IMG/VR virus record: IMGVR_UViG_3300022911_000011
Location: 1 to 38,404 of that record
Origin: a virus
DNA: 38,404 nucleotides
Strand: one strand, 5' to 3'
Positions 1 to 38,404 of the stretch are shown here, piece by piece. The notes under the pieces were generated by a model. It did no database searches. It worked only from the letters and a program-made list of their open reading frames with translations, and was not told the DNA's origin. Position 1 is the stretch's first letter. The number at the start of each line of letters is the position of its first letter. The position numbers and the translations under genes were made by a program.

Positions 1-446
1 GCGCTACCGCCGCTGCGACTGCTCAGGCTGTCAGCCAAACTGTAGGTTCGTCGGACGGTATCGCAACTGCTCTGGCCACCACCGCAGCCGCCGACAGTAT
101 TGTATCTTCGAGTGGGGCTGCTGATGGCGCTACCGTTGTAACAGGTATTGCGGGGGCGATCACTCCTACATCAGGCGATTCCCAAGGGGTAGCAAGCGCG
201 GCTGCTGCGAGCAGCCCCATTATTACCGCTTCGGGGACTAGCGAAGCCGTAGCCGTAGCCAATGCTGATGCGAGGGCTCTTACTCTTGTCAAAGGTTCTT
301 CTGATGGTGTGGCCACCGTTATCGGTGTGACGTTTGGCGCAGATAACTTGAGGCGTCCTCCTCGTTTCGCTGCAAACAGTCTTACAGGCGGGAAGCTGGT
401 ATCACCGAGTAAGCTGGATGGCATCCTTTATAGGGAGGCAAGTTAA
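1..446 (+). CDS. C-terminal part of an Ala/Ser/Gly-rich repeat structural protein (partial)
   Basis: The reading frame is open from the window edge (first full codon at 3) to a TAA at 444-446, giving about 147 residues of a longer protein. It is built of degenerate blocks of roughly 20-25 residues carrying SSDG/SGxxxG followed by short hydrophobic-Ala/Thr runs, for example GSSDGIATALA and KGSSDGVATVIG. It ends in a non-repetitive tail, NSLTGGKLVSPSKLDGILYREAS. Such composition suits a fibrous or beta-structured virion protein such as a head fibre or decoration protein. Its position before connector and tail genes agrees, but I recognise no family. The stop overlaps the next start (TAATG). One copy of the 9-mer ACGGTGGCC lies at 311-319. 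Confidence 0.75.
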   Translation, partial: ATAAATAQAVSQTVGSSDGIATALATTAAADSIVSSSGAADGATVVTGIAGAITPTSGDSQGVASAAAASSPIITASGTSEAVAVANADARALTLVKGSSDGVATVIGVTFGADNLRRPPRFAANSLTGGKLVSPSKLDGILYREAS

Positions 447-772
447 TGCCAACCTCGACGTTCTATATTAAGCAGGGAGACACGGCTCCTGACATTGCAT
501 ATACGCTTACACCTCCCACTGATCTAACAGGGGCGACGATTGTATTCAATCTACGTCTGAAAGGCTCGACCGATCTATTACTTGATAGAGTGCCTGCTGA
601 GATTGTTGGTGCGCCTACTCAAGGCGTCGTCAAGTATTCTTGGGTTACTGGTGACACGGATGAGATAGGCGATTACGATGCCGAATTCGAAGTGACTTAT
701 CCAGACGGCACTATCGCAACCTATCCGAATTACAAATACTTCCCCGTGAAGATTTCGGACGATCTAGGATAA
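446..772 (+). CDS. BppU-like N-terminal-domain virion protein
   Basis: This 108-residue protein resembles the small beta-sandwich domain found at the N-terminus of phage baseplate upper proteins (BppU family). It opens with FYIKQGDTAPDIAYTL and continues with LTGATIVFNLR, a GVVKYSWVTGDTD strand and YDAEFEVTYPDGTIATYPN. It stands alone here, without a receptor-binding C-terminus. Its start overlaps the previous stop. In this neighbourhood it is probably a virion component such as a head or neck decoration. The fold assignment is from memory of the family and the exact role is unknown. Confidence 0.65.
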   Translation: MPTSTFYIKQGDTAPDIAYTLTPPTDLTGATIVFNLRLKGSTDLLLDRVPAEIVGAPTQGVVKYSWVTGDTDEIGDYDAEFEVTYPDGTIATYPNYKYFPVKISDDLG

Positions 773-779
773 CCTGAAG

Positions 780-893
780 ATGAACTATGAGGACTTAAAG
801 AGTAAAGTGATCCTCGCCATCGTCAGCGTGGTTCTCTGGCCTGTCAGTGTCTACATACGGCTGCACGAACGAAACCAGAAAAGTAGGAGATAG
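780..893 (+). CDS. Small single-pass membrane protein, 37 aa
   Basis: A short frame begins MNYEDLKSKV, contains a hydrophobic stretch VILAIVSVVLWPVSVYI (residues about 10-26) and ends in a strongly basic tail (RLHERNQKSRR). AGGA lies about 10 bases before the ATG, and the gene fits exactly between its neighbours. The positive-outside-hydrophobic pattern predicts one membrane helix with the basic C-terminus in the cytoplasm. It could belong to a holin or other membrane-lesion system with the next gene, but nothing specific proves that. Confidence 0.5.
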   Translation: MNYEDLKSKVILAIVSVVLWPVSVYIRLHERNQKSRR

Positions 894-895
894 CT

Positions 896-1081
896 ATGCC
901 ACTTGTTACACTCATAGTCGTGCTTGTTATCGTCGGGGTCGCGCTTTGGCTTATCAACGCCTACATTCCGATGGACCCGAAGATCAAGACCATCCTGAAC
1001 GTGGTCGTCGTGATTGCCGTGGTCCTCTGGCTGCTGCAAGCGTTCGGGCTGATCGGTAGCCTCAACGCAGTCACCATCTAA
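896..1081 (+). CDS. Thivi_2564-like small membrane protein
   Basis: The 61-residue product has two hydrophobic helices (residues about 3-22 and 34-52) separated by NAYIPMDPKIKTI. This matches the small Thivi_2564-type membrane family (LWLINAYIPMD...KTILNVVVV...WLL), common in proteobacteria and their phages. A purine-rich GTAGGAGAT precedes the ATG. Two short helices beside another tiny membrane protein make a holin-type role possible, but the family has no established function, so this is only a suggestion. Confidence 0.65.
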   Translation: MPLVTLIVVLVIVGVALWLINAYIPMDPKIKTILNVVVVIAVVLWLLQAFGLIGSLNAVTI

Positions 1082-1091
1082 GGAGCCGCCC

Positions 1092-1541
1092 ATGACCCCC
1101 GTAACGCCAGAGAAGTTCAAAGCCGCCAAGCCGCAGTTCGCTACGGTTGACGATGCTGTCGTGCAGAGCTATCTTGATCTGGCTCTGATTCTGGTGGGCG
1201 AGTCATGGCCGACCCAAGAGATATACGACCAAGCAATCATCTCGATGACGTGTCACCTTATGACGCTGGATGGTCTCGGCACCGATCCCGGGAGCTCTAA
1301 CTTTGCACTCGGTAACGACGTTTACGAGACGATCAAAACAGGCGTCGTGACGCTGACTCGCTTTAAGTCGGCTGCGCAAGAAGCGGGGATTAGCACAAAG
1401 GGATGGCTCTCGCAAACCAAATGCGGACAGTTCTATATGGTGTTAAACAAATCCTTCCACGGTGGCCCACGTATCGCGTTCGGTGGGGTGGGTCCGATTG
1501 GAGGCCCGACAGCCTACGCAAAAGACGGATGGTTCTGGTAA
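1092..1541 (+). CDS. DUF4054-like head-tail connector protein
   Basis: The 149-residue protein begins TPEKFKAAKPQFATVDDAVVQSYLDLA and contains a Trp-rich helical segment (ESWPTQEIYDQAIISMTCHLMTLD). This is the pattern of DUF4054 phage proteins, which sit next to other neck proteins and are thought to be head completion or adaptor components. AAGGAGCCGCCC before the ATG is a good ribosome binding site. The stop overlaps the next ATG (TAATG at 1539-1543). The family assignment is from remembered sequence pattern. Confidence 0.7.
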   Translation: MTPVTPEKFKAAKPQFATVDDAVVQSYLDLALILVGESWPTQEIYDQAIISMTCHLMTLDGLGTDPGSSNFALGNDVYETIKTGVVTLTRFKSAAQEAGISTKGWLSQTKCGQFYMVLNKSFHGGPRIAFGGVGPIGGPTAYAKDGWFW

Positions 1542-1915
1542 TGGGTCTGTTTGATACTACTCATATTCAGGCCACCGTTTATAGCGCGCTCTCGCCGCTG
1601 TATAGCGATGCCACAATCGAATTGTGGAAGAGCGAGCGCAATCCCGACTCCAACACAATGGGCAAGGTGTTTGACTACGAAGCAGCTTGCAAGGTGCAGA
1701 AAGATGCTTGCACTCAGGCCCAGCGCCGTGAGGTCGGCTACAGCGCGACCGACGTTCGTTTCCTGATCCTGCAATACGGGCTGGCACTTGAGATCAATGA
1801 CGACTCTCGTTTGGTCTTTAAGGATGAGACTTACTCGATCCAGAGCGTCAGTGAAGACCCGCCGCGCTCTTATTGGGACGTGCGAGCGAGGATCATGCTG
1901 CCCGTAGGGTCTTGA
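1541..1915 (+). CDS. Head-tail joining (neck) protein
   Basis: The start is taken at the ATG overlapping the previous stop, giving 124 residues (MGLFDTTHIQATVYSALSPLYSDA...). A longer upstream extension would overlap the preceding gene by almost 140 bases and is unlikely. The protein is small, soluble and mixed alpha/beta, with a C-terminal strand pair FKDETYSIQSVSEDPPRSYWDVRARIML. That ending resembles phage head-closure or head-tail adaptor proteins, which report on an axis ring. The identity is inferred mainly from gene order (DUF4054, this gene, a tail-terminator-like gene, tail tube). Confidence 0.6.
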   Translation: MGLFDTTHIQATVYSALSPLYSDATIELWKSERNPDSNTMGKVFDYEAACKVQKDACTQAQRREVGYSATDVRFLILQYGLALEINDDSRLVFKDETYSIQSVSEDPPRSYWDVRARIMLPVGS

Positions 1916-1918
1916 CAG

Positions 1919-2134
1919 GTGCCGTGGTTCCGTGTTATCGGTGTCGTGTTCGACTATGTGCCTAAAGGCGGCAAACTGCGAATGCGATCATTCCCTAACG
2001 GTGGCCCGTATTTCGGCTCAACAGCCTGCGTGGACCAAGGACTGAACGCAGGACGAGTAGTCAGGATTTCTAAACCCGAAGGTTTTAAGGTAGACAAAAG
2101 AGGCGAGGTCGTAAAAAGTGGACCTGACGTTTGA
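1919..2134 (+). CDS. Small conserved-position phage protein, function unknown
   Basis: A 71-residue frame starts with GTG at 1919, three bases after the previous stop, and overlaps the next gene by 17 bases. It is basic (VPKGGKLRMRSFPNGGPYFGST; FKVDKRGEVVKSGPDV), with no membrane segment. The tight spacing supports expression within the connector operon. I recognise no family. The 9-mer ACGGTGGCC occurs inside it at 1998. Confidence 0.5.
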   Translation: MPWFRVIGVVFDYVPKGGKLRMRSFPNGGPYFGSTACVDQGLNAGRVVRISKPEGFKVDKRGEVVKSGPDV

Positions 2135-2504
2135 AATCAAGAAGCTGGTTATCGGCACATTGATGAACGATTCAGTCGTCTCTAGTCTCGTTGACCCTGA
2201 TCGCATTTACGGCAATATTACTCCTTCCAACCCCGGCATGACGTTTATTCGTTGTGAAGGCATGGAGGCCGTTCCCTATAACGACAGTTGCGGCGTAGGC
2301 ACAGAGCAAGCCTTCCGCGTCCATGTGTTCACTGACGGTGAAGATACGGTCGCCAAGATCGCGGCAGCAGTTACAAACGCTTTGAACGGAGCCATCGGCT
2401 TTTTGTTCATCGACTGGCAGTTAACTCAATATCTGCTAGACTCCGAAGGCGAAGCTGACGCACAACACGCCGCGATAGACTTCGATGTTGCAATGACGCA
2501 GTAG
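2118..2504 (+). CDS. Tail terminator / DUF3168-like tail completion protein
   Basis: The 128-residue protein starts at a GTG inside the previous gene. It shows the DUF3168 pattern: an N-terminal helix (IKKLVIGTLMNDSVVSSLVDPDRIY), a central FIRCEGMEAVPYND strand, and a long helix EDTVAKIAAAVTNALNG, with a C-terminal AAIDFDVAMTQ strand. DUF3168 proteins form the ring that ends the tail tube and joins it to the neck. Its place just before the tail tube gene is the usual one. Assignment by pattern and synteny. Confidence 0.65.
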   Translation: MDLTFEIKKLVIGTLMNDSVVSSLVDPDRIYGNITPSNPGMTFIRCEGMEAVPYNDSCGVGTEQAFRVHVFTDGEDTVAKIAAAVTNALNGAIGFLFIDWQLTQYLLDSEGEADAQHAAIDFDVAMTQ

Positions 2505-2526
2505 CGTCTTAATTTATGAGGAAAAT

Positions 2527-2970
2527 ATGGCACAAGCCACTACGATCCGCTACGGTCAGCAACAACTGCTCGTGAGCGACAATGCGTCCGTCCCGGTGTT
2601 CACCGCGCCGTGCGGCATCACGAGCCTTACCCGTCAAATTCAGGCCAACACGTCTGACGTGGACATTCCTGACTGCGACGACCCAGATGCCTTCATCTGG
2701 CTTGGCGTTGACGTAAACTCCAAGCGCATGTCGCTTCAGTTCTCCGGTCTGCTGGCTGAAGAAGCCATCGAACTGTGGGATGATTGGGCGATGGAAGAAT
2801 CCGTCCGTGCTTGCCGCTGGTATCGCAACATCGCCGCTCCTAATGCTGGCTATTGGGCGGGACCGGGCGTGTTGACTTCCTACGAGGAAAACTCGCAGAA
2901 CCGCGGTCGCTGGCAGATTAGCGGCACCATCATCTTCGATGGCCAACCGCTCTGGACGGCACAGCCGTAA
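2527..2970 (+). CDS. Major tail tube protein (GTA/TP901-1 type)
   Basis: The 147-residue protein matches the tail tube family of gene transfer agents and TP901-1-like phages: an N-terminal strand (YGQQQLLVSDNASVPVFTAPCGITSL), DVDIPDCDDPDAFIWLGVDVNSKRM, then a helix (EEAIELWDDWAMEES) and C-terminal strands (GRWQISGTIIFDGQP). It would polymerise into hexameric rings forming the non-contractile tube. GAGGAAA precedes the ATG. The stop overlaps the next start (TAATG). Confidence 0.75.
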   Translation: MAQATTIRYGQQQLLVSDNASVPVFTAPCGITSLTRQIQANTSDVDIPDCDDPDAFIWLGVDVNSKRMSLQFSGLLAEEAIELWDDWAMEESVRACRWYRNIAAPNAGYWAGPGVLTSYEENSQNRGRWQISGTIIFDGQPLWTAQP

Positions 2971-3380
2971 TGGCGAAAACCGTCAAGGTGACTCTTGAAT
3001 GGGCGGACGGGGAATACCCGTTCGCCCTTCGTAGTGGCGAGATCGAAGAGCTCGAGTCGATTAGCTTCAATCCGGAGACGGAGAAGAAGGGTATCGGCAT
3101 CGGTGCTGTCTGGATGCGCCTGATGGGTGGTGGCTGGTTTGTCGGTGACATTTTCAACGTCATTCGCCTCGGTCTGATCGGCGGCGGGCTTGACGAAATC
3201 AAAGCCAAGCGGCTCGTTGACTTCTATGTCAAGAACAAGCCGCTGTCGGATAATGGATACGTTCGGACGCCATCGCCGTCTAATCCTCTGACGGTGGCCC
3301 AAGCAATCCTAGCGGCAGCAATCGTCGGTGTTGACGAAGAGGAACTCGACTCGGGGGAGTCTCAGACCCCGCAGCCTTAA
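2970..3380 (+). CDS. Tail assembly chaperone, GTA gp10-like
   Basis: The 136-residue protein carries the GTA_gp10 pattern: a small beta domain (VTLEWADGEYPFALRSGEIEELE) followed by KGIGIGAVWMRLMGGGWFVGDIFNVIRLGLIGGG and LVDFYVKNKPLS. These proteins coat the tape measure during tail assembly. The gene lies between tail tube and tape measure, the classical chaperone slot. Its last third contains the only window (3335-3380) in which a -1 slip would fuse it to the next frame; a run of five G at 3353-3357 is the best slippery candidate. Confidence 0.75.
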   Translation: MAKTVKVTLEWADGEYPFALRSGEIEELESISFNPETEKKGIGIGAVWMRLMGGGWFVGDIFNVIRLGLIGGGLDEIKAKRLVDFYVKNKPLSDNGYVRTPSPSNPLTVAQAILAAAIVGVDEEELDSGESQTPQP

Positions 3381-3403
3381 CTGACTTTGATTCGTTCAGA
3401 GCC

Positions 3404-3595
3404 ATGTTTATAGACTTCGGGGTCGCTCCAAGCGAGGTGAAACGTATGTCGATGGCAGAGATGCACGGCACGATGCGCCGACTGTCGGAGCGGACTACTA
3501 AGAAGGGCAAGATGCCCACTAAGTCCGAAGAAGAAAAAGCGACTGAGATATTCGCTAAAATGGTAGCGAACGATCCGACGGTGAGGTTGAACTAA
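3404..3595 (+). CDS. Second tail assembly chaperone segment, probably made by -1 frameshift
   Basis: From the internal ATG this gives 63 residues (MFIDFGVAPSEVKRMSMAEMHGTM...), similar in character to the short alpha-helical phage tail chaperones that follow gp10-like genes. There is no convincing ribosome binding site before the ATG. The same frame stays open back to 3335, where it would encode ...ALTDFDSFRAM, a natural first helix of this domain. It is therefore probably made as a -1 frameshift fusion with the preceding gene, as in lambda G/GT. Its stop overlaps the tape measure start. Confidence 0.6.
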   Translation: MFIDFGVAPSEVKRMSMAEMHGTMRRLSERTTKKGKMPTKSEEEKATEIFAKMVANDPTVRLN

Positions 3596-6500
3596 TGGCT
3601 GTCACGGCTGACTCCGTAATCGTCACTATGGCTGCGCAAAACGCGCAATACAATGCCGAGATGAACCGCTCTATCGCTGTCGCGGAGCGGATGGAGAAGG
3701 CCGAGGCTTCGCGTGCTCGCGCATCGGTAGTCGCCGCGCAACAGATGCTTACAGAAGCTAAAGCATTAGGCGCTAAGAACAAAGCCAATATCGACGTAGC
3801 GAAAAATGCACTCGCTGCTGCTAAGGCGTCGGAGGCTCAGATAAAGGCTAGTAACGCTAATAGCGTTGCAGTTCGGGCTGAGACTAAAGCTATCGCCGCA
3901 AAAGCTACTTCGCTCTTTCAATCTGCTGTCGCGGCAGAAAAAGAAGCTAACGCGGTTGCAACGGCGGCGGCGAAAACTGCTGCGGCCGAACGTAAGAAAT
4001 ATACCGATATGGTTGCCGCTAACGAGGCAGCCTATACTACTATGATTCGTAATGCTCGGCGTGAAGCAACTGAAGAAAATAAACTTAGGACTCGTGCCGC
4101 GAACGAAGCTATCGCACAGCAAAAACGTATTGCTGAAGAAGCCGAAGCTAGTGCAAAACGTCAGGCACGGGCTGCACGTCAGGCTGCTGCTGAGGTTGCT
4201 GAGGCGCAGCGTCAAGCTAATATCCCCTTCTTCGCACGTAACGTTAACGCGCAAAACTTGCAATCGAACCCTGCGAACATCGCAGCGCAGTTGAATGACG
4301 TTGGCGTTACCGCCGCTATGGGCATGAGTCCGCTGATGATCGCCTTGCAGCAAGGCACACAGTTGACTCAAGCCTTTGCGGGCCAGACTGTCAAGCAATC
4401 CATAGTTGGTCTCGGCGCTGCCTTCGCGGGAATCGTCAACCCCGTTGGGCTGTTGACCATTGGCCTTGTGGCCGGGGCGGCGGCGTTGATTCAGTGGGGC
4501 ATTGCAGCGGCTACGTCAGGCGAAGATGCTGAAGAATTCGAAAAGAAGGTCGAGGCTATCGAGAAAGCAATGACTGCGCTGACACAAGCGACAGCCGCTA
4601 TCTCTGGCACTAACATATCTGATAACTATTCTTCTGCCGCTGCCGACGCTTTGCGACTCCTTGAAATCCAGCGTCAAATCGCCGAGATCAATGCCCAGAT
4701 GGCGATCAGAGGCGTAATGAACTCTGCTGCCGCGCAGGTCGGTGCTATCACGACGACTGCTCAGATCGCTGCGGCTCAGGCCGCTTACGATGCTGCTGCG
4801 GCTTCACGTCTGCCAAGAACGCCGAGCACTATGGGCATTCCTTCTGCTACGCAAGAGGAAGTCCTTGCTCTCGAAGTGCAACTAGGTGTTTTGAAAAACT
4901 CGGCTGCTGACGCTGCGAACAAGCTAGCGGAAATGTTCAACGTCCCGCCAGCAGCAGCGCAGCAAATCCAAGAAATGCTCGGTGCTTTGCGCGATGCACC
5001 CGATGCGGCTGCACAACAGCAAGCGGCTGTCGATCTGCTTGACTACGTTTCAAAAGTTACCCAAAAGCTCAGCCTATCTACCGAGGAAGGCCAGAAGCTC
5101 GCCGATCAGATTTCGGCTGCTGCACTTGCTGCGATTCAACTGAATAGCATTGATACCTCTGGCGGTTTGTCTGCTGCCGCACTAGCGGCGGCTGCGCTCG
5201 CCGATAAAATTGAAGCCGCTAAGAGCGATATGGAGGCTCTGGTCGAGGCTGCCAACGGCGCTCAACTAGATCGTATTGGCGCTAAGGCGCGCAGAGACGC
5301 TATCATGGGCGGCGCTTCCGAAGAGGATGCCGATATTGCTGGTCGCGTAGCAGAGGAAGCATTTAGGAACCGGGATGCTCTTGGTTCCGCTGATCCCATT
5401 ACCCGTGCTACCGCTCGTGCTGCATTGATCCGCTTTGAGGAAGAACTTAAGAATACGCAAAAGCTCGAAGCTGAGATTACGGCTGAGATCGAACGCCAAG
5501 AACAGGCGATTAAAGACGCTACTACTGCATACGAAGCGGCGGGCGAGGCTGTCAAGTCGATCAAAGACGATATTGAAAATATCGCGGCGACTAACATCGG
5601 TGATCGTGCAAGATTCGACGCGCTTGCCGGTGGCGCTACTGAAGGCGAGGCTGATATTGAAGCGAAGGTGGCTGAAGCCCGCTTCCGCAACAGAGCAGCT
5701 TTTGGCTCACAAGATGCTGCTATCCGCGCTGAGGCAAATCGCCAGCTAGCGATCTACGAGGCTCATCTGCGAGAAGCAGAAAAACTGGCTGTCAAGATAG
5801 CCGGTCAAATTCAACTAACTGCGGACGAGGCCGAGCGGGCTGCAAAAGCTCTTGAAGATGCTGCGTCCGCGATGGAAACCATTACCGGGCTGGCCGATAG
5901 CGCACAACTTAGCCGGATCGGTTCGCAAGCGCAACTCGATGCGCTTCAAGGTGGTGCAACGAACGACGATGCTGAGATAGCTGGTAAACTGGCTGAAGAA
6001 GCCTTCCGCAATCGTGATGCTCTTCATTCAAGCGAGCCTGCTATCCGTGCGGCTGCTGAAGCTGAGATGGCACGTTACGAAGCTGATCTACGCGCGCAAG
6101 CTAAACTTGAGTCCGAGATCAACAAGATACTCGAGGCGCGTAAGAAAGCGATCAAAGACCTCAAGGACGAACAAAACGAATACAAGGATGCTGTCAAAGC
6201 ATTGCTTGAGCGTATCGAACTGCTTAACGAGCAGACTAATGCGCTTAACGGCGCATCTTACTCGTTGGCTAACTACAATCGTATCCTCGAGCGTGCCAAG
6301 ATCATTCACGATCTGACCAACGCCGCTGTTAAGGAAGGTGTTGCACTTACCCCCGAAGTAACCTCCGCCATTGAAGCTCAAGCCGACGCTTACATCAAAG
6401 CCGCTGAGGCCGAGGAGACAGCAGAGGACCGCATGAAGCGGTTTGCTGATCTCAGCGATCAAATCTCCAACAGTCTGCGTTCCGCGTTCGATAATATGTT

Positions 6501-7779
6501 CGATGATCCGATTGAGGGTCTCAAGCAACTATCTGAAGAATTGGCGCTTCTTGCGATCAAACTGGCCGCAATGAAAGCCTTCCCCAATATCTTCGGCAAA
6601 GATGGTATGATGGACTTCGGCTTGCCGGAGCTTGGTTGGCGCGGCCAGATGGCACCTCCGGGCGGCGCTGGCGGCGTCATTACACCGAGCGGCGTGGCTG
6701 CGCCTGTCGTGGGCGTAGCTTCTAGCACATCGGGGGCCACCGTTCTAGGGACTGGCGCAACTGGTGATCTTCCGGCTGGCGCTGAGGGGCTGCTTAACCT
6801 GATCCGTCGCGCTGAAGGCACGGCTGGCCCGAACGGTTACAACACGACTCTCGCTAATGGTGCTTTGCTTCCAGGTGGTCAAGAGCAACAACTTACGAGC
6901 ATGACGCTGCGCCAAATTCTTGAGATGCAACGCGGTATGTTGGCTCATCCTGATAACCGTTGGAATTCGTCTGCTGCTGGCGCATACCAGATCGTAGGCA
7001 CGACACTCGGTGGCGAGGGTCTGGATGGCTCCGGCGGTCTGATTAAGTCGATGGGTCTAAGCCTCGATCAGTTGTTTACGCCTGTGTTGCAAGACATGAT
7101 GGCTCAACAGTTGGTCGCAGGTCGAGCTGGTCAAGGCGTCACTGGTCTCCGTAACGAGTGGCAAGGTCTGATGAATGTCGATACTAATGCGATCTTGGCA
7201 GCGCAAGCACAGCCTACCGTCATGCCTGCGACGGCCTCGACGATCCAGCAACTCTTGACTACGCTTTCCACTCAGGCGGCTGGTCCAGCCTACGCGGGCG
7301 GGCAAGGTATGGGTGTCGGCGCTAACATCGGGAGCTTCCTTGCCCAACTCGGCAGCCTGCTGCTCGGCGGCTTTGACGAGGGCGGTTACACCGGACCCGG
7401 AGCCGTTGGCAAGCCTGCCGGGGTTGTCCACAAAGGCGAGGTCGTGTTCTCACAATCTGATATTGCTCGGGCTGGTGGTGTCGGTTCTGTCGAGGCTTTG
7501 CGGCTTGGCGGTCGCCTGCCGGGATATGCAAACGGTGGCCTAGTCGGCATAACGCCTGCTATGGGCGGCTCATCGCGCCGTGGGCGCGATGTAACGTTCC
7601 AGATGATCGACCAACGGCCAGCGGGTTCGCCTGATCTAAACATCGACAAGTCAACGACTCGTGGACCGACTGGCGATGAACTCGTCAAGATTTACGTTAA
7701 AGAAGGCTTTGCGCGGGGTAGCTTTGACTCGATCGTTAATCGTCGCCTCGGCACGAAAACTTCAAAGGTGGTGCGCTAA
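3595..7779 (+). CDS. Tail tape measure protein with internal lysozyme-like domain
   Basis: At 1,394 residues this is the longest gene. The first 200 residues are Ala-rich coiled coil. Hydrophobic segments follow at about residues 235-305 (VGLLTIGLVAGAAALIQWGIAAA). Three related repeats of about 90 residues lie at about 543-635, 652-735 and 752-842, each with xxGGAxxxDAxI...AEEAFRNRxA and a Glu/Lys-rich helix. A lysozyme-like domain occupies about 1065-1180 (RRAEGT with Glu1074; YNTTLANGALL; SSAAGAYQIV), which should cut peptidoglycan during DNA entry. At about 1.5 Å per residue the tail would be roughly 200 nm long. The C-terminus is Gly-rich (GGFDEGGYTGPG, KPAGVVHKGEVVFS) as in many tape measures. 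Confidence 0.9.
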   Translation: MAVTADSVIVTMAAQNAQYNAEMNRSIAVAERMEKAEASRARASVVAAQQMLTEAKALGAKNKANIDVAKNALAAAKASEAQIKASNANSVAVRAETKAIAAKATSLFQSAVAAEKEANAVATAAAKTAAAERKKYTDMVAANEAAYTTMIRNARREATEENKLRTRAANEAIAQQKRIAEEAEASAKRQARAARQAAAEVAEAQRQANIPFFARNVNAQNLQSNPANIAAQLNDVGVTAAMGMSPLMIALQQGTQLTQAFAGQTVKQSIVGLGAAFAGIVNPVGLLTIGLVAGAAALIQWGIAAATSGEDAEEFEKKVEAIEKAMTALTQATAAISGTNISDNYSSAAADALRLLEIQRQIAEINAQMAIRGVMNSAAAQVGAITTTAQIAAAQAAYDAAAASRLPRTPSTMGIPSATQEEVLALEVQLGVLKNSAADAANKLAEMFNVPPAAAQQIQEMLGALRDAPDAAAQQQAAVDLLDYVSKVTQKLSLSTEEGQKLADQISAAALAAIQLNSIDTSGGLSAAALAAAALADKIEAAKSDMEALVEAANGAQLDRIGAKARRDAIMGGASEEDADIAGRVAEEAFRNRDALGSADPITRATARAALIRFEEELKNTQKLEAEITAEIERQEQAIKDATTAYEAAGEAVKSIKDDIENIAATNIGDRARFDALAGGATEGEADIEAKVAEARFRNRAAFGSQDAAIRAEANRQLAIYEAHLREAEKLAVKIAGQIQLTADEAERAAKALEDAASAMETITGLADSAQLSRIGSQAQLDALQGGATNDDAEIAGKLAEEAFRNRDALHSSEPAIRAAAEAEMARYEADLRAQAKLESEINKILEARKKAIKDLKDEQNEYKDAVKALLERIELLNEQTNALNGASYSLANYNRILERAKIIHDLTNAAVKEGVALTPEVTSAIEAQADAYIKAAEAEETAEDRMKRFADLSDQISNSLRSAFDNMFDDPIEGLKQLSEELALLAIKLAAMKAFPNIFGKDGMMDFGLPELGWRGQMAPPGGAGGVITPSGVAAPVVGVASSTSGATVLGTGATGDLPAGAEGLLNLIRRAEGTAGPNGYNTTLANGALLPGGQEQQLTSMTLRQILEMQRGMLAHPDNRWNSSAAGAYQIVGTTLGGEGLDGSGGLIKSMGLSLDQLFTPVLQDMMAQQLVAGRAGQGVTGLRNEWQGLMNVDTNAILAAQAQPTVMPATASTIQQLLTTLSTQAAGPAYAGGQGMGVGANIGSFLAQLGSLLLGGFDEGGYTGPGAVGKPAGVVHKGEVVFSQSDIARAGGVGSVEALRLGGRLPGYANGGLVGITPAMGGSSRRGRDVTFQMIDQRPAGSPDLNIDKSTTRGPTGDELVKIYVKEGFARGSFDSIVNRRLGTKTSKVVR

Positions 7780-8282
7780 TGCCTGTAACTGTTTACGAAT
7801 GGCCTTCCGCGGTCCCCGACTGTATCTATCCGCTGTCTCCGCAAGGTGGCGTGAAGGCTAACCGCTACTCCTTTGAAACCGATTCGCCTGCCCCACCTAT
7901 CGAGCGTCCCATCCATACGTGGGCGCCGGAACAATACACTGTCGATCTGGTTCCGATGAGCATTGCTGCGTTCGAGGTTTTTCAAACGTGGTTCCGGGGA
8001 ACGCTTGGTTACGGTGTATCACCGTTTCGTTTTAAGCATCCGATCACGAAAACGTATATGTCGTGGCGCTTCGTTAACTCCGATCCGCCATATCAGGTTA
8101 CGAAGTCGCGTCGGATTCCTACCGACCGTCCGAATCGTAAGGCGATTAACGTGACGTTCTCGATCATGTCGATGCCGTATTCGTTTCCGGCTGACTTCCT
8201 GGTTCAGGAAGGTGTCGATTACGTGCAGCAAGAAAATACGAGCCGTATCGTCGTCAAAGACGGTTACAGCTTTATGGGATAA
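7779..8282 (+). CDS. Minor tail (distal tail-like) protein
   Basis: The 167-residue protein overlaps the tape measure stop and precedes a DUF1833-like gene, the order seen in many siphophages. It has many beta-strand stretches (VTVYEWPSAVPDCIYPLSPQG; YTVDLVPMSIAAFEVFQTWF; GVSPFRFKHPITKTYMSWRF) typical of proteins that build the distal tail ring. It is probably the distal-tail equivalent that joins tube and tip. The specific family is not recognised with certainty; the call rests on synteny. Confidence 0.55.
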   Translation: MPVTVYEWPSAVPDCIYPLSPQGGVKANRYSFETDSPAPPIERPIHTWAPEQYTVDLVPMSIAAFEVFQTWFRGTLGYGVSPFRFKHPITKTYMSWRFVNSDPPYQVTKSRRIPTDRPNRKAINVTFSIMSMPYSFPADFLVQEGVDYVQQENTSRIVVKDGYSFMG

Positions 8283-8285
8283 GAT

Positions 8286-8795
8286 ATGCCGCGTTCTATA
8301 TTCGACAACCACGAGGATGATCTTAGGAAGCCGATCAGCAAGTATTCGCTGATCGCTTTCTTGACGATCACTAACGACGCGCTGCCGACACCTATTCGCG
8401 TAGCTTCGGACCCGACCGATTTTATTGTTGATGGCGAAACGTTTGTTGGTATTCCGTTCGATGTTTCAATCGTGTCTGACGGCGAGTCAGCTCCGACTGC
8501 ACAGTTGCGTATCCAGAACATCACGCGCGAGATTGGTGATGCGGTGCAAGCTGCGACTGGCCGGATCGGGGTCAAGGTTGACATTCGCAGCACGATGGGC
8601 TTCGACCTTAGCGTTATTCCGAGGATTGTCTCTGGCGCGGGATCGGGGTTCGTCATGGGCTTCGATCACTTTGAACTGATTGACGTGCAGGTAAACGACA
8701 CTGAGGTAACTGGCACCCTCATGCTGCGTGACTATTCCCAAGAGCCTTGGCCATCGGGCAGAACGACTAAGGCACGATGCCCGGCTCTTTGGTAA
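8286..8795 (+). CDS. DUF1833-like minor tail protein
   Basis: The 169-residue protein fits DUF1833 phage tail proteins: VDGETFVGIPFDVSIVSDGESAPTAQLRIQNITREIGDAVQAATG, then VKVDIRS, and FDLIDVQVNDTEVTGTLMLRDYSQEPWPSGR near the end. Members lie between the distal tail protein and an NlpC/P60 peptidase, exactly as here, and belong to the tail hub. The next gene begins 19 bases before its end. Confidence 0.7.
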   Translation: MPRSIFDNHEDDLRKPISKYSLIAFLTITNDALPTPIRVASDPTDFIVDGETFVGIPFDVSIVSDGESAPTAQLRIQNITREIGDAVQAATGRIGVKVDIRSTMGFDLSVIPRIVSGAGSGFVMGFDHFELIDVQVNDTEVTGTLMLRDYSQEPWPSGRTTKARCPALW

Positions 8796-9202
8796 AATAT
8801 ATTGGCATTCCGTATGTGCTGAACGCTCGCGACGGCTTTACCGCTGCCGACTGTTGGGGTCTAGTCCGACTGATCTATAAGGCCGAACTGGACATTGCGC
8901 TTCCAATATACGGTGAGATTGACACTAAGGACTTGCTTTCCGCTGCAAAGCGGATTAAAAAGCAATCCAGCGGCTTGCCGTGGATAGACGTAAGGGAGCC
9001 TCAGAACTTTGACGTAGTTCTTATGCGGCATGGACCGCATAGTAACTTCCCCGGTCACGTTGGGGTTTGGTTCGACGGCTGCATCCTTCACGCACTTGAC
9101 GGCATGGATTCGGTCTTGGCCAGAGCTACTCACCTCTCCGTGGCTTGGAGAATACTAGGTTACAGACGACATGCAGAATGCAATCCTAACCGTCTATCGT
9201 GA
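8777..9202 (+). CDS. NlpC/P60-family tail peptidoglycan peptidase
   Basis: The 141-residue protein has the papain-like NlpC/P60 signature: the catalytic Cys in FTAADCWGLVRLIY (residue 26) and the His in FPGHVGVWFDGCILHAL (GHVGVW, about residue 94), with a following polar residue. These enzymes cleave the D-glutamyl-diaminopimelate bond in stem peptides. In tails they open a local path through the wall during infection rather than acting as the lysis enzyme. The position just before the J-like gene is standard. Confidence 0.8.
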   Translation: MPGSLVKYIGIPYVLNARDGFTAADCWGLVRLIYKAELDIALPIYGEIDTKDLLSAAKRIKKQSSGLPWIDVREPQNFDVVLMRHGPHSNFPGHVGVWFDGCILHALDGMDSVLARATHLSVAWRILGYRRHAECNPNRLS

Positions 9203-11708
9203 ACCCTTCGGGATTTACCCGCAGGTGCGCCGGTTCCCGGAAGGTATGTCGCTGTATGATATGCGGCTGGCCTGTGACTTCCTCCCCGATGATTTTGACG
9301 AAGGCGGAGCGATCTGCATTAATGGCGATGTAGTTCCGCGGCCACTGTGGGGGCTAGTGAAGCCTAAACTGGCTGTCACCGAGATAACCTTCCACGCCGC
9401 TATCCAAGGCGGCGGGGAGAGTGGTGGCGGTAAAAACGTGCTAATGACAGTGGCCGGAATCGGTCTGGCTGTCCTTAGCGGCGGCATTGCAAGCGGTGCC
9501 ATCCTTGGAACCTTAACTGGTGCGGCTGGTGGGGTCGGCACGGTCGCTTCAATAGCCCTAGCGTCTGCGGTGTCCTATGGCGGTTCGCTTCTGCTGGCAT
9601 CGCTTATCCCGCCACCGTCTGACGATGACGCTCCCAAGGCGCTGAAGTTTGCATCGGCGTCGGGCAATATCCTCGCCCCGAATGTCCCTATCCCGCGTGT
9701 GGTCGGCAAGACAAAGATTTTCCCGCCGATGGCGATGGAACCTTATATTTACTTTAAGGGGCAGGACGAGCGCGTCGAAGCTCTTTATGTTCTAGACGGC
9801 CCGCACAAGATTGAAAATATCCGTATCAACGATATTGCTATCGGCACTATTCCTGATCTGGAATATACAGTTCTCGAAGGTTGGGATACTGACGATGCCG
9901 CTAGTATTATTGGCCGCTATGCTAAGAACGAGAATGTAGGCAAACAGCTCCGTGGCTATATGACCGTGGACGATGAAGGCGAGTTCGTCGATCAGACCTC
10001 CGACAGCCCGCTGCCATTGAAGCAAGTATTTATCACAAAGCGCAATTCAGATTGGCACGAGTTGCAGATAATGTTCCCGAGCGGTTTTATGAAAACCGAT
10101 GACTCGGGTTCGGCTGTTACGATGCCATTCCGCTTCCGTATCCGTGCTGTCGGTAGCAGCACATGGCTTAATCTCCCCGAGGTCCATTACATATCCAAGG
10201 GTGAGATTCCGCGCCGACTGACCGTCTTTTTCAATATGGGTTCTGGCCATGCTGCGCCAGCCGTCGCGGCTGGTTCTAGCGGTTGGAAGCATAAGTTTAA
10301 TTCTGTCCCCGGTCAAACGCTTGCGCCTGCTTCGTCAGGATGGACAGCCGATGCATTGTTCAGCGGTGGTGGGTCGCCTTTGACACTCGGCACTAACATG
10401 CTATTCATTGATCTTAACCAGACAGACTTTCCTGCCGAGCGTTATGAGATTGAAATCCTGCGCGGTGCGATCTTTACGGAAAACGATTTCAATTCGACAA
10501 CCTATGCGCTGGACGGTATTATCTATAATCTGTTCGGTTACTTCATCGACAGTGGCAAGTGGAAGCTCGCGCGTGACCAGAGCAAATACAATGCTGCTGC
10601 GATCCTTGTCCGTTCAGTGTCCGTGTTTACTGATCCGCCGTTGCCTCAACCCGGCATGGCGGCGATCCTCATTAAGACGGTGAATCGTCAGGTCGATGAA
10701 ATGTCTGTCGATGCCTCCGGCTATGTCAGGGATTGGAATGGTTCGGCGTGGGCTAATTGGACAACGACCTCCAACCCTGCGCCGCATCTACGCGACATTC
10801 TAATCGGTGATCTGAATAAAGACCCGTTACCTTCCGGTATCCTCGATGACAACTCGATGCTTAACTGGCGCGGTGCCTGTAATACGCTCGGCTACGAAGT
10901 CAACGCGATCATCGAGGATAAGTCTATCGACGAGGCTGCGCGAGTCATTGCCGCCTGCGGTTACGGAACCCTTATTATGTCCGACACTTGGGCAGTCGTT
11001 TGGGATCATGACCGCTCAGTAGAAGCGCCGACGCAGTTGTTCAGTGACCGCAATATGAAGGGCTTTCGCTATTCTAAAGCCTTTGCGCGTGTGCCTGATG
11101 GCTTCTTGGTTAACTTCAAGAATAAGGCAACCTCCTACGAGGAGGATCAAATTACCGTGATGTGGGGCGGTGGCGGCGATAAGCTCGAGCAGATCAACTA
11201 TGAAGGTCTTGTGACCGAGGCCGAGGTAGAACAGCGTGCTACCTATGATCTATCACAGGCGCGTTACCGCTCGACGTTCTATACGTTTGAAGCACCGGCC
11301 GAGACGATCATTTGCCGCAAAGGTGATCTGGTCGGCGTAACGCGCAACATGCTGAGCCAAAGCAATCACTCTGCTCGGATTACTGATTGGACTGGCAGTC
11401 CTAACGTTACCGCGCTCGTGGTTGACGGAAGGGTGTCGATGGGCGCAGGCCGAGGCATCATGTTTGTGTCGGCAATCGGCTCAATGACGGTGGCCTACAC
11501 AACAACAGACGGTTATCATTTGACGCTCACGACTCCGGTTCCGATTGGTTACGTAGTCGAGGGAAGTCTTATTACAACAGGCCCGATTGCATCTGTGGCG
11601 AAGAGGATGCTAGTCTTTGAGGTAGTCCCGCGGATCGGCTATACGGCCACCGTGACTTTGATAGATGAGGCTCCCGAAGTGTGGGCTGCAATAGAAGGAT
11701 TAAGCTAA
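9171..11708 (+). CDS. J-like tail tip / host specificity protein
   Basis: The 845-residue protein overlaps the peptidase gene by 32 bases. It has a small N-terminal domain (MQNAILTVYREPFG...), then two hydrophobic Gly/Ala helices (about residues 89-145, VLMTVAGIGLAVLSGG... and TVASIALASAVSYGGSLLLASLIPP), then ASASGNILAPNVPIPRVVGKTKIFPPMA, the entry to the hub domains of TipJ/lambda J family proteins. The remainder is beta-rich. It caps the tail, contacts the receptor and probably holds the tape measure end. The strain-specific part is likely the C-terminal third. Confidence 0.75.
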   Translation: MQNAILTVYREPFGIYPQVRRFPEGMSLYDMRLACDFLPDDFDEGGAICINGDVVPRPLWGLVKPKLAVTEITFHAAIQGGGESGGGKNVLMTVAGIGLAVLSGGIASGAILGTLTGAAGGVGTVASIALASAVSYGGSLLLASLIPPPSDDDAPKALKFASASGNILAPNVPIPRVVGKTKIFPPMAMEPYIYFKGQDERVEALYVLDGPHKIENIRINDIAIGTIPDLEYTVLEGWDTDDAASIIGRYAKNENVGKQLRGYMTVDDEGEFVDQTSDSPLPLKQVFITKRNSDWHELQIMFPSGFMKTDDSGSAVTMPFRFRIRAVGSSTWLNLPEVHYISKGEIPRRLTVFFNMGSGHAAPAVAAGSSGWKHKFNSVPGQTLAPASSGWTADALFSGGGSPLTLGTNMLFIDLNQTDFPAERYEIEILRGAIFTENDFNSTTYALDGIIYNLFGYFIDSGKWKLARDQSKYNAAAILVRSVSVFTDPPLPQPGMAAILIKTVNRQVDEMSVDASGYVRDWNGSAWANWTTTSNPAPHLRDILIGDLNKDPLPSGILDDNSMLNWRGACNTLGYEVNAIIEDKSIDEAARVIAACGYGTLIMSDTWAVVWDHDRSVEAPTQLFSDRNMKGFRYSKAFARVPDGFLVNFKNKATSYEEDQITVMWGGGGDKLEQINYEGLVTEAEVEQRATYDLSQARYRSTFYTFEAPAETIICRKGDLVGVTRNMLSQSNHSARITDWTGSPNVTALVVDGRVSMGAGRGIMFVSAIGSMTVAYTTTDGYHLTLTTPVPIGYVVEGSLITTGPIASVAKRMLVFEVVPRIGYTATVTLIDEAPEVWAAIEGLS

Positions 11709-13445
11709 ATGGCCGATAGAAAAATGTCTGCCTTCGCGGCCATCACGGCTGCGGGCCTCGCTGATAACGATTTGATTCCGGTTGTCGATGTTTCGGCTGG
11801 CGCGGTTGACGCCGGTAACAAAGTGCTCGCATGGAGCGAGCTAAAGACGATGATTTTTAACGGAGGCATTGCCGTCGTTAATACCGTCGCCGGGACAGCG
11901 AACGCGATCACCGGCGCGTTGTCCTTCGGTGTCCCGACAGACGGCAACTTCCTCACGCTGATCCCGACACTAGACAACACCGGGGCCGTGACGTTGGCGC
12001 TAACGGGCGACTCTGCGCGGGCTATACAGGATTCGCGCGGGCTTGCGCTAGGTGCGGGGCGGCTGTTTGCTGGTCGTATCTATCTGCTCAAGCGGATTGG
12101 CACCGTCTATCGGCTCGTAACAGAACCGAAATACGAAACGGGTTTGCCGTTTGTTACAGCCATGACCGGAACCGCCGACGCGATTGCGGGTTCGCTATCG
12201 TTCGGCATCCCGACCGATGGTCAGCTTTTGGTTCTGACACCGACTGCCGACAACACCGGCGCGGTGACGCTCAATCTAACAGGTGACGCGGCGCGGTCTG
12301 TTCGTGATGCGTCAGGAGCCCTTCTTGGCGCGGGTCGGTTGCTGACGGGTCGCAATTACATCCTCCGCCGCAATAGCAGCCTTTACAATCTCGTCACGGA
12401 GGCATTGACACAGCTCGATGCAAATAGTTACGGTCCGCACCTCTTGGGAACTGTTACGTGGATTAGCGACCAAGCTCTGACTGCTATTGCACCGTCTAAG
12501 ATGAATCCGATCCTGCGCGACGGCCAGCTTGCGCTTATCGTATTTCCGACAACCAACCTCAACACGCTGATTCAACTTAACATCAGCGGCGGCGGCAACC
12601 GAGTTGTTCGTGACGGCTTAGACGTGGCACCGCCTGTTGGATCAATCGCTCCGGGCGTCACCTATACAATGCGCTATGACCTCGCAACGACGCGGTGGCG
12701 CATTATCGGAGGCACTATCAACGCCCAAGACCGTGCTTACGTTCTGGATCGTGCGAACCATACCGGCAAGCAGAAACTTCCGACCGTCATAGATGCTCCG
12801 CATCTGATCGGGATCAATCTTGTTGCGATGCTGAATGATCCGCCGTCTCGGATGCTTGAGGCGCTCAAGGGTCTGGCCGACATTTACTTCGACGCCGATA
12901 CGCTGCCATTGGGCAATATCGCGAACCTGCAAACGGAAGGGACGCTCGCGCCACTGTATACTCTATCCGGAAGTGGTGCGGTCCCGGAAAAGATCGCGGC
13001 TGGTCTCTGGTTTAAGAACGCACAGTTCTTGCTCTACAAGCCTGTCACGCCTACGATCAATAACGTTCGTCGCGCCTTTACAATCATGGAAATGACCATG
13101 ACGGTTTCTCTGGCGACGAACACGTTGTCGGCGCTCAGTCAAATCCTTGCCAACCGATCGAACCTTACCGGCATCCAGTTCGATGCGCTCGGTTACAACA
13201 TTCGGCACATCGGGCCGGGGAACATCGCAAACGACATGACGCCTCAAATCCCGATGAATACCCGTCACCTCGTCGCAGTCGAAACCAACTACGTCGAGGG
13301 AACGACCACGCTGATTTCACCTCGCGACGGTCTGCCTAATACGGTGGCCGTCACGCCGACAGCCGGACCTATCTCGTTGGAAGATTTGCGGATCGGTGCG
13401 CAAAGCGAATTCATCCTCCACCGCTTCATGCTGTTCACGGAGTAA
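11709..13445 (+). CDS. Modular tail fibre protein with tandem beta repeats
   Basis: The 578-residue product starts MADRKMSAFAAITAAGLADNDLIPVVDVSAG, a common N-terminal module of phage side-fibre proteins. Two clearly related modules of about 83 residues follow, at about residues 56-138 and 149-231. Each has TAxAIxGxLSFGxPTDG, a P-T-x-DNTGAVTL strand and GAGRLxxGRxYxLxR; a third, more divergent one runs to about 330. The C-terminal 230 residues resemble a laminin-G-like or concanavalin-like sandwich (LWFKNAQFLLYK...HRFMLF). Adjacent to a polysaccharide esterase gene, it probably binds surface glycan. Confidence 0.65.
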   Translation: MADRKMSAFAAITAAGLADNDLIPVVDVSAGAVDAGNKVLAWSELKTMIFNGGIAVVNTVAGTANAITGALSFGVPTDGNFLTLIPTLDNTGAVTLALTGDSARAIQDSRGLALGAGRLFAGRIYLLKRIGTVYRLVTEPKYETGLPFVTAMTGTADAIAGSLSFGIPTDGQLLVLTPTADNTGAVTLNLTGDAARSVRDASGALLGAGRLLTGRNYILRRNSSLYNLVTEALTQLDANSYGPHLLGTVTWISDQALTAIAPSKMNPILRDGQLALIVFPTTNLNTLIQLNISGGGNRVVRDGLDVAPPVGSIAPGVTYTMRYDLATTRWRIIGGTINAQDRAYVLDRANHTGKQKLPTVIDAPHLIGINLVAMLNDPPSRMLEALKGLADIYFDADTLPLGNIANLQTEGTLAPLYTLSGSGAVPEKIAAGLWFKNAQFLLYKPVTPTINNVRRAFTIMEMTMTVSLATNTLSALSQILANRSNLTGIQFDALGYNIRHIGPGNIANDMTPQIPMNTRHLVAVETNYVEGTTTLISPRDGLPNTVAVTPTAGPISLEDLRIGAQSEFILHRFMLFTE

Positions 13446-13449
13446 AACG

Positions 13450-14715
13450 ATGCCCTATAACGTAGCCGCCCTTTGGGCTCGCGCATCCGGTAAGAACTAC
13501 AATCCGACGCTGCTGCCTCCGCCTTACGAGATAATTGCCTACGATGGACAGTCGCTCGCGCAAGGTCCGACTGGCAGCATTGACGAGAAGCGCACGCAAA
13601 ACATGATGGATCGCCTCGGCGTTGGGATGGTGCGCAACTTGAAAAATACGCTCGGCACTGTCATGTGGACGCAGGGACCGTTTACCGGAACGCTTGATAC
13701 CGCGGTCCCCGGAACAGGTCTTGGCGCCGCTGTTACGGTCGGGAGTCTTACACCCGGTCATTATCTTGCGGTTGCGCTTCGTCGCCGTCGCGAACTCGCA
13801 GGTCTGCCGAATCCGTCGATGATCTTCATGTTCTGCGGTATCTCGGGTCAGCCGATCGAAGAGTTTACCGCCGATCCCGCAACTGGAGTTTACGGCGATC
13901 TCATCCACCGCAACCGTGGATACTGGATGAGCGAAGTCAAGCGCATCCAGCCGAAGGCGATGATGCGGTATGCTTGCTTCTCTCAAGGTGAAGCGGACTC
14001 CGATGACGACGCGGGATTGTATGCTCCGATTGCGCGGACCATGTGGCACGACTGGCTTGCACAGATTCAGGCTGTCACAAGCTCGCTGGCAATGCCAGTC
14101 GTCACTCAGATCGGCGGATACGCGGACAGCCTCACGCCGCCGAAGAACTATGACGTTTGCTTGGAGCAAGTCCAAGTCGCCGAAGAATACGGTGGCCTAG
14201 TTCCCGGTTCGTGGTATCCGTTCCCTGTTGGCGATTTGAACGTTCACCCCGACGCTACGCAGACAATGCTCATGGCGGATACGGTCGCGTGGGCTATCGT
14301 TGAGCATGAACTTGGCCACAGTTGGAAAGCCTTCAAGCCAACGTCCGTTGTAAGGTCAGGCGCGCAACTCGTGCTTACCTATCCGCTGGCCCCCGGCGAA
14401 TCGCTCGTCCTGTCCAACTCGACGAAGTATGATGCTTATGGCGGGATCGCTTTTGGAGGCACGGCCAACAAAGGATTCGAGGCCGGAACGATCAGCGCCA
14501 TTTCTGTTAGCGGTAACAAGTTGTATCTTACAACTGCCTCCGATACGTGGGCTTACGCGATGCAGGTTGCCGATATGACGCCTTACGCGGTGGGTGGTCT
14601 CAACTACGTGGCTCACCGCGGGTTGCTTCGGTCAACACGCCAAACGCCTTCGGTGCTGGTCCCCGGCGAAACGCTCTATAATTGGGCGCTATCGTGGCGC
14701 GGGGGCTTGTATTAA
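13450..14715 (+). CDS. SGNH-type carbohydrate esterase, tail-associated
   Basis: The start is set at the ATG at 13450, five bases after the fibre stop. A longer frame into the fibre gene is unlikely. The 421-residue protein has the blocks of the sialate O-acetylesterase (DUF303) branch of SGNH hydrolases: YDGQSLAQG with nucleophile Ser35 (GQS), FCGISGQPIEEF (Gly block), FSQGEAD (Q179-G-E), and DLNVHPD with the predicted Asp262/His266 pair. It would remove acetyl groups from host capsule or O-antigen during adsorption. The C-terminal 120 residues form an additional beta domain. Confidence 0.75.
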   Translation: MPYNVAALWARASGKNYNPTLLPPPYEIIAYDGQSLAQGPTGSIDEKRTQNMMDRLGVGMVRNLKNTLGTVMWTQGPFTGTLDTAVPGTGLGAAVTVGSLTPGHYLAVALRRRRELAGLPNPSMIFMFCGISGQPIEEFTADPATGVYGDLIHRNRGYWMSEVKRIQPKAMMRYACFSQGEADSDDDAGLYAPIARTMWHDWLAQIQAVTSSLAMPVVTQIGGYADSLTPPKNYDVCLEQVQVAEEYGGLVPGSWYPFPVGDLNVHPDATQTMLMADTVAWAIVEHELGHSWKAFKPTSVVRSGAQLVLTYPLAPGESLVLSNSTKYDAYGGIAFGGTANKGFEAGTISAISVSGNKLYLTTASDTWAYAMQVADMTPYAVGGLNYVAHRGLLRSTRQTPSVLVPGETLYNWALSWRGGLY

Positions 14716-14889
14716 ATGCGTGTCCTTGCCGCGCTGCTCTTGCTTACTGGTTGCGCGGCGGGATCAGCAAACTGGAACTCCGCAGGCGTTGTTTGGCACA
14801 TTGAAGCCTATATCGACAACGTGCGATGCGTTGACCCATGCCCGGATAAACCTCCGGGCATGGTTGGACCAGAGGGAACTCAGCATTAG
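14716..14889 (+). CDS. Small lipoprotein, 57 aa
   Basis: The ATG follows the esterase stop directly (TAAATG). The product MRVLAALLLLTGCAAGSANW... has a short signal peptide and a good lipobox LTGC, so it should be lipidated at Cys13. The mature part is about 45 residues, with two more cysteines and a Pro-rich end (DPCPDKPPG). Size and lipobox recall outer-membrane spanins (Rz1), but no partner inner-membrane spanin is visible beside it. A perfect hairpin lies inside the gene (14836-14863). Confidence 0.6.
   Translation: MRVLAALLLLTGCAAGSANWNSAGVVWHIEAYIDNVRCVDPCPDKPPGMVGPEGTQH
14836..14863. terminator. Perfect 10-bp hairpin at the end of the late operon
   Basis: CCATGCCCGG and CCGGGCATGG form a perfect 10-bp stem around an 8-base loop. 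It lies inside the lipoprotein gene, about 26 bases before its stop and 29 bases before the end of the convergent gene. There is no T tract on either strand, so a classical intrinsic terminator is not proven. The hairpin may instead slow polymerase or protect the 3' end where the two opposing transcripts meet. Confidence 0.4.
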
Positions 14890-14891
14890 CG

Positions 14892-15128
14892 TTACTCTGC
14901 GATAAACTTCGTGAGAAACTCATCAAGCGGTCGGATGAAGATAGTCCCCGGCCAGCCATGCGGCGTGTAAGACACGCACTGAACCATATCGGCTTCCCGG
15001 TAAACAACCTCGGTTGCCCAATAAGACCCGCCAGAAGCATTATGCTTAAAATATCGCGGCAGCCCTAGCCATCTAGCCGTGTTGAGTGCTTCCATAGACA
15101 GTATTTCATACGATTTGCGTTCAGTCAT
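14892..15128 (-). CDS. Hypothetical phage protein
   Basis: This 78-residue protein (MTERKSYEILSMEALNTARWLGLPRYFKHN...) is the last gene of the leftward block and ends two bases from the convergent lipoprotein stop. Its start overlaps the stop of the upstream gene (ATGA). It has a strand-rich second half (ATEVVYREADMVQCVSYTPHGWPGTIFIRPLDEF) and no membrane segment. I recognise no family. Confidence 0.6.
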   Translation of the reverse strand: MTERKSYEILSMEALNTARWLGLPRYFKHNASGGSYWATEVVYREADMVQCVSYTPHGWPGTIFIRPLDEFLTKFIAE

Positions 15129-15694
15129 TTAGCCATGCTCTTATACCACATGATTGTATCGTTCACCATGTCCATCGTGACAGGTGTTCCCTCAGCGCCG
15201 GTGGTGTTGAAAATCGGGTAGTCACGGCCCTCGGCGTCTTTGCGTATCGCCATATAGAACTGTTGCGGTGCCACAGTGGCCGCGACCATCTCAATTCCTT
15301 CCGGCACCTCGCCGTCGCGCATGTTCCACACGTCGAGCAGTTTGATCCCGACATGATGCCCCGGCATACACGAGGGTTTGCCGTTGATGAGTTTGACCTC
15401 TGGATGCTGGAATCCTACAACGGTTTTACGGTCAGCGCCGTAAGTCTCGATCATTTCCTCACCGCAATGCGGGCAGGGTGCGCAGTATGGCAATTCGTCG
15501 GCCTCCTCTTCTGTAGAGATTGTGTAGTTAAAGCGGTCAATGACCGCCGCGATATGTTCGATATTCGGTTGTGTTAGCTTGGCAACTCCGTGCTGAAGGC
15601 ATTGCACTAGCCGATCAACGTCCTCCGCATCTGGCAGCGCGTCATGTTTCTTGGGCAGCGGACAGAGATATACTAGGTCTATGTCAAAGGCCAT
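15125..15694 (-). CDS. Hypothetical protein with a CPHC zinc-binding-like motif
   Basis: The 189-residue protein has a helical N-terminal half (DAEDVDRLVQCLQHGVAKLTQPNIEHIAAVIDRFN). A CAPCPHCGEEM stretch around residue 72, with HPEVKLINGKPSCMPGHHVG downstream, could bind one zinc. The C-terminus is MDMVNDTIMWYKSMAK. It overlaps the upstream acetyltransferase gene by 16 bases and the next gene by 4. Function unknown. Confidence 0.6.
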   Translation of the reverse strand: MAFDIDLVYLCPLPKKHDALPDAEDVDRLVQCLQHGVAKLTQPNIEHIAAVIDRFNYTISTEEEADELPYCAPCPHCGEEMIETYGADRKTVVGFQHPEVKLINGKPSCMPGHHVGIKLLDVWNMRDGEVPEGIEMVAATVAPQQFYMAIRKDAEGRDYPIFNTTGAEGTPVTMDMVNDTIMWYKSMAK

Positions 15695-16035
15695 CGCAGA
15701 GGTTTCCTTTCCATGACACCCATCTGGGTGAGCCTGAAGTTATACCTTTTATACCAAGCGACAAGCTGATCGAAGTCAAGTCCATCGGAAGGACTGACTT
15801 CAAGTATCAGGTCCATCGCTTTAGCATCAGCCTGCTTGCAGAGTTGCGTGAGCATCTCGCGACCGATCCCCTTGCCGCGGTGCTCGCGTGGCACGTTGAT
15901 GCGCGTCACGAGCCATTGCATCGGTTTGTGAGCGCGGCACAGGTCAATGACCGCCAGCCGCGCCGGATTCTCAAGGACGCGGGTAACACCGCTCATGTGC
16001 AGCGGATCGTCGAGTATCTCGTAGTCGTCGATCAT
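15679..16035 (-). CDS. GNAT-family N-acetyltransferase
   Basis: The 118-residue protein shows GNAT motif A: a strand WLVTRINVPREHRGKGIGREMLTQL with the acetyl-CoA loop R-G-K-G-I-G (about residues 52-57). A beta4 strand, an alpha4 helix and an F/Y-rich motif B follow (FDQLVAWYKRYNFRLTQMGVMERKP). It should transfer an acetyl group from acetyl-CoA to an amine; the substrate is unknown. Phage GNATs are often toxins or host modifiers. It starts at an ATG overlapping the HTH gene stop (TGATG), so the two are translationally coupled. Confidence 0.8.
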   Translation of the reverse strand: MIDDYEILDDPLHMSGVTRVLENPARLAVIDLCRAHKPMQWLVTRINVPREHRGKGIGREMLTQLCKQADAKAMDLILEVSPSDGLDFDQLVAWYKRYNFRLTQMGVMERKPLRWPLT

Positions 16036-16298
16036 CAGCGCCTCCGCAATGTCAGTTCGAGGTTAAGCAACAGGCACAACGTCACGAAGGTTGTCGGGCG
16101 CGGCCACCGTGTTTTGCCCGTGGCGATCTTGTTCACGGCACCGATCGACATATCGCAACGCTTCGCAATCATCTGCTGCGTGAGGTGGCTATCAACGATA
16201 GCCTCCCGAAGCACGTCCATGACGTGATCGGGGCCGTGCGGGCGAGTCCTTCGCGGCGATGCAACTACGTGTAAGTCGTTCCTTAGGTCGGTTATCAT
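16035..16298 (-). CDS. HTH (Cro/CI-type) DNA-binding protein
   Basis: The start is set at 16298 because GAGGT lies nine bases upstream and the ATGA overlaps the previous stop, giving 87 residues. The protein contains MDVLREAIVDSHLTQQMIAKRCDMSIGAVNKIATGKTRWPRPTTFVTLCLLLNLEL, an XRE-like helix-turn-helix: LTQQMIAKRCDMS as helix 2, then SIGAVNKIATGK as the recognition helix. It may regulate a phage operon or a host gene. No dimerisation domain beyond the last helix is visible. Confidence 0.75.
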   Translation of the reverse strand: MITDLRNDLHVVASPRRTRPHGPDHVMDVLREAIVDSHLTQQMIAKRCDMSIGAVNKIATGKTRWPRPTTFVTLCLLLNLELTLRRR

Positions 16299-16456
16299 TG
16301 TGCTACCTCGCACCATCCGAGATAGGATGGGTCCATTCCAGGGCAATGCGGCCCCGTCGCTCCGACGACTTGCATAAGTTGAAACGCAAGCACTGATACC
16401 GCGACCCCGAGCATAATCAGGATCGCGGCTTCCAACAGGTGGTCCCACATGCTCAT
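16295..16456 (-). CDS. Small single-pass membrane protein, 53 aa
   Basis: This short frame fits exactly between two genes, with ATGA overlaps at both ends (start 16456, stop 16297-16295). It begins MSMWDHLLEAA, then has one hydrophobic helix ILIMLGVAVSVLAFQLMQVVGA, and ends with a polar tail holding two cysteines (GPHCPGMDPSYLGWCEVAQ). The double overlap is strong evidence for a real gene. Membrane insertion is predicted; function unknown. A holin or host-membrane role is possible. Confidence 0.6.
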   Translation of the reverse strand: MSMWDHLLEAAILIMLGVAVSVLAFQLMQVVGATGPHCPGMDPSYLGWCEVAQ

Positions 16457-16794
16457 TCCGGTGTCTCCAAAAGGTCTACGATTTCGACCATCAGATCGCG
16501 CAGTTTATCGAACGACTGCGCAGAACTGATGCGGCTGCGCAGCAATCTGAATCGACTGATACGGTTGGCAAGTGCTTGACCGGCTTCATCAAGCTCATCT
16601 TGTTCTCGTTGATGCTCGGGACAGAGGCCGTTCTTGGTATGTTGTTTGCAGCCCGACCAAGCGCAGAGCGGTAGCGCAAGATAACGCCTGCGCTGCTCGT
16701 CTGCTTTTTGAAGATGCGCGAGGCATTTGCGCGCTCCCGGCGATGCGATAGGTTCCCGACAATAGCCGACCGAACAGCATTTAATCTCTGTCAT
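16453..16794 (-). CDS. Protein with two CX4C...CX2H zinc motifs
   Basis: The ATG at 16794 overlaps the upstream stop (ATGA), giving 113 residues. Two similar motifs are visible. Cys7-X4-Cys12 with Cys24-X2-His27 lies in CSVGYCREPIASPGARKCLAH, and Cys44-X4-Cys49 with Cys58-X2-His61 in CAWSGCKQHTKNGLCPEH. Each should bind one zinc. The C-terminal 50 residues are helical and charged. Such fingers occur in phage nucleic-acid-binding proteins. The precise role is unknown. Confidence 0.65.
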   Translation of the reverse strand: MTEIKCCSVGYCREPIASPGARKCLAHLQKADEQRRRYLALPLCAWSGCKQHTKNGLCPEHQREQDELDEAGQALANRISRFRLLRSRISSAQSFDKLRDLMVEIVDLLETPE

Positions 16795-17096
16795 TTTGTC
16801 ACCACATGGCTTAGTTCTGCCTGACGGCAAAACTCTTCTTGACCCATGACTTCCACGTTGCGCTCGGCGTTGACGATACCGTTGCGGAACCAGAGCCGTT
16901 GATCCAGCGTCAGAGGATCAAAGAAGTCTGGCTCCAGCGTCATGTTGGTTGTGGCGGGGGTTGCTGATTCGTAGCCGAGCGAGAAACACAGCAGCCATGA
17001 TCCGGTATAGTAACCCATCCGGCTGTAAGTGACCTCATCGGCCTGCGCCGAAGCGGCCACCCAAACGGTGGCCGCAGACAACAGGATACTTTTCAT
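16791..17096 (-). CDS. Secreted/periplasmic small protein with signal peptide
   Basis: The 101-residue protein begins MKSILLSAATVWVAASAQADEV, a signal peptide with a predicted cut after AQA. The mature part is about 80 residues with two cysteines (LLCFSLGYES; EEFCRQAEL) that could pair in the periplasm. The gene overlaps its neighbours on both sides. A 9-bp hairpin at 17053-17075, containing a copy of the ACGGTGGCC motif, encodes part of the signal peptide. Function unknown. Confidence 0.65.
   Translation of the reverse strand: MKSILLSAATVWVAASAQADEVTYSRMGYYTGSWLLCFSLGYESATPATTNMTLEPDFFDPLTLDQRLWFRNGIVNAERNVEVMGQEEFCRQAELSHVVTK
17053..17075. repeat. 9-bp inverted repeat inside the signal-peptide coding region
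   Basis: GCGGCCACC and GGTGGCCGC pair perfectly around a five-base loop. It lies 21-43 bases inside the gene starting at 17096. In mRNA the hairpin would be stable enough to affect early elongation. It contains one copy of the dispersed 9-mer. Confidence 0.5.
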
Positions 17097-17302
17097 TTGT
17101 TGTTTTTCTCCCAGTCCTTCATCCGGGCCTCGTTCATCTTGCCCGCGAACAAAATGACTTCGTAGGGGTGCTTATGCCCGCGGATCGAAAGTTCTGCGGC
17201 GGTCAGGTCGCGCATCTGCCACGCCATGTCAAAGGCGCGGAGTTTGCGCTCCAGCATCTCCTGTTTTAGTTCGTCAGCAGGCATCCCGGCTGTTGCTTTC
17301 AT
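17093..17302 (-). CDS. Small helical phage protein, first gene of its operon
   Basis: The 69-residue protein (MKATAGMPADELKQEMLERKLRAFDMAWQMRDLTAAELSIRGHKHPYEVILFAGKM...) is mostly helical and charged. CAAGGAGC lies before the ATG, and a promoter with a leader hairpin precedes it (17326-17378). It is the first gene of the last leftward operon. No family is recognised. Confidence 0.6.
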   Translation of the reverse strand: MKATAGMPADELKQEMLERKLRAFDMAWQMRDLTAAELSIRGHKHPYEVILFAGKMNEARMKDWEKNNK

Positions 17303-17325
17303 TCGTCTTGCTCCTTGGTTATCGC

Positions 17326-17343
17326 GTGCGGTTTACCCCGCAC
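17326..17343 (-). promoter_or_regulatory. Leader hairpin at predicted transcript 5' end
   Basis: GTGCGG and CCGCAC form a 6-bp stem around a six-base loop, right where transcription from the adjacent promoter should begin. It sits 24 bases before the ATG of the gene at 17302. Similar hairpins precede several other leftward genes in this window. Confidence 0.45.
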
Positions 17344-17349
17344 ACTAAG

Positions 17350-17378
17350 ACCATAGCACAAACACGGGCCGCGATCAA
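17350..17378 (-). promoter_or_regulatory. Sigma70-like promoter for the operon starting at 17302
   Basis: On the minus strand TTGATC (17378-17373) and TATGGT (17355-17350) are separated by 17 bases. This is a good match to a housekeeping promoter. It lies downstream of the DpdA-like gene and just before the leader hairpin. Confidence 0.5.
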
Positions 17379-17962
17379 CAGCTTAAACCGTCGCGGATGG
17401 CTGGTAGCATATGATCGTATCGACTAACGCCCGAGCCGTCGCAGGTGTCAGCACCGGCGAGGTGGAAGCGTTGGAAACGCTCTAACGTATTGACGCGACC
17501 AATGTGGATATGCAGACCTATATTTTTATAAAACTTGACGATCGCGATAGCTTCGTCGCTGTCTTTGAACTCTGTAGTCCCGCCGATAAACAGAGCATGT
17601 ATCCCGCCGGGGGTGCCAGCAAAACCATCCTGAGCCACAAAGGCTTTTCGCCATCCATTAGCGATGTAGTTGTATCTTTTGAACAGTTCCCAAGATTCCT
17701 CGTGTGAGCCAACCATGTCCGGTATCGCAACAAATAGGCAATCGTTTTTCCTGAATTTATCACGATCCAGCAAAACTTTAAGCCCTAGTATCTTTAGCTC
17801 GCTGAAGGCTCCGTTATCAACAGCGAACGTTTTATGACCGATCTTATACTTGGTCAGCGGGGTGAGCAGTTGACCTGCTACGCCCTCTGGCCACTGTGCG
17901 GCGCGAAGTGCGATACGGTCCCTATGACCGTCGATCAGAAACTTCAATCTGCCATCCCCCAC
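17375..17962 (-). CDS. Short DpdA-like transglycosylase (TGT fold)
   Basis: The 195-residue protein resembles the short phage DpdA-type enzymes related to tRNA-guanine transglycosylase. Visible blocks are FAVDNGAF (Asp49, matching the DSGGF base-recognition loop), AIPDMVG, LFIGGTTEFK, HIGRVNT and DTCDGSGVSRYD (Asp175, candidate nucleophile). DpdA exchanges guanine in DNA for a 7-deazaguanine such as preQ0. It is short for a full TIM barrel. The GTG at 17962 overlaps the polymerase gene; a TTG at 17947 with GGGGGA upstream, overlapping the polymerase stop, is an equally good start. It is a second TGT-like gene beside the longer one at 20934. Confidence 0.65.
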   Translation of the reverse strand: MGDGRLKFLIDGHRDRIALRAAQWPEGVAGQLLTPLTKYKIGHKTFAVDNGAFSELKILGLKVLLDRDKFRKNDCLFVAIPDMVGSHEESWELFKRYNYIANGWRKAFVAQDGFAGTPGGIHALFIGGTTEFKDSDEAIAIVKFYKNIGLHIHIGRVNTLERFQRFHLAGADTCDGSGVSRYDHMLPAIRDGLSC

Positions 17963-19977
17963 GCAGGACCGGACGAGCCGTCGATCCTGACAGGAACGCG
18001 AAGTCCCGGCATCGCGTTTTCCATCAGGTGCTTAAAGTCTGTCCAGCAGGGGGCGCTTAGGTCGCGGCCATAATACTCGAAGTCTAGTTCGTCGTGGACG
18101 GTGAGGCAAGGCATCCCACAGGCATCGTCGGCAAAGTATCCGGCCTCGTAGGCTGTCACCATCGCCTTTTTCATCACATCGGCGGCACCGCCTTGCAGTT
18201 TACGGTTCAACGCCTTGTGCGTATGTGAGCGTTCGATGTTGTATGGACCCCACTTCATAGACGCGGCGCGATAGGACAGGACAGGTGCCTTGCGATCAAA
18301 CTCTTTCGTTGTCCAGCCATTAAAATCTGACTTGCGCCCGAGGATCGTTTCGACGTAGCCGAGGCGATGGACCTCGTTGGCTGCATCGTCCATCGTCGCT
18401 TTAGCGAACGGCGCGGTCTCGTGATAGCTCTGATACATCAGTTCGCCTTGCTTGCGATTAACCGATCCTCCCTTGCTAAACTTGATAAGGTCCGCGATCA
18501 GCTTCGGCTTGCCCATTCCGTAGATCAGACCGAAGTTGATATTCTTGACTGGCCGACGGTCGAGGCGAATACCAGTCTTTTCAAAGATCATGTCTCCGAT
18601 CAGATCGTGATAGTCGAGGTCGGGGTTACTGTTATAGGCGTATCGCAGTTCATCAGCGCCTTGGCCGACCGCATGATGAGCCAGCATCCGGTATTCAATC
18701 TGGCTGTAGTCCCACTTGACCCACAAATGCTCATGCTGCGCAACGAACGCATTGCGCACTCGCTTACCAATGTCAGACCGGATCGGAATGTTCTGTAGGT
18801 TGGGATCGGATGAGGCGAAGCGGCCAGATCGTGCGCCACGCTTTGCGCCTTTAAGCGGATGGAAGCTGCAATGCAACCGACCGTTGACATTCTTGTTAAG
18901 CACGTAGCTTTTGACAAAGGTGTCTCGGACTTTGGCTATCCGCCGATACTCAAGGATGGCATCGCAGAGCGGATGGTCGATTTCCTCCAGACTGGCAGCG
19001 TCGAAGGTTGTCCGCACCTGTTGGGTCTTGCGATCCACGATTTGCGGAATCGGAATGCCGTGCTTAACGAACGCTGACTTGATCGACTCGCCAGCGTTGG
19101 GATTGACAGGCTGTCCCGCGATCCGCCTAAGTTCCGCCTCAACAGTGGCCAAGTCAACACCTAGCTCGTCGTAAAGCCGCTCGGCGTAAGGTATATCGAC
19201 AGGCGCACCACGAAAGCGCATTTCGACTAGCAGCGGGATCAGTCGGCACTCAAGATCAAACAGGTCCAGCACACCGCGCTCGTGTAGCAGCGGCCACTGT
19301 TTCTCAAGGATTCTGATCGGCAGCGCGGCGTCCGACTCAGCGTAAGGTCCAGCCAGTGACGGCGGGGCGAGGTGCATATGCTTCCGCTGTTTTTCGTTCG
19401 ATATGCCGCCTTGCCAGCGGGCGAGCCAATCGTAAAGGATATTGGACTCTTTGCCGGTGCCGAGGTAGTGTTGCGACAATCCCTCAAGGGATACGTCAGG
19501 GGTCTCGGAGTTTAGCAAGGCTTCCGCGAACTGCACATCATATAGACGACCGTTTACCGCTATACCATACTCACGCATCCACCCTACGTCATAGATTAAG
19601 TTCGTGCCTATTTTTGGTTTGAACTGCTCAAGCCAATACTTTGCGAACGCCAGCACTTGCTCCTGATCCATATTTAGGTGCTTTTCAGTCTCGTGCGCGA
19701 ACGGGAAATACCAACTGGTCCCATCCTGAACGGACATTGACACGCCGATCAAATGACCTGACGGGCCTCGGGACCAACCGGGGCCAGCCTTGAGCAGTTC
19801 GGGGTCAAAGGTTTCCACGTCAAATCCGAGGACGGTGGCCGCAGATAGGTTCGGCCAGTCGGTGACAGGTCGCCAGCCAGTCTCAGGTATCGGAGGGTGC
19901 GGACCACGATCACGCTTGCCACCTTTGGCGCGAGGCACATCGTGCCAGAACATACCGAAGTGGTCAAGTCGGCTCAT
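17944..19977 (-). CDS. polA: Family A DNA polymerase with 3'-5' exonuclease
   Basis: The 677-residue protein has all hallmarks of a phage Pol I-type replicase. Exo I is GFDVETFD (Asp53, Glu55), Exo II is NLIYDVGW (Asp130) and Exo III is YAESDAAL (Asp216). SGRFASSDPNLQNIP is at 384-398, motif A WDYSQIEYRML at 422-431 (Asp423), motif B RRPVKNINFGLIYGMG at 474-489, and motif C LTVHDELDF (His628-Asp-Glu630). All catalytic residues are present, so both activities should work. It lacks the 5'-3' exonuclease domain. It overlaps the clamp-like gene stop by 4 bases (ATGA) and lies between two DpdA-like genes. Confidence 0.95.
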   Translation of the reverse strand: MSRLDHFGMFWHDVPRAKGGKRDRGPHPPIPETGWRPVTDWPNLSAATVLGFDVETFDPELLKAGPGWSRGPSGHLIGVSMSVQDGTSWYFPFAHETEKHLNMDQEQVLAFAKYWLEQFKPKIGTNLIYDVGWMREYGIAVNGRLYDVQFAEALLNSETPDVSLEGLSQHYLGTGKESNILYDWLARWQGGISNEKQRKHMHLAPPSLAGPYAESDAALPIRILEKQWPLLHERGVLDLFDLECRLIPLLVEMRFRGAPVDIPYAERLYDELGVDLATVEAELRRIAGQPVNPNAGESIKSAFVKHGIPIPQIVDRKTQQVRTTFDAASLEEIDHPLCDAILEYRRIAKVRDTFVKSYVLNKNVNGRLHCSFHPLKGAKRGARSGRFASSDPNLQNIPIRSDIGKRVRNAFVAQHEHLWVKWDYSQIEYRMLAHHAVGQGADELRYAYNSNPDLDYHDLIGDMIFEKTGIRLDRRPVKNINFGLIYGMGKPKLIADLIKFSKGGSVNRKQGELMYQSYHETAPFAKATMDDAANEVHRLGYVETILGRKSDFNGWTTKEFDRKAPVLSYRAASMKWGPYNIERSHTHKALNRKLQGGAADVMKKAMVTAYEAGYFADDACGMPCLTVHDELDFEYYGRDLSAPCWTDFKHLMENAMPGLRVPVRIDGSSGPAWGMAD

Positions 19978-20933
19978 GCGTTTAGTCCTACGATAGCGCC
20001 TCTAAGGCGGTCGCCTTGGAAGGCACACGGTTTCGGATACATTGTGAAGTCCACATATTGCGCAGCCTGCAAAAGCAGGAGCATGTCAATCTTGTAGATG
20101 CCAGTGAAGTCCAGACCCGGAACCTCGTAGCTTGCGCCGATGCCTTCGGCTGGCGATGTGTTGACGCAACCATTTCTGAAATAAACGTTGTTATCCTTTT
20201 CCGCAAGCGGGCGGATGGCTTCCAAGGCGTCGAACAGCGTTGGCGGTATCGGTGCCAGCGTTGACGGGCGCTCTAGGATCGCCGCAAGGTCGGGCCAGTC
20301 GGTGCTATACAGTTGCGTTCGCAACCATCGACCGCTCGGGTAATGGAAGGTGATCGAATGCTCACTGATCTGCGCATAGGTCGGAAAGTCGTCGATGCGG
20401 ACCAATTCGCGGATCGCCTCGATCGGGATATTGGCGCTCATCGGGAACGGGGTGCCGATCCAGTATTGAACGACGCAGACGTTGTTAGTGGCGAACGCAG
20501 ATTGATCCTTGAGGTAAACGCCGTTGACCCACGGTCGGCTTGCATCAGTTCCAACGAAAGGTAGCACGGCGCGGATAGCTGTCATAAGCTGCTCGCCGTC
20601 AATCTCAAACACCTGACCTTGCGGCTCTATGATCGGTGCCTCCGTATCAAAGCATTCGATGAATGCCTTAAACGGTCCTGACTGAATGCGAAGTCGGCCA
20701 TCGTCAGTCATGCCGATGGACATGACCTCTTGACAGTTGGCGATTGCCTTCACCAGCGGCACGGCGATCGGCATACACGGAACGGCGAACTCGATCGGGC
20801 TATAGAGCGCAATCACACCGTTATAGGCGCGGATACCGCCATCGGCAATCCAAAAGTGTTTCATTTCAGGCACTAGGTCTTTACTTGCGACAGCGCCGCG
20901 AATAAAGCGCATCGTTTTTAGCAAATCATCCAT
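19974..20933 (-). CDS. Sliding-clamp-like protein (DnaN beta type)
   Basis: The 319-residue protein looks like a divergent bacterial beta clamp. It has three similar beta/alpha units and FATNNVCVVQYWIG with MSANIPIEAIREL, which recalls the clamp's TDGHRLA...IPRKAV segment. It ends in MLLLLQAAQYVDFTMYPKPCAFQGDRLRGAIVGLNA (compare the ...PxxxxxxxxxYLIMPVR C-terminus). It would tether the polymerase encoded immediately downstream. The start follows the DpdA stop directly. Identity is inferred from pattern and place; a structure prediction would settle it. Confidence 0.6.
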   Translation of the reverse strand: MDDLLKTMRFIRGAVASKDLVPEMKHFWIADGGIRAYNGVIALYSPIEFAVPCMPIAVPLVKAIANCQEVMSIGMTDDGRLRIQSGPFKAFIECFDTEAPIIEPQGQVFEIDGEQLMTAIRAVLPFVGTDASRPWVNGVYLKDQSAFATNNVCVVQYWIGTPFPMSANIPIEAIRELVRIDDFPTYAQISEHSITFHYPSGRWLRTQLYSTDWPDLAAILERPSTLAPIPPTLFDALEAIRPLAEKDNNVYFRNGCVNTSPAEGIGASYEVPGLDFTGIYKIDMLLLLQAAQYVDFTMYPKPCAFQGDRLRGAIVGLNA

Positions 20934-21869
20934 TCACCAAAGCCCTTGCATCATTGGCGTCCGAGCCTTCGGTTGCGCCTTCTTTTCATTGATCTGCTGC
21001 TGAATGATCTGATAAGCGAACAGGTTATAGGTAAACCGTCCGAGGTAATGGTCAATCAGATAGTCAGGATTAAACCCCTGCGCGACGAGCGTAGCGACTA
21101 CGCGCTCGCGCTCAATATCGGTCAGGCTGTTGATGTGAGCGCCCTTGTCATGACGACTAGGAGCGTTCTTTGATACATGCAAGCTGCCATAGCCGGGGAA
21201 AGTAATCGCGCCGAACGATGCCGTCTGAATCCACGACGACGAGTCACAGGATCGCCACGGATAACGCTCCATCAGTGCCAGCGACGTGATCCCGAACCCA
21301 TGCACCTTGACCTTGGCCGAGCCATCAGGGTTAATCATGTGGCGAGACCAAACGCGGTCGAGCCATGTAATCAGGTCAGCCGGGGCGCGACCGACGCAGC
21401 CGCCGATGGTGATGTAAGGATAATTGTTCACGTAGTAGTCAAGATACCGCTCGTCCTCACCAAAGTGGAAGCACGGTAGCGGGGTGACGCCTTGCGCCTC
21501 CATAGCCATTTGGTTCTGATATGTCAGGAGCGGATCACCGATGCCGTCCAATACGGAGGCCAGCACAACACCATCTTCGTCGAGGATAGATGAGCGGTTC
21601 GCTTTGATGAAATTGCAGTAGTCGGTTATGTCGATGGTCGCGCCGAGCGTCCATGCGGAAAAGGCACCAGAGTCTAAAAAGACCTTGACCTTTGAGCTTT
21701 TAAGCTCGTCCTGTCGCTTACCGCTCCCAATATAGTGGAAGGATTCCAACCTGTGCGGAACCGTGTCCGCTATCTGGATCAGGTAAGGATCAGTGAGTTT
21801 GTTGTATTCGCCTTGACCCGGAGCCATGCCAACCCACACGGTTGAGGCCATGTAGATCGACAGATTCAT
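20934..21869 (-). CDS. dpdA: DpdA-like DNA 7-deazaguanine transglycosylase (TGT family)
   Basis: The 311-residue protein has the TGT/DpdA pattern. VFLDSGAFSAW (Asp66) matches the DSGGFQ base-pocket motif. It continues with ASVLDGIGDP, ITIGGCVGRAP (153-163), KVHGFGIT (188-195) and SCDSSSW (Asp209, probable nucleophile). It would replace guanine in phage DNA with preQ0 or a related base made by FolE-QueD-QueE-QueC, encoded just upstream in the same direction. Its start overlaps the small Pro-rich gene (ATGA). A second, shorter TGT-like protein lies at 17375-17962. Confidence 0.8.
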   Translation of the reverse strand: MNLSIYMASTVWVGMAPGQGEYNKLTDPYLIQIADTVPHRLESFHYIGSGKRQDELKSSKVKVFLDSGAFSAWTLGATIDITDYCNFIKANRSSILDEDGVVLASVLDGIGDPLLTYQNQMAMEAQGVTPLPCFHFGEDERYLDYYVNNYPYITIGGCVGRAPADLITWLDRVWSRHMINPDGSAKVKVHGFGITSLALMERYPWRSCDSSSWIQTASFGAITFPGYGSLHVSKNAPSRHDKGAHINSLTDIERERVVATLVAQGFNPDYLIDHYLGRFTYNLFAYQIIQQQINEKKAQPKARTPMMQGLW

Positions 21870-22033
21870 TTGGCCTCCGGCGCTGCGCTGGCGGGGGCGC
21901 TGGCAGGCGCGGGGGCTGGCTGGCTGTCATGGGTCGCGGGGGCGCTGTCGGGCGGCTGGACGGCCACGCCACGCAGGGAGGGCAGCGGTTGCTGCGCCAT
22001 CGCATACCACAACGAGGACCAATAGTTGAACAT
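21866..22033 (-). CDS. Small Pro/Ala-rich protein, 55 aa
   Basis: The frame starts MFNYWSSLWYAMAQQPLPSLRGVAVQPP and continues with a tail almost wholly of Ala, Pro and Ser (residues about 28-55). The stop overlaps the DpdA start (ATGA), which supports translation in this operon. The aromatic N-terminus could be a short amphipathic or protein-binding segment and the tail looks disordered. Function unknown; an accessory to DpdA is possible by position only. Confidence 0.5.
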   Translation of the reverse strand: MFNYWSSLWYAMAQQPLPSLRGVAVQPPDSAPATHDSQPAPAPASAPASAAPEAK

Positions 22034-22054
22034 CGCGGCTTATCCCCTTATGAG

Positions 22055-22076
22055 CGCGGCCCCTCGCGGGGCCGCG
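22055..22076 (-). terminator. GC-rich hairpin between folE and the dpdA group
   Basis: CGCGGCCCC and GGGGCCGCG form a perfect 9-bp stem with a four-base loop. It lies 11 bases after the folE stop (in transcription sense) and 21 bases before the next start. No T tract follows on the minus strand, so it may attenuate rather than fully end transcription, or stabilise the folE 3' end. Confidence 0.45.
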
Positions 22077-22086
22077 ACTATTAAGC

Positions 22087-22653
22087 CTAGTCCGCTAGAC
22101 GGATAAACTCCGACCGCGCTTCTGGCTTGTCCTTTATAGCACCTCTAACGGCGCTTGTCAAGGTTTCAGTGCCTTGCATCTGGATACCACGCGATTCCAT
22201 GCACATATGCCGAGCCTTTACAATGACACCGACTCCTAGCGGTTTGAGGTGTTTATCCATCGCATCCGCGATCTGCGCTGTCATACGCTCTTGCACTTGC
22301 AGCCGTCGCGCAAACATATCGACAAGCCGCGGAATCTTCGACAGCCCGACGATCTTGCCGTTCGGTATGTAGGCCACAGTGGCCGTCCCGAAGAAGGGCG
22401 CAAGATGGTGCTCGCACAAAGAGTAAAACGGGATGTTTTTGACGATCACCATTTCATCGTAGTCCGCTGCACCATCCTCAAAAACCTTGAGGATTTGCGC
22501 GGGGTTGCCACCATACCCGGAGGTATGGTGCATCCACGCTTTTGCAAAACGGATAGGAGTATCCCGCAGTCCATCCCGCTCAGTCTCGACCAACTTTAGC
22601 AGCATGTCGGCGGCCATTGCGGCGTTGATATAGTCCTCGGTTGATTGCGTCAT
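22087..22653 (-). CDS. folE: GTP cyclohydrolase I
   Basis: The 188-residue protein is a clear type I GTP cyclohydrolase. Zinc ligands are Cys80 and His83 in [22 protein letters not shown] and Cys151 in [11 protein letters not shown]; the substrate region [23 protein letters not shown] is intact. It converts GTP to dihydroneopterin triphosphate, the first step towards preQ0. It starts at an ATG overlapping the queD stop (ATGA). In this operon it supplies phage base modification rather than folate. Confidence 0.95.
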
Positions 22654-23099
22654 TCATCCCTCGCGTATGTTGCCGAGTTGCCTTCATGTTCGCTGACCTT
22701 GACGGAGAGCAGGATCACGTCGAAGTAATCGTCACCTTGCTGCAACCGATCAAAGATCAGGTCATAGACGAAGCGCGCAAACTCCTCACAACCGACGCCG
22801 GGGACCACGTTCAGGTCGATCAGACCTTTTGTGTTCAGATCGTAGAACGTCGCAATGTGCGGATCGTGCTCGGCGATCAGGGTCTTGTGATCGAAGTTCT
22901 CGACCAGCAAGTCCTTGATCCACTTCAGACCGCCGAAGTCTGCGACCCACCCGTTGAGGTCGAGCGTTAGCGCCCCGAACGTAATGTCGAAGGCCAGCGG
23001 ATAGCCATGCAGGAAGCGGCAATGGCTTTCCGCGGTCGGCTGCCGGAAGCAGGCCGAGAGGCCCAAGCTGTGCGGGTATCTTTTCGTTACCGTGAACAT
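22650..23099 (-). CDS. queD: QueD-like 6-carboxytetrahydropterin synthase
   Basis: The 149-residue protein is in the QueD/PTPS family but of a divergent kind. Where most have AAHR and LHGH it has SACFRQ and HCRFLHGY (Cys27, His31, Tyr33). The rest is recognisable: [17 protein letters not shown] (Asp70-His71), VGCEEFARF and [11 protein letters not shown] (Glu137). I recall a similar variant in alphaproteobacterial genomes. It would make 6-carboxytetrahydropterin from dihydroneopterin triphosphate. It overlaps the queC stop (TAATG). Confidence 0.85.
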
Positions 23100-23845
23100 T
23101 AGCGATAGCCTTTGTAGTTGGGGGTGTCGGGAAGGTCCATCAAGCCCTCGTCGTGAGCGCGAAGGATCAACGGATCAGGCACACCGGCTTCGAAGAAACC
23201 TTTGGCGCGGAGCAGGGTCGCGTGATCGTGTCCGGTCGGCGGATAAGAGCCATCGTAGGACGTGTGGCTATAAGCCAGCGCCTCCATGCAGCCCGGAAGG
23301 CTCTGGGCCAGCATGACCGATGCAGCTTTTGTCAGGTCCATCAGCGGCGTGATAACGTTGAGGTAAGCAGGTCCGCCATCCTCGCCGGTAAAGGTGCCGA
23401 GTTCAGATACGCCTTCAAAAGCGTTGATAAAGTCCCGGCGGCAGTCGGGATAGCCACCAGAATCTTCCTGACAGACGCCACTAACGAGCGTGTCGATGCC
23501 GAGGACATAGGCGCGGTTTGCGGCGATCGTCAGGAACAGTTGATTGCGCATCGGCACGAACGTCTTTTCCAGCCCGCCCGGAAGGCTGTTAAAATCGGCG
23601 TATTGTTCAAGCGGTGCGTCCGATACCAGCGGGCTAGTGCCTTTGAGGATATGTCCAAGCTCGACAAACTCGTGCGACTCGACCCCGGCCATCACGCCGA
23701 TAGTAAGAGCTGCGTCCAGTTCGCGGCGATGCCTCTGCCCGTAGTCGAAGGTCACGGCATGGACACGGCGGAATTGGGTCAGCGCCCAAAAGAGGCAGGT
23801 GGTCGAGTCTTGACCCCCGCTGAACACGACGACACAATCAGTCAT
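23099..23845 (-). CDS. queC: QueC 7-cyano-7-deazaguanine synthase lacking zinc cysteines
   Basis: The 248-residue protein is an N-type ATP pyrophosphatase with PP-loop SGGQDST (9-15), VTFDYGQRH, TFVPMRNQLFLTIAA and VSGVCQEDSGGYPDCRRDFI. These are all typical of QueC, which turns carboxy-deazaguanine into preQ0 using ATP and ammonia. Near the C-terminus QueC normally has four zinc cysteines in a CY...PPCG.C.ACLLRAKGF pattern. Here the corresponding residues are Ser196, Thr204, Asp207 and Thr210, while HTSYDGSYPPTG and LLRAKGF around them are preserved. The zinc site is therefore lost without gross damage. The start overlaps the queE stop. Confidence 0.9.
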   Translation of the reverse strand: MTDCVVVFSGGQDSTTCLFWALTQFRRVHAVTFDYGQRHRRELDAALTIGVMAGVESHEFVELGHILKGTSPLVSDAPLEQYADFNSLPGGLEKTFVPMRNQLFLTIAANRAYVLGIDTLVSGVCQEDSGGYPDCRRDFINAFEGVSELGTFTGEDGGPAYLNVITPLMDLTKAASVMLAQSLPGCMEALAYSHTSYDGSYPPTGHDHATLLRAKGFFEAGVPDPLILRAHDEGLMDLPDTPNYKGYR

Positions 23846-24585
23846 TATTCGACTCCCAAGTATTTGTGGATTTGCAGTTGAAGGGTCAACCCGTCATAGG
23901 TCTGGACGTTTTTCAGAACTTCCAATAGGTTGATGTAGTTGGTATCCTCGTTGCCAGTGTCGGCTGGCTGAAGATAAATCGGCAAGTCCCAACCTTTCGG
24001 CGGGCGGGCCAACTGAGGATTCGCGACATGGCCGAGCGCCTTGGTCGGCAGACCATCGGTCGGAGACATATCGGTGTGATGCAGCACATACTTGAAGCAA
24101 CAGGCGCGGGCCACCGTGTCAGGATGGACAAAGCCAGTCTTGGGCGAGCAGACGATATAGACACCGTGCCGATTGCTCGGGCGGCTCGATACGTCGCGTT
24201 GATAGTAAGAGCGATCCCCGACAAGAGTGGGCGGCGGCAACGTGCCGTTAGTCTCGACCTGCACGTAATAGCCAGCATCGGTGAGTGCATCCAACAGTGG
24301 CCCAATCGGCTGACGGAACGGCTCACCGCCTGTAATGACCACGAGGCCGACGCGACGCAGGTAATAGACGTTCTCGATGATCTCATCGGGAGTCGAGTTA
24401 TACCGGCCCTTTGTGTATTCAGTATCACAAAGCGGGCATTGCAGATTGCAGCCTGCGAGCCGGATAAACACACAAGGCTCACCGCAGAACGGCCCCTCAC
24501 CTTGTATCGTCTGGAAGATGGAATGCACGTCAAGCGTTCCAGTGTAGGTCTTGACGACCTTTTCAATCGGTTGATGATTGAGCAT
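23845..24585 (-). CDS. queE: QueE 7-carboxy-7-deazaguanine synthase (radical SAM)
   Basis: The 246-residue protein has the radical SAM cluster motif CNLQCPLC (Cys46, Cys50, Cys53), the QueE entry DVHSIFQTIQGEGPFCGEPCVFIRLAG, and VVITGGEP (GGEP 86-89) for SAM binding. ETNGT and SPKTG follow. It rearranges 6-carboxytetrahydropterin to the 7-carboxy-7-deazaguanine ring. It is the first gene of the queE-queC-queD-folE operon; AAGGGA precedes the ATG and a strong promoter lies upstream at 24623-24651. Confidence 0.95.
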   Translation of the reverse strand: MLNHQPIEKVVKTYTGTLDVHSIFQTIQGEGPFCGEPCVFIRLAGCNLQCPLCDTEYTKGRYNSTPDEIIENVYYLRRVGLVVITGGEPFRQPIGPLLDALTDAGYYVQVETNGTLPPPTLVGDRSYYQRDVSSRPSNRHGVYIVCSPKTGFVHPDTVARACCFKYVLHHTDMSPTDGLPTKALGHVANPQLARPPKGWDLPIYLQPADTGNEDTNYINLLEVLKNVQTYDGLTLQLQIHKYLGVE

Positions 24586-24613
24586 CTCAGTCCCTTGTCC
24601 ATAAAATGATAAA

Positions 24614-24639
24614 TCCCGCGCCAGTTTACTAGCGCGGGA
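24614..24639 (-). terminator. Hairpin between the Ala/Lys-rich gene and queE
   Basis: TCCCGCGC and GCGCGGGA form a perfect 8-bp stem with a ten-base loop. On the minus strand it is followed by a T-rich stretch (ATTTATCATTTTAT), so it can end transcription of the upstream gene (24664-25374). The -10 of the queE promoter lies in its loop. Confidence 0.6.
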
Positions 24640-24651
24640 CTACATTGTCAA
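24623..24651 (-). promoter_or_regulatory. Strong sigma70-like promoter for queE-queC-queD-folE
   Basis: On the minus strand a consensus -35 TTGACA (24651-24646) is followed after 17 bases by TAAACT (24628-24623). Transcription would start about 30 bases before the queE ATG. The -10 lies inside the loop of an inverted repeat, which suggests operator or readthrough coupling. Confidence 0.65.
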
Positions 24652-24663
24652 GCCCGAATTGAG

Positions 24664-25374
24664 TTACTCAGCAGCTTGATCGTTTTGGATCACAGCACCG
24701 AACTCGTCATACTGGACTTCCGGCTCCGGGATCGGCTCGGGCTGGACTTCAACCGGGGCAGCGGTCGGCTGCGCCTGAATCTCCATCGTCGCCATGCGAA
24801 CCGATTTGACGCCGTAGAACTTGCGCCACAGGCCATACTGCGTCCGGAGGGTCGCGGGGTTGATCCCTTCCGAGGTCGCCATGTCAACACACGCCGACAG
24901 CGGGGCCGGAGCGCGCATCGCGCTGGAGATCGCGTTGAAGATCGCCCACGCTTTGCCAGTCAGCGAGTCAGCAGCGGGCATCGTCACACCGTTCTGCGTG
25001 ATCCGCTGGACCTTTTCGGCCTTGACGGTCGCAACCTGAGCGGCTTTGGCAGCGGCTTTGGCTTCGCGTTCAGCCTGCTTCTGGAGCTTTGCGGCTTCCT
25101 TGGCGGCTTCTTTTTCGGCCTTGATCGCGGCACCGGCAGCAGCCTTGGCTTCTTTTTCAGCCTGCTTGACGGCTTCTTTCTCTGCCTTTTCGCGCTCACG
25201 GGCAGCGATCTTTTCGGCGGCAGCGGCAGCAGCGGCTTCGGCTTTGGCTTGAAGCGCAGCAGCAGCCTCGGCAGCTTTTGCAGCGGCGGCTTGTGCGGCC
25301 TCGGCGGCGCGGGCCGCGAAGGCATCAGCAGCCGCTTGCGCGGCGGCGGGGTCGATAGTTGCAGTATCGTTCAT
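24664..25374 (-). CDS. Ala/Lys/Glu-rich coiled-coil protein with conserved C-terminal domain
   Basis: The 236-residue protein has an N-terminal half (about 5-120) almost entirely of Ala, Lys and Glu in EKEA/AKAA repeats, a long charged helix. Then comes ITQNGVTMPAADSLTGKAWAIFNAISSAMRAPAPLSACVDMATSEGINPATLRTQYGLWRKFYGVK, a domain common in phage proteins and probably a winged or helix-turn-helix-like fold. A Pro/Glu-rich tail follows. Histone-like binding of DNA is plausible but unproven. It is a single-gene unit with its own promoter and terminator. Confidence 0.65.
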   Translation of the reverse strand: MNDTATIDPAAAQAAADAFAARAAEAAQAAAAKAAEAAAALQAKAEAAAAAAAEKIAAREREKAEKEAVKQAEKEAKAAAGAAIKAEKEAAKEAAKLQKQAEREAKAAAKAAQVATVKAEKVQRITQNGVTMPAADSLTGKAWAIFNAISSAMRAPAPLSACVDMATSEGINPATLRTQYGLWRKFYGVKSVRMATMEIQAQPTAAPVEVQPEPIPEPEVQYDEFGAVIQNDQAAE

Positions 25375-25393
25375 TTGGTAGGTCTCCGTTGAT

Positions 25394-25407
25394 TGCCACG
25401 ATTGGCA
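25394..25407 (-). promoter_or_regulatory. Small leader hairpin before the Ala/Lys-rich gene
   Basis: TGCCA and TGGCA pair around a four-base loop in the predicted 5' leader, 20 bases before the ATG. It resembles the hairpin leaders of other leftward units in position, but the stem is short. Confidence 0.3.
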
Positions 25408-25422
25408 GGTTTACCGCCTTTT

Positions 25423-25451
25423 AATGTAAGCGGCCTTATGTCGCCTTGCAA
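25423..25451 (-). promoter_or_regulatory. Sigma70-like promoter for the Ala/Lys-rich gene
   Basis: On the minus strand TTGCAA (25451-25446) and TACATT (25428-25423) are separated by 17 bases. It lies in the 88-base gap between the gene starting at 25374 and the small Cys-rich gene ending at 25463. Confidence 0.5.
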
Positions 25452-25462
25452 GCGCAAAATGC

Positions 25463-25654
25463 TTAAAATGGTGCTTTGCCTTGCCATGACGGACAGCCCG
25501 TTACGATCACACGAGCGGGCGGGCGAGCGCCTCCCGCTAATGCACAACTTTCCGTGCTTTCGGTAAAGTGTTCACAGTCGATACAAGAATGCTCGATCCC
25601 TGCGTCGTCAATGATTTGCACGATCCAGTTGACCAATTTGTTCTTATCTATCAA
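25463..25654 (-). CDS. Small Cys-rich (zinc) protein
   Basis: The 63-residue protein starts at a TTG overlapping the helicase stop, with AGGAGA about 12 bases upstream. No ATG is available. It contains CIDCEHF (CX2C) and further cysteines in ESCALAGGARPPARVIVTGCPSW, a pattern of small phage proteins that probably bind one metal. It is the last gene of the helicase operon. Function unknown. Confidence 0.55.
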   Translation of the reverse strand: MIDKNKLVNWIVQIIDDAGIEHSCIDCEHFTESTESCALAGGARPPARVIVTGCPSWQGKAPF

Positions 25655-27504
25655 AACGGTATGTCTCCTGGATAGTAGCCACCATCGGTCTGAGGATTCC
25701 AGTTGCCATAGTCGCTGCTTTTCGGCTCGGTGGGATCAGGCGGGACTTCCTGCAACGGTGGCCCGCCCAGCTCTGGGGGTAACTCGAATGCTGTCCCTAC
25801 GAAGTCATAGGCTTCAATATCAGGGTAGGTTGTGTTGAGCCATACCTTGATAAACTTGGGCTTAGTCAGCGCCGAGGCATGTTCCATTGCCTCGTCAACT
25901 GTCGCCGGGATCGCACCACGCCGACCGCCATGATTCAGCCACCACGTATGCGCCCGCCTCAGAGGATAGCTGCCTGTCGGATGCTCGAAGCAAACCCATG
26001 TGCTGAAGCGACGGACACCGCTGAAGTAATCGACGCGGAGCGTGTCAGCCTTGCCGCGCTTGCCTACGTTGTGCGAGCAAATCATACGATGCACCGGAAA
26101 GACGCCATACTCTTTTGGCGGGATCGGTTGTGTTAGGTCGATGCTTACGACCAGCTCCGCCTCCGATGCTTCAGGCCTGATCCGCTCTGGCGGCGGGAAC
26201 TCGTAACCGCATTCGGTGCAGATGCGAACCGATATGTGGTGATAGGTCGCGCATTGGGGGCAGAGCCTCATTGGCGGCGATCCGACGCCCGTTGCCCCTC
26301 GGCGACGTGGAATGTTAGGATAGTTGATCGACCCGAGCCGCTCAGTATTGCCCACGAAATCGAGGACCAGACAGTTCTGCTTGGGGCTGGCGAGGATGCT
26401 GGCCATCCGCCCGTCGAGCGTGTTAATGTCATAGAGGGGCGGGCCACCGTTATGCCCCATATGGTTGACCCAAAACGGGCGAGTCCCTCGGCCTAGCATC
26501 TGGACCCACAAGCCCGGTGAGCGTGTCAGGCGGAGCATAGCGATAAGATCAATCCGCGGATTGTCGAAGCCAGTCGTCAAAACGTTTTGGTTCGTTACAC
26601 CGCGTAGCTTGCCGTTGCGGAAGTCCTTTAGAACCTCGTCACGGTCATTGCGCTTGCTATGCACCGCCTGAACGTCGTGTCCTTTGGACTGGAACATATC
26701 GGCAATCAGTTCGGCGTCCTCGATCGACTGCGCAAACGTCAGCCACGATTGGCGACCTTGCTCGACGCCGAGGGCGATTGTAGTGTCAACCGCACGTTCA
26801 AGGATATTTTGATCGCGCAAGGCTTGGCTTGTCTCACGGTTATCGAAGTCTCCCGCCGTGACATGGATCGCCGAGTCGTCGAGCTGGAAGCCCGGATACT
26901 TTGGCACCAGTCGCATCAGGTAGCCATTTTCGATCGCCCAGATAAACGACTCTCCGTGACCGATGTTGAAGCATTCCACGTCAAATAGTTGGCCGTCAGT
27001 GAGTAGTCCGGTCGTCATGCGGAACGACGTGGCAGTGAATCCGATCACGATCAGGTTAGGATTCTTTTCCCGTAGCGCGTTGATAAACCGGACATAGACG
27101 GCGTTCTCCTTTTCGCTGATCCGGTGCGCCTCGTCCACAATCAGGAAGTCGATTCTTCCAAACAGTGCTGCGTGTTTGGCAACGCTGGCAATCCCCGCAT
27201 AAGTGATTTGCGCCCGTGTATCGCGCATTTTAAGGCCAGCACTATACACGCCAACAGGCGCGGCAGGCCACAAAGCGCGGAGGGTGTGGTAGTTGCCCTC
27301 GACGAGTTCTTTGACGTGAGTGACAACCATCGACCGTAGATGAGGGTAAGTCGTCGTCATGGCATAGATAAACATAGCCATCTGGAGGCTTTTACCCAAG
27401 CCAGTCGCCTCCACGACAAGCGGGTTCTGGTCGGGGTGATTGTGGACTTGCTGCCACAAGGCTTCATGGGCAGCAAGTTGATAATCTCGCGGCTGTAGCT
27501 TCAC
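25651..27504 (-). CDS. SF2 DEAH-type helicase with zinc motif
   Basis: The 617-residue protein has SF2 motifs in order: Walker A EATGLGKS (32-39), DEAH at 124-127, GFTATSFR (motif III, 155-162), a second RecA domain with LTFAQSIEDAELIADMF, NVLTTGFDNPRIDLIAMLR (motif V), and QMLGRGTRP (motif VI, 335-343). A zinc ribbon-like CPQC...CTEC lies at 415-432. Walker A has GLGKS instead of GTGKT. It starts with GTG just after the nuclease stop, with GGGAG upstream. It probably unwinds DNA for replication or recombination. Confidence 0.85.
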   Translation of the reverse strand: MKLQPRDYQLAAHEALWQQVHNHPDQNPLVVEATGLGKSLQMAMFIYAMTTTYPHLRSMVVTHVKELVEGNYHTLRALWPAAPVGVYSAGLKMRDTRAQITYAGIASVAKHAALFGRIDFLIVDEAHRISEKENAVYVRFINALREKNPNLIVIGFTATSFRMTTGLLTDGQLFDVECFNIGHGESFIWAIENGYLMRLVPKYPGFQLDDSAIHVTAGDFDNRETSQALRDQNILERAVDTTIALGVEQGRQSWLTFAQSIEDAELIADMFQSKGHDVQAVHSKRNDRDEVLKDFRNGKLRGVTNQNVLTTGFDNPRIDLIAMLRLTRSPGLWVQMLGRGTRPFWVNHMGHNGGPPLYDINTLDGRMASILASPKQNCLVLDFVGNTERLGSINYPNIPRRRGATGVGSPPMRLCPQCATYHHISVRICTECGYEFPPPERIRPEASEAELVVSIDLTQPIPPKEYGVFPVHRMICSHNVGKRGKADTLRVDYFSGVRRFSTWVCFEHPTGSYPLRRAHTWWLNHGGRRGAIPATVDEAMEHASALTKPKFIKVWLNTTYPDIEAYDFVGTAFELPPELGGPPLQEVPPDPTEPKSSDYGNWNPQTDGGYYPGDIPF

Positions 27505-28470
27505 TTAGATCGGCTCCCAGTTGTCGCACCCGACCAGTTGGAAGTCGAGCGGGATTACGCCGTGCCATTTGCTGCAATACCATCCGCCTTCCTCTTGGGT
27601 AGCGGCGAACACGCAGGTCCGACAGTTCTTGTGCGGCGGCTTCTCGTAGTGGCATATCTCACGGAAGTCGCAGTAGCGGCATTCAAACCATGAGGGGTCG
27701 TCGGTCAGGCGCGGCGGCGCATCCTTGGCGAATACGATCTTACGCGCCAGCTCGATATACTGATCGGCCATCTCGGGCTTGAGGTAAACGATCTCGTAGT
27801 ATATCTCGTCGTCGTTTTTGTTCACCGAGATAAACAGGCACCAGTCGAGTTCCAGCATCCGCATGTAGATTTGCATCTGCACCCAATAGACAGGCTTCGA
27901 CGACAGGACTCCCTTGGCCGATACGTCCTTAAAGGACTTATCGTTCATCGTCTTGAACTCGACCCCGCCCCACCCTTCGGGCAGGTGCGGCCCGCGAATC
28001 TTGCCGTCATTGCTCCCGCTGAAATGGCCACCGTGGGTGACAAAGCCCCATTGCTTCGGCCCGTCGCCGCGCTCGGTTGCACGACGAATGTGGAACGGAT
28101 CGTCGGACACATCATCGAGATAGTCTGGACCTTCGGGGAGTGGTTGATCCCACGGCAAACAGGTGTAACTGTCCGAACCGGGGTGATAGCATAGGCGCTC
28201 ACTAAAGTCGCGGACCTCGTAACCCGCTGCCCGTAGCCAGCGGATCACGCGGACTTCCTCCTCGCGACCCCGATCAAACAGCCTCATCATCCTGCCGAGG
28301 TGTTGCCCACGGTAGGCCCAATGGAAGCCATACCACGCTTGTCGAGCGCAACGGTGGCCAATCTGGCTTGCCCCAAGATGCCCTCGGACCTTATCGGCAC
28401 TGTGCAGCAGTTGCCGCGAGCCTTCATCGACCGCCTTGCGGATCGCTTCTATGGTGTCATTGTTCGACAA
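27505..28470 (-). CDS. Cas4/RecB-like PD-(D/E)XK nuclease
   Basis: The 321-residue protein has an N-terminal segment HLGASQIGHRCARQAWYGFHWA typical of Cas4-like nucleases. The catalytic set is Asp155 (GSNDGKI), GVEFKT (Glu171, Lys173) and Q198-M-Q-I-Y. A C-terminal Cys cluster CRYCDFREIC and CRTC (264, 267, 273, 283, 286) could hold iron-sulphur or zinc. It starts with TTG, with AGGATAACAG upstream. With the Sak4-like ATPase and the helicase it suggests a phage recombination set; it resects or processes DNA ends. Confidence 0.8.
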   Translation of the reverse strand: MSNNDTIEAIRKAVDEGSRQLLHSADKVRGHLGASQIGHRCARQAWYGFHWAYRGQHLGRMMRLFDRGREEEVRVIRWLRAAGYEVRDFSERLCYHPGSDSYTCLPWDQPLPEGPDYLDDVSDDPFHIRRATERGDGPKQWGFVTHGGHFSGSNDGKIRGPHLPEGWGGVEFKTMNDKSFKDVSAKGVLSSKPVYWVQMQIYMRMLELDWCLFISVNKNDDEIYYEIVYLKPEMADQYIELARKIVFAKDAPPRLTDDPSWFECRYCDFREICHYEKPPHKNCRTCVFAATQEEGGWYCSKWHGVIPLDFQLVGCDNWEPI

Positions 28471-28478
28471 CTGTTATC

Positions 28479-28961
28479 CTAACCGAAGATGAGGCAAGGT
28501 TGACCCTTGCGAGCTGCGGACATTCCGCGATAGGCTTGACGATCGCACCAATCGTTCACGTAGGTGGCGCGACTGTTAATTTCTCCATGACCGGGGACGT
28601 GAGTGGCCTCTATCACTACGCCCATCAGGTCAGCCTTTTTGAGTCCTTCAAACCAGATGCGTCGAAGGTCTGGTTTGAGTTGATACCCGGTGATTGCATG
28701 AATCACGGCCATGCAGTCCGACCGAATAAGTATATGACCCGCGCCCTCGTTCTTTGCCATCCATGCGCCGTTGATCGCGGCATACATTTCACAGATGGTG
28801 CTGGTGAGCTTTTCCTGCGCGTTGATCGAGCCATATCCTTTGATCGGTCGGTCGATACCGTCCACTCGAACCCAAGCGGCCCAACCGCCGTAAGAGCGAT
28901 TGGGCTTTTTAGGATCGACGAAGTAGGAGGCATCCGTGATTACGGTAGCCCGAATCGTCAC
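28479..28961 (-). CDS. rnhA: Ribonuclease HI-like protein
   Basis: The start is set at the GTG at 28961, one base after the previous stop, with GGGGGA upstream, giving 160 residues. The RNase H fold shows the catalytic set: VITDASYF (Asp10), ICEMYAAING (Glu58), IRSDCMAVI (Asp82) and the last acidic residue in YVNDWCDRQA (Asp137). HVPGHGEINS is the usual last strand/helix junction. It would remove RNA from RNA-DNA hybrids, for instance primers. Confidence 0.8.
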   Translation of the reverse strand: MTIRATVITDASYFVDPKKPNRSYGGWAAWVRVDGIDRPIKGYGSINAQEKLTSTICEMYAAINGAWMAKNEGAGHILIRSDCMAVIHAITGYQLKPDLRRIWFEGLKKADLMGVVIEATHVPGHGEINSRATYVNDWCDRQAYRGMSAARKGQPCLIFG

Positions 28962-28962
28962 A

Positions 28963-29652
28963 TCATCCCCCGATCTTGAGTGCTGACCGCGGTGCGCGGG
29001 TTTGCAGGTTAAGGCTGACACCCTTGGCGCGTTCCGCGGCATGGGGGTTCAGCGTGACCGTCTTGGCCTTGCTACCTTGGCGCATGTTAGGGAACACTTC
29101 CATAAGCGCCTGTTGGATCAGGTCCACCGGGACGAGCGCGTTGACTTGCGACAGCGGCTCGGCGTTACGCTTGACACGCTTTGCAGCGTTCAGCGCCTGA
29201 ACCCTAATCGCCAGCGCGATTGCGAGGTCGCGGTAGGCGGTCTTGGGGTGAGGGAACAGCCCGGCCTTGTAGTCGGCCACGGCTATCGCCTTGATTTGGC
29301 GCATGACGAACGGCCACATCAGCGTGTGAGTGATCCGTGCCGACTCGCGGCCCGCGATGGTGTGAAACTTATCGCCGTTGGCTTTGGTCGTCACGACCAA
29401 CTTGCAGCCGAAGTATTCGGCCACCTGATAGGCGAGCATTTCCCAATACGGGGTGGTCTTGAACGACCGATAGAAGTCACGGTCCACGCCGACAGGATCG
29501 TCGCTATCCAGACGGCCGAGGTCCAGCAGGTTAAGGCCATGCTCTTCCATCATCCGTTGCGCCTTGTCCATAAACACGGCGGCTTCTTCGGGGTGGGTCG
29601 AGCTGTCCGCTTTGGCGATGATCTTGCGGATTTTGTCAGCGATGGCAGACAT
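28963..29652 (-). CDS. DUF2786-domain protein
   Basis: The 229-residue protein begins MSAIADKIRKIIAKADSSTHPEEAAVFMDKAQRMMEEHGLNLLDL, the N-terminal DUF2786 helical pair found in many phage proteins. A central domain (YWEMLAYQVAEYFGCKLVVTTKANGDKFHTIAGRESARITHTLMWPFVMRQI) and a basic C-terminus follow. Its role is unknown; the basic tail and location between nucleic acid enzymes suggest DNA or RNA binding. AAAGGAAT lies before the ATG. Confidence 0.7.
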   Translation of the reverse strand: MSAIADKIRKIIAKADSSTHPEEAAVFMDKAQRMMEEHGLNLLDLGRLDSDDPVGVDRDFYRSFKTTPYWEMLAYQVAEYFGCKLVVTTKANGDKFHTIAGRESARITHTLMWPFVMRQIKAIAVADYKAGLFPHPKTAYRDLAIALAIRVQALNAAKRVKRNAEPLSQVNALVPVDLIQQALMEVFPNMRQGSKAKTVTLNPHAAERAKGVSLNLQTRAPRSALKIGG

Positions 29653-29704
29653 TTAGTTTATTCCTTTGACTCGGCGCTGCCCTATTGCTGCGCCTGCCCA
29701 TATC

Positions 29705-29962
29705 TTAGCAGGTATCACGTCGCCGCGCAATGTCATACGCACGTTGAGGCACAATAATGTCGGGGCGCGTTGCCAACACGTCCCAGAGGTGTTTGCGTTT
29801 GACCTCGAGCGACTCGTCCTCATAGACACGGAATACCTTGTCATAAACCTGGAGGAATGCTTTGTTGGTCTCGCGATAGTTTTTCTCACGACATTTGGTG
29901 CTGCAATAAAGCTGCCGGTTTGCTGTGCGCTTACATTCGCGCTTGCAGTATTTACAGATCAC
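29705..29962 (-). CDS. Small zinc-finger protein
   Basis: The start is the GTG at 29962, sharing its G with the previous stop (TAGTG). The 85-residue product begins MICKYCKRECKRTANRQLYCSTKCREKNYRETNKAF, a CX2C...CX3C zinc motif. A basic helix and YDIARRRDTC at the end follow. Longer frames over the previous gene are shadows. It probably binds nucleic acid; no family is certain. Confidence 0.6.
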   Translation of the reverse strand: MICKYCKRECKRTANRQLYCSTKCREKNYRETNKAFLQVYDKVFRVYEDESLEVKRKHLWDVLATRPDIIVPQRAYDIARRRDTC

Positions 29963-30216
29963 TAGACGGCGCCTCCGATCGGCACGTAGTCGGCCTTCGG
30001 AATGGCCGTGAACTGCCGCTCGTCGCGCCCATGCGGTCGCACCGACATAGGCTCGAAGCCCATCTCGTCGCCGAGCGCGGCCCATGCCCGATTGGCGTTT
30101 TCCTGCTGGCTAGTCGGCATCCCGACTTGCAGCATTATCAGCGGCACAGGTTTCATCGCCTCAAGCAGTTTATCGTATTGCGCCTGAGTCATCGTGTATA
30201 TTTGTCTAGTGGACAC
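29962..30216 (-). CDS. Hypothetical phage protein
   Basis: The 84-residue protein starts with GTG, with AAGGA upstream (an ATG eight codons in lacks one). It reads YTMTQAQYDKLLEAMKPVPLIMLQVGMPTSQQENANRAWAALGDEMGFEPMSVRP and is one of many small soluble proteins of this early block. Overlaps with both neighbours support translation. Family unknown. Confidence 0.55.
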   Translation of the reverse strand: MSTRQIYTMTQAQYDKLLEAMKPVPLIMLQVGMPTSQQENANRAWAALGDEMGFEPMSVRPHGRDERQFTAIPKADYVPIGGAV

Positions 30217-30388
30217 TTTCGTTAATTCCTTTCTCTCCGGTTGGTCCTACAACGGTCACATGACCGCTATCACATTCAGGGCATTTGATTGTTCGCGCGA
30301 GCAGATCGACTTGCTCGACGCGGAGCGGTAGTTTAGCAGCCTGCCAACGGTGGCCGCAATGACGGCATTGAGCAGCTAGAACGTTCAT
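30206..30388 (-). CDS. Zinc ribbon protein
   Basis: The ATG at 30388 overlaps the previous stop (ATGA), giving 60 residues. It has CRHCGHRW near the N-terminus and CPECDSGHV later: two CX2C knuckles about 25 residues apart, a classical zinc ribbon. It could bind nucleic acid or protein. Function unknown. Confidence 0.65.
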   Translation of the reverse strand: MNVLAAQCRHCGHRWQAAKLPLRVEQVDLLARTIKCPECDSGHVTVVGPTGEKGINESVH

Positions 30389-30687
30389 CCGCCGTGCGCC
30401 TCCTTTAGCATACGATCGAGGATCGCTTGCGTTTCGTAATACTTCGTTTTCCACTTGCGACGATCTTCACACGCCTTGTTGTATGAGTCCTCGGTCGGGT
30501 AATGCTCGGTGCCGCCTTTGATTGCGATAGCTGTTAGCAACGATTCCAGACGGGTGAGCGTAGCTTCATGGATCAGCAGCAGTTCGCAGGTCAGGTTGTC
30601 GCAGGGAGCGCCACCGTGAAGCATTCCGGTGCCTTTGCAGAACTTGCAAGTTTCGTGCGCCTCTTTGGCTTTAGCCAATATGCTCAT
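30385..30687 (-). CDS. Small protein with a CX2CxGTG motif
   Basis: The 100-residue protein starts MSILAKAKEAHETCKFCKGTGMLHGGAPCDNLTCELL. CKFCKGTGM resembles half of a DnaJ-type zinc knuckle, with two more cysteines in the same stretch. The C-terminal half is helical (DRRKWKTKYYETQAILDRMLKEAHGG). It overlaps both neighbours. Function unknown. Confidence 0.6.
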   Translation of the reverse strand: MSILAKAKEAHETCKFCKGTGMLHGGAPCDNLTCELLLIHEATLTRLESLLTAIAIKGGTEHYPTEDSYNKACEDRRKWKTKYYETQAILDRMLKEAHGG

Positions 30688-31034
30688 CAGTGTGCGTCCA
30701 CCTCGCGCATCCGGTCGCGGGCGTTTTCAAGCAATTCGATTGCTCGATCGTGCCAGTCGCCAGCCTTTTCCCGGAGCATCATATGATTGGCGATTACGTC
30801 GTCGAACGTAATCTCGGAGAGCGGTGTCGGCGGCTCGGGCGGCGTCCCGTAGATCACCGTCAGTTCGCTCAACGTTGCGTTGTCGAAGATATAAGACGGC
30901 TCAACCTCACGAACGCGACGGATGCCGCGCTTGCCGTTCTTCGGTGGCCGCTCTGACGGGGCATGATCCCGATATTCGGTGCGCGGGCGATAGTTGCCAG
31001 TGTGATCGGACTTTTCAAAATAGTATAGGGGCAT
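30687..31034 (-). CDS. Hypothetical phage protein
   Basis: The 115-residue protein begins MPLYYFEKSDHTGNYRPRTEYRD, followed by Pro/Lys-rich text, then SEITFDDVIANHMMLREKAGDWHDRAIELLENARDRMREVDAH, a helical end. It overlaps the upstream gene by 20 bases and the downstream gene by 1. No family is recognised. Confidence 0.6.
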   Translation of the reverse strand: MPLYYFEKSDHTGNYRPRTEYRDHAPSERPPKNGKRGIRRVREVEPSYIFDNATLSELTVIYGTPPEPPTPLSEITFDDVIANHMMLREKAGDWHDRAIELLENARDRMREVDAH

Positions 31035-31383
31035 ACAACCATCCTTGCTCTTTGCAATGTTTCAGGAGCATCTGCGCGGTGTTGGCGGTAGCCGTAGCAT
31101 CCGCATGTTCGCGCAGAGCTGACTCCCAACGCTCGCACATATCCGGCGGATAGCGCAACTCGTTGAGGTAAAGCACATCCTGCGCGGTAACAGTGAGCAG
31201 ATCAACCAGATCGTTGAAGACACTTTGCGGGATCGTCACCATCGGCGGCGAGTATTCCTTCGCATCGGCAGGCGCTTCTGGCTCTGCGGGGCCGCTGACG
31301 ACTTGCTCACTATCGTGCTGGAGCACCTCATAGACTAGACCTTGAATGGCATACAGAGCGCCCTTCAGCATTTTCTTTTTCAT
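31015..31383 (-). CDS. Hypothetical phage protein
   Basis: The start is the ATG at 31383, with AAGGA nine bases upstream, giving 122 residues (MKKKMLKGALYAIQGLVYEVLQHDSEQVV...). A longer frame into the ssDNA-binding gene is a shadow. It is helical in its second half (VFNDLVDLLTVTAQDVLYLNELR). Function unknown. Confidence 0.6.
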   Translation of the reverse strand: MKKKMLKGALYAIQGLVYEVLQHDSEQVVSGPAEPEAPADAKEYSPPMVTIPQSVFNDLVDLLTVTAQDVLYLNELRYPPDMCERWESALREHADATATANTAQMLLKHCKEQGWLYAPILF

Positions 31384-31403
31384 GGGTTGTCCTTTGTGTG
31401 GGT

Positions 31404-31428
31404 GAGGGCCACCGTGACAGTGGCCCTC
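31404..31428. repeat. 9-bp hairpin carrying two copies of the dispersed motif
   Basis: GAGGGCCAC and GTGGCCCTC pair around CGTGACA. The left arm plus loop contains GGCCACCGT and the right arm contains ACAGTGGCC, so two motif copies face each other. It lies in the 61-base gap after the ssDNA-binding gene and may end or attenuate that transcript. No T tract follows. The first 18 bases recur exactly at 34087-34104. Confidence 0.5.
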
Positions 31429-31444
31429 GTTGCCGCGTTGCAGC

Positions 31445-32253
31445 TTATTGGGCGGGAGGCGTGTTGCCCCACGGCTGCGGAGCGAACCCCGGCTGCGGTG
31501 CCGGAGCCACCAGCGTTGTCGCGGGCTGCTGAACCTGCGGCTGCGGCTGTTGGGCGAACGGCGGAACCCCGTTGGACTGCGGCTGAGGCTGCTGGACCTG
31601 CGGTTGAGCAAACGGCGGCGCTACGGTCGGTTGCTGCACGACCGGAGGAGGCGCAAAGGTCTGCGCTGGCTGCGGGCTCGGCTGCGCCTGTGGGGCGGTC
31701 TGTGGCGGCGCGAACTGCTGCGCAGGCTGTTGCACCACGGGGGCGGGCTGTTGCGGCTGTTGGGCGGTTGCGGGGGCGCGACGGGGGCATTCCCGCCACC
31801 ACTTGCGCCGCCGATCTGCCCCTTGACCGGGGTTTGACCGTTCATGTCCAGATAGGCCCGAATCTCGTTGTTGTATTTCGGATTGTTCGGGTCTTGCTGA
31901 ATGTCGGTGCGGAGTTGTTTGTCCAACCGCACACGGAACGGACGGCCATGCAGTTGCTGAGTATCCTGCCAAGCAAGGATGCCGCAAACGTGCGAGATAG
32001 CCGACAGGTCGCGGAACGCGATCTCGACAGCCTGCGGGTTCTGGTTGACGATGTTGAGGCGAATCGTCAGCCGCTTGCCAGCAAAGCCATCATCAAGGCA
32101 GACGCATTCGAAAACCAGCATCGTTCCGCCGCCTGCCTTCGTCGGTTTGGTATCCGACTTGACAATCTGGAAGGCATACTCGCCGGGTTCGAACACGTCC
32201 TGCGATCCGGTCGAAGGATCGTATTGTGTTGCATTGAAGTTAATTTGCACCAT
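31445..32253 (-). CDS. DUF669-type ssDNA-binding protein with a frameshift in its Pro/Gln-rich tail
   Basis: The conserved part (about 150 residues) reads FNATQYDPSTGSQDVFEPGEYAFQIVKSDTKPTKAGGGTMLVFECVCLDDGFAGKRLTIRLNI, then QAVEIAFRDLSAISHVCG and FRVRLDKQLRTD. This is the DUF669 family, linked to recombinases and thought to bind ssDNA. From about 31775 the first frame turns to Ser/Arg-rich text and stops at 31621. The -1 frame instead gives a typical low-complexity Gln/Pro tail (APATAQQPQQPAPVVQQ...) ending in PWGNTPPAQ at 31445. A run of five C (minus strand, 31776-31772) is the likely slip or error site. AAGGAG precedes the ATG. Confidence 0.7.
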
Positions 32254-32265
32254 ATTGGTGACTCC

Positions 32266-32970
32266 TTACGCGGTTGCAGGAGCAGCCGGAGCTGCGTTAA
32301 GGATTTTCCCGATGATATTGCTAAAATCAGGATACTCCAACTCGTCCAACGCGCCAGACCGATCCTTGGCTTCCGCATTAAACGCCGCATGAGTGCGGAG
32401 ATAATGGTAGGTTTCGCCTTTGTTGTCTTTATCGGTCGCAGCGTGGAACACGAGGTCGAAAAGATACGGCAGAGCGGGGCCGACTTGCTGGCCGGGTGCC
32501 GTTGGGCCTACTCGTGCAACGCCAGTAACGGCGTCTTGAGTCGTGGCTTGCTTCGCCGTAATCAGCACGTGAAAGCCTGCCAGATCGCGGAACGATTTGA
32601 CAAGATCAATGCTGAGTGTCGCCATCTCGCCGTAGGCTTGGCGAGGGTCTTTGGTCTTTTTCTTTTCGTTGCTCAACACGGTTTCAACGATCTCGGAAAC
32701 TGAGTCCAGACAGACCGTTTGAATGCCGTGCTTTGCAGCGTCCGTCCGACACCACGCCAACGCATCCCACACGTCCTGAACGGTTTTAACCTCCAGAACA
32801 GGGATACGTTTAGCACGGAGAGACAGCAGACCCGCTTCCGCTGATATGATGAGCGGACTTGGTGCGGTGCCGCAGAGGGTTGTTTTACCCGAACCTGCGC
32901 CACCGTAAACTAAAGCCTTGATGCCATGAGTAGCACCAGACTTATCGGTCGTTGACCAATTCAATGGCAT
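32266..32970 (-). CDS. Sak4-like RecA-fold ATPase
   Basis: The 234-residue protein has Walker A GGAGSGKT (23-30) and Walker B TVCLDS (85-90), with SVSEIVETVL following. FHVLITAKQATTQD and RVGPTAPGQQVGPALPYLFDLVFHA follow, as in Sak4-type phage recombinases (single-strand annealing, RecA core). It lies directly upstream of the DUF669 gene with 12 bases between, the usual pairing. Good AAGGA before the ATG. Confidence 0.8.
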   Translation of the reverse strand: MPLNWSTTDKSGATHGIKALVYGGAGSGKTTLCGTAPSPLIISAEAGLLSLRAKRIPVLEVKTVQDVWDALAWCRTDAAKHGIQTVCLDSVSEIVETVLSNEKKKTKDPRQAYGEMATLSIDLVKSFRDLAGFHVLITAKQATTQDAVTGVARVGPTAPGQQVGPALPYLFDLVFHAATDKDNKGETYHYLRTHAAFNAEAKDRSGALDELEYPDFSNIIGKILNAAPAAPATA

Positions 32971-33103
32971 ACGCCATCCTTTCTATTCAGAGAGGTCCAT
33001 TTGACAGTCTCTGGAAGCGGTTTGCTTCGTAACTGGCTGCCCCAAAGGGACATGAAGGACAGCCAGCACCCGCAACAAACCTTACTCGTTACTTACACAC
33101 CGA
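32971..33103. other. 133-base gap with no confident gene
   Basis: On the minus strand one 30-codon frame (MSLWGSQLRSKPLPETVKW...) ends over the next start, but it has no good ribosome site and I do not call it. AAGGATGGCGT before 32970 is the ribosome site of the ATPase. No hairpin or promoter is clear. Confidence 0.4.
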
Positions 33104-33397
33104 TCAGGAAGCGCCGTCAGCGTCCTCTTCGGATTCCTCTTCATCGTCGTCCTCGGCATCGTCGTCGATGCCGTCGTCGTCCTCATCCTCATCGTCCTCA
33201 TCGCCATCGTATTCAGGATCGTCGTCCTCGGGCGCGGGCGGAGGTTCCGGTGCATCCATCGGCGGCTCGCCACCGAGCGGCGTATCGGACGGCGGCACGA
33301 AGTTGGGATCGTCACCCGCGTAGGGCGCGGGCTGCGCGGGCGGCTCGGCCGGGGTCGGTGCCGGGGTCGGCTCGTCGTTTTCGGGCAGGTCGTTCAT
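33104..33397 (-). CDS. Pro-rich/acidic disordered protein
   Basis: The 97-residue protein has a Pro/Ala-rich first half (PENDEPTPAPTPAEPPAQ) and a second half of Asp and Glu (about residues 57-97, more than 30 acidic residues). GAGGAG lies before the ATG. It is certainly disordered and very acidic. It may mimic DNA or bind a basic partner, such as a DNA-binding protein of the next operon genes. Reported here as unknown. Confidence 0.6.
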   Translation of the reverse strand: MNDLPENDEPTPAPTPAEPPAQPAPYAGDDPNFVPPSDTPLGGEPPMDAPEPPPAPEDDDPEYDGDEDDEDEDDDGIDDDAEDDDEEESEEDADGAS

Positions 33398-33437
33398 GAG
33401 TGTCTCCTCATAGGGTCGTGGGGCTTTGGTGAACGTA

Positions 33438-33462
33438 GTCGGCCCGCCCCACGGTGGCCGAC
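33438..33462. repeat. 7-bp hairpin in the gap before the acidic protein
   Basis: GTCGGCC and GGCCGAC pair around an 11-base loop that contains part of an ACGGTGGCC copy. It lies in the 73-base intergenic gap, about 40 bases before the ATG at 33397, between the gene ending at 33471 and the acidic gene. It may act as a terminator or leader. Confidence 0.35.
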
Positions 33463-33470
33463 ACGCATTC

Positions 33471-33683
33471 TTAATCCTTGTGGTTCATCACCAGCAGCGT
33501 TGCGCGGCCCATCAATTCGATTGCTTGATCGAAGTCCTTGGTAAGCGCCTTCAACCCTTCAACGTCATATACTTCGGGGCTGGCTCTATTCAGAACGTTT
33601 TGCGCGCCGAGGCTGCAAGCAATCATGTTTTGCAACACAGTTTGCATCTGAACGATTAGTTGATCCATGAGGCGTTCTGACAT
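33471..33683 (-). CDS. Hypothetical helical phage protein
   Basis: The start is set at the ATG at 33683, one base after the previous stop, giving 70 residues: MSERLMDQLIVQMQTVLQNMIACSLGAQN..., ending in DFDQAIELMGRATLLVMNHKD. It looks fully helical. A longer frame overlaps the upstream gene and is a shadow. No family. Confidence 0.6.
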   Translation of the reverse strand: MSERLMDQLIVQMQTVLQNMIACSLGAQNVLNRASPEVYDVEGLKALTKDFDQAIELMGRATLLVMNHKD

Positions 33684-33684
33684 A

Positions 33685-33987
33685 TCAATCCACCCGATAG
33701 ACGATATATTCGCCTGTCGGCTGGATGATCGCCAGCCAGTCAAACTCGAACAGGACGATTGCTTCGTGGCGCAGCATGGCGAAGCTGACAGGGCGGAGCG
33801 ACGGATCGCCGGGATAGTTGAGCGACCAATCCTTGCTGCCATTACCGCGCAGTTTGAAGCCTTCAGACGGCTTGCCCGATCCGAACGGGTAATTGGCCAG
33901 GAGTTGATCGTAGGCGCAGCGTTCATCGTCTGCGCTGAAGAAGTCGGGTAGCAATCCCGCCTGAATCATATTGCTAAAACGTATCAT
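33685..33987 (-). CDS. Hypothetical phage protein
   Basis: The ATG at 33987 has AAGGA at good distance; a TTG one codon before is possible. The 100 residues read MIRFSNMIQAGLLPDFFSADDERCAYDQLLANYPFGSG...KDWSLNYPGDPSLRPVSFAMLRHEAIVLFEFDWLAIIQPTGEYIVYRVD. It is the first gene of its operon, behind a leader hairpin at 34011-34044. Family unknown. Confidence 0.6.
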   Translation of the reverse strand: MIRFSNMIQAGLLPDFFSADDERCAYDQLLANYPFGSGKPSEGFKLRGNGSKDWSLNYPGDPSLRPVSFAMLRHEAIVLFEFDWLAIIQPTGEYIVYRVD

Positions 33988-34010
33988 CAAGATTCCTTAG
34001 TTTGGGTTCA

Positions 34011-34044
34011 GTCAGGCGGCGGGACAATCCCGCCACCTGTTTAG
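34011..34044 (-). promoter_or_regulatory. Leader hairpin element, long form
   Basis: GGCGGGA and TCCCGCC form a 7-bp stem with loop CAA, enclosed by CAGG and CCTG that also pair. It lies 24 bases before the ATG at 33987, in the 93-base gap. It shares CAGG...GGGA...CCTGTT with elements at 36638, 37497 and 38132. Confidence 0.55.
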
Positions 34045-34065
34045 ACTGGCATAACGTCGCGCCTA

Positions 34066-34071
34066 TGTCAA
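34066..34071 (-). promoter_or_regulatory. Consensus -35 box (TTGACA)
   Basis: On the minus strand a perfect TTGACA (34071-34066) lies upstream of the gene starting at 33987. No good -10 is found at 16-18 bases (CAGTCT or AGTCTA). It is the best promoter candidate for this unit, but weak. Confidence 0.3.
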
Positions 34072-34080
34072 GCCAATAGG

Positions 34081-34521
34081 CTATGCGAGGGCCACCGTGA
34101 CAGTATCTTGCTTGGTCGAGATCATCCCCGAGATCGCATGTTTGGCGGCGTCGGGCAGCTTGTTCCACTCTGCCTTGGCGAGTTCGTATTTGACTCGCAG
34201 CAGATCGTCAAACAGAACAGGCTTGTCATTCTGCATGTCATACATCGCCCGAGCACTGGTAATCTGCGACTCCTCAATGTCCCGCTTGAGGGCGTTGGTC
34301 ACTTTGAGTTTGCGGCCATCGGGCATCGGGAAGTTGTTGACGCCTTCCTTCCAGGTGCCGGATGCGACCAGCGAGTTTTGCACAGCTTCGAAGATCGCCT
34401 TGCGCATCGGCATCTCGGCATCGGTCAGAGGTTTAAGCTGCTTTTTAAGCGCCTCGATTTGGGCTACGAGGGCGTCCCACTGGTTGACGTATTCCTCGAA
34501 GGTCATTGGTTGGTCGGTCAT
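34081..34521 (-). CDS. Conserved phage protein (DUF7173-like), function unknown
   Basis: The 146-residue protein reads MTDQPMTFEEYVNQWDALVAQIEALKKQLKPLTDAEMPMRKAIFEAVQNS, a helical N-terminal half. GVNNFPMPDGRKLKVTNALKRDIE, then LRVKYELAKAEWNKLPDAAKHAISGMISTKQDTVTV follow. This is a common layout in phage early regions. It overlaps the ribbon-helix-helix gene stop (ATGA). Assignment from memory. Confidence 0.6.
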   Translation of the reverse strand: MTDQPMTFEEYVNQWDALVAQIEALKKQLKPLTDAEMPMRKAIFEAVQNSLVASGTWKEGVNNFPMPDGRKLKVTNALKRDIEESQITSARAMYDMQNDKPVLFDDLLRVKYELAKAEWNKLPDAAKHAISGMISTKQDTVTVALA

Positions 34522-34691
34522 GTTGCAGTCCTATTTTTAAGGTAAAAGCGTATCGCTCGTCTCACAAGCCACGATAGCGTGACTTCTTCTTCTTCAGCAA
34601 GGGCCTTGAGGGTCTCATGGTCTTGCTGACTGATGGCCACGCTGAGCGATACATTACTCGCTTGGCCATCAGGTTTCCTAGGCATCGGCAT
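34518..34691 (-). CDS. Ribbon-helix-helix (CopG-like) regulator, 57 aa
   Basis: This small frame reads MPMPRKPDGQASNVSLSVAISQQDHETLKALAEEEEVTLSWLVRRAIRFYLKNRTAT. A basic arm, a short beta strand (NVSLSVAIS) and two helices joined at VTLSWLVRRAIRFYL are the ribbon-helix-helix fold of CopG/MetJ-type repressors. The stop overlaps the next start (ATGA). It probably binds DNA as a dimer and regulates an early operon. Confidence 0.75.
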   Translation of the reverse strand: MPMPRKPDGQASNVSLSVAISQQDHETLKALAEEEEVTLSWLVRRAIRFYLKNRTAT

Positions 34692-34956
34692 ATTTTAATC
34701 CTCGCCTTTCTGCTTCATCGACAAAAGTGTCGAGACTTTCCTCCAGCAGACTGATCTTCCAGTCAATATCAGAGGTTGCAGGGTCCTTTGCTGTTCCCTC
34801 CTGAAGGTAGCACATCGCAGACTCGCCTTGCAGCACTAGGCTGAGGATGCGTCGCTTTTGCAGGCGGATGATATTCACGAGGTGACGATCATCGAACTGA
34901 TCCATCGCCGTGTATTGACGACCATCCGCCGAGGTCCAAAGGATTTCGCTAGCCAT
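34678..34956 (-). CDS. Hypothetical phage protein
   Basis: The start at the ATG 34956 overlaps the upstream stop, giving 92 residues (MASEILWTSADGRQYTAMDQFDDRHLVNIIRLQKRRILSLVLQGE...). The end overlaps the ribbon-helix-helix gene by 14 bases. ILWTSADGRQ and the HLVNIIRLQKRR helix recall other small phage proteins with a WxxxDG(R/K)xxxxxxMxxxHLxN pattern. Function unknown. Confidence 0.6.
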   Translation of the reverse strand: MASEILWTSADGRQYTAMDQFDDRHLVNIIRLQKRRILSLVLQGESAMCYLQEGTAKDPATSDIDWKISLLEESLDTFVDEAERRGLKYADA

Positions 34957-35230
34957 TGTCGTTATCGAACAAGGCACTAAAGAAGTCATGGAGGACTTCC
35001 GGGCCGGTGCCGATTGTGTGCAGGCCATTTTCGTCGAGGTAAACGATCTGAAAACCCGGCATCTCTTCGGGCTTGGGCAGGTGCGCTGCGACCCATTTAC
35101 CGATCGGGCTCTCCGGATCGGTTTTCAGCAGCAGGCTGGCCAGTTGATCTTCAAAGGCTTTGGATTCCTCACCCTTGTCGATGGCGAGCATAACAAGCAA
35201 TGAGCGGATGATGGGGCCGGTGAGTGTCAA
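34949..35230 (-). CDS. Hypothetical phage protein
   Basis: The 93-residue protein starts with a TTG at 35230 overlapping the previous stop (TTGA), with AAGGGAA upstream; an in-frame ATG at residue 14 is the alternative. It reads MTLTGPIIRSLLVMLAIDKGEESKAFEDQLASLLLKTDPESPIGKWVAAHLPKP and ends in an acidic stretch. Function unknown. Confidence 0.55.
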   Translation of the reverse strand: MTLTGPIIRSLLVMLAIDKGEESKAFEDQLASLLLKTDPESPIGKWVAAHLPKPEEMPGFQIVYLDENGLHTIGTGPEVLHDFFSALFDNDNG

Positions 35231-35523
35231 TTTGCTTTCCCTTCCACGTGAAGCAATGCCATGTAACGGCGGTGAGCGTCCACGGATGCCTGATCCAGCA
35301 TCAGCGTGATGTGAAACGGCCCGTCAGGGAGCGTTTCGTCGTTGTCGTCGGCCCACCCGTAGTCGAGGTGAACTAACGTGCCGGTGTAGCAGGCTTTCCA
35401 CGGAGATGGCTGACCGTTGACGATCAGCCTCCGCAGGAACCCCGCATCCGTCTGGCACTTTTGCGCCAGAATGATGCTGTCGCCGTGCAGATACACGAGC
35501 GACGATGTAGGTTCGATAATCAC
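35227..35523 (-). CDS. Hypothetical phage protein
   Basis: The start is the GTG at 35523: GGAGGT lies seven bases upstream and GTGA overlaps the upstream stop. The 98 residues read MIIEPTSSLVYLHGDSIILAQKCQTDAGFLRRLIVNGQPSPWKACYTGTLVHLDYGWADDND, mostly beta strands. No family recognised. Confidence 0.6.
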   Translation of the reverse strand: MIIEPTSSLVYLHGDSIILAQKCQTDAGFLRRLIVNGQPSPWKACYTGTLVHLDYGWADDNDETLPDGPFHITLMLDQASVDAHRRYMALLHVEGKAN

Positions 35524-35762
35524 GATGTTACCTCCAGTTTGTGAGCGTAGATCATTTCGACATACCACAGATTTGCCCCGAGGGAGGTCACTTTGTGGTA
35601 GCCGGGGCGGTCCTCGACGGGCTGGATGAAGCCCGCCGTAACCGCGATGTTGTAGATGGCCGTGAACTCGCGATCATCCATCACGGTGTTGAGTTGGAGC
35701 TGTAGTTCGCGGCGCGTCTGGTTGTCCTCGGCCGCGTCGAGGAGTTGCTGCATCAGTGTCAT
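35520..35762 (-). CDS. Hypothetical phage protein
   Basis: The start at the ATG 35762 overlaps the DUF6011 gene stop, giving 80 residues (MTLMQQLLDAAEDNQTRRELQLQLNTVMDDREFTAIYNIAVTAGFIQPVEDRPGYHKVTSLG...). The helix pair and a short strand hairpin recall a small winged-helix, but this is not certain. Function unknown. Confidence 0.55.
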   Translation of the reverse strand: MTLMQQLLDAAEDNQTRRELQLQLNTVMDDREFTAIYNIAVTAGFIQPVEDRPGYHKVTSLGANLWYVEMIYAHKLEVTS

Positions 35763-36370
35763 GCCAAGAACCCCCAACGTGTTGCGCATACCGGGCCGAT
35801 ACCGCGGTCGATGCTTTCGGGATCGGTGAGCAGCCTTCCGCAGCAGGCACAACGGCCAGTGCGCCGACCGTAGGCAACAGCGGCCTCGAACGGGTTAGCT
35901 GCGATCAGTGCCAGCTTTGCTTCGACACCGTGGTCGGGTGCCGAGCGGGCTGGCTCGAAGGTTACGCCCATCACCTTGCCATAGTAAATGTCCACATCAT
36001 CGGCCCTGACGTAGAGTGCGCCGGGGTTCTTCCCGCCGTCCGGTGCGCGGGTGATTTCCAGACCGTTGGCGCGATACTTGGGAACCTTGTAACCGCTGGC
36101 GACGGCCGAGTCAAACATTGCCTTGATCGGCAACAGGTCAACCGTTGTCGTGGCCACCGTAAGCGGCGCGGGCTTGGGTTCCATCGAGCGTCTCACGGCG
36201 GCGCGTTGCTTGTCTGACAAGGTGCCTTTGCGCTGAAACTGCTGATACAGCGACGTGAAGAAATCGTTACCTTCGTGGTGGGCGCGAAGGAACGCCACAA
36301 TGTCGTTGTCAAAGTCGTCGTCGTTGTCGATCACCTCGAACTCCCCGTCAATGATTTCACCGGCCTGCAT
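35759..36370 (-). CDS. DUF6011-domain protein
   Basis: The 203-residue protein has an acidic N-terminus, a helical DNA-processing-like segment (DFFTSLYQQFQRKGTLSDKQRAAVRRSM) and a C-terminal zinc motif GRCACCGRLLTDPESIDRGIGPVCATRWG. The last matches DUF6011, found in phage and mobile proteins. Its role is unknown. It overlaps the upstream gene by 14 bases. Confidence 0.7.
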   Translation of the reverse strand: MQAGEIIDGEFEVIDNDDDFDNDIVAFLRAHHEGNDFFTSLYQQFQRKGTLSDKQRAAVRRSMEPKPAPLTVATTTVDLLPIKAMFDSAVASGYKVPKYRANGLEITRAPDGGKNPGALYVRADDVDIYYGKVMGVTFEPARSAPDHGVEAKLALIAANPFEAAVAYGRRTGRCACCGRLLTDPESIDRGIGPVCATRWGFLA

Positions 36371-36617
36371 GGATACGGCCCTCCTCGGCGAACTGGATGA
36401 TTGCCTTGACCGCCTTCAGGTGCTCGGTCAGGCGTTCCTGATCGGCGCGCTGTGCGTCGTTGGGCAGGTCCAAGGTCTGGTAGTTGCGGCCATGGAACGC
36501 CGTCGCGTAAACATCGCGCAGCGCGGCCTCCAGGACGCAGGCGGCGGTATAGGCGGACAGGAATTCCAGCTGAATGTCCTCGGCGGTATCGCCATTGAGG
36601 TTGACTTGGAAGTTCAT
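36357..36617 (-). CDS. HGRNYQT-family helical protein, copy 1
   Basis: The 86-residue protein reads MNFQVNLNGDTAEDIQLEFLSAYTAACVLEAALRDVYATAFHGRNYQTLDL and ends in a helix (DQERLTEHLKAVKAIIQFAEEG). It shares NLNG, HGRNYQT and the helix-turn-helix-like layout with the protein at 37839-38114, so the two are paralogues. Such NLNG...HGRDYY proteins are frequent in phage early regions, function unknown. AAAGGAAAG precedes the ATG. Confidence 0.65.
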   Translation of the reverse strand: MNFQVNLNGDTAEDIQLEFLSAYTAACVLEAALRDVYATAFHGRNYQTLDLPNDAQRADQERLTEHLKAVKAIIQFAEEGRIHAGR

Positions 36618-36637
36618 CGTATCTTTCCTTTGGCTAT

Positions 36638-36691
36638 TCAGACGGGATTGTCTGTTAGGTCAGCGCCTCGACGCTGACCAGAGAGTCAATC
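36638..36691 (-). repeat. Double-hairpin leader element A
   Basis: Plus-strand order: CAGAC, GGGATT, GTCTG (5-bp stem), TTAGG, then a second hairpin GGTCAGCG...CGCTGACC (8 bp, 36658-36679), then AGAGAGTCAATC. Its sequence is a near copy of the element at 37497-37551, with different stem bases that still pair. It fills the gap between the gene ending at 36692 and the start at 36617. Confidence 0.65.
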
Positions 36692-36913
36692 TTACTCTGT
36701 TTTGATCCTGTAGTGCTTGCCTTCAACCCACGATGCGTCGAGCCTTCCGCAGGTGCGCAGCCCGAGCTTGATCGGGATGCTGTAGTGACTGCTAAGAAGT
36801 TTTAGCTTCTGCGTCTTGCCATTGCGCCGTGCGAGCCACCAACGTCCGCTGGTCATCGCTACCTCTAGACGGCCCCCGTCGAGGGCCGCCTCCAAATCCA
36901 CCAGCGCGGCCAT
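36692..36913 (-). CDS. Hypothetical phage protein
   Basis: The start is set at the ATG 36913, which shares an A with the upstream TGA, giving 73 residues (MAALVDLEAALDGGRLEVAMTSGRWWLARRNGKTQKLKLLSSHYSIPIKLGLRTCGRLDASWVEGKHYRIKTE). It is basic and beta-rich in its second half. Function unknown. Confidence 0.55.
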   Translation of the reverse strand: MAALVDLEAALDGGRLEVAMTSGRWWLARRNGKTQKLKLLSSHYSIPIKLGLRTCGRLDASWVEGKHYRIKTE

Positions 36914-37086
36914 CAGAGGCACAACCCGTTGATCGTGTTGGCCTCGATGTTGACGAACATATCCGCCAGCACAAGCAGGTCAAAGTCCTCGGGGTCATTG
37001 CTGACCGGCTCGCTAATGTCGAGCAGCTCCAGCGCCCGAACGATCCGGTCGCGCTGCTTGTGGTTGATACGAATGTCGTAGGTCAT
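36913..37086 (-). CDS. Small hypothetical phage protein, 57 aa
   Basis: The start at the ATG 37086 overlaps the upstream stop (ATGA). The product MTYDIRINHKQRDRIVRALELLDISEPVSNDPEDFDLLVLADMFVNIEANTINGLCL resembles the small phage proteins with YxIxLxxxQRxxLxxAL and a DxxELxxLAxMxxxI helix. Function unknown. Confidence 0.6.
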   Translation of the reverse strand: MTYDIRINHKQRDRIVRALELLDISEPVSNDPEDFDLLVLADMFVNIEANTINGLCL

Positions 37087-37475
37087 TCCATGTGTCCCCA
37101 ATGGGTGTTGATGAATGCAACGCAGTTGCGCTTGCTCGTGAACGTGTAGGTGCCTACGCGGTCCCAAGCGGTAGCCGACACGCCACGGCGGAGCTTAAAC
37201 ACGCCCCACTTAGCGCGAAAGCCTGCGATCCGATCCGCGATCCTGATCTCGCCGTCATGGCCGACCGCGTTGAGCATTTCGACTGCGCGGCGTTGCGTCT
37301 GCGCTTCGACGATCTCGATGATCGGGACCATCGGAGGCGACTCCCACATCGTTTTGACCTTCGGGCCTTTGAACAGGATCGCCCGGACCGCACCGAGGCG
37401 GGGGTTAGGGCGCTCGATGAGGATGCAGCCCGATTCGAGTCGGTCGTCCCCTTGCTTGATGATTGGATATGGCAT
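37083..37475 (-). CDS. Hypothetical phage protein
   Basis: The 130-residue protein reads MPYPIIKQGDDRLESGCILIERPNPRLGAVRAILFKGPKVKTMWESPPMVP..., basic, with IEIVEAQTQRRAVEMLNAVGH in the middle and FTSKRNCVAFINTHWGHME at the end. GAAGGA lies 12 bases before the ATG, behind leader element B. Function unknown. Confidence 0.6.
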   Translation of the reverse strand: MPYPIIKQGDDRLESGCILIERPNPRLGAVRAILFKGPKVKTMWESPPMVPIIEIVEAQTQRRAVEMLNAVGHDGEIRIADRIAGFRAKWGVFKLRRGVSATAWDRVGTYTFTSKRNCVAFINTHWGHME

Positions 37476-37496
37476 TTAGTCTAGAGTCCTTCGTTG

Positions 37497-37551
37497 TCAG
37501 GCGGGATTACCTGTTAGGCTGGCGCGTATAGCGCCAGCCAGAAAGTTAATC
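37497..37551 (-). repeat. Double-hairpin leader element B
   Basis: Plus-strand order: CAGG, CGGGATTA, CCTG, TTAGG, then GGCTGGCGC/GCGCCAGCC (9 bp, loop GTATA, 37517-37539), then AGAAAGTTAATC. It is a near copy of element A at 36638-36691. It fills the gap between the gene ending at 37555 and the start at 37475. Confidence 0.65.
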
Positions 37552-37554
37552 CCT

Positions 37555-37842
37555 TCAGTAGTGCCAGTCGCTGAGTGATTCGGCTGGTCCCCGATCAGGG
37601 CCGCATGGGCATTGCCCGAAATACATATCCAGCGCCCAATCGTCGCTCACTGGCTTGCGCAGGTCCATCAGTTCCCGCAGTTGTGTCAACCGCTCCTCGG
37701 CGTGTTGCTGCTCGTCGGTCAGCGGTAGGTCGATCCGGCCACCGTCGAAATCGGTGTAGCTAGTGACCTGCTCATCGAGCCAAGCCTCTATGTCGAGGAT
37801 GGTGTCAACGATACCGTTAAGTGTTTGTCCAAACATATTCAT
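37555..37842 (-). CDS. Hypothetical phage protein
   Basis: The 95-residue protein reads MNMFGQTLNGIVDTILDIEAWLDEQVTSYTDFDGGRIDLPLTDEQQHAEERLTQLRELMD, helical, then DWALDMYFGQCPCGPDRGPAES with two cysteines. The start overlaps the upstream stop (ATGA). Function unknown. Confidence 0.6.
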   Translation of the reverse strand: MNMFGQTLNGIVDTILDIEAWLDEQVTSYTDFDGGRIDLPLTDEQQHAEERLTQLRELMDLRKPVSDDWALDMYFGQCPCGPDRGPAESLSDWHY

Positions 37843-38114
37843 TTGGCGGTCCCTGCCATGTAAACGTTCGCCGACAGCGCGGTCAGAGTGTTGACCATAT
37901 CGTTGAGGACGGCGACGTGGTTGTCGAGGTCTTGATCGCGGCGGATGCTGCTGAGTTCGACGGTCTGGTAGTTGCGGCCATGCATCACGTCTCCAAACAG
38001 GCGGCTGTTAAGCATCTCCAGTTGGTTGGCAAGCGCCTGATACTCGCGGCCAAGATCGGTAAACGTCTTCGGGCTGTTGCCATTCAGGTTAGGTCTGGCA
38101 TATAGGGCAGGCAT
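37839..38114 (-). CDS. HGRNYQT-family helical protein, copy 2; first leftward gene
   Basis: The 91-residue protein has NLNGNSPKTFTDLGREYQALANQLEMLNSRLFGDVMHGRNYQTVEL, then RDQDLDNHVAVLNDMVNTLTALS. It is a paralogue of the protein at 36357-36617. AAGGATAAG precedes the ATG. It opens the long leftward early block next to the divergent promoter region. Function unknown. Confidence 0.65.
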   Translation of the reverse strand: MPALYARPNLNGNSPKTFTDLGREYQALANQLEMLNSRLFGDVMHGRNYQTVELSSIRRDQDLDNHVAVLNDMVNTLTALSANVYMAGTAK

Positions 38115-38131
38115 ATCGGCTTATCCTTGTT

Positions 38132-38151
38132 TGTCAGGTCGGATTGACCCG
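38132..38151 (-). promoter_or_regulatory. Leader hairpin element, short form
   Basis: GGTC, GGATT, GACC pair as a short stem between TGTCA and CG. It resembles the first hairpin of elements A and B (CAG-GGGATT-CTG) and sits about 18 bases before the ATG at 38114. Confidence 0.45.
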
Positions 38152-38277
38152 CCCATACGTTACCATATTTTGCAGCATAGGCAAACGATAAAAGACCCTT
38201 TGCACCTAAATATTTTGAACCGCGGGAAAGGATTCTACGCTATGGGCTCACGCGGCCTCGATCGCAAAATGTAGGGG

Positions 38278-38306
38278 TTGACGTTGGCCGCGTTCCGCGG
38301 TAGGCT
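38278..38306 (+). promoter_or_regulatory. Rightward sigma70-like promoter
   Basis: TTGACG (38278-38283), 17 bases, TAGGCT (38301-38306). It would drive the gene that starts at 38388, leaving a leader of about 75 bases. Confidence 0.5.
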
Positions 38307-38387
38307 GGCAGTCTGCCCCGAGCTAGTGTCTGACGATCCGTAGAATTAACGGCACTATGTTACGTGGCGAAACATAAAGGGACACAT

Positions 38388-38404
38388 ATGTATTGCTCCG
38401 GGTT
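38388..38404 (+). CDS. Start of a rightward gene (partial)
   Basis: ATG at 38388 is preceded by AAAGGGA at a fitting distance and by a promoter at 38278-38306. Only MYCSG is visible before the window ends. It may be the first gene of the rightward operon that contains the missing head genes, but five residues cannot show that. Confidence 0.45.

Follow-up and report, generated by a model that had tools for sequence, protein, structure and literature searches.

The single-stranded DNA-binding protein (SSB) of phage HK620 carries a DUF669 domain, is encoded next to sak4 and depends on its last six residues for binding Sak4 on coated ssDNA (PMC5928155). The same study describes the tip of this protein as acidic (NDYPPF) and reports that removal of the last six residues lowered recombineering 10-fold, to a level still 3-fold above that with Sak4 alone (PMC5928155). 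Here we analysed an SSB gene in a viral sequence of 38,404 bases (the window, meaning the whole stretch of DNA under analysis), which resembles its HK620 counterpart in the DUF669 domain, in its place right after a Sak4-like gene and in a C-terminal tail with an aromatic tip. It differs from the HK620 gene in that the tip in its relatives is a Pro-Trp pair inside a Pro/Gln/Ala tail rather than an acidic one, and in that the tail in the window is out of frame. At the level of the domain it is similar to the SSBs of Aminobacter phage Erebus, Paracoccus phage vB_PmaS-R3, Rhizobium phage RHEph04, Vibrio phage VpKK5 and Pseudomonas phage PaMx25 (39-44% identity), which share the Trp tip at the end of Gln/Pro-, Gln/Gly- or Gln/Asn-rich tails and, unlike the gene in the window, are all encoded in a single frame. 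Another possible comparison is with phage genes that use programmed -1 frameshifting, of which the lambda tail genes G/GT are an example. The locus shares with these genes a switch of -1 from one open frame to another, but shows no conserved slippery site, no stimulator and no conserved split.

The SSB gene lies on the minus strand, with its ATG at 32253 and a whole extent of 31445-32253. A previous sequence-only reading had taken it for an ssDNA-binding protein gene, which profile comparisons bore out. Indeed, the frame-0 product matched phrog_6015 ('single strand DNA binding protein') with an E-value of 1.4e-41 and Pfam DUF669 (PF05037) with 45.9 bits (E 8.2e-12), above the curated cut-off of 21. 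The interval given in that reading, 31621-31800, falls inside the gene and represents only part of it. The DUF669 ssDNA-binding domain corresponds to about residues 1-145 of the frame-0 ORF; past GGGNAPVAPP, frame 0 becomes Ser/Arg-rich, and the tail with the aromatic tip is present in the record out of frame (-1) with the domain. An in-frame tail of this kind is usual in the relatives and is not part of the phrog_6015 and PF05037 family models. The gene adjoins the sak4-like gene, as DUF669 SSBs do, Sak4 being their known partner. The features of the locus are as follows.

32266-32970, minus strand: Sak4-like ssDNA annealing protein gene, directly upstream of the SSB gene (phrog_124, E 8e-53; Pfam AAA_24, E 4.5e-24).
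31621-32253, minus strand: frame-0 ORF of 210 residues with its stop at 31621, comprising the DUF669 domain, a short Gly-rich linker and about 47 out-of-family Ser/Arg-rich residues.
31783-31787, minus strand: first run of five C, where a frame change would add two Arg to the tail.
31772-31776, minus strand: second run of five C, from the run scan.
31758-31776, minus strand: frame-change stretch, which takes in the second run of five C together with the bases that directly follow, from the change-point posterior and the run positions.
31739-31743, minus strand: third run of five C, from the run scan.
31445-31764, minus strand: -1-frame Gln/Pro-rich tail with the Trp tip PQPWGNTPPAQ, followed by the stop at 31445, from the translation and the codon model.
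31403-31428, minus strand: strong hairpin (z -3.9) without a T tract, just after the -1-frame stop; the relatives are similar.

To locate the change of frame, we trained a codon log-odds model on the SSB tails of 48 relatives, omitting 7 of the 55 related loci (L007, which is split; L034, which is cut by a contig end; L029, which has an Asn-rich tail; and the near-duplicates L033, L036, L047 and L055). The model picked the correct frame in 48/48 leave-one-out tests. In the window, frame 0 reached +0.45 and +1.02 bits per codon in the pair of 30-base bins that spans 31821 to 31762 and fell to between -1.5 and -3.8 thereafter; for the -1 frame, the values were -2.18 and -1.38 in that pair and between +0.54 and +2.71 in every later bin. 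The translations and the codon model thus confirmed the frame change that had been noticed before, with Ser/Arg text in frame 0 and a Gln/Pro tail in -1. The posterior probability of the change point was 0.53 at 31764, 0.38 at 31761, 0.05 at 31767, 0.03 at 31758 and 0.008 at 31770. Judged by codon use, the switch is therefore most likely placed at 31758-31770, a short distance past the second run of five C and not inside it, although its exact place is uncertain within 31758-31776 because no more than about two codons inform it. The run itself, which had been proposed as the exact site of the switch, is not favoured by the model, whose best change point lies a few bases beyond.

The same gene could be followed through 55 related loci in viral_contigs (IMG/VR), of which 53 encode domain and tail in a single frame; the other two are L034, where the SSB gene is cut by the contig end, and L007, which has a frame change. 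The latter occurs at a run of 14 C (L007:3647-3660) in the sense opposite to that in the window, and the tail then ends in APPWMRGQ. None of the 54 loci with a complete tail showed a -1 split, L007 being the only split one, in the other direction. Of 368 matching phage records, the SSBs of eight cultured phages were read, and all eight were single-frame with a Trp tip. Conservation of the short Ser/Arg tail among relatives had been named as an observation that would speak against the frame-change proposal, and such a tail was found in 0/54 complete-tail contigs and 0/8 cultured phages, the sole partial likeness being the frame-0 tail of L007, which ends in an Arg-containing stretch past its own frame change at the 14 C. 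A second copy of the phage was sought in viral_contigs with an exact 36-base pattern, which gave 0 matches; no relative was found in genome_contigs, and blastn against the phage collection gave no match, in collections from which near-identical records may be missing.

By its codon use and its likeness to these relatives, the -1-frame tail is the genuine C-terminus of the SSB. It shows the codon use of the family along a stop-free stretch of about 105 codons, and it therefore does not appear decayed. A [PSAD]W pair lies within the last 30 residues in 52 of the 53 complete relatives (L007 and L034 left out; the 53 include several near-duplicates, and these counts are therefore not independent), with L017 as the exception. 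In a control on the 48 tails, [PSA]W was found in the last 30 residues of 46/48 right-frame readings versus 7/96 wrong-frame readings. The -1-frame stop is also the one followed by structure: folding gave a z-score of -4.1 after 31445 versus +1.2 for the 60 bases that follow the frame-0 stop at 31621. A hairpin signal of z < -2 in the 60 bases past the stop was seen in 40 of the same 53 partly redundant relatives, and in 4/53 for a control stretch inside the gene. A consensus scan found no T-tract terminator downstream of the SSB gene, so the hairpin stands alone; a terminator is annotated at this place in two cultured-phage records. The distance to the ATG of the next ORF is 61 bases from the -1 stop versus 237 from the frame-0 stop. 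The Trp tip, as in 52/53 relatives, and the post-stop hairpin bear out the earlier view of the -1 tail as the proper one.

Taken together, the locus is best read from its sequence as an ordinary single-frame phage DUF669 SSB gene with a one-base displacement inside it. Among the explanations for this displacement, we rank an assembly error as most likely, a recent mutation as less likely and a programmed frameshift as very unlikely. The first two had rightly been listed by the sequence-only reading, and we keep them as the two leading ones; since the relatives keep the SSB gene whole, either is likelier than a new two-protein mechanism. The displacement is probably an error in the assembled sequence, because the stretch has a high GC content, is repetitive and contains many short C runs. 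According to this scenario, the SSB would normally consist of the DNA-binding domain and the Pro/Gln tail in one reading frame, ending in the Trp tip; the frame of the record would have been displaced by one base at the C-rich start of the tail, and the real phage would make the full protein, whose Trp tip probably recruits the neighbouring Sak4 annealase, by analogy with phage HK620. It is not clear that a simple homopolymer error was the cause, given that the best-scoring change point falls a few bases beyond the run of five C.

The composition of the window bears on this question as well. It contains no homopolymers of at least 6 bases and 64 runs of exactly 5, while 22/22 comparison pieces of 38.4 kb each have 2 to 85 runs of at least 6 (2 to 24 in the 15 pieces with a GC content of 0.52-0.60). 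This weakly suggests that runs have been shortened in the record, although a count of zero is not extreme, as the low end among the comparison pieces is 2. Systematic shortening as the full cause was rejected, since other genes should then be broken and none credibly is in the compared part of the window. For this screen, nine phage records supplied 2,991 stop-to-stop ORFs, of which 448 matched the window, the aligned stretches covering 17,199 of the 38,404 bases and 35 of the 64 five-base runs, with a few wrong-strand low-complexity matches among them. In these 17,199 bases no other credibly broken gene was found, and the frame break of the SSB gene thus appears as an isolated event, although the sensitivity of the screen is limited because tails align poorly and the SSB break itself was not flagged. 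One break that was flagged, at about 33391-33839, was judged to be due to chance (the identities are low, at 47% and 31%, the gap spans about 290 bases, and one of the two ORFs contains acidic low-complexity sequence). A frame break between tail-fibre ORFs at 13445 was ruled out, as a stop at 13443-13445 is followed by an ATG at 13450.

Elsewhere in the window, a 7-deazaguanine module occupies 20934-24585 and comprises genes for a queuine tRNA-ribosyltransferase-like protein, a GTP cyclohydrolase, QueD, QueC and QueE, in an order resembling that in Aminobacter phage Erebus. From this module, the phage may modify guanine in its own DNA. DNA modification of the 7-deazaguanine type can disturb nanopore reading. 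Three runs of five G lie within 50 bases (21893-21942) upstream of the start of the tRNA-ribosyltransferase-like gene.

A real and recent frameshift in the sampled phage population is a possible though less probable explanation. The split stands in the record as deposited, the stretch is composed of short repeats and C runs, and loss of the tip is partly survivable in the HK620 SSB (PMC5928155). If such a mutation had occurred, which we consider the less likely case, the mutant would make an SSB of 210 residues that would still bind ssDNA, but without the Pro/Gln tail and the Trp tip, and this truncated protein should help its Sak4 partner poorly because the tip is missing. Against this scenario, the tail is undecayed, which would require a mutation of very recent origin that is nevertheless fixed in the assembled consensus, and the single-frame state of the tail in 53/55 relatives suggests that it is under selection.

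Programmed -1 ribosomal frameshifting or transcriptional slippage at the C run, which would yield a short tipless and a long tipped SSB, is very improbable at this locus. It would be in line with the long overlap open in both frames, with the presence of two Pro codons, CCC-CCG, at the second run of five C, which by our own reasoning would permit a one-tRNA slip by one base, and with the L007 tail, which also changes frame, at its 14-C run. However, the slippage option raised in the sequence-only reading found no support: folding around and from the run of five C onward was no better than that of shuffled sequences (z +1.2, +1.6 and +0.3, in pseudoknot-free predictions), no good tandem X XXY YYZ heptamer was seen by eye at 31758-31776, where a one-tRNA slip alone would be possible, and no relative has the same -1 split, 53/55 needing no slip and L007 shifting in the opposite sense. 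In the open-licence literature, we found no paper joining DUF669 and frameshift and none joining programmed frameshift, single-stranded DNA-binding protein and phage, and a search for transcriptional slippage with single-strand binding protein gave nothing relevant by title. It is similarly improbable that the tipless SSB coats ssDNA while the tipped form recruits Sak4, with slippage setting the ratio of protection to annealing. Least probable of all is a separate tail gene in the -1 frame that would overlap the SSB gene, in favour of which an ORF with a TTG start (31445-31987) can be cited, since the -1 frame upstream of about 31765 is unlike the family tail (negative log-odds) and overlaps the conserved SSB domain, and the relatives fuse tail and domain.

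Returning to the reading of the locus as a displaced single-frame gene, the Trp tip is likely the partner-binding end of the SSB in the window, by analogy with the HK620 protein; should the split be real, the SSB in its short form would be without it. No open-licence paper was found that joins Sak4, single-stranded DNA binding, tryptophan and C-terminal tail. The locus also calls for caution, as the functional tip of an SSB escapes annotation when its Pro/Gln-rich tail is shifted by a single base. For the family, the near-universal Trp tip together with the post-stop hairpin (loci L002-L056) provides a testable candidate for a Sak4-binding tip outside the HK620-type SSBs.
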